From NCBI RefSeq assembly GCF_001644645.1, contig NZ_CP011390.1:2662001-2726000 (forward strand): a DNA stretch of 64,000 bases, read 5' to 3'. Origin of the DNA: Flavisolibacter tropicus (GTDB taxonomy: Bacteria; Bacteroidota; Bacteroidia; Chitinophagales; Chitinophagaceae). The notes under the pieces were generated by a model, which had not been told where the DNA came from, did not search any database, and saw only the letters and a program-made list of their open reading frames with translations. Each line of letters starts with the position of its first letter. Position 1 is the first letter of the stretch. The position numbers were made by a program, and so were the translations under genes. This document shows positions 1 to 64,000 of this stretch, one piece after another.

Positions 1-414
1 ATAGATGGCGCCATCATGGAACACCCCGCCAAAAGGGGTATGATGGTTATTAACCGCCGGGGCAAGCCTTCTCATACCGACTACAAAGTACTGGAAAGCT
101 TTAGAGCCTTTAGCTGGATGGAGTTTCAGATTCATACCGGCCGTACACACCAGATCCGTGTGCACATGAAAGACCTGGGACACCCCATTGTTTGTGATGA
201 ATTATATGGCGATGGTAAACCTATTTTGATTTCCAGCATCAAGCGCAACTACAAGTTGTCTAAAGACGAACTGGAAGAGCGTCCTATTCTTAACCGATTG
301 GGATTGCACTCCTGGAAGCTTCGGTTTAAGCTCTATGATAAGGAGTATGCACTGGAAGCGGAAGTGCCTAAAGATTTGAGAGCGCTGCTGCAACAGCTTA
401 GGAAGAACAAGTGA
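1..414 (+). CDS. RluA-family pseudouridine synthase, 3' part
   Basis: C-terminal 137 residues of a pseudouridine synthase of the RluA/RluD family, which isomerises uridines in rRNA or tRNA. The frame is open to base 1, so the start and the catalytic HRLD-type motif lie outside the window. What is seen is the conserved block FQIHTGRTHQIRVHMKDLGH, then ..IVCDELYG, then a helical end with LHSWKL..F. The family is clear; the exact rRNA target (RluD, RluC or another) cannot be decided from this part. A bidirectional hairpin terminator follows at 501-526. Confidence 0.88.
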   Translation: MDGAIMEHPAKRGMMVINRRGKPSHTDYKVLESFRAFSWMEFQIHTGRTHQIRVHMKDLGHPIVCDELYGDGKPILISSIKRNYKLSKDELEERPILNRLGLHSWKLRFKLYDKEYALEAEVPKDLRALLQQLRKNK

Positions 415-493
415 GAAAGATCGTGAATGGTGAGTGGTGAATGGTGAGTAGCTTCTGAAGCTTAGGATATTCATAACTGAATCTAAGATTCAC

Positions 494-533
494 AATAAAA
501 GAAGGCCGCAAGTATTTGCGGCCTTCTTTTATT
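494..533. terminator. bidirectional rho-independent terminator
   Basis: An 11-bp stem (GAAGGCCGCAA/TTGCGGCCTTC) with a 4-nt loop, preceded by A's and followed by T's, so it can work on both strands. It sits between the converging pseudouridine synthase and cysN. Confidence 0.85.
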
Positions 534-539
534 AAACTA

Positions 540-1793
540 TTAGAAACTTTCAATAAAGCCTACGCCCACAGTATTATTGGAGAATTCATCGATCAGGATG
601 AAAGCACCGTTGGCAGGGTTTTCTTTATAGGTATCTGCAAAAATGGGTTTCGCTGTTTTGAGAGTAATCGTACCAATATCATTTAGTTTAAATTGCGTCA
701 CGCCATCGTTTTCCTCCACCGTATTGATATCAAGGACGGTTTGCAAGGCCGTCACTTTTGCTTTCACTACGTTTATGCCATGTTGAAGTAAAAGCGTTTT
801 ACCATTTGTCAATGGCTGATCATCCATCCAGGTTAAGCGAGCCTTTAATGTATTGGCTTGCGTGTAGGCACTGTTCTCGTGTACTATCATATTGCCACGG
901 CTTACATCTACATCATCTTCCAACTCAATGGTGATGCTTTCTCCTGCTTTAGCCTGTTTAACCTTTTGGTCAGCCAGATGAATATCCTTAATGACACTGG
1001 ATTTCAGGGAAGGCAATACAGTTACTTTATCTCCTACACTTACGATACCACTTGCTAACTTACCTGCATATCCTCTAAAATCATGATGTGCCTCGCTATG
1101 CGGGCGGACGACAAATTGTACTGGAAATCGAGCTGGTAATTCTTTGCTTTTTGCCTGAACGGGTAAGGCTTCCAAGAATTGCAACAGCGACTGTCCTTTG
1201 TACCACAGGGTTTGGGAAGAAGTAGATACTACATTATCTCCCGTTTTAGCAGCTACCGGAATAAAATGCAGCTCCCCTCCATAATTGATCTTTTGCGCCA
1301 GCTCCTTTACTTCAGCAACAATCTTATTGAAGACTGTTTCATCAAACTGCACCAGGTCCATTTTATTAACGCATACAAACACGGTTTGAATGCGCAACAG
1401 GGACGCAATAAACAGGTGGCGACGTGTTTGTTCAATCACACCATTACGCGCATCAATCAGAATCATAGAGACCTCAGCGGTTGACGCTCCCGTGACCATG
1501 TTGCGGGTGTATTCAATATGCCCGGGCGTATCGGCAATAATGTATTTGCGGTTTTCCGTGGCAAAGTAGATATGCGCCACATCGATGGTAATACCCTGCT
1601 CTCTTTCAGCAATTAACCCATCGGTTAACAAGGAAAGGTCGGTAAAGTCTAAACCCTTGCGCTGACTGGAAGCTTCTATGGCTTCCAACTTGTCTTTTGT
1701 AATGGACTTGGTATCATATAACAACCGTCCAATCAATGTGCTCTTCCCATCATCCACACTACCGGATGTGGCTATGCGTAATATATCCATCAT
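540..1793 (-). CDS. cysN: Sulfate adenylyltransferase subunit 1 (CysN)
   Basis: GTPase subunit of ATP sulfurylase: with CysD it makes adenosine 5'-phosphosulfate (APS) from sulfate and ATP in the cytoplasm. The 417-residue protein shows the translation-factor G domain: P-loop GSVDDGKSTL near residue 11, DTPGH at 88-92 and NKMD at 143-146, followed by EF-Tu-like beta-barrel domains. It lacks the C-terminal APS kinase domain of CysNC fusions, which fits use of APS itself by the CysH encoded upstream. It begins 7 bp after the stop of the permease gene and is the last gene of the minus-strand cys operon. The start could be either of two adjacent ATG codons. Confidence 0.95.
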   Translation of the reverse strand: MMDILRIATSGSVDDGKSTLIGRLLYDTKSITKDKLEAIEASSQRKGLDFTDLSLLTDGLIAEREQGITIDVAHIYFATENRKYIIADTPGHIEYTRNMVTGASTAEVSMILIDARNGVIEQTRRHLFIASLLRIQTVFVCVNKMDLVQFDETVFNKIVAEVKELAQKINYGGELHFIPVAAKTGDNVVSTSSQTLWYKGQSLLQFLEALPVQAKSKELPARFPVQFVVRPHSEAHHDFRGYAGKLASGIVSVGDKVTVLPSLKSSVIKDIHLADQKVKQAKAGESITIELEDDVDVSRGNMIVHENSAYTQANTLKARLTWMDDQPLTNGKTLLLQHGINVVKAKVTALQTVLDINTVEENDGVTQFKLNDIGTITLKTAKPIFADTYKENPANGAFILIDEFSNNTVGVGFIESF

Positions 1794-1800
1794 TCAATTT

Positions 1801-3123
1801 TTATGATAAGCTTTTAATAAACATCCGGATACACCACACCATTACCATAATGCCTACAGCGATCATCATGGTCTTGCGTGGCAGCTTGCCGGCTAACCGG
1901 GCGGCAAATGGCGCTGCAATACCCCCACCCAGCAAGAGACCCAGTACAATATTCCAGTGACTAACGCCCACTGTCACAAAGAAGGTGAGCGCACTGGCCA
2001 GGGTTACAAAGAACTCGGTTAGGCTCACTGACCCGATAGTATACTTTGGACTACGCCCTTTGGCAATAAGTGAGCTGGTTACAATAGGCCCCCAACCTCC
2101 CCCACCAAACGAATCCAGGAAGCCGCCAGCACCTGCTAGCCAACCCACCCGTTTTACTTTCTTATTCGTTGGGCTTGGCTGAAACGCTTTGTATAATATT
2201 TTAAAACCCAGAAATAGGGCATATAAAGCCATTATGGGCATCAACCACTTACCGGCCTTCTCACCCAGGAACACCAGCATTACAGCACCCAGGATGGCAC
2301 CTAAAACACCAGGGATCACCAAGTGGCGAAACAGCTTCTTATTGACATTACCAAACTTATAGTGGCTGTAGCCAGAGATACCAGAAGCAAACACTTCTGA
2401 TGTGTGAATAGCCGCACTTACAGCTACAGGGTTCACTCCAAACGAGATCAAACAGGTTGCCGAAGTAACCCCATAGCCCATACTCAACATCCCATCTACC
2501 ATTTGCGCCAGGAAACCGGCTAATACAAAAAAGAGAAACTGCTTATCAAAATAGGGTTTACTATTTACCCATATTTCAGGAACAGATGGAAATGGTAAAT
2601 AGGAAATAATAATGTGCCCCAACACCATCAGGAAAAAGGCAAGAACCAACTGTGAAGCCAAACGACGCCACATCTGTTCACTGTTACGTTGGAACCAAGG
2701 TGTCCGTGTCTCTAATTGTAAAGGGTTTACCTTTTCTATGTTATCAACAAAATTAAAATCACTTAGGTGTGGTGCCCCTGGAGTATATACTAATACTCGC
2801 TGTAAAGCGGCTTCATCGCGAATACATTCGTTCAATACTTCGTTATCTGTTGCCGCTATTACAAAATGAACATCGTTGAAGTCGTAGGTATCATACTCCT
2901 TCCTTACAACTTTAATTTGTGGCTGCTCGTTTAAGAATGCTTCCATTTCTGGAGAAAGCTCTTGAGCAATTACAGTTATAGAAATATTTTGTCCGTTGCG
3001 TAACAATAGACACAAACTCGCATAGGCCTGTCTCCCACCTCCAATGACCAGCCACTCTATATCTGGAGAGGTAACCCGCAATGGCAACTGTAAAACTGTT
3101 ATTGCTGATAATGCATCTTTCAT
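1801..3123 (-). CDS. Fusion of siroheme-synthase-like NAD domain and TSUP (TauE/SafE) permease
   Basis: A 440-residue protein with two parts. Residues about 20-135 look like the Rossmann NAD(P)-binding half of precorrin-2 dehydrogenase/siroheme synthase (IEWLVIGGGRQAY, then FVIAATDNEVLN and VYTPGAPHLSDF). Residues about 155-440 are a TSUP/TauE-SafE family permease with about eight membrane segments and the family signature GGFLDSFGGGGWGPIVTSSL near 334. Sitting between cysD and cysN, the permease is probably the sulfate (or sulfite) transporter of the pathway; no other sulfate transporter is present in the operon. Whether the N-terminal domain is catalytic or only senses a nucleotide or tetrapyrrole cannot be told: the dimerisation/ferrochelatase part of siroheme synthase is missing. 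Confidence 0.85.
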   Translation of the reverse strand: MKDALSAITVLQLPLRVTSPDIEWLVIGGGRQAYASLCLLLRNGQNISITVIAQELSPEMEAFLNEQPQIKVVRKEYDTYDFNDVHFVIAATDNEVLNECIRDEAALQRVLVYTPGAPHLSDFNFVDNIEKVNPLQLETRTPWFQRNSEQMWRRLASQLVLAFFLMVLGHIIISYLPFPSVPEIWVNSKPYFDKQFLFFVLAGFLAQMVDGMLSMGYGVTSATCLISFGVNPVAVSAAIHTSEVFASGISGYSHYKFGNVNKKLFRHLVIPGVLGAILGAVMLVFLGEKAGKWLMPIMALYALFLGFKILYKAFQPSPTNKKVKRVGWLAGAGGFLDSFGGGGWGPIVTSSLIAKGRSPKYTIGSVSLTEFFVTLASALTFFVTVGVSHWNIVLGLLLGGGIAAPFAARLAGKLPRKTMMIAVGIMVMVWCIRMFIKSLS

Positions 3124-3232
3124 GAGCTAAGTGGTCATTGGTTTGAGTTTAAGCTATACTCCTGGTTAGCCACCCGATAATGCAGCCAACATGGTCTATC
3201 TGTTTAGTAGAATATAAGGGCAAAAAAAGGGA

Positions 3233-4135
3233 CTAGAAATACCCTTCTTTCTTACGTTTCTCCATAGCTGCTTCAGAACGCTTGTCGTCAATACGAGCAC
3301 CACGCTCAGAGATAGTAGCTGCTTTTATTTCATTGATGATATCATCCAGTTCATTGGCATCGGATAATACTGCAGCCGTACATGTCATATCTCCTACTGT
3401 ACGAAAGCGAACGGTGGCTTTAAAGGGTACTTCCTCTTCTGTTGTATTAAGGAAGAGAGAGTATGGCCAATACATGCCGTCGCGCTCAATAATCTCACGC
3501 TGGTGTGAAAAGTATATACTAGGCAGAGCCAGGTTTTCTTCTTTGATGTAGTTCCACACATCTAGCTCTGTCCAGTTGGAGATAGGGAATACACGTACGT
3601 TTTCGCCAACGTTAATGCGCCCATTTAACATATCAAACAACTCAGGACGTTGCTTTTTGGCATCCCATTGGCCAAAGTCGTCACGCACCGAGAAGATGCG
3701 CTCTTTTGCTCTTGCTTTTTCTTCATCTCGACGTGCGCCACCGATGCAAGCATCAAACTTGAATTCTTTAATGGCATCCAGCAAAGTAGTTGTCTGCAAT
3801 ACATTACGGCTGGCGTATTTACCGGTTTCTTCTTTCACCTTCCCTTTATCTATGGAGTCTTGCACATAACGAACAATCAGTTGCATACCGGTATATTCGG
3901 CCAGCCAATCGCGAAATTCGATGGTTTCTGGAAAGTTATGCCCGGTATCGATGTGCAACATGGGAAAAGGCACTTTAGCTGGGTAAAACGCTTTGCGCGC
4001 CAAGTGCACTAGCGTAATGCTATCCTTACCGCCTGAGAATAATAGCACTGGCTTTTCAAACTGGGCTGCTATTTCTCGCATTATATAAATGGCTTCGTGC
4101 TCTAATTGTCGGGGAAATACTGATAGGTTCTTCAT
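3233..4135 (-). CDS. cysD: Sulfate adenylyltransferase subunit 2 (CysD)
   Basis: Catalytic nucleotidyltransferase subunit of ATP sulfurylase, forming APS together with CysN. The 300-residue length is normal. The PP-loop FSGGKDSITLVHLA is at residues 33-46, and the conserved GGARRDEEKARAKERIFS block and the C-terminal RGARIDDKRSEAAMEKRKKEGYF tail are intact. It starts 6 bp after the cysH stop and is separated from the permease gene by 109 bp without a visible terminator, so all four genes probably share one transcript. Confidence 0.96.
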   Translation of the reverse strand: MKNLSVFPRQLEHEAIYIMREIAAQFEKPVLLFSGGKDSITLVHLARKAFYPAKVPFPMLHIDTGHNFPETIEFRDWLAEYTGMQLIVRYVQDSIDKGKVKEETGKYASRNVLQTTTLLDAIKEFKFDACIGGARRDEEKARAKERIFSVRDDFGQWDAKKQRPELFDMLNGRINVGENVRVFPISNWTELDVWNYIKEENLALPSIYFSHQREIIERDGMYWPYSLFLNTTEEEVPFKATVRFRTVGDMTCTAAVLSDANELDDIINEIKAATISERGARIDDKRSEAAMEKRKKEGYF

Positions 4136-4141
4136 ACTTTC

Positions 4142-4840
4142 TTATTTAACTAAATGCAATCCACACTCTTTATGCGATGCTTCCCACCACCAACGGCCGG
4201 CGCGTGGGTCTTCACCTTTCTCTATTGCCCGTGTACAAGGCGCGCAACCAATGCTGACAAAATCTTTATCGTGTAACGGATTATAGGGAACGTTGTTCTT
4301 ATCGATATAATGCAGCACATCGCTAAACGACCAGTGCAACAAGGGGTTGATCTTATAGATCTCTTTATCGCCCAACCATTCTACTACAGGAATGTTTTTA
4401 CGATGGTCCGTCTGGGATGCCCGTAAGCCGGTTATCCAAACGGCGGTGCCTTTTAAGGCCCTGTTCAGAGGTTCTACTTTACGAGTATTGCAGCAAGCCT
4501 GGCGATTGGCGACACTTTCATAAAAGCCATTCATTCCGGTGTTTTTTACCAACTGTTGCACGGCATCAGCTTGAGGAAAGTAGACATCAATATTGATCTT
4601 ATAACGGGCCATGGTTTTATCTAGGGTCTCATAAGCCTCATTGAACAAGCGGCCTGTATCAATAGTGAATATTTTGATATTGATGTTATTGCGGGCAATG
4701 ATGTCTGTAAGTACTTGATCCTCTTGTCCAACAGAGGAAGAGAACTTTACTTTTCCGGGAAATAGTGTAGCTGTTTGTTTCAACGCCTCGGTAATGGAAT
4801 AGTTGGCAAACAGCTCTTGTAGATATTCTAGGTGTTGCAT
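4142..4840 (-). CDS. cysH: Assimilatory APS reductase (CysH, Fe-S type)
   Basis: Reduces activated sulfate to sulfite. The 232-residue protein has the PAPS/APS reductase loop SSSVGQED at 34-41, the catalytic ECGLH motif at 225-229, and the two cysteine pairs CC (116-117) and CAPC (199-202). Those cysteines are known to bind a [4Fe-4S] cluster in enzymes that use APS rather than PAPS, so APS is the inferred substrate; this fits the lack of an APS kinase in the operon. It is the first gene of the cys operon. Two dyads lie 20-60 bp upstream of its start and may be operators. Confidence 0.93.
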   Translation of the reverse strand: MQHLEYLQELFANYSITEALKQTATLFPGKVKFSSSVGQEDQVLTDIIARNNINIKIFTIDTGRLFNEAYETLDKTMARYKINIDVYFPQADAVQQLVKNTGMNGFYESVANRQACCNTRKVEPLNRALKGTAVWITGLRASQTDHRKNIPVVEWLGDKEIYKINPLLHWSFSDVLHYIDKNNVPYNPLHDKDFVSIGCAPCTRAIEKGEDPRAGRWWWEASHKECGLHLVK

Positions 4841-4860
4841 AGTTACAGTTTATCTCCATT

Positions 4861-4899
4861 TCATTAATCGATCAATGATTTGTACACCTTTATAGGTGT
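4861..4899 (-). promoter_or_regulatory. Two dyads upstream of cysH, possible operators
   Basis: Between 20 and 60 bp upstream of the cysH ATG lie two adjacent inverted repeats: TCATTAATCGATCAATGA (4861-4878, nearly perfect) and ACACCTTTATAGGTGT (4884-4899, arms ACACCT/AGGTGT). Their place in the cys promoter region suggests regulator binding; the Rrf2 protein encoded upstream is one candidate. The second could instead be a small leader hairpin. Confidence 0.4.
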
Positions 4900-5040
4900 T
4901 AAGAACTTATGATCACTAAGGGATAAGCGAAATACTTGACGAGGTGAAAGTAGTGCAAAACAACTACTCTACCAAGTAAGTAGACTTTGAGGAATAATAG
5001 AACTAGGATTACTAAGATGGAAAGGATTAGGAGGAAAGGG

Positions 5041-5064
5041 TTGACAGGTTGATAAGTTGACAAG
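5041..5064. repeat. Octamer tandem repeat
   Basis: Three perfect 8-bp steps TTGACAGG-TTGATAAG-TTGACAAG in the 450-bp gap between the Rrf2 gene and cysH. The same octamer family recurs at 22167-22198. Confidence 0.7.
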
Positions 5065-5114
5065 GAAGGGAGAAGGAACAATGAAGAGGAAATTGGGAAT
5101 TAGGAGGAAGGATT

Positions 5115-5288
5115 TCACGCAAAGACGCAAAGATTAGAAGACGCTAAGATGAGACGGCTATAAACAAAAAGCACTCCACCAAAGGAGTGTTTGTTTATCT
5201 AGTGCTGTTTGTGATTCAGGTTTTGTGGGCTGGCCCTTTCACGTTTGACGTCTCACGTTTCACGGCCTAGCCTCTGCTGCGCAGAGCT
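5115..5288. repeat. Composite terminator repeat, copy 1
   Basis: Modular intergenic repeat: a CGCAAAGACGCAAAGA-like stretch, a hairpin (GCACTCC/GGAGTG, 5166-5193) that can terminate the Rrf2 transcript on the minus strand, then GGTTTTGTGGGCTGGCC and TCACGTTTGACGTCTCACG. The same modules in the same order are at about 19825-20066; the first three recur at about 58440-58590. Confidence 0.6.
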
Positions 5289-5711
5289 CTAAAGTATTTC
5301 CTGCCCGCTTTTAAGATCCATGAGGGTTTTATTTTCAAGGATGGCCAGGGTGGCGTCGCGGACCTTTTCCATGATGCCGTGCAGACCGCAGTTGCCCTCA
5401 TCGCAGTATTTACATTTTTCATAGAAGTACAAGCTCACACAAGGTAACATGGCTATAGGACCATCCACAATGCGGATCACTGCAGCAATACTGGTTTTTG
5501 AGGGATGGTCTTTTATGAAATAGCCTCCACCTTTCCCCTTCTTGCTTTCCAGGATTCCGGCTTTACGTAGCCCTAAAAGGATGTTTTCCAGGAACTTAAG
5601 AGGGATACGTTTTTTTTCAGCAATCTCAGAAATCAGAACGGGTCCTTCGTCAAACTTGTCCACCAGGTGCGTTAGGGCCCTAAAAGCATATTGGGCTTTA
5701 TTAGAAAGCAT
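5289..5711 (-). CDS. Rrf2-family transcriptional regulator
   Basis: A 140-residue protein with an N-terminal winged helix (MLSNKAQYAFRALTHLV..) typical of Rrf2 regulators, which include IscR, NsrR and CymR. Four cysteines at 91, 100, 103 and 108 (C-x8-C-x2-C-x4-C) lie where IscR/NsrR ligate an Fe-S cluster, so a redox- or cluster-sensing role is likely; the spacing is not that of IscR. The gene follows osmC by 5 bp and lies upstream of the cys operon, which it may regulate. The regulon is inferred from position only. Confidence 0.85.
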   Translation of the reverse strand: MLSNKAQYAFRALTHLVDKFDEGPVLISEIAEKKRIPLKFLENILLGLRKAGILESKKGKGGGYFIKDHPSKTSIAAVIRIVDGPIAMLPCVSLYFYEKCKYCDEGNCGLHGIMEKVRDATLAILENKTLMDLKSGQEIL

Positions 5712-5716
5712 ATCGT

Positions 5717-6118
5717 TTAAACAGCTTCAGTTTGGATTGTAAGCGTGTAGGCAATTTTAGAATTTTTCTTCAACATAGCCGCCACTCCGCAGTATTTTTC
5801 TAAAGAAAGATCAATAGCCTTGATCACTTTATCGCGGTTTTCTTCTCCTGTTACAACAGAAAAGTTTAAATGGATGTCTTTAAATACACGTGGAAATTCT
5901 TCCGTTTGATCCGCTTCTGCTTCAATTTGCAAATCAGCAAAAGGCACACGCATTTTTTCCAGAATATCAACTACATCTATGCCGGAGCAACCAGCAAGGC
6001 CACTTAATAGTAATGCCTTGGGACTAAAACCGTGGTTACCGTCCATTTCAATTTTTGAATTATTGTGTTGAGTACTTTCAAATGCTTGTCCCCCTTTCCA
6101 GATGGTATTTGTCTTCAT
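5717..6118 (-). CDS. OsmC/Ohr-family peroxiredoxin-like protein
   Basis: A 133-residue protein of the OsmC family, thiol enzymes that reduce organic hydroperoxides. The two conserved cysteines are present: C44 in GLAGCSGIDVVDIL and C110 in KYCGVAAM. It is of the short YhfA-like type rather than clear Ohr, so the true substrate is uncertain. It lies 5 bp before the Rrf2 regulator gene on the same strand, which suggests a shared oxidative-stress or thiol role. Confidence 0.85.
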   Translation of the reverse strand: MKTNTIWKGGQAFESTQHNNSKIEMDGNHGFSPKALLLSGLAGCSGIDVVDILEKMRVPFADLQIEAEADQTEEFPRVFKDIHLNFSVVTGEENRDKVIKAIDLSLEKYCGVAAMLKKNSKIAYTLTIQTEAV

Positions 6119-6175
6119 GACCGCAGATTAATTATGTTTTAAAAGGATTGATCGGATATTATTCTAACATTATTG

Positions 6176-7240
6176 TCAATAAATATTATTTCGATCTTGA
6201 TAGGTTTGTTTAGCCACGTCTTCCCAGCCGTGCTGTTTGTTTTCCAGCACATTTTCCATAGTCCAGACAATTTCCTGTTTAAAAGGATGATGTCGAACGG
6301 GGCAGTTTTTCTTATCACAAAGATGGCACTGAAAGTACTTACAACCATCAGAGTGAACAAAGAGCTCCAGCGATTCACCAAAATCCTTGCGTATTAAGCT
6401 GCCTAAATAATCAATTTCTTGATGTGCCTCATTTACATTTAAGTACCAGGGCACGGTAAGATGGCAGTCTACATGCAGCACATTGCCATATTTAATGACT
6501 CGCAGGTTGTGCAAATCTACCCAGTCATCGCGGCGGTTTTTATATAATACATCCACCATTTTGCCCAACAAAGCCATGTCTGCCTCGTCCATAATGCCGG
6601 CCAATGAAGTGCGTACAATTTTATAGCCGGTATAAATAATGTACAAACCAAAAAGAATAGCTACAGCACTATCTATCCAAACCTGGTTGGTCAAAGCAAT
6701 CAAAATCAAACCAGCTATAATGGCCAATGTAGAGTAACTATCAGTTTGCAGGTGTTTTCCGCTGGCAATCAAAGCAAGAGAGTTTACTTTTTGCCCTCGT
6801 TTATAGGTAATCCATCCTAGCAACCAGTTAACGATTGCAGTGCCCGCAACCAGATAAATACCTTGGTCAATGGATGAAATTGCACGTGGTACAACTAAGT
6901 TTTTGACAGCGCTATAAATAATTACAGCACCAGCAGATAATACCAGTGTGCCCTCAACAGCCGCTGAAATAAACTCGGCTTTGCCATGCCCATAGGGATG
7001 ATTTTGGTCGCGCGGCAGCGCTGCGATGTGCAGGCTATACAATCCAATAAACCCCGCTACTACATTGACAATACTTTCCAACGCATCGGTAAGAATAGAT
7101 ACCGAGCCCGTTAAATAGTAGGCAAAAAACTTAACAATCAGTAATACGGTTGATGCAATGGCAATAGCGCGTTGTAAGCGTATGCTTCTTTTGTTTTCCT
7201 GTGCTACGTTTGGTGTCAAAATTGAAAATTGGGGGTGCAA
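6176..7240 (-). CDS. Cation diffusion facilitator transporter with Cys-rich tail
   Basis: CDF-family divalent-metal/proton antiporter of the inner membrane, 354 residues. About six membrane segments occupy residues 25-215 and a cytoplasmic ferredoxin-like domain follows. Candidate metal residues are D52 (TDALES) and H163/D167 (GKHLQTDSYS). Unusually, the C-terminus carries C300, C305, C308 and C313 followed by HH at 317-318, a likely extra metal-binding site. No ATG occurs near the beginning: the frame starts with TTG right after the SOD stop, or with another TTG 21 bp further in. The metal (Fe, Mn or Zn) is not determined. Confidence 0.85.
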   Translation of the reverse strand: MHPQFSILTPNVAQENKRSIRLQRAIAIASTVLLIVKFFAYYLTGSVSILTDALESIVNVVAGFIGLYSLHIAALPRDQNHPYGHGKAEFISAAVEGTLVLSAGAVIIYSAVKNLVVPRAISSIDQGIYLVAGTAIVNWLLGWITYKRGQKVNSLALIASGKHLQTDSYSTLAIIAGLILIALTNQVWIDSAVAILFGLYIIYTGYKIVRTSLAGIMDEADMALLGKMVDVLYKNRRDDWVDLHNLRVIKYGNVLHVDCHLTVPWYLNVNEAHQEIDYLGSLIRKDFGESLELFVHSDGCKYFQCHLCDKKNCPVRHHPFKQEIVWTMENVLENKQHGWEDVAKQTYQDRNNIY

Positions 7241-7981
7241 TTATACGACAGAATTAAAGCGCTCCTGCACATATTGCCAGTTTACTACTTTCCACCAATT
7301 GTTAATATAGTCGGCACGTTTGTTTTGGTAACGCAAATAGTAGGCATGTTCCCAAACATCCAAGCCCAATAGCGGGAAACCTTTGATATCTGAAACATCC
7401 ATAAGCGGGTTATCCTGATTTGGCGTAGAACCAATACGTAAATGTTTGTCACCATCTACAAACAACCAGGCCCAACCACTACCAAACCGGCCTACACCAG
7501 CATCTGCCAATTGCTTTTTGAAGGCATCGAAAGAACCAAAGCTGCTGTCGATACTTGTGGCCAATTTGTTTGAAGGATGATCAGCACCGGAGGGTGCCAT
7601 GCATTTCCAAAAAAGTTCATGATTGTAATGGCCGCCACCATTGTTGCGCACCTTTGCTGAGTATTTTGACACACGGCGCATCACTTCTTCCAAGGGTTGA
7701 CTGGTATTGATATTCTCCGCTGAAGCTGCTTCATTGAGGTTTTTAGCATACGCAGCTGCGTGTTTGCTATAATGCAGCTCCATAGTAGTAGCATCAATAG
7801 CTTCGTTCAATGCGTTGTAACTATAAGGGAGGGGCTGTTGCTGGAAACCAGTGGTCAATGAAGAACTAGGTAATTTAGCTGTAGTTGAACAAGAGGCCAA
7901 CAATCCAGAGCCAATGTAAAGCCCCAGGCCAGCCTTTGTTGAATCAATCAAAAACTGCCTGCGTGAAGGAGGTAATGCCAT
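7241..7981 (-). CDS. Exported Fe/Mn superoxide dismutase with Tat signal and lipobox
   Basis: Converts superoxide to hydrogen peroxide and oxygen. The 246-residue protein (ATG at 7981) starts with SRRQFL (residues 6-11), a twin-arginine motif, a hydrophobic stretch, and LLASC with C31 as a lipobox, so it is probably exported folded and lipid-anchored. The catalytic domain shows the metal-ligand motifs HYSKHAAAY, NHELFWKCM and DVWEHAYYLRYQNKR. A longer frame from a GTG at 8026 overlaps the previous gene and places the RR motif too far from the N-terminus, so the ATG is preferred. It is co-directional with and next to the CDF gene. Confidence 0.9.
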   Translation of the reverse strand: MALPPSRRQFLIDSTKAGLGLYIGSGLLASCSTTAKLPSSSLTTGFQQQPLPYSYNALNEAIDATTMELHYSKHAAAYAKNLNEAASAENINTSQPLEEVMRRVSKYSAKVRNNGGGHYNHELFWKCMAPSGADHPSNKLATSIDSSFGSFDAFKKQLADAGVGRFGSGWAWLFVDGDKHLRIGSTPNQDNPLMDVSDIKGFPLLGLDVWEHAYYLRYQNKRADYINNWWKVVNWQYVQERFNSVV

Positions 7982-8015
7982 AACTGTAGTTTTAAGTCCT
8001 AATGCAAATAATGTA

Positions 8016-9443
8016 CTAAGTCGCACGCTTTTCTCTAAGCGCTTTGAACTTACGCCAGAGACGAAAATAAAACTCTTTATTAAACAACTGTGAATCGTGT
8101 AATGCTTTATAGGTTATAAAGAAACCAATAGGAAGCAAAACAAAAGTGGAGAGCCACATGCCCCAGAAAGGTAACCATTCACCTTCCTTAGCGAACTTCT
8201 CTCCCGTATTTCCAATAAAATAGAAGAGCATGAAGAAAATAATAGAGAAGATCATGGAGTTACCCAGTCCGCCTCTACGTATAATGGAACCCAACGGTGC
8301 ACCAATAAGAAACAGCACCAGGCAGGCCATTGAAAGTGAAATTTTACGGTGCCATTCCATTTGGTGGCGGCGTAATTCTTTGGCTTGCTGTTCATAGTTG
8401 ACCAACAAACTTTCATTTGTACTGTATAAGGCACTGGCCTTACTTGCAGCACGCTCCACCAACATTGATTTTATAGAATCAGGAATTAGCGCATCAAACT
8501 TTTTAGCCTTTACAGGTGCAGCTGTGGTTTTATTCCAGTTACTATCCAGGTAAGAGACAAACGAAACGTTAGATAATACTTCCGTTTTTATTTGCTGCCC
8601 TATCTTGGCTTGCTTCTTTTCCATTTCACCAATAGCCTTTTCTAACTGCCGCATGCTCAACATACGCCAGTTGCTTTTATTCACACTATCTGATGAACGC
8701 TGGAAATTAAAAGCACTCAGGTCAAATTGCTTGGTATACTCCTTAAATCCGAGACGAATGAATTCTGTATTAGGAGTTCCTGCCTGCCCTCGCTCCTGAT
8801 AGCGCCAACCGTTGCGCAGCTTGAACTCCAAAAACCGCTTATTTATACCCGCAGAGCGCATGATACCATCAGAGGCCACAATAAAATTATCCTGCAGTCC
8901 GCTGGTTTGCTCATAAATGATAACATTACGTACTACGCTATCATTTTCCTTTTTACCAATCTTTATAGCAAAGCCATTTAATTTATCGTAAAACACACCT
9001 TCCTTCAAATCAAAGGCTGGTTTGGCATATACGATATCATACAATAGCGTACGCGATTTAAGCATGGCTACAGGTATAATATAGTTTCCAAACAGAAAGG
9101 CAATGCCACAAATGCCCAGCACCACTATAAACAAGGGCCGCATAAACCGAATAAGAGATATACCGGCTGCCTTTACAGCTACCAACTCATAGGTTTCGCC
9201 AAGGTTGCCAAAGGTCATAATAGAAGAAAGGAGAACAGCTAATGGCAACGCCAGAGGGACCAATACAGCACTTTGGTACCAGATAAATTCTAATATGATA
9301 CCGGCACTTAAACCCTTACCTACGAAGTCGTCGATCCACAACCAAAAGAACTGCATCACCAGTACCATTAGTGTAATAAAAAAGATAGCCAAGAATGGCC
9401 CAATAAATGCTTTTAGAATCAGCTTATCTAACTTCTTAAACAC
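8016..9443 (-). CDS. LptF/LptG-family permease (YjgP/YjgQ)
   Basis: Inner-membrane component of the lipopolysaccharide export machine (LptB2FG), 475 residues. The start MFKKLDKLILKAFIGPFLAI and the first membrane segments (about 15-110) are typical, followed by a periplasmic domain and three C-terminal membrane segments (about 370-450) containing GAPLGSIIRRGGLG. It starts with GTG. LptF and LptG cannot be told apart here. It is the first gene of the minus-strand group that continues with SOD and CDF. Confidence 0.9.
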   Translation of the reverse strand: MFKKLDKLILKAFIGPFLAIFFITLMVLVMQFFWLWIDDFVGKGLSAGIILEFIWYQSAVLVPLALPLAVLLSSIMTFGNLGETYELVAVKAAGISLIRFMRPLFIVVLGICGIAFLFGNYIIPVAMLKSRTLLYDIVYAKPAFDLKEGVFYDKLNGFAIKIGKKENDSVVRNVIIYEQTSGLQDNFIVASDGIMRSAGINKRFLEFKLRNGWRYQERGQAGTPNTEFIRLGFKEYTKQFDLSAFNFQRSSDSVNKSNWRMLSMRQLEKAIGEMEKKQAKIGQQIKTEVLSNVSFVSYLDSNWNKTTAAPVKAKKFDALIPDSIKSMLVERAASKASALYSTNESLLVNYEQQAKELRRHQMEWHRKISLSMACLVLFLIGAPLGSIIRRGGLGNSMIFSIIFFMLFYFIGNTGEKFAKEGEWLPFWGMWLSTFVLLPIGFFITYKALHDSQLFNKEFYFRLWRKFKALREKRAT

Positions 9444-9476
9444 GGGCTACAATTCGTTGATTTAGTATTTTTAGTT

Positions 9477-10088
9477 ATGGACGAGGCAAAAATACAGTTT
9501 TCGGTTGCGGAGATGGAATTAATGAATAACGCGGAGGTTATTTTAACAAAGAACCGGGCACTGCAAAAGATCAGATTGCTACTGGAAGGCGTGCAGCAAG
9601 AAATGGAACACCGTGTTTATCAGGATTCCATTTATAGCAGCAGCCAACTCTTTCAAGTGCCGGCCAAGATTTCAAAAGGAGAAAACTACCAAGGGCTGCC
9701 TTACCAGGTTTTAGATTATCCCCGCTATTTCGATAGCGTCAACATCTTTGCCATTCGCACCTTATTCTGGTGGGGCAACACCTTTAGCAGCACGCTGCAC
9801 TTGTCTGGAGACCAGAAAGTGGCCTTCTTACCGGCTATAGAACAAGGCTATGCGCTTTTAAAGGAGCAGCAATATTCAATCGGGTTAAACGAAGACCCCT
9901 GGCAACACCATTTTGAAGAAGATAATTACAAGCCGATAGCCCAATTGGATGAAGACAGCTTCATCCATTATTGCCGTCAGTACGACCACTTAAAGATTGC
10001 CAAACAATGGCCCCTTTGGGACGCTCATTTTGTAAATGAAGATCTGGTGGAAAGCTGGCGCTTGTTTTTGAAACTATGTTTTCCTTAG
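9477..10088 (+). CDS. Conserved hypothetical protein
   Basis: A 203-residue soluble protein without signal peptide or membrane segment, rich in aromatic residues (FAIRTLFWWGNTFSSTLHLSG near residue 95). I do not recognise a functional domain. It is divergent from the LptF/G-type gene (34-bp gap) and its stop overlaps the convergent START-domain gene by 4 bp. The length and composition look like a real gene. Confidence 0.7.
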   Translation: MDEAKIQFSVAEMELMNNAEVILTKNRALQKIRLLLEGVQQEMEHRVYQDSIYSSSQLFQVPAKISKGENYQGLPYQVLDYPRYFDSVNIFAIRTLFWWGNTFSSTLHLSGDQKVAFLPAIEQGYALLKEQQYSIGLNEDPWQHHFEEDNYKPIAQLDEDSFIHYCRQYDHLKIAKQWPLWDAHFVNEDLVESWRLFLKLCFP

Positions 10089-10465
10089 TTTCCTAAACGG
10101 TGGAACAAATCTTTTACCTGATGGTCCCAAAGCATGCTTTGATCCTTGATATCTCTTTTTTCGGCAAAGTCCTTAATAACCAGGATGGTTTGATTGGTTA
10201 CCTCAGACTTCTCAATAGCGAATTCAAAGAATTCTTCTACAGGAGCATGTGACCAATGAAAACGAATAAAATGCTCTTCTTCGTGTGCTACTACTTCAGC
10301 TGTGTCTTCAGAACCATTCCAGGAAAAGCTGAACACGCCATCATGATCATCTACTTTATCAGCAAACCATTCTTGCAAACCAGAAGATGTGGCAAGAAAT
10401 TCATAAAGGATCGTAGGGGAACACCTAACAGGATATTCTAAAGAAAATAATTGTTTTTTGCTCAT
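10085..10465 (-). CDS. START-like / SRPBCC domain protein
   Basis: A 126-residue protein resembling Bacteroidota START-like (SRPBCC, AHSA1-type) proteins: FSLEYPVRCSPTILYEFLAT at the start, GLQEWFADKV in the middle and a long C-terminal helix. Such folds hold a hydrophobic ligand pocket; the ligand is unknown. It overlaps the convergent gene at 9477 by 4 bp at the 3' ends. Confidence 0.75.
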   Translation of the reverse strand: MSKKQLFSLEYPVRCSPTILYEFLATSSGLQEWFADKVDDHDGVFSFSWNGSEDTAEVVAHEEEHFIRFHWSHAPVEEFFEFAIEKSEVTNQTILVIKDFAEKRDIKDQSMLWDHQVKDLFHRLGN

Positions 10466-10759
10466 CTGAAAAATTTAATTCGTGTCAGCGGGGTGCAATT
10501 ATAGAAAAATAATTCATCTGTCAAAATATTTTTCCGTTCCTGACGATTTTTTGCCCTTTTCGGCTATTAAAAAAGAGCACTCAACATTTTTATTTGGGTG
10601 ATATAAGTTGTTTTGGTAATTTGGAAGAAGTATCAATTGTTAAAATTGCTACAAAGTGCACACGGCGTTGTGATGGGATATTTAGGATTTGAAACCCAAA
10701 ACTAACTAGAAGCAAGACATCTAAACCGAATATAACCATCTAAAACTCTTCTCATGAGT

Positions 10760-11626
10760 ATGCGTCAACTAAAGATCACGAAGTCCATTACGAATCGTGA
10801 GTCTCAAAGCTTGGAGAAGTACTTACAGGAAATTGGACGGGTTGAGTTGATTACCCCCGAAGAGGAAGTCCGTTTGGCTTCGCTTATCAAACAGGGTGAT
10901 CAAAAAGCGTTGGAACGCTTAACAAAAGCAAACCTGCGCTTTGTAGTGTCCGTAGCCAAACAGTACCAAAACCAGGGTTTGTCGCTCCCTGATTTGATCA
11001 ATGAGGGAAACCTGGGCCTAATTAAAGCCGCCCAACGTTTCGATGAAACCAAGGGTTTCAAGTTCATTTCTTATGCTGTATGGTGGATTCGACAGTCCAT
11101 TTTACAGGCGCTGGCCGAGCAAGCCCGTATTGTGCGTTTACCGCTCAACAAGGTGGGGCTGACCAGCCGAATTCAAAAAGCATTTCAGCAACTGGAGCAA
11201 GAGTTTGAACGCGAACCCTCTGCCGAAGAACTAGCTGACATGCTGAACATGGAGCTGGAAGAAGTAGCTTCTTCGCTCAACATCAATGCCCGCCATGTAA
11301 GTATGGACACCCCCCTTTCAGAAGGAGAAGACGGCACCCTGTTGGACATTCTGGAAAACCCCAACGCCAGCATGGCTGACGCCGACATGGACCACAAACA
11401 GTCCCTGAAAGTAGAAATCGACCGCTCTCTGAAAACACTTACCGAACGCCAGAAAGAAGTGGTTTGTTACTTCTTTGGTATTGGCGTAGATCATCCATTA
11501 AGCCTAGAAGATATTGGTGAAAAGTTCAATCTAACCCGCGAAAGAGTACGCCAAATAAAGGACAAAGCCATTACCAAACTTCGCACCACTCAAAAAACCA
11601 ACTTGTTAAGAGGCTATTTAGGTTAA
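10760..11626 (+). CDS. rpoD: Primary sigma factor RpoD (Bacteroidota type)
   Basis: Housekeeping sigma-70 factor that directs RNA polymerase to TTG/TAnnTTTG promoters. The 288-residue form starting [15 protein letters not shown] is the family's usual beginning, so the ATG at 10760 is preferred over the one at 10754. Regions 1.2 ([12 protein letters not shown]), 2 ([31 protein letters not shown]), 3 and 4 ([23 protein letters not shown]) are complete; region 1.1 is absent, as is normal in this phylum. A hairpin terminator follows at 11667-11690. Confidence 0.95.
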
Positions 11627-11647
11627 GGACCTAAGCCTTATGTGTCT

Positions 11648-11655
11648 TATCTTTG
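11648..11655 (+). promoter_or_regulatory. TAnnTTTG -7 box after rpoD
   Basis: TATCTTTG matches the Bacteroidota -7 consensus. It lies between the rpoD stop and the rpoD terminator, upstream of the GxxExxY gene and ffh, and may be the original ffh promoter. No clear -33 TTG is seen at the right distance. Confidence 0.35.
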
Positions 11656-11666
11656 CCAACTAATTA

Positions 11667-11694
11667 AAGTGAACATGTTTATGTTCACTTTTTC
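11667..11694 (+). terminator. Rho-independent terminator of rpoD
   Basis: Perfect 10-bp stem AAGTGAACAT/ATGTTCACTT with a GTTT loop, followed by TTT. Confidence 0.8.
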
Positions 11695-11698
11695 TTTG

Positions 11699-11735
11699 TC
11701 GCAGATTTCAGGATTTTAACGGATTTCGCGGATGG
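11699..11735 (+). repeat. Left inverted repeat around the GxxExxY gene
   Basis: TCGCAGATTTCAGGATTTTA.. continuing to GGATTTCGCGGAT. It pairs, inverted and imperfectly, with 12116-12153, and contains the start codon of the GxxExxY gene. Confidence 0.65.
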
Positions 11736-12145
11736 CCTCCAATAGTCAATTACCATATGAAACTATCACCCATGAAATCATAGGGTGTTCTATGAAAGTT
11801 CACTCTTTTTATGGATTGGGCTTTCCAGAGGTTATTTATAAGCGAAGTTTGCTAATAGAATTAGAAAATAGGAATCTGCGCTATCGATCTGAAATGGAAA
11901 AAGACATTTACTATAGCGGAAAGTTTGTCGGAAGAAGGAGACTGGATCTAATAGTAAATGAAAAAATATTAGTGGAAATAAAAGCCATAAAAGAATTAGA
12001 AAACAGTCATTATAAACAAGTTTTAAATTACTTAAACGTATTTGATTTAGAAGTAGGATTACTAATCAATTTTGGGGCAGAAAGCTTGCAATTTAAGCGC
12101 TTGATACGCTCCAAGCAATCTGCGAAATCCTCTCTAAATCCTTAA
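11732..12145 (+). CDS. GxxExxY-family protein
   Basis: A 137-residue protein with the family motif GLGFPEVIY at residues 29-37. The following strand motif RRLDLIV..KILVEIKA (residues 69-85) looks like a PD-(D/E)xK nuclease fold, to which this family is assigned. The in vivo role is unknown. Both ends of the reading frame lie inside an inverted-repeat pair (11699-11735 and 12116-12153), so the last residues SAKSSLNP are encoded by repeat DNA. It sits between rpoD and ffh and looks like an inserted unit. Whether it is mobile is an inference. Confidence 0.85.
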   Translation: MASNSQLPYETITHEIIGCSMKVHSFYGLGFPEVIYKRSLLIELENRNLRYRSEMEKDIYYSGKFVGRRRLDLIVNEKILVEIKAIKELENSHYKQVLNYLNVFDLEVGLLINFGAESLQFKRLIRSKQSAKSSLNP

Positions 12146-12153
12146 ATCTGCGA
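12116..12153 (-). repeat. Right inverted repeat around the GxxExxY gene
   Basis: The reverse complement reads ATCGCAGATTTAAGGATTT..GGATTTCGCAGATTG and matches the left repeat at 11699-11735 over most positions. It overlaps the stop codon. Confidence 0.65.
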
Positions 12154-12156
12154 TAT

Positions 12157-13482
12157 ATGTTTGAATCATTGCAAGACCGGCTGGAAGGTGCCTTTAAAAA
12201 CCTAAAAGGTGAAGCTAAGATTACGGAGCTGAACATAGCTTCTACCGTGAAAGAGATTCGCCGTGCATTAGTAGATGCAGACGTAAACTATAAAATAGCT
12301 AAAGAGTTTACCGATACCGTTAAGGATAAAGCCGAGGGTGAAAAAGTTATCAATGCCATCAGCCCTAGCCAGTTAATGGTAAAGATCGTAAAAGACGAGT
12401 TAGTGTCTTTGATGGGTGGAGAGGCAGCCCCCTTCAATGCAAAAGGCAACCCTGCTGTCATTTTAATTGCCGGTCTACAAGGTAGTGGTAAAACCACCTT
12501 TAGCGGTAAGCTTGCCAGCTACCTGAAAAAACAAAAGATGTCGCCTGTACTGGTTGCTGCCGACGTTTATCGTCCGGCTGCGATGGAGCAGTTGCGTGTA
12601 TTGGGTGAGCAGATAGGCGTAGACGTGCACCTGGAGCTGGAAAACAAGAACCCTGTAGAGATTGCCCAAAATGCAATTCGCGACGCCCGGAGCAAGAACA
12701 AGAATGTGGTGATCATTGATACTGCTGGTCGTTTGGCCATTGACGAGGCCATGATGACCGAGGTAGCTAATATTAAAAACGCAGTAAACCCACAAGAGAT
12801 CCTGTTTGTAGTAGATAGCATGACCGGCCAGGATGCTGTAAATACAGCCAAGGCCTTTAACGATCGCCTAGACTATACAGGTGTTGTATTAACTAAACTA
12901 GATGGTGATACCCGAGGTGGTGCGGCACTATCTATCAAGTATACAGTCAACAAGCCTATCAAATTCATCAGTAGTGGTGAAAAGATGGATACCCTGGATG
13001 TGTTCTACCCTGAGCGTATGGCACAGCGTATCCTGGGCATGGGTGATATTACTACCCTGGTAGAAAAAGCCCAGGCACAGTTCGATGAAGAACAAGCGAA
13101 AAAACTGGAAAAGAAAATTCGTAAGAACCAGTTTGACTTTGCTGACTTCAAACAACAGCTGGAGCAAATCAAGCGCATGGGTAATTTAAAAGACCTGATG
13201 GCCATGATCCCTGGCGTTGGTAAAGCTATTAAGGACATTGATATCAGTGATGATGCTTTCAAAGGAATTGAGGCAATGATCAACTCAATGACCCCCCATG
13301 AAAGAGCAAACCCTGATGTAATTGATGGCAACCGCCGCAAGCGTATTGCCAAAGGCAGTGGTAAAGACATTGCTGAAGTAAATGCCTTTATGAAGCAGTT
13401 TGAGCAAATGCGCGAAATGATGAAGATGATGAACAAAATGCCTATGGGTCGTATGATGCCGGGCATGATGGGAAAGCGTTAA
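12157..13482 (+). CDS. ffh: Signal recognition particle protein Ffh
   Basis: SRP54 GTPase that binds signal sequences on ribosomes and hands them to FtsY at the membrane. The 441-residue protein has the N domain, the G domain (GLQGSGKTTFSGKLA near 108, DTAGRLAIDEAM, TKLDGDTRGGA) and a methionine-rich M domain from about 330 that ends MREMMKMMNKMPMGRMMPGM. The ATG at 12157 lies directly after the GxxExxY repeat. A strong terminator follows. Confidence 0.97.
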   Translation: MFESLQDRLEGAFKNLKGEAKITELNIASTVKEIRRALVDADVNYKIAKEFTDTVKDKAEGEKVINAISPSQLMVKIVKDELVSLMGGEAAPFNAKGNPAVILIAGLQGSGKTTFSGKLASYLKKQKMSPVLVAADVYRPAAMEQLRVLGEQIGVDVHLELENKNPVEIAQNAIRDARSKNKNVVIIDTAGRLAIDEAMMTEVANIKNAVNPQEILFVVDSMTGQDAVNTAKAFNDRLDYTGVVLTKLDGDTRGGAALSIKYTVNKPIKFISSGEKMDTLDVFYPERMAQRILGMGDITTLVEKAQAQFDEEQAKKLEKKIRKNQFDFADFKQQLEQIKRMGNLKDLMAMIPGVGKAIKDIDISDDAFKGIEAMINSMTPHERANPDVIDGNRRKRIAKGSGKDIAEVNAFMKQFEQMREMMKMMNKMPMGRMMPGMMGKR

Positions 13483-13501
13483 TAAAAGACATGATTTAAA
13501 A

Positions 13502-13539
13502 CAAGAAGGCCCTGTTCAACTACAGGGCCTTCTTGTTTT
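13502..13539. terminator. Rho-independent terminator of ffh
   Basis: 14-bp stem CAAGAAGGCCCTGT/ACAGGGCCTTCTTG followed by a T-run. Confidence 0.9.
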
Positions 13540-13638
13540 CTGTAGAAAAACCCTTACAATCTACAGACTTTCAACATTTTAAAGAGGGATTAACAAAAAA
13601 AAGAAAAGCGATTTATTAGGATTTTAAATTTCGATTGC

Positions 13639-13646
13639 TACCTTTG
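13639..13646 (+). promoter_or_regulatory. TAnnTTTG -7 box upstream of rpsP
   Basis: TACCTTTG, 48 nt before the rpsP ATG and after the ffh terminator. The -33 element is not clear. Confidence 0.45.
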
Positions 13647-13694
13647 AAGCCTTAGTAAATTTTATTTTTTCACGCATTTAAATGTCTATTTAAG

Positions 13695-14147
13695 ATGCCA
13701 GTTAAAATCCGACTGCAAAGACACGGGTCTAAGAAGAGACCATTCTACTTCATTGTTGTTGCTGATGCACGCAGCCCACGCGATGGTAAATTCATTCAAA
13801 AGTTAGGTACTTACAATCCTCAAACACAGCCTGCTACGGTTCAATTGGATCGCCAGCGCTCACTAGAGTGGTTGAACAAAGGTGCCCAGCCTACGGACAC
13901 TGTTCGTAAGATTTTATCGTACAAAGGCGTATTGTATCTGAAGCACTTGCTTCGCGGAGTTTCACTGGGCTTATTTGATGATGCGGCTGCCATGGAAAAA
14001 TTCCAGAAATGGCATAGCGATCATGAAGCTCAGATCAGAAAGAAGCAAGAAGAATCTATGAGGCAAAGAAGAGCCCAAAGAAACCCACCTTACCAACGTC
14101 GTGATAGACGTCCGGCTCAAAGTGAAGGTTCAGGTTCTGAAGGTTAA
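13695..14147 (+). CDS. rpsP: 30S ribosomal protein S16
   Basis: Small-subunit ribosomal protein. The core [38 protein letters not shown] is unmistakable. At 150 residues it is much longer than the about 82-residue E. coli protein: residues about 85-150 form a helical then highly basic, disordered tail ([20 protein letters not shown]), a known feature of Bacteroidota S16. Monocistronic by its flanking promoter box and terminator. Confidence 0.96.
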
Positions 14148-14163
14148 TTCACCCAAAAACTGG

Positions 14164-14200
14164 AAAAAGTTAAGGCGGTCCATAAGGGTCGCCTTTTTTT
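14164..14200 (+). terminator. Rho-independent terminator of rpsP
   Basis: GGCGGTCC..GGGTCGCC hairpin (AAGGCGGTCCATAAGGGTCGCC) followed by a run of seven T's. Confidence 0.7.
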
Positions 14201-14206
14201 GACTGA

Positions 14207-14396
14207 GGCCACCTGTCCCGCGAAGGGGGGACTTAGATATTTTCTCTCCTCTTTATAGAACCAATCATTTATACCTAAGAGTATAAGCAAGAAGGCCTCC
14301 CAATGGGAGGCCTTCTTGCTGTGAGTTTTCACTAAAGAAAGATTGAGTAAGAAAAGTGCATCCCACCTAAGTTCCCCCTTCGGGGGACAGGTGGCC
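14207..14396. repeat. Long inverted repeat upstream of rimM
   Basis: Two 30-bp arms (14207-14236 and 14367-14396) match in inverted orientation at 28 of 30 positions: GGCCACCTGTCCC..AAGGGGG.ACTTAG. About 130 bp lie between them, including a second hairpin at 14289-14318 (AAGAAGGCCTCCC/GGGAGGCCTTCTT). It has the shape of a small miniature element or a composite terminator. Confidence 0.65.
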
Positions 14397-14401
14397 TTCC
14401 T

Positions 14402-14409
14402 TACCTTTG
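14402..14409 (+). promoter_or_regulatory. TAnnTTTG box 8 nt from the rimM start
   Basis: TACCTTTG ends 8 nt before the rimM ATG, so a transcript from here would have almost no leader. The right arm of the inverted repeat ends 6 nt upstream and no -33 TTG is seen. Confidence 0.45.
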
Positions 14410-14417
14410 CCACCATC

Positions 14418-14936
14418 ATGACAGAATACTTTAAAATAGGAAAACTGGTAAGTGTATTTGGCTTAAAAGGCGAGCTGGTGCTTAAGCATAACTTAGGCAA
14501 AAAGACATCCCTGAAGGGATTGCAGGCCTTTTTTATTGAGGAACGTAAAAGCAGCTTTATCCCCTATTTTATTGAGGTAGCACGTATTAAAAGTGAAGAT
14601 GAACTCTACATAAAGCTAGAGGGTGTTAATATACGCGAAGCGGCCGTAAAGCTTACACAAAAAGAGGTATGGCTGCCAGAAGCCGACTTTAAAAAGTTTT
14701 CCTCCAAATCATCCCCTATAAACCTTCTTGGTTATATGATCATAGAAGATGATAAAGAGTTAGGAAAAATCCTGGAAGTGATTGAACAACCACACCAACT
14801 TCTTTGCCGCATAGACATCAACGGCAAAGAAGCCCTCATTCCCTTACACGAAGACACCATCTTGAAAATAGACAAGAAGAAACAACAGGTAATTGTAGAA
14901 TTACCTGAAGGCCTGCTTGACATTTATTTAAGCTAA
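14418..14936 (+). CDS. rimM: Ribosome maturation factor RimM
   Basis: Assists assembly of the 30S head and binds S19. The 172-residue protein begins MTEYFKIGKLVSVFGLKGELVLKH (RimM N domain) and ends with a PRC-barrel (LLGYMIIEDDKELGKILEV..ALIPLHEDTILKID). An in-frame ATG at 14343 would add 25 residues encoded by repeat DNA, so 14418 is preferred. It follows rpsP as in many bacteria, but trmD, its usual partner, is 8 kb away. Confidence 0.92.
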   Translation: MTEYFKIGKLVSVFGLKGELVLKHNLGKKTSLKGLQAFFIEERKSSFIPYFIEVARIKSEDELYIKLEGVNIREAAVKLTQKEVWLPEADFKKFSSKSSPINLLGYMIIEDDKELGKILEVIEQPHQLLCRIDINGKEALIPLHEDTILKIDKKKQQVIVELPEGLLDIYLS

Positions 14937-15578
14937 TCAGATGGCTGCTCCATACGCTTTTTTAGCCGTGGAACTCTCGGAGGTTGTCAATATAACCGGG
15001 AATCTGTCTGTAGTTACACCAACAGCTTTCAGTGTATTACGAGCTTGTATCATATGGCGCTGTTCATGCGCAACCAGGAAACGAAAGACATCTCCTAATT
15101 TCAGTTTGATCAAACTGGTTACAGTTATAGGAATTCGTTTAGCATTCAGATTTTTATCTTTTGCTCTATCTAACAGACCTAATAATATTTGCTGTTGCTG
15201 AATGAACTCATTTGTTACTTGTTCTACATTCAGACTATTAGGGAAACAATAAGCCTTCATAGCCTTCATCTTGTTCTTTATTACTCGTACATTGCTTGGC
15301 TTCATTGTCTTTGTAAAATAATTACCCCAAAAGCCACTCTCAAACCATGCATTACGTGGCGATTTATCCTCCTCTAAGGCTTTTGCTATAGCAGGTAGAT
15401 AATACCTTCCATAAGCATTCATGTGTTCCAGAATCTGCACTACACTCCACTTCTCTTTATCTATTTGATAAACCAGCTTATTCTTATCTGATGTTCTGAT
15501 ATGCTCGGCAGCCTCTAAAATATGTTGCACATCTTCTTTCAGCTCTGCAATAAGGTCTTCTGTTTTAAACTTAGCCAT
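14937..15578 (-). CDS. DinB-superfamily protein
   Basis: A 213-residue four-helix protein of the DinB/YfiT-like (DinB_2) superfamily, putative metal-dependent thiol transferases. Candidate metal histidines are in ILEHMNAYGRYYLP (about residue 50) and in HEQRHMIQA (about residue 172). The substrate is unknown. It abuts rimM tail to tail without a gap and lies downstream of a Crp-type regulator gene on the same strand, with which it probably forms an operon. Confidence 0.8.
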   Translation of the reverse strand: MAKFKTEDLIAELKEDVQHILEAAEHIRTSDKNKLVYQIDKEKWSVVQILEHMNAYGRYYLPAIAKALEEDKSPRNAWFESGFWGNYFTKTMKPSNVRVIKNKMKAMKAYCFPNSLNVEQVTNEFIQQQQILLGLLDRAKDKNLNAKRIPITVTSLIKLKLGDVFRFLVAHEQRHMIQARNTLKAVGVTTDRFPVILTTSESSTAKKAYGAAI

Positions 15579-15641
15579 AATCCAAAATTTTATTCAAGCG
15601 ATACTGTGGTTTATGCAAAATCTTTGCCTACATCTGAGCGC

Positions 15642-16220
15642 TTAGATCCGTACTGTGCTCAACAGCTTACTAAACGTTGTAGCGTCCATACCCAGGTAGG
15701 ACGCCAGATATTTATGAGGAATAAGATTTAACACCTGCGGGCTACGTGTCAACAACTTCCGAAACTTCTCTTCTGCCGACAACACCTGCAACTCAACATT
15801 ACGTTCCAGCACACCTTTAAATGCCCAGGATGTAGCTTTCAAGATCATGGTCTGAATAGCAGGGTATTGACTCATCAGCTCATCTAATTGCTGGTATGTA
15901 GTACGCAAAAAGCTACTGCCCGTTAATGTTTCCAGGAAATAAGCTGAAGGCGTTTGTGTTAAAAAAGCATCTGCCACGCCGGAAAATGAATAAGGGTAGG
16001 TAAAAACAATGGTTGCTTCTTCCTCACTAGCGGTAACGCTATATCCGCGCTGCACACCTTCCAATACAAAATAGAGATACCGTTCGGTTTCCCCTGCCGT
16101 TGTCAACAGCGTTTTTCGCTTGTATGTAATTGGCTGCCAAATGGCTTCAAAGGCAGCCCACTCCTTCTCCTTCAAAGGATGAATGGCATCTACAAATGTT
16201 TTGAGCTGTGATGTGGGCAA
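15642..16220 (-). CDS. Crp/Fnr-family transcriptional regulator
   Basis: A 192-residue regulator with a cyclic-nucleotide-binding-like beta-barrel (residues about 30-115, YLYFVLEGVQRGY) and a short C-terminal helix-turn-helix (YLASYLGMDATTFSKLLSTVR). The effector pocket is not that of classical CRP, so the ligand is unknown. The frame has no ATG near its start; TTG at 16220 is used. It is followed by the DinB-superfamily gene and is divergent from the polymerase dinB. Confidence 0.82.
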   Translation of the reverse strand: MPTSQLKTFVDAIHPLKEKEWAAFEAIWQPITYKRKTLLTTAGETERYLYFVLEGVQRGYSVTASEEEATIVFTYPYSFSGVADAFLTQTPSAYFLETLTGSSFLRTTYQQLDELMSQYPAIQTMILKATSWAFKGVLERNVELQVLSAEEKFRKLLTRSPQVLNLIPHKYLASYLGMDATTFSKLLSTVRI

Positions 16221-16247
16221 TTGTAACGAATTATTGATTAAAGTTAG

Positions 16248-16278
16248 TTGTTCACTGTTTGTCTGCCGGCTAATTTTG
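16248..16278 (+). promoter_or_regulatory. Bacteroidota promoter of dinB (polymerase IV)
   Basis: TTG at 16248-16250, a 20-nt spacer and TAATTTTG at 16271-16278 match the sigma-A consensus of this phylum. The GTG start codon lies only 4 nt after the box, so the mRNA is probably leaderless. Confidence 0.6.
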
Positions 16279-16282
16279 AAAA

Positions 16283-17458
16283 GTGTCGCAGCAACAACGT
16301 TATATTGCCCACTTTGATCTTGATGCTTTCTTTGTATCCGTGGAATTGCTTAAGAAGCCTGAACTTAAAGGCAAACCCCTTATTGTAGGGGGCGACGGTC
16401 AGCGAGGCATTGTAGCGGCTTGTAGTTACGAGGCCCGCAAATATGGAATCCAAAGCGCCATGCCCGCTATGCGCGCTAAACAACTTTGTCCCAATGCCAT
16501 TTTCTTAAAAGGTAGCTATGCTGATTACAGTCACTACTCCCGGATGGTAACGCAAATCATAGCCGACTCGGTACCTCAATTTGAAAAAGCATCTATTGAT
16601 GAATTTTATTGCGATATGACGGGCATGGATAAGTTCTTTGGTGTGAGTCAATACACCAAGGAGTTGCGTGAAAAAGTGATCAGAGAAACAGGCCTTCCTA
16701 TATCATACGGCCTATCTAGCTCAAAACTTGTAAGCAAAATGGCCACCAATGAAGCCAAGCCTAACGGGTTCCTGGAAATACCAACCGGCAAGGAAACCGC
16801 TTTTCTTTGGCCAATGACCGTGGATAAGATCCCAATGGTAGGAAAACAAACGGAGCAGCAATTAAAGGAATTGGGCATCCGTACCATCAAGCAACTTGCC
16901 GAAACACCTATTCTTCAGCTTGAACAACAGTTTGGCAAATGGGGCAAACGCTTATGGGAAAAGGCAAATGGCATTGATGACAATCCAGTTGAATCCTATA
17001 GCGAACAAAAGTCACTATCGCATGAAAACACGTTTCATGAAGACAGCAACGACCTTCCATTTCTTCATACAGCGCTATTAAAGCTTACCGAAGAGACAGC
17101 TTATGACCTTCGCCAAGAGGAGCGCCTCACAGGATGTGTAACTGTAAAACTGCGATATGCAGACTTCACCACTGTATCCAAGCAAGAGGTGATCAACTAT
17201 ACCGCTTTAGACGATGTGCTCTTTGCCAAGGTAAAGGACCTGTTTGCCAAGCTCTATAAAAAAGGAGAAAAAATACGCCTACTAGGTGTACGCTTCAGTC
17301 ATTTAATACCAATGACCATCCAAATGAATCTCTTTGATAATGCGGAAGAAAAACTGGAATTATACAAAGCCGTTGACCAACTAAAGACTCAATTTGGAGC
17401 TGCCATCATTACGAAAGCAGGCACCAATGCTAACCAGAACCCTGGTAAAAAAGATTAG
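16283..17458 (+). CDS. dinB: DNA polymerase IV (Y family)
   Basis: Error-prone translesion polymerase. The 391-residue protein shows the Y-family motifs: YIAHFDLDAFFVSVE (first catalytic Asp), YSHYSRMV, the SIDEFYCDMTG motif with the catalytic D/E pair, and SSSKLVSKMATNEAKPNG, then the little-finger domain. Translation starts at GTG, 4 nt after a TAnnTTTG box. No LexA-type operator was recognised. The C-terminal end differs from the E. coli beta-clamp motif. Confidence 0.95.
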   Translation: MSQQQRYIAHFDLDAFFVSVELLKKPELKGKPLIVGGDGQRGIVAACSYEARKYGIQSAMPAMRAKQLCPNAIFLKGSYADYSHYSRMVTQIIADSVPQFEKASIDEFYCDMTGMDKFFGVSQYTKELREKVIRETGLPISYGLSSSKLVSKMATNEAKPNGFLEIPTGKETAFLWPMTVDKIPMVGKQTEQQLKELGIRTIKQLAETPILQLEQQFGKWGKRLWEKANGIDDNPVESYSEQKSLSHENTFHEDSNDLPFLHTALLKLTEETAYDLRQEERLTGCVTVKLRYADFTTVSKQEVINYTALDDVLFAKVKDLFAKLYKKGEKIRLLGVRFSHLIPMTIQMNLFDNAEEKLELYKAVDQLKTQFGAAIITKAGTNANQNPGKKD

Positions 17459-17494
17459 ATCCCTGTTCATTAAAATGAGATCGCCGCATTAAAC

Positions 17495-18046
17495 TTATAG
17501 TATTATTTTTTCACTTACACTATTACCTGTTTGTACATCTTTACCAAACAATTGTATATAGGTAATTTTAGGCACCAATGCTTTTGCATCAGCAATATGG
17601 AGGTATACCTGTTGTAGTTGTTGCCATTTGCCATTAATAATAATATACGCTATTGGCATTCCACTAGGTGTTTGTGTAATCTTAATAGGCCTTTTATCGT
17701 ACGCTGCAATTTTACCCTCATAAGCATTATCCACCTTCTTAAGACTTAAACCATATGCCATTGTCCGTTGCATATAACTCAACTCCTTCTTTATACCACC
17801 CTCTGTATTCCTAATCCAATATACTTCTACAGGGTTTTGCGGATCAAGCGTTTTATCAGGCAGCACTTTAGCATCATACACTACCAGATTATTATCTGTA
17901 TTACGTTTAATAATGAACAGATTTGCATTTCTATCAGGCAAATTCTCATGGGCTGCTTTAAATGTGGTATGTACCTGAAACGTCAAAGATGACAGCAGTA
18001 GCTGACATGGCATCATCAACATAGAAATAACTTTAAAAACAAGCAT
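17495..18046 (-). CDS. DUF4833-like exported protein
   Basis: A 183-residue protein with an N-terminal hydrophobic stretch that may act as a signal peptide (VISMLMMPCQLLLSSLTFQ) and a domain resembling DUF4833 (NLFIIKRNTDNNLVVYDA..PVEVYWIRNTEGG). The function of the family is unknown. It is convergent with dinB and followed by a 390-bp AT-rich gap. Confidence 0.7.
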   Translation of the reverse strand: MLVFKVISMLMMPCQLLLSSLTFQVHTTFKAAHENLPDRNANLFIIKRNTDNNLVVYDAKVLPDKTLDPQNPVEVYWIRNTEGGIKKELSYMQRTMAYGLSLKKVDNAYEGKIAAYDKRPIKITQTPSGMPIAYIIINGKWQQLQQVYLHIADAKALVPKITYIQLFGKDVQTGNSVSEKIIL

Positions 18047-18434
18047 ACGATCAGGTTTTGTTGTAATAAAAAAGTGTTTTACCCTATTGTAAGCGCAAAA
18101 TGAATTCTGCTTTCATAATATAACAATTAGATGGCACATTACCCCTATTCGATCTCTTAACTTTTTTGAAAATTAGTATTCCTTAACATTCCAGGAAAGA
18201 ACTAAGGCAACGGAATTTTCCAAATGCCGCATAAAATAAGAAAATAGGGCTTGATAGCAGGTAAATAGAAAAACTGCCATTAGTAAGCAATATTATTTCA
18301 AATTTAAAAAGCGTTACAATTTATACTTTCTCAGAAAGCTCCAATTCGCTACAAAAAGCCTGCCTCTATCTATATTACAAATTGCTCTATTCCTCCTTAC
18401 CTTTAGCTCTCTTTAAAATCATTAAATCAACGTT
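18047..18434. other. Intergenic region with no recognised feature
   Basis: 388 bp, AT-rich, between the divergent DUF4833 and M20 peptidase genes. I see no ORF, repeat or convincing promoter; TACCTTTA at 18398-18405 differs from the -7 consensus by one base and has no -33 element at the right distance. Confidence 0.5.
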
Positions 18435-19796
18435 ATGCAAGCTTGGAAAGAATACCAGGAACAGAATAAAGACCGGTTTCTGAATGAAATGCTAGAATTG
18501 TTGCGCATACCATCTGTGTCAGCTAAAAGCGAACATGCTGCCGATATGCGCACCTGTGCTGATTTAGTTCGTCAACGTTTACAGGATGCCGGTGTTGACA
18601 AAGCAGAAGTAATGGACACAGCAGGACACCCGGTTGTTTATGGAGAAAAAATCATTGATCCTTCCAAGCCAACGGTGCTGGTTTATGGCCACTATGATGT
18701 GCAGCCGCCAGACCCACTAGAGCTTTGGCATAGCGGCCCCTTTGATCCTGTAATTAAAGATGGTAAAGTATATGCGCGTGGAAGTGCTGATGATAAAGGC
18801 CAGTTTTATATGCACGTAAAGGCATTTGAAACAATGGTAAAAACCAATTCATTAACCACTAACGTGAAGTTTCTAATTGAGGGCGAAGAAGAAGTTGGCT
18901 CTCCAAACCTGGAGGAATTTGTAAAAGCCCATAAAGCACTTTTAAAGGCTGACGTTATCCTGATCTCTGATTCTGCTATGATCAGCATGGAAAACCCTTC
19001 ACTTGATATAGGCGTTAGAGGATTAGCCTACATACAGGTAGAAGTTACCGGCCCTAACCGCGATCTTCATAGTGGTACTTATGGTGGCGCAGTAGCGAAC
19101 CCGGCAACCATACTGGCCAAAATGATTGCGTCTTGTCATGATGAAAACAACCACATTACCATCCCTGGCTTTTATGACGATGTAGTGGTAGCTACACCAG
19201 AAGAAAGAGCCCTGATGGCAAAAGCACCGTATGATGAAAAGGAATACGAAGACGATTTAGGTGTACAGGAGTTGTGGGGAGAAAAAGGTTATACCACTAA
19301 CGAACGCACAGGTATTCGTCCTACACTGGAAGTAAACGGTATCTGGGGTGGCTATATTCAGGAAGGTGCTAAAACGGTATTACCATCAAAGGCATCGGCT
19401 AAGATCTCCGCTCGTTTGGTACCTAACCAGTCGTCTGAAAAGATCACCGAAAAGCTATTAAACTATTTCAGAAGCATAGCTCCAAAAAGCGTAACGGTAA
19501 ATGCGTTTAACCTGCACGGTGGTGAGCCCTATATGACTCCGATCGACAGCAAAGGTTACCAGGCCGCCGCTAAAGCTATAAAAGAAACGTTTGGCAAAGA
19601 GCCTATTCCTGTTCGTGGTGGTGGTTCTATTCCTATCTGTACTATTCTTGAAAAAGAGCTAGGTGTAAAGATTGTCTTTATGGGCTTTGGCTTGGATAGC
19701 GACAACCTGCATTCTCCTAACGAAAAGTTCCATATAGAGAATTACTATAAAGGCATTGAAACCATTCCTTATTTCCACAAGTATTTTGCGGAATAA
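18435..19796 (+). CDS. M20-family dipeptidase
   Basis: Zinc-dependent dipeptidase/carboxypeptidase, 453 residues, cytoplasmic. The metal and catalytic motifs are present: YGHYDVQPPDP, the GSADDKGQ bridge with the metal Asp, and LIEGEEEVGS with the catalytic Glu pair; the lid dimerisation domain with RDLHSGTYGG follows. The substrate is not determined by sequence. A terminator repeat lies about 140 bp downstream. Confidence 0.9.
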   Translation: MQAWKEYQEQNKDRFLNEMLELLRIPSVSAKSEHAADMRTCADLVRQRLQDAGVDKAEVMDTAGHPVVYGEKIIDPSKPTVLVYGHYDVQPPDPLELWHSGPFDPVIKDGKVYARGSADDKGQFYMHVKAFETMVKTNSLTTNVKFLIEGEEEVGSPNLEEFVKAHKALLKADVILISDSAMISMENPSLDIGVRGLAYIQVEVTGPNRDLHSGTYGGAVANPATILAKMIASCHDENNHITIPGFYDDVVVATPEERALMAKAPYDEKEYEDDLGVQELWGEKGYTTNERTGIRPTLEVNGIWGGYIQEGAKTVLPSKASAKISARLVPNQSSEKITEKLLNYFRSIAPKSVTVNAFNLHGGEPYMTPIDSKGYQAAAKAIKETFGKEPIPVRGGGSIPICTILEKELGVKIVFMGFGLDSDNLHSPNEKFHIENYYKGIETIPYFHKYFAE

Positions 19797-19824
19797 GCGG
19801 CCTCCCAAAGGAGTGCTTCGCGCT

Positions 19825-20066
19825 GGATGGTTTCGCGCAGAGACGCAGAGAACGCAGAGAAGATTTGAACCACAGAGGCACTGAAAACACAGAGGATCAC
19901 AGAGTGAATGGGGTACAAAAAATAAGAAGTAAAATAGAAAAGCACTCCTTAATCGGAGTGCTTTTTATTATATAGAATGTTTGATTTTCTGGCGTTGTGC
20001 GTTAGCGCTCCTCCCCTTCGGGGAGGCAGGGAGGGGCCTCACGTCTCACGTTTGACGTTTCACGCT
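19825..20066. repeat. Composite terminator repeat, copy 2
   Basis: Same module order as at 5115-5288: GCAGAGACGCAGAGAACG stretches, hairpin AAAAGCACTCC/GGAGTGCTTTT (19938-19966), TTTTCTGGCGTTGTGCG, and TCACGTTTGACGTTTCACG. It fills the 270-bp gap between the M20 gene and the convergent small secreted protein. Confidence 0.6.
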
Positions 20067-20070
20067 TTCT

Positions 20071-20439
20071 TCACCTGCTCCACTCTTTAGGTTTCGGTAG
20101 CAAGCGTTGTTCTGACGCAGCATTAGGTATGCGATTTGCAGGCGGCACTTGACTATTTTTTGTTGCATTAGGTATGGCAGCTATACTTTGAGTATCAGGA
20201 ATAATACAAGGCATGCCATCTTGTGGTAACGTGTATATACCCGGCTCCCTATTAAAGGACTTTGGTGCTAACAATTTCAAATCAAACGCAAAAGGGTGAC
20301 GGAGAGTAGGCTTTGATGTATCTTTTTTTATTGTAGAAAACTTAGACCTTTCAATCAATTTATTGATATCAAGTTGAAATTCCTGGGCGGACAGATTAGT
20401 GACCGTGAGCACAAAAGCCACAATCAAAAGCCTTTTCAT
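20071..20439 (-). CDS. Small exported hypothetical protein
   Basis: A 122-residue protein with a clear signal peptide (MKRLLIVAFVLTVTNLSAQE, cleavage after SAQ being typical for this phylum). The mature part is proline-rich, without a recognised domain. It lies 50 bp after the membrane endonuclease-like gene on the same strand. Confidence 0.6.
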   Translation of the reverse strand: MKRLLIVAFVLTVTNLSAQEFQLDINKLIERSKFSTIKKDTSKPTLRHPFAFDLKLLAPKSFNREPGIYTLPQDGMPCIIPDTQSIAAIPNATKNSQVPPANRIPNAASEQRLLPKPKEWSR

Positions 20440-20491
20440 AAGCAGTTCTTTTCTCTAAGATACTATACTCCTCCGCAAGAAAAATCATATA

Positions 20492-21562
20492 CTATATTCC
20501 TTCAATATTAGGAGCAGGCGCTGTCGCTTTTTCAGCAGCGTCCGCTCTTTCTTTGGCATCAGCCTCTGGCTCCTCTTGCACTGTTTTGAGCTTTGGATGG
20601 TATTGCAAGTGAATGAACATAGCGAAATGATCAGACCCATTATAAGGCATTCGCTTCATGGAAACCAAGCCAAAATGTGATGAGCAAAAGATATAGTCCA
20701 ATGGAAAGCGCATCCACCAATGGTTTGCTGAAAACGTACTATAAAAGCCCCTTCCACGACGAGGGTCTATCAGTCCACTTACTTTACGAAACAACTCTGT
20801 CACATAACTCCAGGCTACATCATTCAGATCGCCCATTACTACACAGGGCTTTTGTTGCTTTTCAACTTCAAAAGCCACTTTCATCAACTCTTTGTCCTTG
20901 GCCGTAGACGTAAGTGATTCCTTAGGCACAGGCGGTTTGGGATGTAAGCCATACAACTGCACTTCTACCCCCGATGGTAAGACCACTATTGTTTTTACAG
21001 AAGGAATATCATCTTCCGCCAAAAAACGAATTACTCCATTTCTCAATGGCAGTCGGCTGTAAAACAGCAGACCATAGGTATTAGATAAAGGCCTCTTTAA
21101 TGAATAGGGATAGTTATTTTTTAACACCTGCATTGCAGTCTCCCAAGCGCTATCCGTTTCTACCAAAAAGACGACATCCGGATCCGTAAAACTAATTTGC
21201 TGCAACAAGCGTTTAAATTGTTGATTGTCCTGCAGTACATTACAAGTAAAGATCTTTAACTCATTTTGGGCATTGGCCGCCCGCACCCGCTTCATCTCTT
21301 TCGGAGATAGGGATGTATAGGGGAAGATTTTTCCAATCAAGTATGCAATACAAATAGCATTTGCTACGAATAACCACCAAAACCATTCACCTAGCCAACC
21401 TTTTGTTGTGATACAACCCAATAGTAATACAGTACCAATGATCAGCTTTTGCACCCTGGGATATTCAAGTATTCGAAATGTCCAATAATCATTTTTGACA
21501 AGTGGCAAAAATGTCATCAGTGTAAAGACCAGGGTTAACAAGCCCAGTAATAGTATCATCAT
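20492..21562 (-). CDS. Membrane-anchored endonuclease/exonuclease/phosphatase protein
   Basis: A 356-residue protein with about three N-terminal membrane helices (residues 1-85) followed by an EEP-fold domain: FTCNVLQDN (metal Asn), VVFLVETDSAW (metal Glu), YGLHPKP, VVMGDLNDVAWS (catalytic DxN) and GSDHFAMF (final Asp-His). All catalytic elements are present, so it is probably an active phosphodiesterase; the substrate could be nucleic acid or a phospholipid. The C-terminus is an Ala/Glu-rich tail. Confidence 0.85.
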   Translation of the reverse strand: MMILLLGLLTLVFTLMTFLPLVKNDYWTFRILEYPRVQKLIIGTVLLLGCITTKGWLGEWFWWLFVANAICIAYLIGKIFPYTSLSPKEMKRVRAANAQNELKIFTCNVLQDNQQFKRLLQQISFTDPDVVFLVETDSAWETAMQVLKNNYPYSLKRPLSNTYGLLFYSRLPLRNGVIRFLAEDDIPSVKTIVVLPSGVEVQLYGLHPKPPVPKESLTSTAKDKELMKVAFEVEKQQKPCVVMGDLNDVAWSYVTELFRKVSGLIDPRRGRGFYSTFSANHWWMRFPLDYIFCSSHFGLVSMKRMPYNGSDHFAMFIHLQYHPKLKTVQEEPEADAKERADAAEKATAPAPNIEGI

Positions 21563-21686
21563 ATGCCTCTACAAAAAAATAACGCCAGCTTTTGGTATAT
21601 AAAATACCGTAACGGAGAGTTGTACATTTGCAACGCCATTAAACCGGCACTGAAATAGTATACACTTAGTTGAATAAGCGTACAGT

Positions 21687-22124
21687 ATGAGTGAAAAAGA
21701 AAAACTGCGTTTAGATAAATACCTCTGGGCTATCCGCCTTTTTAAGACACGCAGCATGGCCGCGGCCGCCTGCGACACTGGCAAGGTGAAACAATTAGGC
21801 ACAGCTGTTAAAGCCAGTAAAAACGTCAACATTGGCGACGAATATGAAGTAAAGACAGAAGCCAAGAAATGGGTGATTAAAGTCACAGATCTATTACATA
21901 ACCGGATGGCTTATTCTGAAGCCATTAAATACTATTTAGACATTACGCCACAAGAAGAACTGGATCGCCTGCAATTCCAGGCAGCTTCATTCCATACTGG
22001 TAAACGCCAAAGTAAAATTGGTCGCCCTACTAAGAAGCAGCGTAGAGAATTGGATGATTTTTTGGGCGAAGAGGAAGGGAATGATGAACAAGGAACAAGG
22101 AAGGATGAAGGAAGAGAGAACTAG
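21687..22124 (+). CDS. S4-domain RNA-binding protein (Hsp15-like)
   Basis: A 145-residue protein with an N-terminal S4 domain (LRLDKYLWAIRLFKTRSMAAAACDTGKVKQ) like HslR/Hsp15, which binds stalled 50S subunits with nascent chains. A conserved KIGRPTKKQRRELDDFL segment follows. The last about 18 residues (EEEGNDEQGTRKDEGREN) are encoded by DNA resembling the neighbouring intergenic repeat, so the tail may be a recent extension. Confidence 0.85.
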   Translation: MSEKEKLRLDKYLWAIRLFKTRSMAAAACDTGKVKQLGTAVKASKNVNIGDEYEVKTEAKKWVIKVTDLLHNRMAYSEAIKYYLDITPQEELDRLQFQAASFHTGKRQSKIGRPTKKQRRELDDFLGEEEGNDEQGTRKDEGREN

Positions 22125-22129
22125 GATTC

Positions 22130-22840
22130 TTAGGATTAGTAGGAAATGGCTGATGGCGGATTTGGGTTGACAGGTTAACAAGTTGATAAGTTGAAAAGGG
22201 AGGGAATAATGAACAAGGAATGATGAATATTGAATGATCGAATGTTCAATGCTCAATTTTCAATACTCAATGTTCAATGTTCAACGATCAATGTTCAAGG
22301 TACAAGGAAAGAACTTGCTCTACAGGGAAGGGATTTGTATCTTTAGGGTCTACACCTACAGGGCTATTTCGGCTCTTCTTATTACACTTTTCTTTACTAT
22401 TTCTTTACTGGTTTTTATTGCTTCTGCCTGCCAGAGATACGGGTGAGGGAAGGGCCGAGGTACGGGTAAGGTACGGGAGAACCTACAGGCTACTATGAAG
22501 TTACTATTAGGTTACTATGGCTTTGCTATGAAGTTACCATGAAGGAACAGAGGATTAAGAACTGGGATGGTTAGGATTAAAGAGGATTGGGAGGAAAGAA
22601 AGATAGCAGGCTTTGGTAGCAGGGTTCCTTTGAAGTTTAAGCTTTGTGTTAAGGGGAGAGCGGATGCTGAAACGCGTTTAGGGTAACAGCTAGAAGCGAT
22701 CTGGTTGGCAAGCCGGTTGAAAAGGAAAGTTGTAACCAGAAACCTGTAACCTGAAATTCTGAAATACTGAGATCCTTCTCCTTTTCTCTGTGCGAAACAA
22801 ACTTCTCCCTAATCCCTAAATCTCCCCCAATCCCGGTTCC
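22130..22840. repeat. Repeat-filled intergenic region before trmD
   Basis: About 710 bp without a credible gene. It contains an octamer tandem repeat (TTGACAGG-TTAACAAG-TTGATAAG-TTGAAAAG, 22167-22198), a heptamer repeat (22247-22299) and further purine-rich degenerate sequence. Apparent ORFs here are repeat translations. Confidence 0.6.
22247..22299. repeat. Heptamer tandem repeat (CAATGTT)n
   Basis: Eight consecutive 7-bp units starting CAAT or CAAC/CAAG at 22247, 22254, 22261, 22268, 22275, 22282, 22289 and 22296. Confidence 0.8.
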
Positions 22841-22843
22841 GAC

Positions 22844-22851
22844 TATCTTTG
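22844..22851 (+). promoter_or_regulatory. TAnnTTTG box 4 nt from the trmD start
   Basis: TATCTTTG ends 4 nt before the trmD ATG, giving a probably leaderless mRNA. No clear -33 TTG. Confidence 0.45.
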
Positions 22852-22855
22852 CCAC

Positions 22856-23536
22856 ATGCGTATTGATATCATTACCGTGTTGCCGCAATTATTGGAAAGC
22901 CCTTTATCTCATTCAATCATAAAAAGGGCTCAGGATAAAGGATTACTGGAAGTACATACCCATAACCTACGCCAATGGGCTGTAAATGAATACGGGCAGA
23001 TAGACGATTATCAATATGGTGGTGGCGCCGGTATGGTGATGATGTGCGAGCCCTTATCGAACGCCATAGATTCTTTACAAAAGGACCGCACTTACGACGA
23101 GATCATTTACCTGACACCAGATGGCGAAACCTTGAATCAAAAGATAGCCAACCAGCTTTCTTTAAAAGGCAACTTGATCTTTATCTGCGGGCACTACAAG
23201 GGCATTGACCAACGTATTCGCGATCATTATGTAACTAAAGAAATTTCTATTGGCGACTATGTACTCAGCGGTGGTGAATTGGCTGCTGCGGTTTTAGTAG
23301 ATGCCATAGGCCGTCTACTACCCGGTGTGCTGAATGATGAAACATCAGCGCTAACTGACTCTTTTCAAGATAATTTATTAGCCCCACCAGTTTATACAAG
23401 ACCAGTCGACTTTAGAGGCTGGAAAGTACCTGATATTTTATTAAGCGGCGACCCTAAAAAAGTAGAAGCCTGGCGCTATGAACAGGCAGTTCAACGTACA
23501 GAGCAACGTCGCCCCGATTTGTTAGGAGAAGAATAA
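22856..23536 (+). CDS. trmD: tRNA (guanine-N1)-methyltransferase TrmD
   Basis: Methylates G37 of tRNAs, preventing frameshifting. The 226-residue protein has the SPOUT trefoil-knot motifs: [56 protein letters not shown] and a C-terminal [13 protein letters not shown]. The length is normal. In many bacteria it directly follows rimM; here an unrelated 8-kb block intervenes. Confidence 0.96.
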
Positions 23537-23578
23537 GAATGACGATCACTGAAAGCGACTCCTTCTTCTGAACTAAAA

Positions 23579-23612
23579 AAGAACAGGCCATAAACTATGA
23601 CCTGTTTCAAAT
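23579..23612. terminator. Hairpin terminator between trmD and the convergent gene
   Basis: AACAGGCCATA/TATGACCTGTT stem with one mismatch, flanked by A's and T's; can serve both strands. Confidence 0.65.
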
Positions 23613-23630
23613 TACTTGATGAGCAACTTC

Positions 23631-23918
23631 CTATCCGGCAGTAGCTGCAGCCTCCATTGTTTTTTGAGGCAGACCTAAGGCCATAGTGTCGTTTACTTCA
23701 TAGCAAACATTTTTAGCCATGCTACTCATTTTCTCGTCTAAATAAGATTGTACATCGTTTACGGAAGCTGCTTCCCAAACACAAGTACCCGTTCTCATAT
23801 CTCTGGAAGGAAATACAGAATGGATTTTGAGATGAGATGGCAATGAAGCTGAACCTTGCTGGGCTGCTGCCCAGAATTCTTCTGGTTGCTGAATAAAATG
23901 GTGCGCAATAACAAACAT
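23631..23918 (-). CDS. Small hypothetical protein
   Basis: A 95-residue cytoplasmic protein (MFVIAHHFIQQPEEFWAAAQ..). The pattern of short strands and helices is reminiscent of small alpha-beta barrel (monooxygenase-like or DUF4242-like) proteins, but no family is recognised. It lies upstream (toward trmD) of other small proteins on the same strand; its own transcript would be separated from them by a strong terminator at 24127-24169. Confidence 0.6.
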   Translation of the reverse strand: MFVIAHHFIQQPEEFWAAAQQGSASLPSHLKIHSVFPSRDMRTGTCVWEAASVNDVQSYLDEKMSSMAKNVCYEVNDTMALGLPQKTMEAAATAG

Positions 23919-24126
23919 GCTATTAGTTTTAATGGTTAAGAAATAGACGAATTAGTAAGAAAGAATTCTCTAAAAGGGTGGGAAATGAACCTTGGTTTGT
24001 TCGTAGTGAGGGAAAGCATAAAGGTAGAAAAGTGCCGTCTTTAATCAAAGTATTTAATAGCGCAAGAAGCGTATAGTGCCGCCCTATTTGATACACAATT
24101 GTATAAGGCAAAAAATATTAACTACT

Positions 24127-24169
24127 AAAAAGCACAGGTGTTGTATCATATACAACACCTGTGCTTTTT
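24127..24169. terminator. Strong rho-independent terminator
   Basis: Perfect 19-bp stem AAAAAGCACAGGTGTTGTA/TACAACACCTGTGCTTTTT with a 5-nt loop, downstream of the minus-strand lipoprotein gene at 24217. Confidence 0.9.
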
Positions 24170-24216
24170 AACCTCTCAACTATTGAAGAATATTCAAAGT
24201 CTATCGCGAATAGGCG

Positions 24217-24858
24217 TTAGTTGTGTTCATCATGTAAATGCACATTGGGATTTAAAGGATTGAAAACACCATTGGGATTATAAGCCCAAACCCAGGCATG
24301 CAATAGCCATAACTGAAAACCGGCGTTTCCATCCCATACATCGGCTGAACCCGTAAACCCTTCAGGCCTTGGCAGATTAAGCGGCACGGCATATTCTACA
24401 GCTACCAGTTCAAAGTTTCCTTCCTCATCTGGATCATAAACAAGTATCTCTGGCTTTCTGGGATCAAAGGCTCCATCAACGTATTCTGATTTCATATAGT
24501 GGTGCCCCATATTTTCCACTACCACATTAATGTTAGAATAGCCATCCTTAATAGCATTTTCAATATTCCGGTATCTTGCCGTTGCAGCTCGGGCCTGTTG
24601 TAGCTCCCATGTTGTTTGGGAGGAAAGCCCACTATAATCTGACACTATATTTCTCCCAGCCTCTGAAAGAAGACCATTCTTATTTTGCTCTTCATCTAAA
24701 GAGCTCTTAACAGCTTCCTTTGTGCACCCTGTGGATAAAACAATAACAATGGCTAAGGAACAAAATATGGTTACCAAGCTGCGAACGATCAAATAGTTAT
24801 TAAGAAAAGAAATAGATGTCCTGTCACAACGCCAGGCGCTGTTTACTAAACGTTTCAT
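24217..24858 (-). CDS. Putative lipoprotein of unknown function
   Basis: A 213-residue protein with an N-terminal membrane segment and lipobox (VLSTGC, C at about residue 45); the long stretch before the hydrophobic core suggests the real start may be a later codon. The mature domain contains NVVVENMGHHYMKSEYVDG and ends with a histidine-rich HLHDEHN, which could bind metal. It neighbours a DUF4242 (nickel-binding type) gene. No family was recognised with confidence. Confidence 0.65.
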   Translation of the reverse strand: MKRLVNSAWRCDRTSISFLNNYLIVRSLVTIFCSLAIVIVLSTGCTKEAVKSSLDEEQNKNGLLSEAGRNIVSDYSGLSSQTTWELQQARAATARYRNIENAIKDGYSNINVVVENMGHHYMKSEYVDGAFDPRKPEILVYDPDEEGNFELVAVEYAVPLNLPRPEGFTGSADVWDGNAGFQLWLLHAWVWAYNPNGVFNPLNPNVHLHDEHN

Positions 24859-24932
24859 TTTGGTTTCGTTTTTTGGTTAAAAAGGCAACATTGATTTAGA
24901 GAACAATAACAGTTGGCAGGCAACTATATAAG

Positions 24933-25325
24933 TTACTGTGCGGTAGCGGGACTGATGACTGTTGAGATTTGAGTAATAGTATTAACAGGAATACCTGCCT
25001 TTTTAGCATGCTCACGAATAAGCTCTTCATTTTCGGCTTTGTAAATACAAAAGATTTTATCGCCAGTCACATAACTGTGAATCCATTCAATCTGGGGGCC
25101 CATTTCCTTAAGTACTTTACAGGATGTTTGCGAAACGGACTTTAGCTGCTCAGGTGACAATTTTCCGGCTCCTGGTACTTCACGCTCAATGATATAGGTT
25201 TTCATTTCAGCAGTAGTGGTTGTTGGTTTGGTAGTTGGTGTGTATGCGGTTTGTGCACGAGTGGCAAATCCGGAAAAAAGTAGAACGACAAAGAGAAAAG
25301 TAAATCGGCTGGTAATTGGTTTCAT
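24933..25325 (-). CDS. Exported DUF4242 (nickel-binding-like) protein
   Basis: A 130-residue protein with a signal peptide (residues 1-24, ending TRAQ) and a single DUF4242 domain: YIIEREVPGAGKLSPEQL, SCKVLKEMGPQIEWIHSYVT, IFCIYKAENEELIREHAKKAG. The family includes a Streptomyces nickel-binding protein, so metal binding is plausible. It is encoded next to a regulator that carries a second DUF4242 domain, suggesting a related function. Confidence 0.8.
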   Translation of the reverse strand: MKPITSRFTFLFVVLLFSGFATRAQTAYTPTTKPTTTTAEMKTYIIEREVPGAGKLSPEQLKSVSQTSCKVLKEMGPQIEWIHSYVTGDKIFCIYKAENEELIREHAKKAGIPVNTITQISTVISPATAQ

Positions 25326-25472
25326 AACGTTTCATTTAAAGGTGAATAATCAACCCAAAAGTAGAACGCAAACCACCCGGCACCCTATAACAAATCATTC
25401 ATAGAATGGTAAACAAACTGCAACAAATCATTCAATCAATAGCAAAATTGATCCAGGAGAGAAAGCGAAAGA

Positions 25473-26573
25473 TCAATGCAACATCTCTACATAATTCACC
25501 GGCAGTAAGCCGTATTTCTTTTTGAAACATTTTGTGAAGTAAGAAGGACTGGTAAACCCGGCATCAAAGGTTACCTGCGATATATTGTAATACTGTTTTT
25601 TCATGAGTTCCTTAGCCTTCTCTAACCGGAACTCTTTTATTAATAAGTTCGGCGATAAGCCAGTGAGAGCAATGGTTTTACGGTACAATTGCGATTTACT
25701 CATAGCCATTGCCAAACAATAATCATCTACATCAAATTCAGAGTCTTGCCAATGTGCTTCTAGCTTATCAAACAATAATTTTAGCACCTCTTCATCCTGA
25801 GGTGTCAATGTCAAAAAGTTATTGACTGAGTTTTGAAAATAATCTTTTGCTACAAGTGCTTTCACGGATGAAGCTAAGGCCACCTGTAAGCAGTTTGCAT
25901 GTGCGCACATATGCTGCGCCAACTGTACCGTGTCACCAAAAATCTTATTACTTGTTTCAATTGGTTCACCAGAGTTAATACTGATTTTAAATCCCAGGAT
26001 ATCTGCCTCTTCTGCAGACACTTCTTTCTGAATGGCCAGCGCACAGGCAACTGCCTTTGCCGCAGAAGTAAATGAAATAATAAATCCGTGTCCCTCCTGT
26101 TCTACCTCCCGGCCACCATATAGGTCAAGGTTCTTCCTAATAACTTGATTATGCTGACGTAGCAGCTCATTCGCTTTTTCTTTCCCTAGTTTATATTGTA
26201 ACAAAACAGGATCGGTTATTACCGTTACAACGAGTATTCGATAAGAAGGATCACTGAAAACTTTCAATCCATCATCACCTGCCTTGGCATCTTCAGGATC
26301 ATATATTCTCCCTAAAAAGGATTCAACCACTGTACTATCAACTTCTATGATTTTGTGGGGAACTAACCCATGCGACTTGTCATGCATGGCTATTACGGCT
26401 TCTTTGTGTGGCGCTTCAATAAGACAAAAAATCGTCTCTCTTGCTTCATCAATCCAGTAGGTCATGCATTTACAGGCATGATCATTCTGAATCAATAGAT
26501 CCATACTATGCGCCTCCGCTACATCCCGTGCTTTTACACCCGGAACTATATGGACATCCATATATATAGGCAT
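25473..26573 (-). CDS. DUF4242 - degenerate cyclase - AraC three-domain regulator
   Basis: From the ATG at 26573 (MPIYMDVHIVPG; a longer frame starts at 26615) the protein has 366 residues. Domain order (numbering of the longer form): DUF4242-like at about 15-95 with a cysteine/histidine-rich patch (HACKC), a class III cyclase-like domain at about 125-265 (EVEQEGHGFIISFTSAAKAVACA..INSGEPIE..FGDTVQLA), and an AraC-type DNA-binding domain at about 285-378 (ISQVTFDAGFTSPSYFTKCFKKKYG). The cyclase metal Asp is replaced (GHG instead of GDG), so this domain is probably a non-catalytic sensor. It is likely a metal- or nucleotide-responsive regulator of the neighbouring DUF4242 gene. Confidence 0.82.
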   Translation of the reverse strand: MPIYMDVHIVPGVKARDVAEAHSMDLLIQNDHACKCMTYWIDEARETIFCLIEAPHKEAVIAMHDKSHGLVPHKIIEVDSTVVESFLGRIYDPEDAKAGDDGLKVFSDPSYRILVVTVITDPVLLQYKLGKEKANELLRQHNQVIRKNLDLYGGREVEQEGHGFIISFTSAAKAVACALAIQKEVSAEEADILGFKISINSGEPIETSNKIFGDTVQLAQHMCAHANCLQVALASSVKALVAKDYFQNSVNNFLTLTPQDEEVLKLLFDKLEAHWQDSEFDVDDYCLAMAMSKSQLYRKTIALTGLSPNLLIKEFRLEKAKELMKKQYYNISQVTFDAGFTSPSYFTKCFKKKYGLLPVNYVEMLH

Positions 26574-27194
26574 AACCGCTAGTTTGATACTGAATTTACT
26601 ATTTTCCAAAGTCAATTCATAAGAAAACAGCGTTTAATTACTATGGCACAGCTGATTATAAATGCCTGAAAAAACGACCAAATGGTTCAGCTTTACTCCT
26701 AGAAAACCGCTTTTGCTGCAACTGCTTATTAATGTATTACGCCAAGGATAGAACGTAGTGAGAGACTGAAAATGTTTAAAAAAAGATACCAGAACAAAGA
26801 GAGCTTTATTAACCAACTGAGATCAAAAGAGGTAAGCCTGGAAGAATCACAAATGATCTAAACAAGAGCACTCCCCTATCTGCGAAATAAAAAAAAGCCC
26901 TTCGTAGAAACGAACGGCTTTTCATTAGGACATTGCCTCTCACAGTTATGGCAAGAAAGGCAATACATTGGATAATTTTAGTAGGAAAAAAAGTGCCCCG
27001 CCAGGACTGACAGGGCTTCACCCTTAACCATACGAAACCTAGTTTATATATCGATTGATATAAATCTCTTTATTAGTGGGTTGTAAGATGATGTAAAATT
27101 ACGATCTATTTTTATTTACAACACTCTTCAATCGTCGAACTGGGTGATTTTGTCGGCGAAAGTGATAAAATTATTCTAAACTAAGGCGAACCAC
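26574..27194. terminator. Intergenic region with a terminator for the hybrid kinase gene
   Basis: About 600 bp with no credible gene. The only structure seen is a hairpin at about 26893-26922 (AAAAGCCCTTCGT/ACGAACGGCTTTT, one bulge) that can end the minus-strand kinase transcript. Confidence 0.55.
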
Positions 27195-29381
27195 TTATTT
27201 TTTGGTCAACCAAGCCTGTGCTTCCAAGATTGCTTTTTCACAAATAGTCTTGATATACTGATAATCATCCTGGTATAGAACAGTAGCATCCTCATCCAAA
27301 GATGCCGTTTCAATACGATGCAGGTGTGGATGCAAAACATCTTTCAACCCTACATAAGCAACAGAGCTTTTCATACCATGCGCTATACTTTTCATTTTCT
27401 GCTGGTTGCCCTCTTGCATAGCTTGGTGCAGCTCATCCAACTCTTGAGGCACTTGAATGATAAATTGTTTAATGATCTCTTCCTCAAAAGAAGTATCACC
27501 CATAGATAGATCTCTTAAATAGGTGAGATCAATTAGCGTAAAGGCTTCAGCAGATGTATTAGCTTGAACTGGCTGCTTTTTCGGCTGCAAAGCATAATGT
27601 TTTAAAATGGAATAGAGTTCATTTTCTTTTACCGGCTTAGATATATAATCATTCATGCCATAGCTTAAACAGCGTTCTTTTTCACCCGGCATAGCATGGG
27701 CCGTCATGGCTACAATGGGCACATCTTTGTTTAGCTCAGACCGTATGATCTGTGTAGCAGTGTAACCATCCATTTCCGGCATCTGTATATCCATTAATAC
27801 CAGCGACACTTCATCGCGTTTTATGATATCTATGGCTTCACGTCCATTACTGGCTAGCACATAGTCAATTTTCCATTGGTTCATGAGGTGACGAACCAAC
27901 TGCTGATTCATTTGATTATCTTCTGCCACCAGTACACGCAGGTTATCAATAGCAGGCTTTTCATCTTCGTGCCCTATCTGAATGAAGTGATCACTATCTG
28001 AAGTCGGTTTATACGAAAGACGTACTATAAACTCAGAGCCTTTATTCAGTTCGCTATTTACTTGTATGATACCGCCTTGCAGATCTACCAACTGCTTTAC
28101 AATAGATAAACCCAGGCCAGTTCCACCAAAGCGACGCGATGTTTCAGCATCTGCTTGCTGGAAACGATCGAAAATGGCACGTCGGTTTTCAGAAGCTATA
28201 CCTACCCCCGAATCTTTTATACTGAATTGCAGCTCCACTTCTTCGTCGGTCTGCTTTACAGCTTGTACATCCATGCGCACATAACCCTTATCTGTAAACT
28301 TAATAGCGTTACTTAAAAGGTTAATGAGGATCTGTGTTAAGCGTACTGCATCACCACTCAATGTATCATGTATGCCTTCGTGTAATGTCACATCAAACTG
28401 CAATCCTTTTGCTCGCGCCTTCTCCTTAAACATCACCTCAACAGAGCTTACCAACCCATTTAAACTAAAGGGGGTTTCTTCTATACTCATCATGCCCGCT
28501 TCAATTTTCGACAAGTCCAGGATGTCATTGATAATAGTAAGCAGGTTTTCGCCGGAGGAGTAGATGTATTCAATGTATTGAATCTGCTGAGAGTCAAGGT
28601 CTGTTTTCTTCAGCAAACTGGTAAAACCTAATATAGCGTTCATGGGCGTGCGGATCTCATGACTCATATTGGCCAAAAACTGCTCCTTGATCTTAGCCGC
28701 TTCTTTGTTCTTTTTTTCCGAGTCGTTCAATGCAGCAATGATGCGCTGCTGCTGGCGGCCCTTATTAACAATATAAAAGAAGGCTGAAATACAAATAGTA
28801 CAGGCCAGGCCGGCTAATACAAATGCCAATATCAGTGCACGCGTTCCATTATCCTGGTTGGTATTAATAATACGGCGCAACGCCATTTGCCTGTTGGTAT
28901 CTAGCTGGCTAATTAAAAGACTGATACTATCACGAAGCCTTTTACCTTGGCCGGTATTTACAACCGCCTCGCCAGCTACTTTACCATTGGCGCGGTATGC
29001 AGACAGTACCTGCTCTGTAAAGGCGAGTTTGGAACTTACCAGCTCGCGTAGCCGATTCAGTTCATTCGCTCCAACATTATTCCTTAGTTCATGCTCTAGG
29101 TAGATCAGTTCGCGCTTAATCTGCAGAATCTTGACTTGCACTTCATCAAAAAGTGCAGAATCACCAGTGATAACACTGCCCCGCATATCACTTTCTACAG
29201 ACAAAACATCTGATTCCAGTTGACGCAGGTGATTTTGAACAGCCACTTCATTTAGCAGGCTTTTATTACCCTGCATGAGCCTGTTAATATTTTCCCCTGT
29301 GATGAATTGTATGAAAACGATCAATGCCACCCCAGTTAGGAAAAACCATAATACGATATATTTCAGTTGCCCCTTCCGCAT
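27195..29381 (-). CDS. Hybrid sensor histidine kinase (CHASE3-like, HisKA, REC, Hpt)
   Basis: A 728-residue membrane kinase. Membrane helices at about 8-28 and 181-205 enclose an all-helical CHASE3-like periplasmic domain. HisKA follows with phospho-acceptor H241 (NMSHEIRTPMNAIL), HATPase with N-box LLSNAIKF and RRFGGTGLGLSI, a receiver domain with D531 (LVLMDIQMPEMDGY), and an Hpt domain with H668 (IAHGMKSSVAYVG). All phosphorelay residues are present. No output regulator with a DNA-binding domain is fused; the LytTR regulator at 29851 is a possible partner. Confidence 0.93.
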   Translation of the reverse strand: MRKGQLKYIVLWFFLTGVALIVFIQFITGENINRLMQGNKSLLNEVAVQNHLRQLESDVLSVESDMRGSVITGDSALFDEVQVKILQIKRELIYLEHELRNNVGANELNRLRELVSSKLAFTEQVLSAYRANGKVAGEAVVNTGQGKRLRDSISLLISQLDTNRQMALRRIINTNQDNGTRALILAFVLAGLACTICISAFFYIVNKGRQQQRIIAALNDSEKKNKEAAKIKEQFLANMSHEIRTPMNAILGFTSLLKKTDLDSQQIQYIEYIYSSGENLLTIINDILDLSKIEAGMMSIEETPFSLNGLVSSVEVMFKEKARAKGLQFDVTLHEGIHDTLSGDAVRLTQILINLLSNAIKFTDKGYVRMDVQAVKQTDEEVELQFSIKDSGVGIASENRRAIFDRFQQADAETSRRFGGTGLGLSIVKQLVDLQGGIIQVNSELNKGSEFIVRLSYKPTSDSDHFIQIGHEDEKPAIDNLRVLVAEDNQMNQQLVRHLMNQWKIDYVLASNGREAIDIIKRDEVSLVLMDIQMPEMDGYTATQIIRSELNKDVPIVAMTAHAMPGEKERCLSYGMNDYISKPVKENELYSILKHYALQPKKQPVQANTSAEAFTLIDLTYLRDLSMGDTSFEEEIIKQFIIQVPQELDELHQAMQEGNQQKMKSIAHGMKSSVAYVGLKDVLHPHLHRIETASLDEDATVLYQDDYQYIKTICEKAILEAQAWLTKK

Positions 29382-29421
29382 GAAGAAAAACTAAAATACA
29401 AAAAACCACTATTGAAAAATA

Positions 29422-29610
29422 CTAACCTGTTATTTTAAGAAGCTTTCTGTAGAGCAACAGAAATAGAATAACGCTGCCAATGATACCAACAATTGTACCG
29501 GCAATAATTGGTAAACGCTTGTCCGCAAATAGCTCCTGCAGCAGGAAATATTCTGAAGCTATAAAGCCCAGAATGCAGAATAGGAATGCTATGGTGAACT
29601 TGTTGGCCAT
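29422..29610 (-). CDS. Small two-helix membrane protein
   Basis: A 62-residue protein from the ATG at 29610 (MANKFTIAFLFCILGFIASE..) with two predicted membrane helices (about 4-22 and 36-55) and a basic C-terminus. No family was recognised. It lies 40 bp upstream of the hybrid kinase on the same strand and might act with it. Confidence 0.5.
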   Translation of the reverse strand: MANKFTIAFLFCILGFIASEYFLLQELFADKRLPIIAGTIVGIIGSVILFLLLYRKLLKITG

Positions 29611-29850
29611 AAAAGAAGATGAACAGCTTACTACCTGCCAAATCAACCCTTTTACTGATCAATTACCATTTAGGGGCTGCCTTTCTTACAAAACCGCACA
29701 CGTAATGTTACAAGCGGGTCCGGATTGAGAGCATTATAGGACTAGGACTAATAAACAGGATAAAGGTAGCCCACATCCAACAAGAGAAAACCCTTATTAG
29801 ACAAGCCAAGTCAAAGCGTCGGCGAACGGGTAAATAGAAAGGATGGCCGC

Positions 29851-30546
29851 TTACAGCAGGTTCAGCCGCTTGTTCAATGCCGTACGGTAAGTATCCGCTA
29901 CTGGAACGTTGGCCTTGCCAATAGCAATCATACCTTCCTGTATGTAGTCAATTTTATTAAGAGAGACTATATAGCTACGGTGCACCCGGAGAAATTTAGA
30001 AGAAGGGAGCTTTTCCTCTATCGATTTCAACGTAGCATGCAATACATGAAATTTCTGGGGGGTATGCACTTTTACATAATCACCCATAGCTTCCAAGTAC
30101 AGAATATCATCAACATTGATCCGCTTCAGGATTCCATTGTCTTTTACAAATACAAATTCCTGCTCACCTACTTTTACTTCCGCCTTGTTACTTTCCAAGG
30201 CCTCACTTGCCCTGTCAATAGCTTGAAGAAAGCGGGCAGGGGCTACCGGTTTGATCAGGTAATCAATAACGTTTAACTCGAATGCCTCTACAGCATAGTC
30301 CTTCTTGGCGGTGGTAAATATGATGAGGGGGCGTTTATTGCCGAGATTCTTAATCAGTTCCAGGCCTGTCATCTCAGGCATTTCAATATCTAATAACAGC
30401 AAGTCTACAGGCTCTTTGTTGATAGTGTTGTAAGCTTCCATAGCGGTGGCACACTCATTAACAAGTTCCAAATTCTTAACCTGGCTAACCAATTGCTTCA
30501 TGGCCATCCGGGCCATCTTATTATCGTCTACTATTAAACACTTCAT
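29851..30546 (-). CDS. LytTR-type response regulator
   Basis: A 231-residue regulator (ATG at 30546; the frame extends upstream without good reason). The receiver domain has acidic DD at 7-8, phospho-acceptor D53 (LLLLDIEMPEMTG), T in FTTAKK and K in LIKPVAP. The LytTR DNA-binding domain covers about 130-231 (YLEAMGDYVKVHT..FLRVHRSYIVSLNKID). No LytS-type kinase is adjacent, so it is an orphan here. TATTTTTG on the minus strand (30561-30568) could be its -7 box. Confidence 0.9.
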   Translation of the reverse strand: MKCLIVDDNKMARMAMKQLVSQVKNLELVNECATAMEAYNTINKEPVDLLLLDIEMPEMTGLELIKNLGNKRPLIIFTTAKKDYAVEAFELNVIDYLIKPVAPARFLQAIDRASEALESNKAEVKVGEQEFVFVKDNGILKRINVDDILYLEAMGDYVKVHTPQKFHVLHATLKSIEEKLPSSKFLRVHRSYIVSLNKIDYIQEGMIAIGKANVPVADTYRTALNKRLNLL

Positions 30547-30658
30547 GATCAAGGGTTGAGCAAAAATAAGGTGTTGGCGCAAAAAACCTTCCTTAAAATG
30601 AAGCAGTTAGTAATGAAAGTCGCACCATAAAAGCTATAAATATAGACTATAACCCATA

Positions 30659-30688
30659 AAAAAATCCTGCAGCATTGCAGGATTTTTA
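30659..30688. terminator. Rho-independent terminator
   Basis: Stem AAAAATCCTGCA/TGCAGGATTTTT with a 4-nt loop between the lipoprotein gene at 30735 and the LytTR gene. Confidence 0.85.
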
Positions 30689-30734
30689 TGTTTTACTTCT
30701 TTTTAGACCTTGTCATTAAAATCTTTTCCTGGAA

Positions 30735-31253
30735 CTATTTTTCATTTGGCTGCCAAACTTCAGTTGGCCCTGAGTTCGCCTTCTCAAATGCCGCACGGAA
30801 TTTTGGATTCTTTTCCAAACGCCTAACCAGCTTAGCATCTCCCATCATTTGAAAAGCTTTTGCCGTAGCCGGCTGTTGCATGATACGTTCACCTAAGGCC
30901 TTCTCTTCTTCTTTTGTCAAAGAACCCATCCAGCTTTGAAATTCAGGTTTTAAAGCTTCTGCCTGAACTTTCATTTCTGTATTAATGGCGTTCAAGCGAG
31001 CAATAGCTTTATCATCATCGGGTTCTGCAATAGCAGCTTCTATTTTATCAATGTATACACTTGAAAAATCATACAGCTTTTGCTCTGTTGGATGAACGCC
31101 ACTGCTGGCAACTGTTTTGGAGGAAGCAGGCGTTTCTGTTGCAGTGGCAGTTACGGTTGTTTCAGTGGCAGGCGCTTTTTTATCCTCACCACATGAAACT
31201 AAACTTACCGCCGCCAACAGCGTAAGTGCACTAAGAACAATTCTGTTTTTCAT
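30735..31253 (-). CDS. Hypothetical lipoprotein
   Basis: A 172-residue protein with a lipoprotein signal (LLAAVSLVSC, C21), a Thr/Ala-rich linker and a helical domain (residues about 55-165, EQKLYDFSSVYIDKIEAAI..). No functional family was recognised. It is downstream of its own short promoter region and followed by the terminator at 30659. Confidence 0.65.
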   Translation of the reverse strand: MKNRIVLSALTLLAAVSLVSCGEDKKAPATETTVTATATETPASSKTVASSGVHPTEQKLYDFSSVYIDKIEAAIAEPDDDKAIARLNAINTEMKVQAEALKPEFQSWMGSLTKEEEKALGERIMQQPATAKAFQMMGDAKLVRRLEKNPKFRAAFEKANSGPTEVWQPNEK

Positions 31254-31369
31254 TGCAAAAGTTTTTTGGTTATGTATGCAAGTTAGCCGTTAGCCTTCCC
31301 CACCGTCAACTTTTAAGTACGAGCCGGATAAATAGCCACATGAATAAACATATATGTCGTATAAACAGA

Positions 31370-31395
31370 AAAAGCAGGAACTATGTCCTGCTTTT
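31370..31395. terminator. Rho-independent terminator of the BNR-repeat gene
   Basis: AAAAGCAGGA/TCCTGCTTTT stem with a 6-nt loop, 20 bp after the stop of the gene at 31415. Confidence 0.85.
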
Positions 31396-31414
31396 CAATA
31401 GAATGTACAACTTA

Positions 31415-34400
31415 TTAATTTGTACCAATAATAGGCAACGTCTTCTGGCGGATCAACTCATTAAATGCAGGTACATCTTTTTCTTTTATGGTTTTCAGCT
31501 TGCTTAACTGTGCGTCAATTTGAGTAGCCAGCTCGGAATACACTTGACGTACTTGTTTGCTTGGTGCAAAGTTGCCGCTATTAGCAGCGCCATATACGCC
31601 CGATAATTTATCATTGAGCTTAATAGGATAGTTCAGCACATCCTGACCACTCTTTGCCTTGGTCTGATACAAGGTTTCTTCAATAGCCGTCAATTGCTTA
31701 TTAATGCTATCGCCCATGGTCTTCACCTCTTTAGGAACATTCTTTCCTTGCAGACCAATAAAACTGTTGATCTGTGTGCGCAACGAGCGTATGTCCTTAA
31801 TTGCTTTTTGCGTTTCGTTAAACTTATCCTTAGCCGTTGTCAGAAAGCGGAACTGGTCCTCATATTCCGCTTGGGTGATCTTATAATTCGGATCCGCCTG
31901 TACGGTAAAAGGAACTTCCGTAGAATCTGTACCCACTTTCACTCTTGCAAAATAGTTACCCGGTGGCGCTGTTATAGTACCTGGCACTCCATTCCATAAG
32001 ATCATTCCTTCTATACGATCGGCCGCAGGGTACTGCAAGTTCCAGGCAAACTGGTTCATGCCTTTTGATACATCCAGTTTATCAACAGGCTCTTTTGCAT
32101 CAGTAGAATAGGTACGGATTGTTTTCTTATCCTTATCCAATATGGTGATAGCAGCTTTTGCTGAATCGCCCATTTCTTTTACATAGTAGTTGATCACAGC
32201 GCCAGCAGGTGGGTTAGCACCTGCGTTCACGGGTGTACCAAAGTTTGACGCAAACGGACTTACCTGCATCCGGTAAGAAGGATTTACATCAAATACATGC
32301 AGGTTCTTGTTTTTGATCTCCTCTCCCATTTGCTGCACTACCGTTAAATCATCCATGATGTAGATAGAGCGGCCTTGCGTAGCTACGATCAGGTCGTTGT
32401 TTTTGATCAGCAGGTCTGTGATAGGCACTACTGGCAGGTTTAATTGGAAGGGACGCCAGTTAGCTCCATCATCATAAGATATATACATGCCATATTCTGT
32501 ACCAGCATATAATAAACCCGGACGCTTCTGATCGGCACGTACCACACGGGTAAAGTGCATTTTATCAATACCATTCGTAATTAACTTCCAGCTCTTACCA
32601 TAATCTTCCGTTTTATAGATATAAGGAGCAAAGTCATCGCTCTTATAACGTGTACCAGCAAAATAGGCCGTTCCCTTTTTAAAAGGATCCGCCTCTACTG
32701 CATTCCACATGATCCACTTGGGCGCATTCTTTGGTGTTACATTTTCCCAGTTCTTGCCCCCATCCCTACTTACATAGATCAATCCATCATCACTACCTGT
32801 CCATAACAGGTCTTTTTCCAATGGTGATTCAGCAGCAGTAAAAATGGTAGAATAGTATTCAACAGAAGTATTGTCTTTCGTAATCGGACCACCACTCGGG
32901 CCCTGCTTGCTTTTATCATTAGTGGTAAGGTCTGGAGAGATCTCCTCCCAGCTTTGTCCTTCGTTCTCTGTTACAAACAAGTGGTTACCTGCCGTATACA
33001 AGCGCTTAGGATTGTGTGGAGAAAAGAAGATAGGGAAGTTCCACTGGAATCGATATTTCAAAACATCAGCACCTGCACCCATTGGATTATCAGGCCATAC
33101 AGAAATAGTACGATTCTCTCCTGTTTTATGATCTAGCCGGGATAAATAACCGCCATAGTTGCCACCATAAACAACATCGGGGTTCAGTGGATCGGCTACT
33201 ACATAGCCACTCTCAGCTCCTGCTGTTTCATCCCAATCACGATCAGTGATAGCTGCTCCTGCTGTACGACTCTTAATACGCAAAGTAGAATTGTCTTGCT
33301 GGGCACCTAAAACGCGGTATGGGAAAGAATTATCGGTAGAGAGACGATAGATTTGAGCCGTTGGCTGATTCATATACGTACTCCAGGTATCGCCGCCATT
33401 GAAAGAGATTTGCGCACCTCCGTCATCCGCTACAATCATACGATTGCCATCCTCTGGATCTATCCACAAATCGTGGTGATCGCCATGTGGTGTACGTACA
33501 CTTTGAAAAGTTTTACCACCATCGCGGCTGCGCATGAAATTAACGTTAGGCGCATATACCAGGTTCTCGTTTTTAGAATCTACAAACACCTTGGTATAGT
33601 ACCAGGCACGCTGACGAATATTGTTATCATTGCTGGTCAATGTCCAGGTATCGCCTGCATCACTACTCATAAACATGCCACCGTTGGCATTCTCTACCAG
33701 CGCATACACTTTATCAGGATTAGAGGGCGCCACTGCCACACCTACAATCCCCCAGGTACCCTTTGGAAATCCTTTTTTTGTGGATATGTTGGCCCAGGTT
33801 TCCCCACCATCGGTACTTTTCCAAATACCACTTCCTTCACCACCGCTCTCCATAGAATAGGGTGTGCGTAGTACGCGCCAGGTACCAGCATAAAGCGTTT
33901 GAGGATTACCTGGTTCCATTACCAGGTCAGAAGCACCAGTTTGATTATTTACATATAAGGTCTTGCGCCAGGTTTTTCCACCATCCGTGGTTTTATAGAC
34001 ACCACGCGTTTCGTTAGGTCCAAATAAATGGCCCACTACTGCTGCCCAAGCTGTGTTAGGATCGCGTGGATGAATGATCAGGCGAATAATATGACGCCCA
34101 TCCTGAAGCCCAATATTGCGCCACGTACGGCCGCCGTCATCGCTACGCCATACACCACCTAAGCCTTCGCTAACGTTACCGCGTAAGGTGTTTTCGCCCT
34201 CTCCTACATAAATAATATTTTCATCAGAAGGGGCTACGGCTACTGCACCAATAGTGCCGCCAAAGTATTTATCTGAAATGTTTTTCCAGTTAGAACCGCC
34301 ATCAGTGGTTTTCCAGACACCACCTCCCGTGGCGCCAAAATAAAACGTGTTTCTGTTCTTGTAGCTACCAGCTACAGCCCCGCTACGGCCGCCCCGCCAT

Positions 34401-34528
34401 GGGCCGATCAAACGATACTTTACTTTTGAAAGAAAAACATCGTTAGTAGACGTAGCAGCAGCAGCTTTTTTTTGTGCATGCACTTGTGTTCCTAAGAATA
34501 AGGTACAGAGCAATAAAAGTCTTTGCAT
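31415..34528 (-). CDS. Secreted BNR-repeat (sortilin/VPS10-like beta-propeller) protein
   Basis: A 1037-residue exported protein (ATG at 34528; signal peptide MQRLLLLCTLFLGTQVHAQ). At least ten BNR/Asp-box motifs of the type DGG-x-x-W (for example TDGGKTWRKT, SDAGDTWTLT, SRDGGKNWENV) spread over residues about 40-720 build a two-part beta-propeller as in sortilin-like proteins; a beta-sandwich and a helical C-terminus follow. The family is often annotated as a glycosyl hydrolase without proof. A role in binding or degrading extracellular polymer or peptide is possible but not shown by the sequence. Confidence 0.85.
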   Translation of the reverse strand: MQRLLLLCTLFLGTQVHAQKKAAAATSTNDVFLSKVKYRLIGPWRGGRSGAVAGSYKNRNTFYFGATGGGVWKTTDGGSNWKNISDKYFGGTIGAVAVAPSDENIIYVGEGENTLRGNVSEGLGGVWRSDDGGRTWRNIGLQDGRHIIRLIIHPRDPNTAWAAVVGHLFGPNETRGVYKTTDGGKTWRKTLYVNNQTGASDLVMEPGNPQTLYAGTWRVLRTPYSMESGGEGSGIWKSTDGGETWANISTKKGFPKGTWGIVGVAVAPSNPDKVYALVENANGGMFMSSDAGDTWTLTSNDNNIRQRAWYYTKVFVDSKNENLVYAPNVNFMRSRDGGKTFQSVRTPHGDHHDLWIDPEDGNRMIVADDGGAQISFNGGDTWSTYMNQPTAQIYRLSTDNSFPYRVLGAQQDNSTLRIKSRTAGAAITDRDWDETAGAESGYVVADPLNPDVVYGGNYGGYLSRLDHKTGENRTISVWPDNPMGAGADVLKYRFQWNFPIFFSPHNPKRLYTAGNHLFVTENEGQSWEEISPDLTTNDKSKQGPSGGPITKDNTSVEYYSTIFTAAESPLEKDLLWTGSDDGLIYVSRDGGKNWENVTPKNAPKWIMWNAVEADPFKKGTAYFAGTRYKSDDFAPYIYKTEDYGKSWKLITNGIDKMHFTRVVRADQKRPGLLYAGTEYGMYISYDDGANWRPFQLNLPVVPITDLLIKNNDLIVATQGRSIYIMDDLTVVQQMGEEIKNKNLHVFDVNPSYRMQVSPFASNFGTPVNAGANPPAGAVINYYVKEMGDSAKAAITILDKDKKTIRTYSTDAKEPVDKLDVSKGMNQFAWNLQYPAADRIEGMILWNGVPGTITAPPGNYFARVKVGTDSTEVPFTVQADPNYKITQAEYEDQFRFLTTAKDKFNETQKAIKDIRSLRTQINSFIGLQGKNVPKEVKTMGDSINKQLTAIEETLYQTKAKSGQDVLNYPIKLNDKLSGVYGAANSGNFAPSKQVRQVYSELATQIDAQLSKLKTIKEKDVPAFNELIRQKTLPIIGTN

Positions 34529-34885
34529 AGTAAGGTGTTGAATAAAGATGAAATTTACAGCCACTCACTAGCATAAAAAAATTGAATATGATCTTCACCA
34601 TAATCTTTCACCTTACTAGCGCATTAAAAATTGGCTTAGAGGCACTGCTATTATTTGCTAGCGACACATTTCACCACTATGTTCATACCCCTTTTTAGGA
34701 GGTCCCAGCTTTTTTTGCTACTGCCAGCCACCACTATAAAAATGATCTTTAGTCTTTACTAACGAATTTGAATAATCGTACACTTAATGTAATATGGTCC
34801 ATAAAAGAAAGTAGACCGCTACTAAGCGGTCTACCGCTCATTGTGTATATCAATTATTAGCAGAAGCGACACTTTAAGGTAACGG
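34529..34885. terminator. Intergenic region with hairpin terminator
   Basis: About 350 bp without a gene. A hairpin at 34811-34834 (GTAGACCGCT/AGCGGTCTAC) terminates the minus-strand gene at 34886; nothing else was recognised. Confidence 0.65.
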
Positions 34886-35677
34886 TTAGCCTTCTGTAAG
34901 ATCCAACTCTAACTCTGTATAATTTGTATATACCGGATCCTGTGAGGGATCGACAGTAACACTGTTTTGATAATCGCCTTTACCTCTCACTGATAACTTT
35001 ATCGTTTTTACTGGCGAACCAGCAGGCGGCACGTGATGAACGGAAACCTTATATCGACCTGTTGGTATATCTTTTACCCCGATGTTGCTATACATACCAA
35101 TAAAAGAACTAGGAAAAGAGCTGGCCCGCGCTACAATGGTTTTTCCAGTACTACCATCTACCAAAGGACCTACAGGCTCTAACGTAAATTCCAGCTCCTC
35201 ATCAGGCACATCAACGCCTGAAAAGTAGGTTAGATAAGTTCCTATACGTGCATCTGTAGTACTTCCCGGAACGACGCCTGATAATTTCCAGCTCATGTTA
35301 CGTACAATACCTTCAGTAGGTGTAGTTACAGGCGTTGCATCTTCTGACCGTAATTCAAAAACATAGGTCTTACCGTTATAAGGCGTAGGAGTTGTATATT
35401 TTGCCATCAAACTCCAGTTTCCTCCTGGCTGTCCATTCATATCCAAGGTATAGATGCCCTTGTCGTTAGTAACGCCACTGATAGTAGTATTATACCAAGT
35501 TGAATGACTGGCTGTAACCCGTACGCCAGCTAAAGGCTTTCCTTGCGGGTCCAGGATTTTACCAGTAATGAAGCCCTTCTTAGCCGGAGTATCTCCATTA
35601 TCAACTTTTTCAACTTTATCCTTGGAACAATTGGAGAAAAGGTTACTGGTCAGCAGTAGGATAAACAGTAGCTTCAT
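34886..35677 (-). CDS. Lipoprotein with carboxypeptidase-regulatory-like domain
   Basis: A 263-residue protein (ATG at 35677). Signal and lipobox LLLTSNLFSNC, then a carboxypeptidase-regulatory-like beta-sandwich (about 35-100: GFITGKILDPQGKPLAGVRVTAS..TNDKGIYTLDM), then a second beta-rich domain. Such domains usually belong to cell-surface binding proteins. No SusC/SusD partner is nearby. Confidence 0.8.
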   Translation of the reverse strand: MKLLFILLLTSNLFSNCSKDKVEKVDNGDTPAKKGFITGKILDPQGKPLAGVRVTASHSTWYNTTISGVTNDKGIYTLDMNGQPGGNWSLMAKYTTPTPYNGKTYVFELRSEDATPVTTPTEGIVRNMSWKLSGVVPGSTTDARIGTYLTYFSGVDVPDEELEFTLEPVGPLVDGSTGKTIVARASSFPSSFIGMYSNIGVKDIPTGRYKVSVHHVPPAGSPVKTIKLSVRGKGDYQNSVTVDPSQDPVYTNYTELELDLTEG

Positions 35678-35851
35678 GGTTTGCATTTTTAAAAAATTGG
35701 TGTTTTTCGTTTATTAGGCAGTTGTAATTCGGCAATAAAGTTGCTATTCTGAGTTTACTGGTAAAACAGCAGATTGTACCAGTTGCTATAAATTATAATT
35801 GAATTGCATATAATAAGTCATATTCCCATCTTAACTTCTAAAACGAAACTT

Positions 35852-35859
35852 TAGCTTTG
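35852..35859 (+). promoter_or_regulatory. TAnnTTTG -7 box upstream of ade
   Basis: TAGCTTTG, 73 nt before the chosen start codon of the adenine deaminase; no convincing -33 element. Confidence 0.35.
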
Positions 35860-35931
35860 ACAATCAATACCCCAATTGCAATTGACTCATTATGAGTTAT
35901 GCTTTTGCTACATCAAAGAAATTGGCAGATC

Positions 35932-37566
35932 ATGAATTTTTCCATTACAGGCAACCTGGTAGACATCAAACAACAACGCATATACGCAGCAGAAATAACA
36001 GTAGAAGCAGGTAAGATCAATAGCATTAAACCTGTTGACCAATCTACTTCGCAGCCCACCAACTATATATTACCCGGCTTTATTGACGCCCATGTGCACA
36101 TTGAAAGTTCTATGCTGGTGCCTTCTGAATTTGCACGACTGGCGGTAGTACACGGTACTGTGGCCACCGTTAGCGACCCCCATGAAATAGCCAACGTATG
36201 CGGAAAAGAAGGAGTAGAATACATGATCACCAATGGAAAGACGGTCCCTTTCAAGTTCTATTTTGGTGCCCCCAGCTGTGTACCGGCTACTACATTTGAA
36301 ACGGCTGGTGCTACCTTGAACGCTAATGATGTACGTGAGCTGCTGGCCCGTGACGAGATCAAGTATTTAAGTGAGATGATGAACTTTCCGGGCGTACTTA
36401 ATAAAGACCCAGAGGTTATGCAAAAGATTGCAGCCGCAAAACATTTCTTCAAACCAGTAGATGGCCACGCACCCGGCTTACGTGGCGATGTTGCCAAACA
36501 ATATATAGACGCAGGTATATCTACCGACCATGAATGTTTTACAGCAGAAGAAGCATTAGACAAACTGCAATACGGTATGAAGATCCTGATCCGCGAAGGC
36601 AGTGCAGCCAAAAACTTCGAAGCGCTTGTCGGCTTAGTGCAAGAGCATCCGGATATGATGATGTTTTGCTCTGACGACAAACACCCCGACAGCCTGGTAG
36701 AAGGTCATATAGATCAACTGTGCGCAAGAGCCGTAGCCAAAGGCATTGATGTATTCAATGTACTGAAGGCTGCTTGTATCAATCCGGTAGAGCATTACAA
36801 GCTGAATGTAGGTTTATTACAAGAAGGTGATCCTGCCGACTTTATAATTGTAAAAGACTTGCAGTCTTTTAATGTGCAGCAAACCTATGTAAATGGTGTA
36901 TTGGTGGCAGAAGAAGGAAAGTCATTGATTGCAAGACATGAAACGAAAGATGCAAAAGCAGTTAACCAATTTAATTGTAGCCCCAAGCAGGTACAGGATT
37001 TTGCTATTACCAGCACGTTGGAACTTCCGGTTATAGAAACACTGGACGGTCAGCTAATCACCAATAAACTTATGCTAACACCTAAGTCAGAAAATGACCA
37101 ACTGGTAAGCGATACAGAACAGGATATTTTAAAAATAGTGGTGGTAAACCGTTATAAAAATGCACCTATTGCAAAAGCATTCATCAAAAATGTAGGTCTA
37201 AAATCAGGAGCCATTGCATCCTCAGTGGCACACGATAGCCACAATATTGTAGCCGTAGGTGTAGATGATGAAAGTCTTTGTACAGCAGTGAATCTGGTGA
37301 TTGAAAAAGAGGGCGGTGTAAGCTGTGTAGGCCGTGGCAAACGACACATACTGCCTTTACCGGTAGCTGGCCTTATGACAACGGCCGATGGATATGAAGT
37401 GGCTACCCAATATGCAGCCATTGATGCCGCTGCAAAGGAATTAGGATCAACATTGGCATCCCCCTTCATGACATTGTCCTTTATGGCCCTACTGGTTATT
37501 CCTCATTTGAAACTGAGCGACCTGGGGTTGTTTGATGGCGATAGCTTTAGTCTATATAACCACTAA
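35932..37566 (+). CDS. ade: Adenine deaminase
   Basis: Converts adenine to hypoxanthine and ammonia in purine salvage. The 544-residue protein (ATG at 35932; an upstream in-frame ATG at 35899 adds an unlikely N-terminus) has the amidohydrolase metal motif [14 protein letters not shown], the DGHAPG and STDHE motifs, the CSDDKHPD motif with the catalytic Asp, and the adenine-deaminase C-terminal domain ([13 protein letters not shown]..). The length is normal for the Ade family. Confidence 0.95.
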
Positions 37567-37591
37567 CTCACATATAACTAAAGACAGTAAA

Positions 37592-37894
37592 TCATTCAGC
37601 ATCTGATTCGGCATAGTTGATAATCCTATCAATTTGTTGTTGTAAAGAATTATATCCGACAGTATTACTTAAGGCCCCAACCAGGTCTTTCACTAGGTAT
37701 ACTTCTAAAAAATAATCAAATCCAGGGCAGTACTTTTCGGCTAACTCTTCTAGCGGCGTTTCCTGTTCTTCATCCGTCAACTCCACTACTACCACTTCAG
37801 AAGAAGGTAAAAACTTTCCATTCTCTTTTTTTGCAAAAATTACTGCCTCTTCACTTTGGTTGTCAATGTTGGAAATAACCTCACGTATTGTCAT
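37592..37894 (-). CDS. Small acidic hypothetical protein
   Basis: A 100-residue acidic protein from the ATG at 37894 (MTIREVISNIDNQ..). No signal, no membrane segment, no family recognised. It lies at the edge of the accessory region, convergent with ade. Confidence 0.55.
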   Translation of the reverse strand: MTIREVISNIDNQSEEAVIFAKKENGKFLPSSEVVVVELTDEEQETPLEELAEKYCPGFDYFLEVYLVKDLVGALSNTVGYNSLQQQIDRIINYAESDAE

Positions 37895-37975
37895 ACTGCT
37901 TTGTTGATTGTAGTTTGAGATTGCAGGATTGCCGCTTATACTCAAATATAGACATGTTTCTGCAGGCTAGTAAGA

Positions 37976-38025
37976 TTAGTGACATAGATTCCGCACGCCA
38001 TCCGGAGTTTATAATATAGAGTATG
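37976..38025. repeat. Dispersed repeat R, copy 1
   Basis: Contains ..CCGGAGTTTATAATATAGAG; related to 39109-39178 and to the pair 41140-41188/42411-42470, sharing GATAGTAATATAGT-like and GAGTTTATAATTTA-like blocks. Confidence 0.5.
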
Positions 38026-38027
38026 CC

Positions 38028-38363
38028 CCGTTGTTGTTGGTCGCCGACCCCAAGTGTTCGAAAGATCTAATAGACAGTAGAGAGCGTACTCTTTGAAGCA
38101 ATTTCCTTTGCTCCCCTCTGCGGTTTCTCTGTGGCCTTTGCGGTAAAAAAACAACCGCAAAGCCTCGCAAAGAAGGCGCAAAGCAACGCAAAGAACAACA
38201 TTCGAACACTTAGGGTCGCCGACCAACGGTTCATATAGTCAGAAAATGTGTCAACAGGTGCAAGGAACCGTTACTGCTTTATGCAGTCGCAAAAAGCTTC
38301 TAATGGTGCTTGTTTAAAGTATACATACACTCATAAAAAGGAACCGTTGGTCGCGACCAACGG
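38028..38363. repeat. Hairpin-ended element E, copy 1 (interrupted by a MITE)
   Basis: Two palindromes with arms CCGTTGGTCG/CGACCAACGG end this element. The right one (38344-38363) is a perfect 20-bp palindrome. The left one is split by the MITE at 38050-38213, with GGTCGCCGACC duplicated. Without the insertion the element is about 160 bp. The 114-bp middle (38230-38343) is related, in reverse complement, to the middle of the second copy at 40693-40808. Confidence 0.6.
38050..38213. mobile_element. MITE sharing the ends of the IS4-like element
   Basis: 164 bp with inverted ends CCAAGTGTTCGAA and (reverse) CTAAGTGTTCGAA, flanked by an 11-bp target duplication GGTCGCCGACC (38039-38049 and 38214-38224). 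The AAGTGTTCGAA core is shared with the ends of the full IS4-like element at 41189-42410. The interior is repeat-like (several GCAAAG units and a TTGCGGT/ACCGCAA hairpin) and encodes no transposase. Confidence 0.65.
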
Positions 38364-38501
38364 CAACTTCGGGAAATCGCAATGCTGGCAACAGGTCTTT
38401 ATATAATTCCCTGTGGCAATACCTCGCTGAAATTTGTAAAGCGGTAGTTGCAATGTTCCCTTTGGGCATTACACCAGGTTCACCATTCTGTTCAGGCAAG
38501 A

Positions 38502-38912
38502 TTATCCCTTGGAAGCCATTGCCTCACCATAGGAGTCGTAATATTCCTTATGCTCATATAATTTCCCATCCCTGAAATAAAATACCATGGCCCAGTCTCC
38601 GGAATAAGAGTTGCCCGTTTTCTTAGATTTAGCATCCCAGTGTCCAAGTGCCACAACCTTGTCCCCTTCTCCAATAAGCTCCTTCACTTCAAAACTGGGA
38701 AAATCTTTGTTGGCATAAATAAGTCTGAAAAAATCCGCCACTCCTTGTTTCCCATTGTACACCTGTGCATATGGGAGTATTTCTGTAGGGCCTGGGCAGG
38801 TCCATTTAATATCATCGGTAACAAGGTCTAGAATAGCGGGAACATTACCCTCACCAAAATAATTGTAGAGTGCTTGGGCAATGTCTTTGTTGGTCATTAC
38901 TGCTGTTTCCAT
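38502..38912 (-). CDS. SnoaL-like (NTF2-fold) protein
   Basis: A 136-residue protein of the SnoaL/ketosteroid-isomerase-like NTF2 fold: IAQALYNYFGEGNVPAILDLVTDDIKWTCPGP, then YNGKQGVADFFRLI, then GDKVVALGHWDA..WAMVFYFRDGKLYEHKEYYDS. Such proteins are small enzymes or binding proteins; the substrate is unknown. It lies alone in the accessory region. The start may also be the ATG five codons further in. Confidence 0.8.
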   Translation of the reverse strand: METAVMTNKDIAQALYNYFGEGNVPAILDLVTDDIKWTCPGPTEILPYAQVYNGKQGVADFFRLIYANKDFPSFEVKELIGEGDKVVALGHWDAKSKKTGNSYSGDWAMVFYFRDGKLYEHKEYYDSYGEAMASKG

Positions 38913-39108
38913 TTTCTATTAATTTAATTGTTATCAATGGCAGTAATCAGGTGGGATACACAATGTTCGAGAATTGCCAAAGGGGGAATATTTTACTACA
39001 TTCAGTTGGCCTACTAAAGGTAAATAGAATTCTTCAGCATAAGGTCTATATACTTTGCTTCTGGATTTAAGTCGGGCGGCTTTAGCTAGCAAAGAGAAAA
39101 CGTTCGCC

Positions 39109-39178
39109 GTGCTACCCTAGTATAGGATAGTAATATAGTGCTCGCTGCCCGGAGTTTATAATTTATATAGACACTATG
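39109..39178. repeat. Dispersed repeat R, copy 2
   Basis: CTAGTATAGGATAGTAATATAG.. followed by CCCGGAGTTTATAATTTATA; the most complete copy. It lies just downstream (3') of the membrane-protein gene at 39206. Confidence 0.5.
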
Positions 39179-39205
39179 AATAGCCAGGAGCAATAGCCAC
39201 TGGTG

Positions 39206-39709
39206 TTAGCGGCTACTTCTTTGCCTTCCCCACTTATAGGTTATAAAGAGTAAAGCCACACCTACTATTATTTGTAATACTTTACCTATAAAAATCAGGT
39301 TGGTAAGAGTCGTATCTCTTGCTGTTATTGTTTCCTCTTCGGGCAGCCCTGACAAAGGAGGATAACTTGTCCAGCCACTTGTGCCCGTGTTGAACTGGCC
39401 AAGGAAGTCATTCAATAGAGCCACAGTTATAATAAAGAATGCACCAGTCAATACAAGTATCCCATTTGTCCACTTTCTGGAAAACCGTAATGTAGTTTGT
39501 CTGATGAAAAAAACAACAAAAGACAGTAACAAGAATACAGGCACAAAATAGAGCAAGGCAGGATAGGTAATGTGGCTGCCTTCCATAGCAATAGCCACGC
39601 CTGAGAATAGGTTATAGTTCAAAACAATCTTTAGCAATAAAACTGATAACAAGAAGGAAATGCCCAGCCAAAGAAGGTCTTTAAAAATTGGAGGTATTGG
39701 TCTTCTCAT
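39206..39709 (-). CDS. Small membrane protein with a YPPLS motif
   Basis: A 167-residue protein (ATG at 39709, MRRPIPPIFKDLLWLG..) with four predicted membrane helices (about 8-28, 48-68, 84-103, 140-160). The loop before the last helix contains GTSGWTSYPPLSGLPEEE, which resembles the GWTxYPPLS motif of cytochrome oxidase subunit I; none of the haem histidines of that subunit is present. Function unknown. Confidence 0.6.
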   Translation of the reverse strand: MRRPIPPIFKDLLWLGISFLLSVLLLKIVLNYNLFSGVAIAMEGSHITYPALLYFVPVFLLLSFVVFFIRQTTLRFSRKWTNGILVLTGAFFIITVALLNDFLGQFNTGTSGWTSYPPLSGLPEEETITARDTTLTNLIFIGKVLQIIVGVALLFITYKWGRQRSSR

Positions 39710-39919
39710 AATGATTGCAATGCAGTTGCCTCTAACAAATAAATATACATAACTGTTGAAGTTTTTGCCGACAGCCAAATCGTTCAAGCGAGGTCTCCAT
39801 ACGTTGCAAGTCCAGGCAGCGAAGCCCCCGCTTAGACACTAACGCAACACCTTCTATGTGTACTGTTTCTTCATTCCTTTTACTGGCTACTTCTTACTCA
39901 CCACTTACCACACACCATC

Positions 39920-40579
39920 TCACTTAATATAGAAATTCATCAGGTGCGGGGCCGTCAGCGTGCCGCCGAAATAAGGATACTGTTGGTAGCCGCTGAAGGT
40001 GGAAACAGACCTGCCCCGCGCTGTTTTCACCGCCACGCCATCCACCGTAAAGACATAGCTGCTGCCCGAAACCGCAATGCTGCAATTGATATCCCTGCCA
40101 ATTTCCACGGCTTTAATAAATGGAGGGTCATAGGAAATGGGGTCACGCAGCAGTGTGCCTTTTACATACACGTAGGCAAGCAACTCCAATTTGCCATTCA
40201 GCCAACGCCAGCCCAGGCGCGCGCTGTTGTATTGATTGTTCAGCCCTTCCGAGAAGCCCCATAGCTTGTTGGCATCGTAGGCATGGTTGTAGTCAGTAAT
40301 AACGGCTGGGTAGATGGCCGTGCTGTCGAATCGGGCCACGAAGTTCATTGAAGTGCCCGAGACCGACTTAAGCGTCCGCGGGTCGCATTCGTGAGCCCCT
40401 TGCTGAATAGTGTATTTGGCAAAGGTGGTAGGAGCAGTGGGAATGCCGCCGCCCTTGCCTTTGGCAGTCGACTGGACGGGAGTATCTCCTAACTTCTTTG
40501 CTTCGGCACCGTCCAAGGTAGCCTCCCTAGAGCAGCAAATAAAATACAGGGAAGCAAAGGCAAACAGCAAACCTTTCAT
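39920..40579 (-). CDS. Hypothetical lipoprotein
   Basis: A 219-residue protein (ATG at 40579) with a lipoprotein-like signal (LLFAFASLYFICCS), a low-complexity linker (QSTAKGKGGGIPTAP) and a beta-rich domain (about 50-219) including LWGFSEGLNNQYNSARLGWRW. Its higher GC content compared with the neighbours suggests a different origin. No family recognised. Confidence 0.6.
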   Translation of the reverse strand: MKGLLFAFASLYFICCSREATLDGAEAKKLGDTPVQSTAKGKGGGIPTAPTTFAKYTIQQGAHECDPRTLKSVSGTSMNFVARFDSTAIYPAVITDYNHAYDANKLWGFSEGLNNQYNSARLGWRWLNGKLELLAYVYVKGTLLRDPISYDPPFIKAVEIGRDINCSIAVSGSSYVFTVDGVAVKTARGRSVSTFSGYQQYPYFGGTLTAPHLMNFYIK

Positions 40580-40671
40580 AAAACAGGCGTTTCCTTTCAA
40601 GATAACACAATTGCAAGGCTTTTGCAAGAAGGGCACCTATTCACTTGTGGATCACTGTTGTCCCTTTGTTA

Positions 40672-40829
40672 CCGTTGGTCGCCGACCAACGGTTCTATTA
40701 TTAAATGAATGTATATCCATACAGCAAGAGTATCATTAGATACTTGTACTGCGGCTTGTAATTGCAACGACTCATTTCAGTTGCTAACACTCTTTCTAAG
40801 TATATGAACCGTTGGTCGGCGACCAACGG
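40672..40829. repeat. Hairpin-ended element E, copy 2 (intact)
   Basis: 158 bp ended by two palindromes at 40672-40692 and 40809-40829, each with arms CCGTTGGTCG/CGACCAACGG and a one-base centre. The 116-bp middle is related in reverse complement to that of copy 1 (for instance both read TTCATATA..AGAAA..GTGT at one end and share TCTAATG in the interior). The inner sides read CGGTTC/GAACCG and the outer right side CGGCAAC, as in copy 1. Confidence 0.6.
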
Positions 40830-40859
40830 CAACGCGGACTACAATTGGTATAACGATGA

Positions 40860-41015
40860 CTACCATACTGGAAAGTCAGACCGGAATGGACCTGTTCCTT
40901 TAGTGGCAATTACAAGCAGAGCTAAAACTGCTAATATTATTAATACCCACCTTAACCAAATTGGAATAGCTGATTCATTTTTAACTCGTGTACCCGTTTT
41001 ATTCTTTCTTACCAC
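40860..41015 (-). CDS. Possible 51-residue single-helix membrane protein
   Basis: A short frame starting with GTG at 41015. After a basic N-terminus (VVRKNKTGTRVKN) it encodes one clear membrane helix (RWVLIILAVLALLVIATKG) and ends PFRSDFPVW. The alternation of charged and hydrophobic stretches looks like a true small membrane protein, but there is no comparative evidence. Confidence 0.4.
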   Translation of the reverse strand: MVRKNKTGTRVKNESAIPIWLRWVLIILAVLALLVIATKGTGPFRSDFPVW

Positions 41016-41139
41016 CTTTCATTTTTTATGTAGTTGTTGTGCGCATTAATCTATTTAGATAAATCAAGCGTATGTGTCCAGTCTTTATAGTGAAAGGCAG
41101 GACTTTTGGACTTTACTAAATTTACGAACTGCCCGTGCT

Positions 41140-41188
41140 ATTCGTAGTATATGATAGTAATATAGTACACACTGTCCTGAGTTTGCAA
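41140..41188. repeat. Dispersed repeat R, copy 3 (left part)
   Basis: GTATATGATAGTAATATAGT then a 25-bp palindrome (arms TGTCCTGAGTT/AACTCAGGACA) into which the IS4-like element is inserted; the right part continues at 42411-42470 with GTTTATAATTTAGA. Confidence 0.5.
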
Positions 41189-42410
41189 CCACAAGTGTTC
41201 GAAACCTTGTTTTTAGCTGGAGTTCCAAAGCGGAGCGGCTTTACGGGGATCACCACCACACAGGGTTACAATGGTTTTAATGATTTGGTTTTCCAGTTCA
41301 ATTTCAAATTGCAGTCGGGCAATCTTATAGCTGCTAATGTGATTGAGTTTCTTGTAGGCGATGACCAGGGCCGCTACAATTAAGGTCATGTAGATCATGA
41401 CCTGGATGCCGTTTTCTGTGCGACTGACCAGGTGGGCGGCACTGAGGTGTTGCTTGATAAATCGAAAGAAGACTTCAATGTCCCAGCGCCTGCGGTACCA
41501 TTCGGCCAGGGTGTACGGGTTTTCCTCCATCAGGTTCGTGATCAGCCACAGCGCTTCGCCGTTTTGGGTCAGCGTAGCTTTGATAACCCGGTACGTATAC
41601 TGGGTGGTTTTGCCTTTTCGTTTATAGAGAAAGCCCTCTTCATCACCGTATACCTTAACCGAAGATTGGCGGGGCGCTCGTGGCAAGGGGCGGCAGCGCT
41701 TCAACTGAAAATAAATATTGGTCTTGGTGCGGCCCACAAACCCCTTGCCGGCCGTGGTAAACCGGTCAAAAGCGTCGCGCAACTGCAGGCCCCGGTCAAA
41801 GACCACCACACCGTCTTTTAAGTACGCCGCTTCATCAATGAGGGCGGCCAGCGCCTTGTCTTCACTGATGAAGGTAGACTGGGTATACACCTTGACCGAG
41901 GCGGGTAGGGAGCCCTTTAAAGCCACGCTGTACTTGGTGTGCCCCTTGGTGAGGTTGGGGCCGTTTTGCAGCCCCCCGGCCAACAGGCGGGCCGACAGCG
42001 CCACATAGGTGCTATCGACCCGGGTAAGAGCTTTTTCTTCCCCGAGCACTTTGGTGTAGAGGGCGGACACGGTGGCAAACAGTTTTTCAAAATAGGCAGC
42101 CCGCATGGTGCAGATGCGGTCACGGATGGAATTGTAGCGGCTGTGCAGGGTTTCACTGTGGGCAAAGGACTTAAAGGAGGCGGACGCTAGAAAACTTTCC
42201 ATCACCCGCAGGGAAAGCTTTTCGGAGTTGAGCATCGAAAACAAGATCAGCTTGAACATGATCTCGCCGGAGAGTTTTTTGACCTGGTGGTCCACCTGGG
42301 TGGTAACGGCTAAAGCCCTCAGGCAGCGCGCCGGCAGGAGCTTTAGCAAAGCAGCAGCTGTCATGCTCAATAGACGTTAAACGCCCTGCTAAGGTTTCGA
42401 ACACTTGTGG
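41189..42410 (-). mobile_element. IS4-like insertion sequence
   Basis: 1222 bp with 20-bp perfect terminal inverted repeats (CCACAAGTGTTCGAAACCTT) flanked by a 7-bp direct repeat TTTGCAA (41182-41188 and 42411-42417). It contains one intact transposase gene and sits in the loop of a palindrome inside repeat R. Confidence 0.9.
41213..42364 (-). CDS. IS4-family transposase
   Basis: A DDE transposase of 383 residues from the ATG at 42364. Catalytic Asp candidates are in LTRVDSTYVALSA and VVVFDRGLQLRD, and the IS4 signature Y-x2-R-x3-E-x6-K is seen in EWYRRRWDIEVFFRFIKQHL. The frame is intact and fills most of the element, so the element may still be active. Its GC-rich codon use differs from the flanking genes, a sign of recent arrival. 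Confidence 0.92.
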   Translation of the reverse strand: MTAAALLKLLPARCLRALAVTTQVDHQVKKLSGEIMFKLILFSMLNSEKLSLRVMESFLASASFKSFAHSETLHSRYNSIRDRICTMRAAYFEKLFATVSALYTKVLGEEKALTRVDSTYVALSARLLAGGLQNGPNLTKGHTKYSVALKGSLPASVKVYTQSTFISEDKALAALIDEAAYLKDGVVVFDRGLQLRDAFDRFTTAGKGFVGRTKTNIYFQLKRCRPLPRAPRQSSVKVYGDEEGFLYKRKGKTTQYTYRVIKATLTQNGEALWLITNLMEENPYTLAEWYRRRWDIEVFFRFIKQHLSAAHLVSRTENGIQVMIYMTLIVAALVIAYKKLNHISSYKIARLQFEIELENQIIKTIVTLCGGDPRKAAPLWNSS

Positions 42411-42470
42411 TTTGCAACTCAGGACAGTAGTCGTTTATAATTTAGAAAAACACTACGGATTGCTACGGAA
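42411..42470. repeat. Dispersed repeat R, copy 3 (right part)
   Basis: Continuation of the repeat interrupted by the IS4-like element: AACTCAGGACAGTAGTCG, GTTTATAATTTAGA and ACACTACGG. Confidence 0.45.
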
Positions 42471-42496
42471 CACCAACAACCACGTAAAAAGAGTGA

Positions 42497-42961
42497 TTAT
42501 TGATTTGTTATAAGATCAATCTTTACGGCATCTTTATATGGGCCTCCTAAAATGCCTGGATTTTGTTTCAGTTTCATTAATATAAGGCTACTCACAAGGA
42601 TCGGTGTAATCATAGAAAGGAGTGTGAATAAGCCATCAGTCCACCATTTGTAATCTGATGGCACTCGGTCACCTTTTGTAACTACAAGTATATGCCTCCC
42701 TTGCATTTTTAATACTACCCAATCGAAAAGACGGAAAAAAAGTAAAAAAAGTAAGGGCATGAAGTAACCCACCTCCTGGAAATTAATGTACTTAATCCGG
42801 TAAAAGCCCAATATTGATAGCATACAACCCAAGGCTAAATGAAAAATATATGTCTTTCTTTCAAACAGTCGGTTATAATACTTCTTTTTGGGGTCTAATG
42901 AGAATGCCATCAACATGAATAAAATGTATCCCAACCCTATAAAAAAACTTATAATGAACAT
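42497..42961 (-). CDS. Hypothetical four-helix membrane protein
   Basis: A 154-residue protein with about four membrane helices (about 3-20, 37-55, 66-85, 110-130). I recognise no family. A GCGTACAAC motif lies 12 bp upstream of its start (42973-42981), similar to the core motifs that flank the cassette-like genes further right, but no matching partner was found on its other side. Confidence 0.6.
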   Translation of the reverse strand: MFIISFFIGLGYILFMLMAFSLDPKKKYYNRLFERKTYIFHLALGCMLSILGFYRIKYINFQEVGYFMPLLFLLFFRLFDWVVLKMQGRHILVVTKGDRVPSDYKWWTDGLFTLLSMITPILVSSLILMKLKQNPGILGGPYKDAVKIDLITNQ

Positions 42962-43044
42962 GATTAATTAATAGCGTACAACACTCAAAAATACTGCATC
43001 TCTCACAAGTCTTTGTGCTTTTGGGAAAAACGTCCCTCCCGTTG

Positions 43045-43073
43045 CCGTTGGTCGGCGACCCCGAGTGTTCGAA
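43045..43073. repeat. Half palindrome of element E with a solo MITE/IS end
   Basis: CCGTTGGTCGGCGACC (left part of the E palindrome) directly followed by CCGAGTGTTCGAA, the end of the IS4-like/MITE family. The other half and the other end are missing, so this looks like a truncated insertion at the same target. Confidence 0.5.
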
Positions 43074-43136
43074 AGACGGTTTTGATGTTTTACTTTAGGA
43101 GTTGGGAGGAGGTTTGTTATGCGTGCCTCAGCCATT

Positions 43137-43280
43137 ATTTACGCCGTTGAAGGGTCTATGTTTAGCCCACCAACAACATGGTTGAAGATAAACAACTTAT
43201 AGCAGAACCTCTCAACTACGTTCAGTTGTTGGTGCAGCCCAGCACAAGAGCTAAGAGGAACACCAACAACGGCGTAAAAA
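43137..43280. repeat. Nested inverted repeat, possible cassette recombination site
   Basis: Outer arms TTTACGCCGTTG/CAACGGCGTAAA and inner arms CACCAACAAC/GTTGTTGGTG with short TTGA/TCAA-type pairs in between. The layered, imperfect folding resembles an attC site but the core motifs are not canonical. A related sequence GGAACACCAACAAC recurs at about 42468. Confidence 0.35.
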
Positions 43281-43341
43281 AAGCTGATTAGTAGTTTACA
43301 GTCTAAATTTATCCCGTCTGCCTAACTTTTGCAAAACTACT

Positions 43342-44981
43342 GTGCTTGTTGCACAACTCAGCCTCCTAAAGCCACTGTAAAAGTGGTAAATTAAACCATG
43401 CAAGGAAAGAAACCTTTTCAAGACAAGCGCCTTGCTTCCTTCCGCCTCTCGGAGCGGGTGCCGCGTGACAACTTCTACCGCCGCTTAAAAGCAATCATGG
43501 ATGTGGAGTGGCTCTATGAAGCCACCCAAAAGTACTATGGCCGTGAGGGCCACAAATCGCTGGACCCGGTGGTGTTCTTCAAACTCATTTTAATTGGTTA
43601 TCTCGAGAACCTCTTAAGCGATCGAAGAATCATCCAGACCGTCAGCCTGCGCCTGGATCTTTTGTACTTTATCGGTTACTCCCTGGACGAACCGCTGCCC
43701 TGGCATTCTACCATCAGCCGCACGCGTCAACTTCTGGGTGAAGAGGTCTTTAAAGAACTCTTCAAACGGGTCTTACGCCAGTGTGTGCAACAAGGCATGG
43801 TGAAGGGCAAACGCCAGGCCCTGGACTCGGTGCATGTCAAAGCCAATGCGTCGATGGACTCCTTAAAAGAAAAAGAAATTGTGCAGGACGGGGAAGCCTA
43901 TGCAGGTGAACTCGGTGAAGATGCAGAGGACGAAGAGCAAACAGAAAAGCAAACCGTCTCCGTCTTCAAACACCAGCAAGTGCAGTGGCATCACGGCTGG
44001 AAGCGGAAGGCCTACAAAGGGCGGCCCAGTGGTGGATGGCGGGCTCGCTTTGTCTCCAACCACACCCACTACAGCACTACCGATGGGGATGCCCGTGTGG
44101 CCGTCAAACCCGGCAAGCCCCGCCAGTTAAACTATTTGGGGCAACTCAGTGTCGATACCGCCCATCACGTTATTACTTGTATACAGGCCGACTATGCCAG
44201 TAAAAAAGACTCGCAGTGTTTGCCCTCATTACTCCGGCATACCATTGACAATGTAAAGGCGGTAGGCTTAAAAGTAAAAGAAGTACTCTGCGATGCGGGC
44301 TACTCCTCTTCGGAGGCCCTAAAAGCACTGAAGCAGTACCGTGTCACCGGCTATATCCCCAACTTTGGGCAATATAAACCCACCCGGGAAGGCTTCCGCT
44401 ATTTTGCCGGCGGGGATTATTACCAATGCTCCCGGGGAGTAAGGCTTCCTTTTAAACGCATCAAGGACTCTCATGATGGCACGTACCAGATGCGGGTCTA
44501 CAGAAGCAGTTCTTTGGATTGCAGGAACTGCCCTTTGAGAAAAACCTGTATTGGTAAAAGTGATTTTAAAAAGATTGAAGACACTGTAGACAAACCCCTC
44601 TATGATGAGATGCATCTCCGGCTACAAACCCGCAAAGCCAAACGTATGAAACGGCTTAGGCAAGCCACCGTCGAACCGGTGATTGGTACCCTGGTGAACT
44701 TTTTAGGGATGCGACGAGTGAACACAAGAGGCATCCAGCTGGCCAACAAGTGTTTGCTGATGGCCGCCGTGTGTTATAATTTGAAAAGACTCCTAAAATG
44801 GATGGGGGAAGCCGAAGGCAAAGGCGAAAAAACGCTTGGCCAGCTACTGGTTATGCTGTACTGGCTACCGGTTCTCTACAGCCGAAGAGGAGAGCAAATA
44901 CAAACCAGCTTAAGCTACGCTTGCTAAAATCAAAAAACCACATACAAATACTGTTTTAGTTCCGAGTTGTGCAACAGCCAC
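43342..44981 (+). mobile_element. IS1182-like insertion sequence
   Basis: About 1640 bp with imperfect inverted ends containing TGTTGCACAACTC, flanked by the 4-bp direct repeat TACT (43338-43341 and 44982-44985). It contains one intact transposase. It lies between the motifs GCCTAAC (43320) and GTTGGCTGC (44986), that is, in or next to a cassette-type recombination site. Confidence 0.85.
43398..44927 (+). CDS. IS1182-family transposase
   Basis: A 509-residue transposase. The N-terminal domain (RLSERVPRDNFYRRLKAIMDVEWLYEATQKYYG) and the DDE core (QALDSVHVKANAS; VKEVLCDAGYSS; a C-terminal VEPVIGTLVNFLGMRR) are those of IS1182/IS5-type proteins. A charged low-complexity insert (ELGEDAEDEEQTEKQ) lies near residue 175. 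The frame is intact and GC-rich compared with neighbouring genes. Confidence 0.92.
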   Translation: MQGKKPFQDKRLASFRLSERVPRDNFYRRLKAIMDVEWLYEATQKYYGREGHKSLDPVVFFKLILIGYLENLLSDRRIIQTVSLRLDLLYFIGYSLDEPLPWHSTISRTRQLLGEEVFKELFKRVLRQCVQQGMVKGKRQALDSVHVKANASMDSLKEKEIVQDGEAYAGELGEDAEDEEQTEKQTVSVFKHQQVQWHHGWKRKAYKGRPSGGWRARFVSNHTHYSTTDGDARVAVKPGKPRQLNYLGQLSVDTAHHVITCIQADYASKKDSQCLPSLLRHTIDNVKAVGLKVKEVLCDAGYSSSEALKALKQYRVTGYIPNFGQYKPTREGFRYFAGGDYYQCSRGVRLPFKRIKDSHDGTYQMRVYRSSSLDCRNCPLRKTCIGKSDFKKIEDTVDKPLYDEMHLRLQTRKAKRMKRLRQATVEPVIGTLVNFLGMRRVNTRGIQLANKCLLMAAVCYNLKRLLKWMGEAEGKGEKTLGQLLVMLYWLPVLYSRRGEQIQTSLSYAC

Positions 44982-44985
44982 TACT

Positions 44986-44994
44986 GTTGGCTGC
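44986..44994. other. Cassette-type core motif left of gene C
   Basis: GTTGGCTGC; it is the exact reverse complement of GCAGCCAAC at 45676-45684 on the other side of the gene at 45004. Confidence 0.45.
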
Positions 44995-45003
44995 CGTAGA
45001 GCA

Positions 45004-45642
45004 TTAGGTAACTTGCACCTCGTTACTCCATTGCAAATACCCTTCTCCGTCGTAAGCTCGGACAAAGAACGAAACAACATTTGAGGCGAAGCTTTTCAAT
45101 TGTTCACTATTCAAAGAATTGAATGAAGAAAAGCCGTTTTGGCTGTCAATAGGCAACGAACTCAGGGCGCAAAGAAAGTAATAACCTTCACTAGTCCTGA
45201 ATGAATCTTCAAACTCTTGTGGTTCAGCATCCTTGTTAAAGAAGTAATACATTTCGTCATTGAGATACACATACTTCATTTGAGAAGGTTCCACCCATGG
45301 GTCTGTTGGCTTTCCATGTGCTTCTTCAAACAAACAGCAGTGTTCTTTGTTCTGGCGTAGGTATTGAAGAATGTCGTTGATTACAACGGGTCTTGCATCA
45401 TTTTGAACAGGAACTAATGCGGGAGTATTTTGAAGTAAACTTCTATCGAAGGGATAAATTCCGCCTGTCTCAAACCTATACAAGAGCTCCGAGGGCGCGT
45501 TCTCGGGCACATAGGTAAATACTTTTCCTTTCAACAAAGATTTCGAAAGCAATTGGTTTGCCAGTGTTTTACCGGAAATGTCAAGTTGCTCTTGGATGTA
45601 TGCAAATGCTTGTGGAGAGGTTATGTCTACTCGTTTTATCAT
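45004..45642 (-). CDS. Cassette-like hypothetical protein (gene C)
   Basis: A 212-residue soluble protein without recognised domain (MIKRVDITSPQAFAYIQEQLD..). It is flanked by the inverted core pair GTTGGCTGC (44986) and GCAGCCAAC (45676), which is what is expected when a cassette carries its own two halves of a recombination site. The IS1182-like element lies immediately downstream (left). No promoter is visible of its own. Confidence 0.65.
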   Translation of the reverse strand: MIKRVDITSPQAFAYIQEQLDISGKTLANQLLSKSLLKGKVFTYVPENAPSELLYRFETGGIYPFDRSLLQNTPALVPVQNDARPVVINDILQYLRQNKEHCCLFEEAHGKPTDPWVEPSQMKYVYLNDEMYYFFNKDAEPQEFEDSFRTSEGYYFLCALSSLPIDSQNGFSSFNSLNSEQLKSFASNVVSFFVRAYDGEGYLQWSNEVQVT

Positions 45643-45675
45643 GCTTTAAAGAAATGTCACCGTAAACGACCAATA

Positions 45676-45812
45676 GCAGCCAACGAGGAAGGGCTTTAAG
45701 AGGGTCGGGAATTTGGAAAACTATCGATCTTCTTTAGCACCTTCGTTGACTATTGTTTTGCAGCTGAAAGATAGCTATTCAGCCAGACTTTTTTAAAGCC
45801 CATGTTATACGC
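45676..45812 (-). other. attC-like folded site between genes C and B
   Basis: 137 bp bounded by GCAGCCAAC and GTTATACGC. Inside, 16-nt arms 45691-45706 and 45786-45801 (GGGCTTTAAGAGGGTC/GACTTTTTTAAAGCCC) pair with only G-T type mismatches on one strand. Outer AAC..GTT cores, inner arms and length resemble a large integron attC site. The central sequence is not conserved with the next site. Confidence 0.45.
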
Positions 45813-45818
45813 ATCTTA

Positions 45819-46304
45819 TTATGGCGTATGGCGAGTAATCCCACCGTATTCAATATTGTAGCCATTGGAATATTGATTTATTGCTTCCGCTATTTCATGG
45901 AATGTTTTATCTAAGTCTGAAACATTTAATTTGATTCTTCTGTTGTGTTCTGTCGTTTCAATAAACATAAAGTAAGAAGCAACTTTATGATGCCAGCTTT
46001 CAAAATAAAACCTTTGTACTATGTTCCAAGGAATCACTTTTCTCCTTTTTGGCCAAATACCTTGATGGTTTACAATGAGACTGGCAGTTTTATCTAATAG
46101 CGAATACCACAGATAAGCAGTTATTAAAGCAAATATTACAACCACAATCACGATTCTTTTTGAAGCAAACCAAGATTGGCTATGGAAATAAATTAGCATC
46201 AGTGCCAGCACTGTTGAAAAGAAGATTGCATATACTTTGTACTGCCAACCATCTCGTTTTGCAATAAACTCATTTACTTGAGAAACTGTGTTTGAGGGAT
46301 GCAT
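45819..46304 (-). CDS. Cassette-like membrane protein (gene B)
   Basis: A 161-residue protein with two membrane helices (about 25-42 and 50-68) and a C-terminal domain that looks like a PH-like (YcxB/bPH-type) fold: SLIVNHQGIWPKRRKVIPWNIVQRFYFESWHH. Function unknown. It is bracketed by GTTATACGC (45804) and its exact reverse complement GCGTATAAC (46314). Confidence 0.65.
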   Translation of the reverse strand: MHPSNTVSQVNEFIAKRDGWQYKVYAIFFSTVLALMLIYFHSQSWFASKRIVIVVVIFALITAYLWYSLLDKTASLIVNHQGIWPKRRKVIPWNIVQRFYFESWHHKVASYFMFIETTEHNRRIKLNVSDLDKTFHEIAEAINQYSNGYNIEYGGITRHTP

Positions 46305-46313
46305 GATAAAGTT

Positions 46314-46448
46314 GCGTATAACGCAGAAAGCATTTACGAAGGCATGGCATTACTTGATTCAGCTTCATTTGCGTTCTGTAGTTGATAAAGATATAGCGTT
46401 TAGCCGTTGTTCAAAAGCCATGCTTTTGTGAATGCTATGTTAGGCGTA
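46314..46448 (-). other. attC-like folded site between genes B and A
   Basis: 135 bp bounded by GCGTATAAC and GTTAGGCGTA. 20-nt arms 46329-46348 (AGCATTTACGAAGGCATGGC) and 46417-46436 pair at 17 of 20 positions, the other three being G-T pairs on one strand. On the minus strand it reads GCCTAAC (canonical RYYYAAC) to GTTATAC (one change from GTTRRRY), following gene A as an attC follows its cassette gene. Confidence 0.5.
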
Positions 46449-46453
46449 GGCAA

Positions 46454-46888
46454 TCAGTGTTTTGCGTCTTTAATGTCACTATACAGTCTCTGTAGTTCAA
46501 TACTATTTGACCAGCCTGCGCTTTCTTTCATAGCTATGATTATAAACTGTTGCAATTCGTTCAAAGACTTGGTTGCTCCTTTAACCCTGGCATTTGGCCA
46601 AGGCTCCTTATCTGGTGTCATGAGATACTCGATGTAATATTCATCTTCCAGTCCATTTATGGCAACGAACCAAGGACTAAGCGAACTGTCTTCGGAAAGC
46701 AGCAATAAAGTTGCGTGTGATGTAAGACCATAAATCTCTGTCTCAGGAAATGTGTCATTGAGCAGGTTTAGAACTTTCAACATCGGTGTGCCGACATCAG
46801 CAAACGTTTTGACCTTGTCTGGAATAAACTCCGCATAGAATTCCTCCAAGGTTTGTCGCTTTTGTTCAGAGCATCGCTTTATTCCCAT
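46454..46888 (-). CDS. Cassette-like hypothetical protein (gene A)
   Basis: A 144-residue acidic, soluble protein (MGIKRCSEQKRQTLEEFYAE..) with no recognised domain. Start and stop are within 30 bp of the matched core pair GTTAGGCGTA (46439) and TACGCCTAAC (46915), which agree over 10 bp and beyond (GGC/GC extensions). Expression would depend on an outside promoter. Confidence 0.65.
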   Translation of the reverse strand: MGIKRCSEQKRQTLEEFYAEFIPDKVKTFADVGTPMLKVLNLLNDTFPETEIYGLTSHATLLLLSEDSSLSPWFVAINGLEDEYYIEYLMTPDKEPWPNARVKGATKSLNELQQFIIIAMKESAGWSNSIELQRLYSDIKDAKH

Positions 46889-46914
46889 TTTAATTCTTAG
46901 TTATTTATCTTGCT

Positions 46915-47089
46915 TACGCCTAACGCATAAATATACGAACCCAAGTTCGTTTATCGTTACATTACAAATCGCTTGCACATAAGGTGAAAACCAAGGCCTT
47001 GCAGGTTCGCTTTTTTGTAGCCACTCCCACGTGTCCTAGCTCTTTTTTGTCCTTCCGGCTACAAGGAAACGAACTGTATTATGTTAAAC
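46915..47089 (-). other. Possible attC-like or end site right of gene A
   Basis: Begins TACGCCTAAC (canonical RYYYAAC core). A short hairpin follows (ACGAACCCAAGTTCGT, about 46934-46949), and a GTTAAAC motif that fits GTTRRRY lies at 47083. Pairing arms are weaker (AGTTCGTTT with AAACGAACT), so the right boundary is uncertain; this could mark the edge of the array. Confidence 0.3.
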
Positions 47090-47220
47090 AGGCTACCCAA
47101 AAAACGAACCTGCCTATTACCGCAACAACCTATTCAGCAGACTGAATATAAGACCCGATGCATAGCCGATAAAACTTATATCTCACAGTTTTTCTTCTAC
47201 CCCTTTGATCCCCCTTTTCT

Positions 47221-47258
47221 TCGATTCTTCTTCGATATTGCTTCGATATTTGTTCGAT
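47221..47258. repeat. 11-bp tandem repeat (TCGAT iterons)
   Basis: TCGAT occurs at 47221, 47232, 47243 and 47254, exactly 11 bp apart, with TCGA again at 47267. The units are TCGATTCTTCT, TCGATATTGCT, TCGATATTTGT. They lie 106-143 bp upstream of the DUF6266 gene. Confidence 0.65.
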
Positions 47259-47319
47259 TCCTGGGATCGAAAGAAATAGGTAGCAGAGACGTTCGAATTT
47301 AGTTGCACCCTGCTAGGAA

Positions 47320-47337
47320 TTGCTAATATTTTAGCAA
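47320..47337 (+). promoter_or_regulatory. Dyad upstream of the DUF6266 gene
   Basis: Perfect inverted repeat TTGCTAA-TATT-TTAGCAA, 26 bp before the start codon; a possible operator or small leader hairpin. Confidence 0.4.
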
Positions 47338-47363
47338 GTTAGCGGTACCAAAACTCGTACACT

Positions 47364-48005
47364 ATGGCAAAACTTCCGCAGGGCATTATGGGACCTCTTG
47401 TTGGTACCGCAGGCCCCATAACCGGTTATCTGCGCTTAGGGATACCGGTAGTTCGTTCTAAAACCCGCCCCAATTCTTTCAAACCCACCGCAGCCCGCAC
47501 CGCCCAGCAACGCAAACTGCAGTTGGTATTACCCTTTATTAAATCCTTTACCGGCACCGGCTTTTTGAAAAAGAGCTTTCCCATTGGCACAGAAGGTAGT
47601 ACCGGCTACAACCGCGCCTTGAGCCAAACCATGAATGGCGCCTTGGTGGGTAGTGATCCAGACTTGTTACTTGCCTATCCGTTGGTACTGGTCTCACGCG
47701 GTAGCCTGCCCAAGGCGGCAGCGCCAACCGTAATAGTGGAGGCTGATGGAAACCTGCGCTTTCGCTGGGAAGATAACAGTACAACCGGCAAAGCCAAAGC
47801 AACCGACATGGTGCTGCTAGTGGCGTATTTCCCTGACCTGGAGCAGGTAATCTGCTCTACTGAAGCGGCCTACAGAAGCGAGGGAGAAGCCTTGCTACAA
47901 ACCAATAACCTGCGCGGCCAAAAGGCAGAAACATGGATGGGTTTTATCAATGAGGATGCTACCGATGCCAGTGATAGTGTTTATACGGGAACAGTGCTGC
48001 TGTAA
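47364..48005 (+). CDS. DUF6266-like protein
   Basis: A 213-residue protein of the Bacteroidota family DUF6266: MAKLPQGIMGPLVGTAGPITGY, then RPNSFKPTAARTAQQRKLQLVLPFIK, NRALSQTMNGAL and a C-terminal beta-rich domain with ETWMGFINEDA. The function of this family is not known. It has no signal peptide. It lies just right of the accessory region, preceded by the iteron-like repeat and a dyad. Confidence 0.8.
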   Translation: MAKLPQGIMGPLVGTAGPITGYLRLGIPVVRSKTRPNSFKPTAARTAQQRKLQLVLPFIKSFTGTGFLKKSFPIGTEGSTGYNRALSQTMNGALVGSDPDLLLAYPLVLVSRGSLPKAAAPTVIVEADGNLRFRWEDNSTTGKAKATDMVLLVAYFPDLEQVICSTEAAYRSEGEALLQTNNLRGQKAETWMGFINEDATDASDSVYTGTVLL

Positions 48006-48069
48006 GGAATAGTACAACCTGGAATTTGGGTTTTATCCATACTATACCCTTTTCAATAAAATAGGGCGT

Positions 48070-48150
48070 ATTAAGTTGGCAGAGGACAGTTGACAGTTGA
48101 CAGAGTTCTACTATCATCTGTCAACTGTCCTCTGTCAACAAACTGGCATT
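48070..48150. repeat. Hairpin repeat after DUF6266
   Basis: Perfect 16-bp arms AGAGGACAGTTGACAG (48081-48096) and CTGTCAACTGTCCTCT (48118-48133). A related hairpin (TCATCTATCAACTGCC.. and GATAACAG/CTGTTATC arms) is found at about 51345-51415. It can serve as terminator. Confidence 0.55.
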
Positions 48151-48278
48151 ATCCTTTTAATGCCAGTTGCCATTTACCGGTAAAAAACCGCAGCTTACCG
48201 AAAACCAATGTACACTCCCCTGTATGCTATTGACTCCCCTCTCGCAAGCCTATAGTTTTGATAAAAAATAACAACAAG

Positions 48279-49079
48279 ATGAACGACTTAGAAAAGAAAA
48301 TAGAAGAACGCTATGGACGCAGGGAGCATTGGAGAGAACACAGAGGGATGTCTGTACGTGGTCGCCGATGGACAGGATTGTTCCTGCTTTTCATTGGTGC
48401 AGCGGCCTTATTAAGGGGCACTCTGGCACCTTTAGTACCAGCATGGTTGTTTACCTGGCAAATGCTGTTGATCGTAATGGGTTTATTTATAGGGGTTCGA
48501 CACAACTTTCGCGGAGGCGCCGGGTTTATGTTGATACTGATTGGTGGCATTTTCCTCCTAACGGAATTCTACCCTGGCTTTATTGACCGCCGTTACGTTT
48601 GGCCGCTGGCCATTATGGCAGTGGGCGCCTTCCTGATCTTTAAGCCACGCCACCGTCGTTGGGACATGCAGGAACAAGGAGAGCCAGCTCCAGTAGCACA
48701 TGAAGAAGCAGCACCGTACACGGCAACTACAGGATCCGATGAGGACTACCTGGATTCAACAACCGTTTTTGGGGGCATCAAAAAAACGCTTTTCACTAAA
48801 AACTTCCAGGGCGGCGACATTGTGAACATTATGGGCGGCACTGAGATCAACTTATCTCAAGCCGATATTAATGGCCGCGTGATTTTAGATGTAACGCAGA
48901 TCTTTGGCGGCACCAAGATCATTGTTCCACCGCATTGGGATATCAAACCTGAAATGGCCGCCATCTTCGGTGGTATTGACGACAAGCGCGCCATTCACAA
49001 CGCCACCATTGACCGCAGCAAAGTATTAGTGCTCAAAGGCACCTCCATCTTTGGCGGTATTGAGATCAAATCTTTTTAA
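48279..49079 (+). CDS. LiaF-like membrane protein
   Basis: A 266-residue protein (ATG at 48279) with about four membrane helices (about 28-125) and a C-terminal beta-helix-like domain (STTVFGGIKKTLFTKNFQGGDIVNIMGGTEINLSQADI..) as in LiaF/YvqF proteins, which sense or modulate cell-envelope stress with LiaRS-type systems. The following genes are DUF4288, a LytS-type kinase and a LytTR regulator, so the four probably form an envelope-stress operon. Confidence 0.85.
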   Translation: MNDLEKKIEERYGRREHWREHRGMSVRGRRWTGLFLLFIGAAALLRGTLAPLVPAWLFTWQMLLIVMGLFIGVRHNFRGGAGFMLILIGGIFLLTEFYPGFIDRRYVWPLAIMAVGAFLIFKPRHRRWDMQEQGEPAPVAHEEAAPYTATTGSDEDYLDSTTVFGGIKKTLFTKNFQGGDIVNIMGGTEINLSQADINGRVILDVTQIFGGTKIIVPPHWDIKPEMAAIFGGIDDKRAIHNATIDRSKVLVLKGTSIFGGIEIKSF

Positions 49080-49099
49080 TCACTATTCAACTTATTGTT

Positions 49100-49459
49100 A
49101 TGAGCTGGTATATAGCTAAAGTGGTGTATCGCATAGTGTGTGGTAATGGTGAACATACACCGCAGTATGAAGAACAGTTACGCCTGGTAGAGGCTTCTTC
49201 AAAAGGTGAAGCGTTCAAAAAGGCCATGCAAATGGGGATCAAAGAAGAAGTGCAGTTTCTCAACCAACAGCAAAAACTAGTACACTGGAAATTCATAGAT
49301 GTAAGCGAACTTTACCAACTGCATGAAGTAGCCGATGGTACAGAGATATATTCACGTATTGAGGAAAAAGATGATGCTGATATATTTGAAGTGTTAGTAC
49401 ATGCAAAAGCCAGCTTTATACTGGCCGAATCAAACCAAACATTCTTACAAGCAATATAA
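49100..49459 (+). CDS. DUF4288-like protein
   Basis: A 119-residue protein of the DUF4288 type (MSWYIAKVVYRIVCGNGEHTPQYEEQLRLVEASSKGEAFKKA..). Function unknown. It is 20 bp after the LiaF-like gene and 5 bp before the histidine kinase gene, so it is part of the same operon. Confidence 0.8.
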   Translation: MSWYIAKVVYRIVCGNGEHTPQYEEQLRLVEASSKGEAFKKAMQMGIKEEVQFLNQQQKLVHWKFIDVSELYQLHEVADGTEIYSRIEEKDDADIFEVLVHAKASFILAESNQTFLQAI

Positions 49460-49464
49460 CCGCT

Positions 49465-50502
49465 TTGGCTAATTCACCGCTTTCTGTATTTCGTTTTCGA
49501 TGGCTGTTCTTCAGCGGCTGGCTGCTATGGGCACTCATACATGCCTGTGTGCTTACCAGCTTTGATTTACCCTGGACAGTTGCCATTGCCGACAGTGCTG
49601 TTTCCAACATCTTATTGATGTTAGTCGCATTACTGTTGGTCAACACCTTACAGTTCTATATTCCACAGGCCGACCGCTATGTAATGCTCCTGGCCTGGGT
49701 GGCCACACTTACCATTATCTGGCTGGTAATAAGCCGACTGATCTTAACGCTACTATTTGCCGATACGCAATACCTGTTGTTTCAAAAGCAATCGCTCTTT
49801 ATACGCTTTAGCTTTGGCTTTCTGATCACATCAACTATTGTCTTAGTGAGCGTACTGTGGTACAATTGGCAGGAGCAAAAAGCACTGGAAGAAAGACGCA
49901 GAGAAACCGAGCGTATGGCTAAAGAAGCAGAGTTGTTCAAACTGCGTCAACAGCTGCAGCCCCACTTTCTTTTCAATAGTTTGAATTCCATTTCCGCTTT
50001 GATAGGACCAGAAGGAAAGGCTGCTCGCAAAATGGTTTTACAGTTGTCGGAGTTTTTACGTGGTACTTTAAAAAAAGAAGAACATCAATGGACATCATTG
50101 GGTGAAGAGGTACGCTACCTGCAGCTATACCTGGAGATTGAAAAAGTACGATTTGGACATCGCCTGGATACAGCGTTTGAGTTGGCAGAAGGAACAGAAG
50201 CATTGCAATTACCTGCATTACTGTTACAACCGATAGTAGAGAACGCCATTAAGTTTGGCCTATATGACACGTTTGACGAAATAACCATTACCGTTTCTTC
50301 TTACCAGCAAGACCAGGCGCTGATCATAGAAGTACAGAATCCTTTTGACCCCGACATTACTTCACCCAAGGGCACCGGCTTTGGATTGTTATCTATACAA
50401 CGCAGGCTTTATCTTTTATTTGGCCGGAATGATCTGTTACAAACAGAAACTTCCGGAAAACTATTCACCACCCGCTTAACCATTCCGCAACCGACAAAAT
50501 AA
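49465..50502 (+). CDS. LytS-type sensor histidine kinase
   Basis: A 345-residue membrane kinase with four N-terminal helices (about 10-145), a short coiled linker, and the His_kinase domain with phospho-acceptor LRQQLQPHFLFNSLNSISAL followed by an HATPase domain ending GTGFGLLSIQRRLYLLFG. Translation must start at TTG (49465): the frame is closed upstream and has no ATG before the first helix. The partner regulator begins 7 bp after its stop. Confidence 0.9.
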   Translation: MANSPLSVFRFRWLFFSGWLLWALIHACVLTSFDLPWTVAIADSAVSNILLMLVALLLVNTLQFYIPQADRYVMLLAWVATLTIIWLVISRLILTLLFADTQYLLFQKQSLFIRFSFGFLITSTIVLVSVLWYNWQEQKALEERRRETERMAKEAELFKLRQQLQPHFLFNSLNSISALIGPEGKAARKMVLQLSEFLRGTLKKEEHQWTSLGEEVRYLQLYLEIEKVRFGHRLDTAFELAEGTEALQLPALLLQPIVENAIKFGLYDTFDEITITVSSYQQDQALIIEVQNPFDPDITSPKGTGFGLLSIQRRLYLLFGRNDLLQTETSGKLFTTRLTIPQPTK

Positions 50503-50509
50503 AGAAGAC

Positions 50510-51244
50510 ATGAAAGTTTTGATCATAGATGATGAACCACTAGCAAGGAGTCTTGTAAAAGAATACCTGCAATCACATACCGATTTAGAGTTGGCCGGCG
50601 AATGCGACAATGGACTGGAAGGTCTGAAGGCTATTCAACAATTGAAACCCGATCTTATTTTCCTGGATGTACAAATGCCACGTATCAATGGCTTTGAGAT
50701 GTTGGAACTGGTAGAGCAACCACCGGCTGTTATTTTCACAACGGCTTTTGATGAATATGCCTTAAAAGCATTTGATGCGCATGCGGTAGATTACCTGCTA
50801 AAGCCGTTTACACAAGAACGATTTGATAAGGCCATTCAAAAATGGAAAGAATCTTCTGCTACCGCTGCTACAACTGCTGCGTTGTTGGAATCGGCTGCTG
50901 CCTTATCGCCAGTACAAAGTTCCCGTATTGTGGTAAAGAGCGGCAATCATATCAAGATCATCCCAATGCACGAGGTCAATTACATAGAGGCGGCCGATGA
51001 TTATGTAAAGATCTATACCAAGGAAGGAAGCTTTTTAAAGAATGGTACGATGAATCATTTTGAAGCAGTACTGAATAAGGAACAGTTTGTGCGCTGCCAT
51101 CGCTCCAGCATTATCAACATTCAAAATATTACACGCATTGATCCTTATGAGAAGGACAGCCATATAGCTATTTTAAAAACGGGAGAAAAGATACCAGTGA
51201 GCCGCGCTGGCTATGCAAAACTGAAACAGGTATTGGGTCTTTAA
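50510..51244 (+). CDS. LytTR-type response regulator
   Basis: A 244-residue regulator: receiver domain with DD at 7-8, D53 (LIFLDVQMPRINGF), TTAFDEYA and LLKPF, an Ala/Ser-rich linker (about 118-140), and a LytTR DNA-binding domain (YIEAADDYVKIYT..FVRCHRSSIINIQNI). Cognate to the kinase encoded directly upstream. A terminator-like hairpin lies at about 51293-51320. Confidence 0.93.
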   Translation: MKVLIIDDEPLARSLVKEYLQSHTDLELAGECDNGLEGLKAIQQLKPDLIFLDVQMPRINGFEMLELVEQPPAVIFTTAFDEYALKAFDAHAVDYLLKPFTQERFDKAIQKWKESSATAATTAALLESAAALSPVQSSRIVVKSGNHIKIIPMHEVNYIEAADDYVKIYTKEGSFLKNGTMNHFEAVLNKEQFVRCHRSSIINIQNITRIDPYEKDSHIAILKTGEKIPVSRAGYAKLKQVLGL

Positions 51245-51560
51245 AGAAGAACACCAATCAATCGCTGTTCATTAATTATAAAAAAAATAATGCAAGTCCT
51301 GAGTATATCGGGGCTTTTTTATTTCTCGTTGGTTACGGGTACATAATAAATCAACAGTAGATAACAGAATGTTGATTTCTTCTACCTGTCATCTATCAAC
51401 TGCCAACTGTTATCCTATAAATACGTAATAGTTTAGGCTCATTTTGCTCTAAAGTTCACATCCATTATTCTACGCTTCACTGTTCTCATCCTACGTGTCA
51501 TAGGCTTTTTCATTGCCTACGCTTTCATTCTGCTGTTACTTGCCTTAAAATAACTGCAAA
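51245..51560. repeat. Intergenic region with terminator and hairpin repeat
   Basis: Contains an imperfect terminator hairpin (AAGTCCTGA..TCGGGGCTTTTTT, about 51293-51320) and a hairpin repeat at 51345-51415 related to 48070-48150. No gene was seen. Confidence 0.5.
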
Positions 51561-52169
51561 ATGAAAAACAACTACTGCTTAGTCATTCTTATTTTTCTGC
51601 TACTAGTTGCCAACTTAAAATCTAACGGGCAAGATAAAAACAGGCGTACAGATCAACCCTGGCAGCTGGATGTAGCTGCTGGCCTGCATACCTTTTATGC
51701 ACCAATAAAAGACCTGAAACCAGAGAGACCTGAGCTACTTACTTCTGTAGGCTGGGGAAAGCCACTGGGGCACAAACAACTGTTTGCCGTAACACTGCAC
51801 TTAGGATATGCCCGCAATAATTATCAAGGCGATGCCATGTACCTGCAATTGCTAGGACAATACACACCTGTGATCGCTAACAAGGTAGAAGCAGGCATAG
51901 GCTTAGGCTTTGGTTACCGCTTTGCTTTTTATGGCAATACTCCTCAAAAATGGAATGGACAGGAATGGGTAAAGGGGAGTCCGTTTAAAGGAATGTACCA
52001 GGTACCTGTTCAATTAAGTGTGGGATATCGCTCTTTAAAACTAGACCATTATGTAGTAAGACCTTACCTGGCCTATCAACTGCAAGCTTTGTTGGGATAC
52101 AATCCAGATGTATCTCCACTACCTGTTTCAGCAGGCTTATTAGGATTAAAGATTCAAAACACTAAATAA
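51561..52169 (+). CDS. Exported hypothetical protein, probable outer-membrane beta-barrel
   Basis: A 202-residue protein with a signal peptide (LVILIFLLLVANLKSNGQ) and alternating beta strands with aromatic girdles (LFAVTLHLGYARNNYQG, VEAGIGLGFGYRFAFYG, VPVQLSVGYRSL, VVRPYLAYQLQALLGY), typical of small outer-membrane barrels. Ligand unknown. It lies between the two LytS/LytTR systems, upstream of a serine hydrolase. Confidence 0.65.
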   Translation: MKNNYCLVILIFLLLVANLKSNGQDKNRRTDQPWQLDVAAGLHTFYAPIKDLKPERPELLTSVGWGKPLGHKQLFAVTLHLGYARNNYQGDAMYLQLLGQYTPVIANKVEAGIGLGFGYRFAFYGNTPQKWNGQEWVKGSPFKGMYQVPVQLSVGYRSLKLDHYVVRPYLAYQLQALLGYNPDVSPLPVSAGLLGLKIQNTK

Positions 52170-52292
52170 TTAAAACTCCATAGGAGAATAATAACCTTTT
52201 CAATAAACTAGCCTTGTATTGGAAATTCTAAATTAAAATATCGAAATCCGAATATAAATACCACTACTAACTAACTAAAACTGATATAAGTT

Positions 52293-53495
52293 ATGAAAAA
52301 ACAGTATTTTAAATATAGCGTTTCAGCATTAATCCTTGTTCTGTTTTTAAGCAGTTGTAAAAAAAACTTATTTGAAACACCTGTACAAACACCCAGCGGA
52401 ACAATACAAATGAACCCTGACCATCCCATGAAAGGATCCCTGCAAACCATAATTGATAAATACGTAGCAAAGGGATTACCCGGTGTACAAGTAGCCGTAA
52501 AGAATAACGATGGCTGGTATTTTACCAGTGGTGGCTTCACCAAAATTGAAAGCAAAAGCAGTTTCCATCCTTTAACGCCTACCTGGTTATTTAGCATCAC
52601 TAAGACCTACACTGCCGCCTTGGTAATGAAACAAAAGGAAAAAGGAGTAATCGATCTGAATGCCAACATCGCCCGCTATCTGTCAGCCGATGTACTTAAA
52701 AACATTGATGGCCATGATAAGATCAACGTTCGTATGCTGCTTAGCCATTCTTCCGGTCTTGTAGACTTTATTGAGCTACCCGCCTTCCTGGTGGCCCAGT
52801 TCAATGATCCCTTACATCAACCATCTACTGATGAAATATTAGGAATGCTAAAAGAGCAAAAGCTACGTTCTACACCCGGAGAAGAATATTTTTATTCAAA
52901 CACCAATTACCTGCTGCTAACACTCATACTAGAAAAGCTAACAGGCAAATCGTACCAGCAGCTGCTGCAAGAAGATATCTTTCAACCCCTGCACCTGCAA
53001 CATACTTATGTGGCACCCACAGAAGAACAAACGTTAACGCTGGGCTTTCCCAATTATTACGTAGACCGCTATGCGAAAGACCAACTGGAAAATGCTTCTG
53101 CCTGGAATAGCGCATTGGCACGTGCTTGTGAAGGTTGGGGTGGTATAGCAGCTACATCGTCCGATGCTATATTGTTTTATGAAGCCTTGATGAATGGCCA
53201 GGTGGTAAGCAGCAACTCAGTACAGGAAATGAAAACCTGGTTTCAAGGCAAAAGCTCTCCGGCACCTGACTATGGATTAGGCTTTGAGTATTTTCAATAT
53301 GCTGATGGCACTACACCTCAATATGGACACGAGGGCGATGGCATTGGCAGTTCTACCATGCTATTGTATGTTCCCGACAACAACACTTATCTATTCATTA
53401 ATATAACAGCTGGCAGAAAATTGTTTGGCCCCTACTTATACAAGATCACTGATTTCAAAAATGAATTGTGTAAGGCAGTAGCCCAATGGCGATAA
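52293..53495 (+). CDS. Lipoprotein serine hydrolase (class C beta-lactamase-like)
   Basis: A 400-residue protein with a lipoprotein signal (C22 in FLSSC) and a beta-lactamase/D-peptidase fold: S101-I-T-K104 as the S-x-x-K nucleophile motif, Y201-S-N203 as the Y-x-N motif, and YGHEGDGIGSS as the H-x-G motif. All catalytic residues are present. The substrate could be D-amino peptides or esters; true beta-lactamase activity cannot be claimed. Neighbouring LytS/LytTR genes may regulate it. Confidence 0.88.
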   Translation: MKKQYFKYSVSALILVLFLSSCKKNLFETPVQTPSGTIQMNPDHPMKGSLQTIIDKYVAKGLPGVQVAVKNNDGWYFTSGGFTKIESKSSFHPLTPTWLFSITKTYTAALVMKQKEKGVIDLNANIARYLSADVLKNIDGHDKINVRMLLSHSSGLVDFIELPAFLVAQFNDPLHQPSTDEILGMLKEQKLRSTPGEEYFYSNTNYLLLTLILEKLTGKSYQQLLQEDIFQPLHLQHTYVAPTEEQTLTLGFPNYYVDRYAKDQLENASAWNSALARACEGWGGIAATSSDAILFYEALMNGQVVSSNSVQEMKTWFQGKSSPAPDYGLGFEYFQYADGTTPQYGHEGDGIGSSTMLLYVPDNNTYLFINITAGRKLFGPYLYKITDFKNELCKAVAQWR

Positions 53496-53499
53496 ATGA

Positions 53500-53534
53500 A
53501 TTTGGAATTTGTGATTTGGAATTTGAGATTTTCT
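53500..53534. repeat. Heptamer tandem repeat (ATTTGRR)n
   Basis: Five 7-bp units: ATTTGGA-ATTTGTG-ATTTGGA, then ATTTGAG-ATTTTCT. Confidence 0.75.
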
Positions 53535-53599
53535 TATTCCTAACTGTTTCATTAAAAAGAGCATCATTCACTTCATAAGGTTCTGTTTTGTACATTTAA

Positions 53600-53624
53600 G
53601 CAGGACTGTTACCCGCAGTCCTGC
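53600..53624 (+). terminator. Rho-independent terminator
   Basis: GCAGGACTG/CAGTCCTGC stem followed by TTA; between the serine hydrolase and the next kinase gene. Confidence 0.65.
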
Positions 53625-53665
53625 TTATCTATTCAACTAATTGCATTTATTTAAACAATACTACT

Positions 53666-54715
53666 ATGGCTTCTAAAGAGGGAACGTTACATGATAAATG
53701 GTTTCGCTTTTTAGGAATTCCCTTCATCGCCTTCCTGTCGCATATCATCTTCTTTAATGAAGAGCATATGGGTGCAGACGATGGATTTACCAGTTGGCAA
53801 ATCTATTTGATAGCTATTGCAGAAGCCTTGCTCTTATGGGAAACGAATCGATTAGTGATCCACTATTTTCATAAGCGGTATCCTTCTCTTCACCAAACAC
53901 GCCAACGTATTTTGGGATGGTTTGTTGGCTGTATGCTGGTAACGATTGTTATACGCTATTTAAACATCTGGTTTTATGACAAAACGCTGTTCTGGGGTTA
54001 TGTTTTTCCACCAGAAGGCTATTGGTACAACATCTTTATTGCACTGCTATTTGTGGCCATAGTAGCCGGTATTTATGAAACCATATTTTACTTTCAACAG
54101 TGGAAGAGAACGTTTGCCGAAAAAGAAGCTTTAAAAATAGAGCAGCTACAAACACAACTGGATTCATTGAAGGCCCAGATCAACCCGCACTTTCTCTTTA
54201 ACAACCTGGGCTCTTTGTCCTCATTGATCATGGAAGATCAGTTACAGGCAGTGCGCTTTGTTAATGAGCTATCCAGTGTTTATCGGTATGTATTACAGGC
54301 TAACGATAAACACCTGACCACGTTAGAATCAGAGCTCGCCTTTATTGATAACTATTTTCACTTGCTAAAGACACGCTTTAGCGAAGGCATTGTATTAAAC
54401 AATGAAATAGATGATCAGCATTTATCTTATTTATTACCGCCACTTACGTTACAGTTGTTGATTGAAAATGCCATCAAGCATAATGCTATATTACCTGAGA
54501 GTCCATTGGTCATTACTTTATATACAAGAGAAACAGACAGCCTTATAGTAGTAAATAACTTGCAAAAGAAATCCTCTCTTCTTACGTCTAACAAACTAGG
54601 CTTGCGAAATATTACTACTAAATACCGCTTGCTGAATCAAAAAGAGGTATTGATAAAACAAACAGATAAGACATTTCAGGTATCACTTCCATTGATTAAA
54701 AACAGCGACATATGA
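53666..54715 (+). CDS. LytS-type sensor histidine kinase
   Basis: A 349-residue membrane kinase: four helices at about 15-135 (with HIIFFNEEHMGADDG as first extracytoplasmic loop), a coiled coil, then the His_kinase motif QINPHFLFNNLGSLSSL and an HATPase domain with LLIENAIKHNA and NKLGLRNITTKYRLL. It overlaps the following regulator gene by 4 bp (ATGA), a sign of translational coupling. Confidence 0.9.
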   Translation: MASKEGTLHDKWFRFLGIPFIAFLSHIIFFNEEHMGADDGFTSWQIYLIAIAEALLLWETNRLVIHYFHKRYPSLHQTRQRILGWFVGCMLVTIVIRYLNIWFYDKTLFWGYVFPPEGYWYNIFIALLFVAIVAGIYETIFYFQQWKRTFAEKEALKIEQLQTQLDSLKAQINPHFLFNNLGSLSSLIMEDQLQAVRFVNELSSVYRYVLQANDKHLTTLESELAFIDNYFHLLKTRFSEGIVLNNEIDDQHLSYLLPPLTLQLLIENAIKHNAILPESPLVITLYTRETDSLIVVNNLQKKSSLLTSNKLGLRNITTKYRLLNQKEVLIKQTDKTFQVSLPLIKNSDI

Positions 54716-55482
54716 AAGTGCTCATAGTTGAAGATGAAAACTTATTGGCTAAGCAACTAACCAACCTGATAGGAACAGTAGCACCTGAGGCTGAAATTGT
54801 AGGACGCACCACCAGCATTCAAAGCACCGTACAATGGCTTTCCAGCAATATTTCTCCAGAGCTGATATTTATGGATATTGAGTTAGCCGATGGTCAGTGC
54901 TTTGACATCTTTAACCAAACGGTTATCAAAACACCCGTCATCTTTACAACAGCTTATGATGAATATGCACTGCAGGCATTTAAGGTAAATAGTGTTGACT
55001 ATCTGCTGAAACCCATTAAAGAAGGTGAACTGATAGCGGCCCTGGCTAAGTTCAAAGAAATACATACACAGCAGACGGCGTTACCTGTTACGCTTGATAT
55101 GACCAAACTTCTTCAACAACTAAATAAAGGAAACGGGGGAGCGTATAAAGACCGGTTTTTAGTAAAGAGTCGACAAAAAATGCATTCCATCAATACTGAA
55201 GACATTGCTTATTTCTGTGCGAAGAACACACTCAACTTTCTGATAACAAAGAACAATCAGAAATATACTATTGATTATACACTGGATGATATAGAAACAC
55301 TCGTAAACGCAAAACAATTCTTCCGGGCTAACCGCCAGCACATTTTAGCACACGATGTTATTCATACTGTTCACGCCTGGTTTAATGGCAAACTCAAAGT
55401 AGAGCTTACCATTAAATCTGACGATGAAATTATTATCAGTCGTGAAAAAGCACCCTTCTTCCGGTCGTGGTTAGGAGAGTAA
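54712..55482 (+). CDS. LytTR-type response regulator
   Basis: A 256-residue regulator with receiver residues ED at 7-8, D55 (LIFMDIELADGQ), TTAYDEYA and LLKPI, then a LytTR domain (about 150-255: FLVKSRQKMHSINTEDIAYF..FFRANRQHILAHDVI). Cognate to the kinase it overlaps. Confidence 0.92.
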   Translation: MKVLIVEDENLLAKQLTNLIGTVAPEAEIVGRTTSIQSTVQWLSSNISPELIFMDIELADGQCFDIFNQTVIKTPVIFTTAYDEYALQAFKVNSVDYLLKPIKEGELIAALAKFKEIHTQQTALPVTLDMTKLLQQLNKGNGGAYKDRFLVKSRQKMHSINTEDIAYFCAKNTLNFLITKNNQKYTIDYTLDDIETLVNAKQFFRANRQHILAHDVIHTVHAWFNGKLKVELTIKSDDEIIISREKAPFFRSWLGE

Positions 55483-55503
55483 CATATGCGGCCTAATTAA
55501 GGC

Positions 55504-56595
55504 TTACGCTTCTTGTCCAATCCACATGGCGCCTCCAATGCTATTGCGTTGCGCACCTGTAACAGAAGAGATCACATTGTACTCCTCGCGCCAGCGCAGA
55601 ATGCCAATTAATGCCATTACCAGTGCCTCTTTGTATTTAACGGTATTCTCATCTGGCACCACCACTTCTACACCATAGGCTTGTAACGCTTCTGACAGTC
55701 GCTGAATCAAGAACGTATTAAATGCTCCACCGCCAGTCACAAACAATTTGGAATTTGGAATTTGAGATTTGAAATTCTCTATAGCTTTTGCGATCTGTTG
55801 TACAATATGTTCTGTATAAGTACGTAAAGCATCGGGCACCGATAAACCTGCAGCCTCAATCAGAGGGAATACCTCATCCGTCCCAAAACTATTGGCCAAT
55901 GACTTTGGATAGGATTGCTGGTAATACGACAATTCATTAAGTTGTTGCAGTAAAGATTCATTTACTGTTCCTGAAGCAGCTTGTTTTCCCTCATCATCAT
56001 ATTCCAGGCCCAGTTTTGCCACCAACATATTTAATACTCGGTTGGCAGGACAAACATCATAGGCTATATAATCATTAGGTAGGTTGAAAGAAATATTAGC
56101 AATGCCACCCAAATTCAGAAACATGGAATAACCTTTCCACAACAGCTTCTCCCCTATAGGTACAATGGGTGCACCCTGTCCGCCAAAGGCTATATCAAGG
56201 GCTCTTAGGTCGCTTACTACGTTAATACCGGTACTGGCAGCTATAGCAGCCCCATCTCCTAGCTGTCCGGTCATCTTTTGAGCGGGTTGATGGAAGGTGG
56301 TATGTCCATGGGAGGCAATTAAACCCACTTTAAAGTGCAAATTGTTTTCTTCAATAAAGCGGTTTACCTCATTACCTACGTAGTGGCCATAGGCTGTATG
56401 TAACAGTAAATAGTCCTGCGCATTTAAGCTAATGGCATTTTTAAGCTTCTCTTGCCATTCTTCACTATAGGGATAACAATCGGCAGCCATAATTTCAAAA
56501 CTCCACTCCCCTCTGTTTTCGTGTAACTCTGTGTAAACAAGATCTAACCCATCGAGCGAACTGCCGCTCATTAGGCCCATTACTTTATAAACCAT
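55504..56595 (-). CDS. anmK: Anhydro-N-acetylmuramic acid kinase
   Basis: Phosphorylates and opens 1,6-anhydro-MurNAc during cell-wall recycling. The 363-residue protein has the ASKHA-type motifs MGLMSGSSLDGLD, GQLGDGAAIAASTGINVVSDLRALDIAFGGQGAPIVP and LNLGGIANIS, and ends IGGAMWIGQEA. Near residue 275 the segment FKSQIPNSKL is encoded by a heptamer tandem repeat (55746-55773), apparently an in-frame repeat insertion just before the conserved FVTGGGAFN loop. The gene is divergent from upp. Confidence 0.93.
   Translation of the reverse strand: MVYKVMGLMSGSSLDGLDLVYTELHENRGEWSFEIMAADCYPYSEEWQEKLKNAISLNAQDYLLLHTAYGHYVGNEVNRFIEENNLHFKVGLIASHGHTTFHQPAQKMTGQLGDGAAIAASTGINVVSDLRALDIAFGGQGAPIVPIGEKLLWKGYSMFLNLGGIANISFNLPNDYIAYDVCPANRVLNMLVAKLGLEYDDEGKQAASGTVNESLLQQLNELSYYQQSYPKSLANSFGTDEVFPLIEAAGLSVPDALRTYTEHIVQQIAKAIENFKSQIPNSKLFVTGGGAFNTFLIQRLSEALQAYGVEVVVPDENTVKYKEALVMALIGILRWREEYNVISSVTGAQRNSIGGAMWIGQEA
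55746..55773. repeat. Heptamer tandem repeat inside anmK
   Basis: Four 7-bp units ATTTGGA-ATTTGGA, ATTTGAG-ATTTGAA within the coding sequence; the same family as 53500-53534. Confidence 0.75.
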
Positions 56596-56601
56596 GAATC
56601 A

Positions 56602-56636
56602 ATTTCGGATTTAAGATTTAAGACTCTAGATTTGCC
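56602..56636. repeat. Heptamer repeat in the anmK-upp promoter gap
   Basis: ATTTCGG-ATTTAAG, ATTTAAG-ACTCTAG, ATTTGCC: five 7-bp steps in the 95-bp gap between the divergent genes. Confidence 0.65.
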
Positions 56637-56690
56637 GAAATTAAAGACAAATAGCATCCCGGCTGATTTTAAAGGCAGAAAATCAAATTC

Positions 56691-57341
56691 ATGGTAATTA
56701 ATTTAAGCAAAGAACATTCACTGGTTAGCAATTGGATTGCTGAAATCCGCGATACAGAAATTCAAAAAGACCGCATGCGTTTCCGCCGCAACCTTGAGCG
56801 CATTGGTGAAATTGCCGCCTTTGAAATCAGTAAGCGCCTCCCTTATAAAGAAGTAGAAATCACTACTCCTATGGGAACTGCCATGGCGAAAGTGCTGGAA
56901 GAGCAGCCGGTTCTGGCTACTATTTTACGTGCCGGCCTTCCGTTACACCAAGGATTGCTCAATTATTTCGACAAGGCCGATAATGCCTTTGTTTCCGCTT
57001 ACCGCAAACATGATAAGGATGGCTCTTTTGAGATAAGCTTAGACTATTTCTCTTCACCTGAAATCGACAACCGTACGGTCATCATTTCTGATCCCATGCT
57101 GGCTACAGGTTCATCGCTTGTAAAAACCATTCAATACATCCAGGAAGAAGGCGAGCCTAAACATATACATATTGTAGCGGCCATCGCTTGCTCTGTAGGT
57201 ATTGAGTTTGTCCGCCGTCATATACCGTTAGCCACCATCTGGTGCGGCGACATTGATGACGAACTAACGGCCAAGGGGTATATCGTTCCAGGACTGGGCG
57301 ATGCCGGTGATCTGGCATTCGGCACAAAAATGCAGTCTTAA
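56691..57341 (+). CDS. upp: Uracil phosphoribosyltransferase
   Basis: Makes UMP from uracil and PRPP in pyrimidine salvage. The 216-residue protein has the PRPP-binding loop VIISDPMLATGSSLVKTI and the uracil-binding C-terminus (TAKGYIVPGLGDAGDLAFG). The conserved ATILRAGLPLHQGLLNYF is also present. Length is normal. Confidence 0.96.
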   Translation: MVINLSKEHSLVSNWIAEIRDTEIQKDRMRFRRNLERIGEIAAFEISKRLPYKEVEITTPMGTAMAKVLEEQPVLATILRAGLPLHQGLLNYFDKADNAFVSAYRKHDKDGSFEISLDYFSSPEIDNRTVIISDPMLATGSSLVKTIQYIQEEGEPKHIHIVAAIACSVGIEFVRRHIPLATIWCGDIDDELTAKGYIVPGLGDAGDLAFGTKMQS

Positions 57342-57390
57342 CGAAAGTTTTATTCTTTCTCTTGAAGTGAATTTGTAATTTGTTTATCCA

Positions 57391-58410
57391 ATGTGGATGA
57401 TTAAAAAAACCTACTGCTTTATCCTGCTCCTCTTTTGTGCTTTTACCACAAAAGCACAAGACCCTAATTTTTCGCAATTCTTTGCATCTCCACTGACGAT
57501 GAACCCGGCTATGACGGGCAAGTTTGCTGGTCAGTATAGAATTGCAGGAAACTACCGTAACCAATGGCCTACTATCAATAACGCCTATACAACTGCTACC
57601 GCTTCGTTTGATGCGGGTATTCTAAAAGATCAGATACCAGAGTTCGACCAGTTTGGTATTGGCTTTATGGGCTTTACAGATAGAAGCGGAAATGGTGTGT
57701 TGCAATACAACTATCTTTCTTTTTCTACTGCATATCATAAATCGCTGGATGAAAACGGCGACTACCAAGTCGGTGTAGGCTTTCAGGGCACTTATTCTTC
57801 CAAGCGATTGGATGTAACCAGCCTGAAGTTTGAAGACATGCTTCGCTCCGATGGCTTTACTGGGATAACTACGGAAACTTTCAACGGCAGCGACTTAAAT
57901 ATGTCATACTTTGACATGAACGCTGGCCTTTTATTTAATGGTTCGACTAACGGTGAGAACAATATTTATGCAGGCGTATCCCTGTACCATGTTAACCAGC
58001 CAAAAGAAACGTTTAATAAAGGAGACTTTAAACTGTCACAACGCCTTACTATACAAGCAGGCGGACATGTGCCTGTTGGCGACGTCGATGCCTTTCACTT
58101 TAGTGGAAACTATAGCCGCCAGGCCGGTGCTACCAACACGATGATTGGCGGTGCTTATGGCAAGCTGATGAATCCTGACCAGCCTGTACCAACCATTCTT
58201 TACCTGGGAAGCTGGTACCGGTTAAAAGACGCCGTTATTCCTTATATAGGTTTGGAGTTTGGTGAGTTCCATATTGGTGCCACTTATGATGTCAACGTAT
58301 CTAAATTAAAGCCAGCCTCCAACATGAAGGGCGGTATGGAAATCTCCCTGATCTATATTAAACAGCCGCGCGATCCAAACGCCAAGAAGCTGAACTGTCC
58401 GAAGTTTTAA
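57391..58410 (+). CDS. PorP/SprF-family type IX secretion membrane protein
   Basis: A 339-residue outer-membrane protein with a signal peptide ending TTKAQ and the family start DPNFSQFFASPLTMNPAMTGKFAGQYRIAGNYRNQW, followed by a beta-barrel pattern. PorP/SprF proteins assist type IX secretion or anchoring of surface adhesins. No large adhesin partner lies within view. It starts 49 bp after upp. Confidence 0.92.
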   Translation: MWMIKKTYCFILLLFCAFTTKAQDPNFSQFFASPLTMNPAMTGKFAGQYRIAGNYRNQWPTINNAYTTATASFDAGILKDQIPEFDQFGIGFMGFTDRSGNGVLQYNYLSFSTAYHKSLDENGDYQVGVGFQGTYSSKRLDVTSLKFEDMLRSDGFTGITTETFNGSDLNMSYFDMNAGLLFNGSTNGENNIYAGVSLYHVNQPKETFNKGDFKLSQRLTIQAGGHVPVGDVDAFHFSGNYSRQAGATNTMIGGAYGKLMNPDQPVPTILYLGSWYRLKDAVIPYIGLEFGEFHIGATYDVNVSKLKPASNMKGGMEISLIYIKQPRDPNAKKLNCPKF

Positions 58411-58439
58411 CCCCCTGTTCCCCTAAAGGGGAGAAGCTA

Positions 58440-58590
58440 GCGCTTCTTGAACCACAAAGACACAGTGAACACAGAGGGGCACAGAGAACAGTAAAGAAAT
58501 AATAGCTAAAAAAAATAGAAAAGCACTCCCGTTAAAGGAGTGCTTTTCTATTATAGGAATGTTTGCTCTTCTGGTTTTGTGTGCTGGCCA
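58440..58590. repeat. Composite terminator repeat, copy 3
   Basis: ACCACAAAGACACAGTGAAC-like stretch, hairpin AAAAGCACTCC/GGAGTGCTTTT (58519-58547) and TTCTGGTTTTGTGTGCTGGCC-like end; follows the order of copies 1 and 2. Works as terminator between the convergent PorP and SLC13 genes. Confidence 0.65.
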
Positions 58591-58639
58591 ATGACTATTG
58601 ACTATTGACTAGCGGAGCTCTGTGCGTGGATGCTCCCCT

Positions 58640-60106
58640 TTAGGGGCTGGGGGTGAGCGCTGGCTCTAGAACCAGAGGCAGCAATAACCAACAAAACAGT
58701 GTAATCAAGGCTACAGCTATCAGGTTCATAATAAACCCAACCCTGGTCATTTGATGAAGTTTTATATACCCGCTGGAAAAGGCAATAGCGTTGGGTGGTG
58801 TCCCCATGGGCAACATGCTGGCGCAACTGGCTGCCAGCGTCATAGGAATACCCAGCATCAATGGATGTAAGTTGGCGGCATCGGCCAGGCTGCTGACCAC
58901 TGGAGCAAAGACAATCACCTGGGCTACATTACTCATTACTTCACTAACAAAAAGAGAAACCAAGGTTACCAAGAAGATCAATAACAGTGTATTGAATCCA
59001 AACTGACCAAACCATTGTCCTAGCTGTTGCATCAGCCCAGCCTTTTCTAATGCGCCCGCCAAAGCGATTCCTCCACCAAATAACAATAATATACCCCAAG
59101 CCATCTTACTGGTATCTGACCACACCAGCAGGGTTTCTTTCTTTTCATTGCTGGCAGGAAATAAAAACAATAAAACACCTCCCATCAACGCAATCATGTT
59201 ATCGTCCAGCTTCACCCAGTTAAGTTTATTGATCAGATCTTTAGTGATCCATAACGAAGCGGTAAGTAAAAAAACAAAGAGCACGCGTTTTTCCGCTTTA
59301 CTCATAGTACCCAGTGCCACTATCTCTTGATGGATCATAGCCTTGGTTCCGGCGTCCTCTTTCATACGATTAGGATAGAGCCATTTTACCATTACCCAAT
59401 ACAAGCATAACAACAGTAGTATGGAAAGTGGTGTGCATATAAGCATCCAATCAATAAACGATATGCTATAATCGTAACGCTTTTGAATAAAGGCTGCATA
59501 AGCCACGTTGGGAGGCGTACCTATTAAAGTAGCAATACCTCCTAAGTTGGAAGCTAGTGCTATAGCCAGCATAACGGATAACGAGAAGTTGTTGATGCCT
59601 TTCTGATCTGTGTGATTATCACAGATCACCTTGATAACAGAGAGTGCTATGGGAAACATCATCATGGTAGTCGCTGTATTACTCAACCACATACTGATCA
59701 TACCTGTAGCAATGATAAAGCCCAATACGATCTTATTGCCACTGGTGCCAGTTAGCCTGACAATATTTAAAGCAATACGCCTATGCAAGTTCCACTTCTC
59801 AATAGCCAGACCTAGCATAAAGCCCCCCATGAATAAAAAGATCACCGGGTTAGCATAAGAAGCTGCTGTAGTATCAATAGGTGCAATATTTAATAAAGGG
59901 AATATTACTAATGGCAAGAGTGCTACTACTGGCATGGGCATGGCCTCCGTTACCCACAATACAATCATTAGCATACCGACTGCCAACACTTTATTGGCTT
60001 CAACGGGAACAGCAAACGGATTAGCAAACCAAATCAGCAAGGCGGCTAATATGCTTGTAACTACAGCTATGTAGCGTGTGTGAATATAGTGGAGCACGGG
60101 TTTCAT
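58640..60106 (-). CDS. SLC13 (DASS) family anion permease
   Basis: A 488-residue inner-membrane protein with about twelve helices. It carries the DASS features SNTATTMMMFPIA and TLIGTPPNVAYAAF, and near the C-terminus TLAASCASMLPMGTPPNAIAFSSGY, the paired Ser-Asn-Thr type sites for sodium and dicarboxylate. Likely substrates are C4-dicarboxylates or sulfate, undecided. It lies 34 bp after the glycosylase gene on the same strand. Confidence 0.9.
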   Translation of the reverse strand: MKPVLHYIHTRYIAVVTSILAALLIWFANPFAVPVEANKVLAVGMLMIVLWVTEAMPMPVVALLPLVIFPLLNIAPIDTTAASYANPVIFLFMGGFMLGLAIEKWNLHRRIALNIVRLTGTSGNKIVLGFIIATGMISMWLSNTATTMMMFPIALSVIKVICDNHTDQKGINNFSLSVMLAIALASNLGGIATLIGTPPNVAYAAFIQKRYDYSISFIDWMLICTPLSILLLLCLYWVMVKWLYPNRMKEDAGTKAMIHQEIVALGTMSKAEKRVLFVFLLTASLWITKDLINKLNWVKLDDNMIALMGGVLLFLFPASNEKKETLLVWSDTSKMAWGILLLFGGGIALAGALEKAGLMQQLGQWFGQFGFNTLLLIFLVTLVSLFVSEVMSNVAQVIVFAPVVSSLADAANLHPLMLGIPMTLAASCASMLPMGTPPNAIAFSSGYIKLHQMTRVGFIMNLIAVALITLFCWLLLPLVLEPALTPSP

Positions 60107-60140
60107 TTGATTGTAAAATACAATGCATGTAAAAGCTATG

Positions 60141-60743
60141 CTATTTTATTTTGCCACTAACAAAAGGGTTACCCTTTAAAAAGAAGCGATAGGGCCGCAA
60201 GGCATCTTCTCCAGCATAGTCTACACCAATGCGTACCGACACACCAACACTTCCCACTGGCAACTGAAAACCATCGTCCGCCAAAAAGAGTTCGTCATCT
60301 AACAAAGAAAAACCACTTTGTGAAGTATGGAAGCCAAAAGCCTTTCCTACATTACCGGGGCCCCGGGTTAATGTATGGTCAGCCCTCTTTTTACCTGTTC
60401 TCTTCAACATCACATCAATACCTTCCATTGGCTCTACCCCTCTTATCAAAATAGCATGAGGATCTCCTTCCGTACTGGTTACAATATTGAACATCTGGTG
60501 TATACCATAACAGAGATAGACATACGCTGTACCACCCTCTCCAAACATGACGGATGTTCGAGTGGTACGTCCCTTCGATGCATGAGAGGCTTTATCACTT
60601 TCTCCAGCATATGCCTCTGTTTCTACAATGCGTCCTACAGTTCGTTCTCCGTTCCACTGCGACACTAACACCTTGCCCAATAACTCCTTGGCAATGCGCA
60701 CAACATCGTCGCGCAAATAAAACTCAACCGGTAGCTTTTGCAT
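60141..60743 (-). CDS. 3-methyladenine DNA glycosylase (AAG/MPG type)
   Basis: Removes alkylated purines from DNA. The 200-residue protein (ATG at 60743, MQKLPVEFYL) has the AAG-type motifs VRIAKELLGKVLV, GRIVETEAYAGESDKASHA with the catalytic Glu, VYLCYGIHQMFNIVT and LTRGPGNVGKAFGF. Complete. It may be cotranscribed with the SLC13 permease. Confidence 0.92.
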   Translation of the reverse strand: MQKLPVEFYLRDDVVRIAKELLGKVLVSQWNGERTVGRIVETEAYAGESDKASHASKGRTTRTSVMFGEGGTAYVYLCYGIHQMFNIVTSTEGDPHAILIRGVEPMEGIDVMLKRTGKKRADHTLTRGPGNVGKAFGFHTSQSGFSLLDDELFLADDGFQLPVGSVGVSVRIGVDYAGEDALRPYRFFLKGNPFVSGKIK

Positions 60744-60832
60744 GGATTCCAATATATTTACGTATTCGAAATACAGGCTTAGTTTGGTCAGGTATTTTTT
60801 TTAATAGTCGTCATTTATAAAACAAAGCTGGC

Positions 60833-61594
60833 TTGCTAAAAGAAATCATCATTGCTATACAGTCCTATATAGAGGCACACAAGTTCATTGCCCAGCACCG
60901 CCTTTGGAAGTGGATCCTGATACCAGGTATTATTTATACACTGCTGTTTATTGTCGGCATGTACTTTTTCTGGCACTCATCAAACAATGCGGTTACCTGG
61001 CTTAGTCACTCAATTGGCTTAGAAGCATGGCTACAACGCCAGCATAGCGATTGGCTTAGCTTTCTATTTGTAATGGCAGGGTTATTCCTTCGCCTGATCC
61101 TCATGCTGTTTTATTTCTCGCTCTTTAAATATTTCTTCCTGATTGCAGGTTCACCGGTCTTTGCTTACCTGAGTGAGAAAACGGCCGCGATCCTGGAAGG
61201 CAAGGATTTCCCATTTTCCTGGAAGCAACTGGCAGAAGACATTTGGAGAGGTTCCTTACTGGCTGTACGCAATACGCTTTGGCAAACAGTATACATGTTC
61301 TCCTTGTTGTTGCTTTCTTTAGTGCCGGTCTTTGGCTGGATAACACCACTTATCGCCTTATTCATAGAATGTTACTATTACGGCTTTTCCATGCTGGATT
61401 ATAGTTGTGAGCGAAATCGGTTAACCATGCCAGAAAGTATAGACTTTATTGGCAAGCACAGAGGCCTAGCTATTGGCAATGGGTTGATGTTTTACCTCAT
61501 GCACGGATTAATTCTTGTTGGTTGGGTATTAGCACCTGCATACGCAGTTGTAGCAGCTACCTTAAGTTTGCATAAAATAAACAAGACCGCATGA
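60833..61594 (+). CDS. EI24-domain (CysZ-like) membrane protein
   Basis: A 253-residue protein with about five membrane helices, resembling EI24/CysZ family proteins (IEAHKFIAQHRLWKWILIPGI; PVFAYLSEKTAAILEG; FGWITPLIALFIECYYYGFSMLDY). CysZ transports sulfate in some bacteria, but this relative's role is unknown. The frame starts with TTG at 60833; there is no ATG in the first part. It overlaps the next gene by 4 bp (ATGA). Confidence 0.8.
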   Translation: MLKEIIIAIQSYIEAHKFIAQHRLWKWILIPGIIYTLLFIVGMYFFWHSSNNAVTWLSHSIGLEAWLQRQHSDWLSFLFVMAGLFLRLILMLFYFSLFKYFFLIAGSPVFAYLSEKTAAILEGKDFPFSWKQLAEDIWRGSLLAVRNTLWQTVYMFSLLLLSLVPVFGWITPLIALFIECYYYGFSMLDYSCERNRLTMPESIDFIGKHRGLAIGNGLMFYLMHGLILVGWVLAPAYAVVAATLSLHKINKTA

Positions 61595-62295
61595 GTGCCA
61601 GCGTTTTCCTGATTCCTACTGTACTAGCTGAAGAACAGACAGCTCCCCTTCCTGCTTATATTTTGGATGCGGTAAAACAATGCCAGGTCTTCTTTGTTGA
61701 AAATGAACGTACTGCAAGAAGGTTTTTAAAATTACTCTGGAAAGAGATGGTCATTGACGCTTACCAATGGGTAAACATGAAAGAAGTAACGCCAGAGGTT
61801 GCCGCCCAATTCAAGCAGTATTTAAAAGAAGGAAAGAACATCGGTATCATTAGTGAAGCGGGCTGTCCCGGTGTTGCTGATCCCGGTCAACACTTGGTGG
61901 CTATTGCTCAACAACAGCAAGCCTTGGTAAAACCATTGGTAGGCCCCAACTCTATTTTACTTGCATTGATGGGTAGTGGTATGAATGGCCAGTGTTTTCA
62001 GTTTGTGGGTTACTTACCCATTGATATGGCCCAACGTACTAAAACGATCAAAAACCTGGAGTCTGAATCTCGTCAGAAGAACTGCACCCAGATCTTTATT
62101 GAAACACCCTACAGAAACAATCAACTGCTTGAAACGCTGGTAAAGACCTGCTCCCCGCAAACTTCTATTTGTGTGGCTGTAGATCTTACCGCCCCAACAG
62201 AATCGATACAAACAAAGTCGGCACAACAGTGGAAAACCGCCATGCCGTCTTTACATAAAAGACCAGCTATTTTTCTTTTATACGCTGGTGTGTAA
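61591..62295 (+). CDS. RsmI-like SAM-dependent methyltransferase
   Basis: A 234-residue tetrapyrrole-methylase-fold enzyme like RsmI, the 2'-O-methyltransferase for C1402 of 16S rRNA: FFVENERTARRFLK, GKNIGIISEAGCPGVADPGQHLV, PLVGPNSILLALMGSGMNGQ and QIFIETPYRNNQLLE. It is shorter than typical RsmI (about 280), and lacks the C-terminal part, so it belongs to the short Bacteroidota subgroup whose target is not certain. Confidence 0.82.
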   Translation: MSASVFLIPTVLAEEQTAPLPAYILDAVKQCQVFFVENERTARRFLKLLWKEMVIDAYQWVNMKEVTPEVAAQFKQYLKEGKNIGIISEAGCPGVADPGQHLVAIAQQQQALVKPLVGPNSILLALMGSGMNGQCFQFVGYLPIDMAQRTKTIKNLESESRQKNCTQIFIETPYRNNQLLETLVKTCSPQTSICVAVDLTAPTESIQTKSAQQWKTAMPSLHKRPAIFLLYAGV

Positions 62296-62352
62296 TTGCA
62301 TTACCCACTACTATTGTGCTATGCGTGCAGTAAACTCACCATTGACCACTCG

Positions 62353-62781
62353 TTACTGCACCTTCACACTATCCACCAAATACCGCGTTTCTCCACGCCA
62401 GGGAAGCGTACCATTCTTTTCATGATAATGTACGGTTACATTATGACCTTGCAAATTCATTAATTGCTGGGCTACGTCTTTGTCTTTCACAGAGAAGTAG
62501 AATTTCTCTGAAGCGATAGGCACATTTAAATTGCCACGTACACTACTAAGTATCAGTTCTCCTTCATAAGTTTTAAAAAGGGTGCCTTTCTCTGAGAATT
62601 TTTGCAGTAAACCAAACCGGTTGCCGCTGCTGTAGGTAAAGGCATATTTCCAGTAAATGAAGATGCCCAAGCCCAGCACCAGGAGGATCATGAAGATGGT
62701 AAAGAATCGGCTCAGGCTTTTTTTGAAGCCGTTGCTTCGCTTGGGGGCTTGATTTTCGTATGGCTCGTATTTAGATTCCAT
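62353..62781 (-). CDS. Single-helix membrane-anchored hypothetical protein
   Basis: A 142-residue protein with one membrane helix (about 27-48, FFTIFMILLVLGLGIFIYWKY) and a C-terminal beta-rich domain (SSGNRFGLLQKFSEKGTLFKTYEGELILSS..). I recognise it as a conserved Bacteroidota type but know no function. It lies about 50 bp downstream of the M28 peptidase on the same strand. Confidence 0.65.
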   Translation of the reverse strand: MESKYEPYENQAPKRSNGFKKSLSRFFTIFMILLVLGLGIFIYWKYAFTYSSGNRFGLLQKFSEKGTLFKTYEGELILSSVRGNLNVPIASEKFYFSVKDKDVAQQLMNLQGHNVTVHYHEKNGTLPWRGETRYLVDSVKVQ

Positions 62782-62834
62782 ACCTTGTGTTTATTAGTGA
62801 GCAATAAACACAAGGTATAAATCTTTATGCTAGC

Positions 62835-64000
62835 TTACAATCCGTACTTATCTACTAAGTATATCAGTGCACCCATATTCAATGCACCTAATTCCAACTC
62901 TCTTTTGTTCACTGCTTCAAATACATCATTGCGGGCATGGTGCAGATCAAAATAACGCTGTGAATCTGGTTGCAAACCAGCCAAAGGTGTACCCAGGTTA
63001 CGATTTAAAGGACCAATATCAGCACCACCGCCACCTTGCGTTAGTTCAGTTGCACCATATGGCGCCAATAGACTCTGCCAGCCTTGGATCTTTTGAAACT
63101 GTGCCGCAGAAACCGTAAAGCCAAAACCGCGTGGTGTAAATCCACCGGCGTCACTTTCTAAAGCAAAGACATGCTTTTCACCTTTTGCCTTTGCTTCTTC
63201 AGCGTACTTAGTACCGCCTCTTAAGCCATTCTCTTCGTTGGCAAATAATACAAAACGAATCGTGCGTTTAGGTTGGTAACCCATAGCCTTAAAAGCGCGT
63301 AATATTTCAATGGTTTGTACACAACCAGCGCCATCATCATGTGCACCCTCGCAGTTATCCCAGCTATCAAGGTGCCCGCCGATGGTAATGTATTCATCAG
63401 GAAACTCACTGCCCTTGATCTCACCAATTACATTATGTCCAATTGTATCTGGCAGGAAGCGACCATTGGTATGCAAGGTTACTTCTACATTGCGTTGCTT
63501 GGCAACATTACTCAACCAGTCAGCATCTTTCAAACCAATGGCTACGGCAGGAATCTTTGGAACTGTAGAATCGCTATATGAAGTAGAACCAGTATGCGGA
63601 TTATTATCGGTGCTATGCGAAAGACTGCGTACGATAATGGCCTTCGCTCCATACTTTGCCGCACGGTTAGGCCCTTCTCTACGGAAACGACCAGCATCTG
63701 AATAGGCCTGGAACGTGCGTACAAATGTTGGATTGAACTTATAGTTGTAAAAAACGATCTTGTCTTTTACCTGGTCTTTTTTCTGATCCAGCTCTTCAAA
63801 ACTATTGATCTCAATAACAGAAGCCTGCATTGGTTTCATAGTACCTACCGAGTTGCCCAAGGCTACAATGTCCAGGCTTTTCTGAGAAGCTTTTTCTCCT
63901 TTCGTAGCCGCCAGTTTAGCATTGGCCACATCTTTTCCACCGCGTACCCAGTGTGGCACCATACATTCTTGTAACCAGGCGTTTTGAGCATTAGCGGCCT
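62835..64000 (-). CDS. M28-family metallopeptidase, 3' part
   Basis: C-terminal part of a zinc peptidase of the M28 (PA-domain carboxypeptidase Q-like) family; the frame is open at the window end, so the start is missing. The PA domain (about KDKIVFYNYKF..AIIVRS) is followed by the catalytic domain: ITIGGHLDSWD (first zinc His/Asp), GAHDDGAGCVQTIE (bridging Asp), FVLFANEENGLRGG (catalytic Glu-Glu), HVFALESDAGG (Asp) and a final LHHARNDVFE (His). All zinc ligands are present. Probably secreted. Confidence 0.9.
   Translation of the reverse strand, partial: AANAQNAWLQECMVPHWVRGGKDVANAKLAATKGEKASQKSLDIVALGNSVGTMKPMQASVIEINSFEELDQKKDQVKDKIVFYNYKFNPTFVRTFQAYSDAGRFRREGPNRAAKYGAKAIIVRSLSHSTDNNPHTGSTSYSDSTVPKIPAVAIGLKDADWLSNVAKQRNVEVTLHTNGRFLPDTIGHNVIGEIKGSEFPDEYITIGGHLDSWDNCEGAHDDGAGCVQTIEILRAFKAMGYQPKRTIRFVLFANEENGLRGGTKYAEEAKAKGEKHVFALESDAGGFTPRGFGFTVSAAQFQKIQGWQSLLAPYGATELTQGGGGADIGPLNRNLGTPLAGLQPDSQRYFDLHHARNDVFEAVNKRELELGALNMGALIYLVDKYGL

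What the first reader, a model, noticed from the sequence alone, without database searches (positions are those of the whole stretch)
44986..47089. Cassette array with matched core pairs (integron-like, no integrase in view)
Three consecutive small genes of unknown function, all on the minus strand, are each enclosed by a different but internally matched inverted pair: GTTGGCTGC/GCAGCCAAC (gene C), GTTATACGC/GCGTATAAC (gene B) and GTTAGGCGTA/TACGCCTAAC (gene A). In an integron each cassette's first bases (from GTTRRRY) are complementary to the RYYYAAC core of its own attC, which is exactly this pattern. The two spacers between the genes are about 135 bp and fold into imperfect hairpins whose mismatches are G-T pairs on one strand. 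Integron integrases act on such folded single strands. Several cores deviate from the GTTRRRY consensus, so this may be a divergent, Bacteroidota-specific system.
Basis: partly seen in the sequence, partly recalled or inferred. Interest (0 to 1): 0.85.

Follow-up and report, generated by a model that had tools for sequence, protein, structure and literature searches.

The report
Bacteroidota integron with unusual integrase
Three small genes sit in a row of exchangeable gene cassettes that belongs to an integron-like gene-capture system found widely in Bacteroidota, apparently run by a recombinase without the part that defines known integron integrases, and cassettes of the same kind carry drug-resistance genes on a plasmid of a duck pathogen.

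Summary
Cassettes A, B and C are real units: matched core pairs, 134-137 bp sites of a family whose stems covary, and an attI-like head. A covariance model built without this genome still finds both sites (82 and 69 bits). The likely integrase lies about 394 kb away on the same chromosome: a 389-aa tyrosine recombinase with its own attI-like head and cassette array behind it. Relatives head arrays across Bacteroidota: 120 chained cassettes in 25 loci against 0.4 expected, and 44 in 19 further loci against 0. These recombinases lack the IntI-specific domain (64-70 residues in 43 of 43 where ten IntI have 106), and 11 of 171 cores fit GTTRRRY: not a classical integron, though it seems to work like one. 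One cassette is 97.5-99.8% identical in two recombinase arrays and on a Riemerella anatipestifer plasmid, with unrelated flanks from GTT outward. That plasmid stretch holds 12 such sites, nine directly behind a gene or gene pair, most of these resistance genes. The predicted aph(3') cassette has 167 bp of flank, the total (27+140) that a 2026 paper saw integrate without homology by an unknown mechanism. Catalysis is inferred, not shown.

The parts
46999..47110 (-). 112-bp head element upstream of the attI-like site; related copies at three other places of the genome, one between the integrase gene and its array
   Evidence: C1:476778 (85%, 67 bp), 3102909 (75%, 112 bp), 1923635 (74%, 112 bp)
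46925..46949 (-). attI-like head: inverted repeat CGAAC/GTTCG, then TATATTTA (Bacteroidota -7-like box, consensus recalled) and the cassette junction GC|GTTAGG
   Evidence: TAnnTTT within 22 nt in 8 of 21 heads against 12 of 171 internal cassette ends and 5.5% of random 22-mers
46323..46924 (-). cassette A: gene A (46454-46888, 144 aa, no Pfam hit) plus its attC-like site
46314..46447 (+). attC-like site between A and B; folding strand is +
   Evidence: 69 bits with a model from other genomes
45685..46322 (-). cassette B: gene B (45819-46304, 161 aa; weak hits below cut-offs only) plus its site; one homolog (59%) besides itself in a database of 5.8 billion proteins
45676..45812 (+). attC-like site between B and C; both strands fold about equally
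   Evidence: 82.3 bits
44986..45684 (-). cassette C: gene C (45004-45642, 212 aa, no Pfam hit; no match at E <= 0.001 in 97 other genomes of the family) up to its R'' core; the rest of its site is split off by the IS
43342..44981 (+). IS1182-like element (509-aa transposase 43398-44927; family name recalled) inserted 4 nt after the R'' AAC of C; all 9 copies found by one end of the element sit at ...AACANNN|IS
43276..43341 (+). probable remnant of C's site beyond the IS (model positions 63-108 match 43276-43321, weak)
   Evidence: 17.8 bits, E 0.022

Best explanation
The window holds a three-cassette, integrase-less array (C's site interrupted) of a Bacteroidota integron-like system. The recombinase, encoded about 394 kb away at C1:3103031-3104197, is a Xer/XerA-like tyrosine recombinase with an extra N-terminal domain of about 80-110 residues. 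Inferred mechanism: the bottom strand of a site becomes single-stranded and folds into an imperfect hairpin (R'' ending AAC, then A; a stem of 16 pairs over 19 columns with G-T pairs; in the short class a loop of about 70 nt; then about 5-8 nt and C-GTT R'); recombinase molecules bind the stem, cleave at or within GTT and move a gene-plus-site unit into attI or another site. The attI-like site lies directly behind a -7-like box in several Chitinophagaceae, or another AT-rich box, so that an inserted gene could be transcribed. Arrays without their own integrase, like this one, would be served in trans. Shown: unit anatomy, covariation, strand asymmetry, cassette boundaries, co-occurrence. Inferred: single-strand substrate, catalysis by this recombinase, promoter activity.
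For: Chained cassettes downstream of the recombinase: 120 in 222 kb (25 loci) against 0.4 in Markov controls, none in about 71 kb upstream; 44 against 0 in 19 loci outside the family. Stem: 93.5% of cells paired against 70.4% shuffled and 34-49% slid; 14 of 21 pairs with double changes; a G-T pair beside the core in 31 of 31. Bottom strand folds better in 69 of 94 sites, p 6e-6; 66 of 91 without the window and L064. Family genomes with the recombinase have site hits in 67 of 71, without it 55 of 124 (p 1.8e-13); without the 12 genomes that gave training sites 55 of 59 (p 2.4e-11). One cassette shared by two arrays and a Riemerella plasmid: 97.5, 97.5 and 99.8% inside, 0.44-0.50 outside, random pairs averaging 0.45-0.47, breaks at |GTT. 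12 sites at E <= 2.5e-9 in 19 kb of that plasmid. Flank sum 167 bp equals the published integrated unit 27+140. Longest ORF sense in 156 of 171 cassettes, antisense in 7.
Against: No recombination was seen directly. 4 of 71 recombinase genomes had no site hit, and 55 of 124 without a strong recombinase hit have some (draft assemblies, diverged recombinases or another enzyme). Nine of 19 loci and six of 25 show no chain; five of those six have under 1.4 kb downstream, but L052 has 12.5 kb. The strand preference fails in 25 of 94 sites and is negligible for the B/C site. The TAnnTTT box is in only 8 of 21 heads. No CTAAN5TTAG SOS box lies upstream of the recombinase in 25 loci, and one GGAN5TCC does. 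Some genomes of other classes have both a relative of this recombinase and true IntI (for example G209). Whether R. anatipestifer encodes this recombinase was not tested.
Confidence: 0.9

Rival explanations
1. A remnant (CALIN) of a classical IntI/attC integron acquired from another lineage.
For: Overall anatomy is the same; true IntI is above cut-off in 105 of 395 genomes of the wider phylum; the SP-x-D tail is shared with IntI.
Against: Of the 107 genomes with an IntI match, one (G228) is in the same order and the rest are labelled only 'same phylum'; none is of this family. The recombinases of the two locus sets lack the IntI domain in 43 of 43 rows. Cores fit GTTRRRY in 11 of 171. In 11 IntI loci the site model gives two hits at E < 1e-6 and one at 1.1e-4, all in one genome that also has a broken relative of this recombinase; the next best is 0.0014.
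Confidence: 0.04
2. The sites are real and mobile but are recombined by another enzyme such as XerC/XerD, and the 389-aa recombinase only sits nearby.
For: 55 of 124 genomes without a strong recombinase hit still have sites; the genome encodes two other Xer-like recombinases (298 and 301 aa; their naming as XerC/D is assumed).
Against: Arrays start within a few hundred bases behind this recombinase gene in many of the loci, not upstream of it, and four sites lie behind a relative on a Chryseobacterium plasmid.
Confidence: 0.07
3. Transposon-like units or terminator hairpins: matched pairs are terminal repeats or chance, and hairpins are transcription terminators.
For: Short inverted pairs are common by chance (23 against 13.5 expected); sites lie at 3' ends of genes.
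Against: Neighbouring cassettes mostly have different core pairs, chaining is far above chance, spacers fall into classes near 118, 153 and 183 nt, and unit ends are exact with unrelated flanks.
Confidence: 0.02

Closest known systems
Integrons (IntI, attI, attC; chromosomal and mobile)
   Same: Tyrosine recombinase beside an attI-like site and a same-strand array of gene-plus-site cassettes; each cassette's start complements its own 3' core; structured, covarying sites that favour bottom-strand folding; a single cassette found in three contexts with exact ends
   Different: Recombinase lacks the IntI additional domain and has an extra N-terminal domain; its 3' end faces attI (the usual layout is divergent, recalled); core mostly GTT[AG][GT]nnG[CT] with C before GTT and A after AAC; sites dispersed at about 19 places in this genome
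XerA/Xer recombinases (NF040815 'site-specific tyrosine recombinase/integron integrase')
   Same: Best sequence and fold match (207.8 bits, cut-off 220; 4a8e, 5hxy); NCBI applies this name to some relatives
   Different: Extra N-terminal domain, SPLD tail, position beside cassette arrays; the genome has two other Xer-like recombinases
Homology-independent integration of aph(3')-IVb, lnu(H), blaRATA in Riemerella anatipestifer (PMC13148043, section 11 read)
   Same: Unit of 27 bp + gene + 140 bp attC-like hairpin; our predicted aph(3') cassette has the same 167-bp flank total and, by its coordinates, a 262-aa product as in the paper's abstract; an lnu cassette is found here in recombinase arrays
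   Different: The paper found no integron and names no recombinase
Integron-like subgroup of tyrosine recombinases (PMC8138268, passages read)
   Same: The paper says the integron-specific insertion is not fully conserved in this subgroup
   Different: No such arrays or sites are described in the passages read

Membership tests
Integron (IntI type) | IntI-specific additional domain around patch III | tested here: not met
   22 residues where IntI4 has 65; K-to-HxxR spacing 64-70 residues in 43 of 43 recombinases of the locus sets (L066 gave no row), 106 in 10 of 10 IntI rows (2 of 12 IntI loci gave none)
Integron (IntI type) | TIGR02249 / NF011946 integrase score above cut-off | tested here: not met
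   this genome's recombinase: 177 bits against 265; 115.4 against 435
Integron (IntI type) | attC core GTTRRRY (consensus as in the finding) | tested here: not met
   11 of 171 cores
Integron (working like) | Cassette start complements its own 3' core, chained cassettes beside a recombinase | tested here: met
Integron (working like) | Conserved secondary structure with covariation, folding of the bottom strand favoured | tested here: met
   (69 of 94)
Integron (working like) | attI next to the integrase gene with promoter | tested here: inconclusive
   similar AT-rich heads, TAnnTTT in 8 of 21; promoter activity not tested
Integron (working like) | Cassettes move singly with exact ends | tested here: met
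   one cassette in three contexts
Integron (working like) | Integrase catalyses attI x attC and attC x attC recombination | not testable with these tools
   needs an assay
Integron (IntI type) | Detection by IntegronFinder's attC model | not testable with these tools
   that model is not held
HARP/XPB-DRD-like N-terminal domain of the recombinase | Fold similarity | tested here: inconclusive

The most novel reading that the evidence does not exclude
A second kind of integron, spread over Bacteroidota: a patch-less, Xer/XerA-derived integrase with a HARP/XPB-like N-terminal domain reads folded cassette sites, serves attI-headed arrays dispersed over the chromosome in trans, and is the missing machinery behind homology-independent capture of resistance genes (tet(X), OXA, estT, lnu, aph) in Riemerella and its relatives, with environmental chromosomal arrays as one reservoir.
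Probability: 0.7. Interest if true: 0.95.

Novelty: new variant of a known kind. Interest (0 to 1): 0.92.

Why it matters
Integrons are described mainly from Gammaproteobacteria (93% of complete integrons), and IntegronFinder 2.0 names one complete integron in Bacteroidetes proper, Salinibacter ruber (PMC9024848, passages). If this reading is right, a recombinase family with thousands of relatives, many beside arrays, runs cassette arrays across Bacteroidota and has been passed over because it lacks the IntI domain by which integron integrases are recognised. It would show that this domain is not the only way to use folded sites, would give tet(X), OXA, estT, lnu and aph genes of Bacteroidota a common vehicle, and would answer the open question of PMC13148043 with a testable enzyme family.

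Tried and rejected
Rejected: chance inverted repeats (23 pairs against 13.5 expected are not evidence by themselves; chains are). Rfam hits in the region (mir-641 and others) are below gathering scores; most lie on an inverted repeat at about 48074-48140. Genes A, B and C gave no function. SOS boxes upstream of the recombinase: no CTAAN5TTAG in 25 loci, one GGAN5TCC. An exact empty site in congeners could not be shown: the liaF-kinase-regulator flank is conserved in 10 of 10 loci read but the array side is unrelated. The tree separates IntI (93/81) from the other recombinases but leaves the root open; the array rows need three changes because the long-branched Xer-like rows fall among them. 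In one search many k=8 chains are chance; counts here come from the stricter. L064's two units have A/T-rich cores and may be chance. R1 contains the window's own sites, so only R2 tests the window. In one search the query was the cassette alone, so its coverage says nothing about ends on the plasmid; ends were checked. The family scan scored at most 16 candidates a genome with strict filters, so its counts are lower bounds. Fold searches did not list every family, so absence there means nothing. On checking, these numbers were mended: 43 of 43 (not 42) domain rows; two R1 hits at E < 1e-6 plus one at 1.1e-4 in IntI loci; nine, not all, of the 12 plasmid sites lie directly behind a gene or gene pair, and ere(D) there is antisense.

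Full report
What is in the window. On the minus strand, genes A (46454-46888), B (45819-46304) and C (45004-45642) are each enclosed by a different 9-base core and its reverse complement. The stretches between them, cores included, are 134 and 137 bp. Single matched pairs are common by chance (23 in the window, 13.5 expected), but end-to-end chains are not: the window holds three, two of them here, against 0.4 expected. The A/B site folds better on the + strand, opposite the genes; the B/C site is almost equal by minimum free energy. I found no tyrosine recombinase gene near the array; those found in this chromosome all lie outside the window.

The recombinase. A search of the same chromosome (5.94 Mb, one contig) for tyrosine recombinases gave five. 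One, a 389-aa protein at C1:3103031-3104197, scores best against the integron integrase profile although below its cut-off (177 of 265 bits). Starting 192 nt behind it, on the same strand, follow cassettes with matched cores GTTGTGTGC, GTTGTACGC and GTTAGCGGC, then an IS copy, GTTGTACGT and further sites. The window array is headed by sequence related to the stretch between this recombinase gene and its first cassette: a 112-bp element found at three other places of the genome, and the motif TTCGTATATTT before GTT.

Relatives. The recombinase has strong relatives (E <= 1e-40) in 71 of 195 genomes of the family, and at E <= 1e-55 in 103 of 395 of the wider phylum. At least 7,934 database proteins match at E <= 1e-20, the search being limited to 8,000 candidates. 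Of 25 loci first read (L012, L014-L017, L048-L067), 19 have chained cassettes downstream; five of the other six have under 1.4 kb of sequence there, and L052 has 12.5 kb without any. In all there are 120 chained cassettes in 222 kb, against 0.4 in Markov sequences and none in about 71 kb upstream of the gene. Spacers fall into classes near 118, 153 and 183 nt. In 19 more loci, all outside the family, 10 have chains, 44 cassettes against 0. A search for true IntI found 105 of 395 phylum genomes above the cut-off; of the 107 with a match only one belongs to the same order and the others are labelled only 'same phylum'. Some of those, such as G209, have both kinds of recombinase.

The sites. From the first set I took 94 distinct sites, two of them from the window. 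The base before GTT is C in 91 of 94 and the base after AAC is A in 91 of 94. The bottom strand folds better in 69 of 94 (binomial p 6e-6). In 31 sites of the short class the consensus stem has 21 pairs, 14 with compensatory changes; 93.5% of cells are paired against 70.4% after shuffling and 34-49% after sliding. The pair next to the core is G-T on the bottom strand in 31 of 31 and so would be C-A on the top strand. A covariance model of these sites (R1) gave 39 hits at E <= 1 in this genome, at about 19 places. A second model (R2) without any site of this genome finds the window's sites at 82.3 and 69.0 bits. R1 hits 122 of 195 family genomes at E <= 1e-5. Genomes with the recombinase have hits in 67 of 71, those without in 55 of 124 (Fisher p 1.8e-13); leaving out the 12 genomes that gave training sites, 55 of 59 against 55 of 124 (p 2.4e-11). 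In loci outside the family, not used for training, R1 gives 31 hits at E <= 1e-5. In 11 loci with true IntI (209 kb) R1 gave two hits at E < 1e-6 and one at 1.1e-4, all in one genome that also has a broken relative of this recombinase.

Cassettes move. Of 171 cassettes the longest ORF is sense in 156, antisense in 7, short or none in 8; median unit 824 bp. Two loci with quite different recombinases, L106 and L108, share a first cassette of about 1,050 bp at 97.5% identity while both flanks are at 0.48 and 0.49; the breaks are at |GTT. L108's genome is Algoriphagus kandeliae by an identical protein and contig length. The gene is Lnu(H)-like, 452 bits, below that model's strict cut-off of 540. 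The same unit lies on a Riemerella anatipestifer plasmid, annotated lnu(I): 97.5% identical to L108's and 99.8% to L106's, with flanks at 0.44-0.50 where random pairs average 0.45-0.47. Other units are tandem duplicates or occur four times in one array.

Link to an open question. On 19 kb of that plasmid R1 finds 12 sites at E <= 2.5e-9, all with the strand expected for cassettes read on the + strand. Nine lie directly behind a gene or gene pair: aadS, tet(X), lnu(I), relE/HTH, blaOXA, a second tet(X), estT, a phosphotransferase and APH(3'); the other three lie in stretches without a listed sense gene, and ere(D) there is antisense. R2 finds the same 12. PMC13148043 (section 11 read) reports that R. 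anatipestifer takes up aph(3')-IVb without flanking homology, always with 27 bp before and 140 bp after the gene, that the 140 bp fold like attC, and that the mechanism is unknown; it names this plasmid's strain, RCAD0416, as carrying the gene on a plasmid. The predicted cassette here has 29 and 138 nt, the same sum, as expected if the junction is read two bases into GTT. Whether that species encodes the recombinase I could not test. A Chryseobacterium plasmid does carry a relative, with four sites behind it and a group II intron.

An insertion sequence that reads the same sites. One end of the IS1182-like element beside C was found nine times in this genome; in 9 of 9 it lies exactly four bases after an AAC, as ...AACANNN|IS, and at least five of these copies border a site that R1 recognised, besides the window's own. 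This resembles the known attC-targeting IS1111 group (recalled; seen only in search listings), from another IS family.

What is in print. Ten searches of an open-licence library showed no description of this system in the titles, abstract starts and passages I saw; two listings were cut (15 of 51 and 15 of 466), and preprints and most subscription papers are not held. I read passages of PMC9024848, PMC8618304, PMC9668308, PMC8352920, PMC8565304, PMC8138268 and PMC2426708, and passages plus section 11 of PMC13148043. Two near hints exist: PMC8138268 notes that the integron-specific insertion is not fully conserved in its integron-like subgroup, and NCBI names some relatives 'site-specific tyrosine recombinase/integron integrase'.

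Verdict. A real integron-like cassette array of a system that works like an integron, as far as sequence can show, but fails the defining test of the IntI family. Strand choice, catalysis and promoter activity remain to be shown.

Noticed in passing
window 43342-44981: IS1182-like element; all nine copies found by one end in the genome are inserted 4 nt after the AAC of an attC-like core: a site-targeting IS from a family other than the known attC-targeting one.
   Followed up: yes
window 47364-48005 and L012:11428-12006: A DUF6266 protein beside the window array and a similar-looking MAK..GP.. 192-aa protein (no Pfam hit) beside the integrase gene; whether this family goes with arrays was not tested.
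   Followed up: no
window 48074-48140: Inverted repeat built of GTTGACAG-like units; gives microRNA hits below Rfam's gathering scores.
   Followed up: no
window 41213-42370: DDE (PF01609) transposase gene next to gene D (42497-42961, 154 aa), which starts behind a GTTGTACGC core and may be a further cassette.
   Followed up: partly
L134 (Riemerella anatipestifer plasmid pRCAD0416RA-1): A relE/HTH toxin-antitoxin-like pair is itself a cassette; PMC13148043 names relE and hthR as markers at its insertion site in ATCC 11845, so that site may be an existing array.
   Followed up: partly
L135:14735-16051 (Chryseobacterium plasmid): Group II intron inside an array headed by a relative of this recombinase, reminiscent of attC-associated introns (recalled).
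   Followed up: no
L144 (G313): A true IntI with seven chained cassettes on the same strand downstream, spacers 207-212 nt.
   Followed up: no
G181:C8 (first 20 kb read as L117): Sites of the short class spread over about 95 kb of one contig on one strand, like a superintegron.
   Followed up: partly
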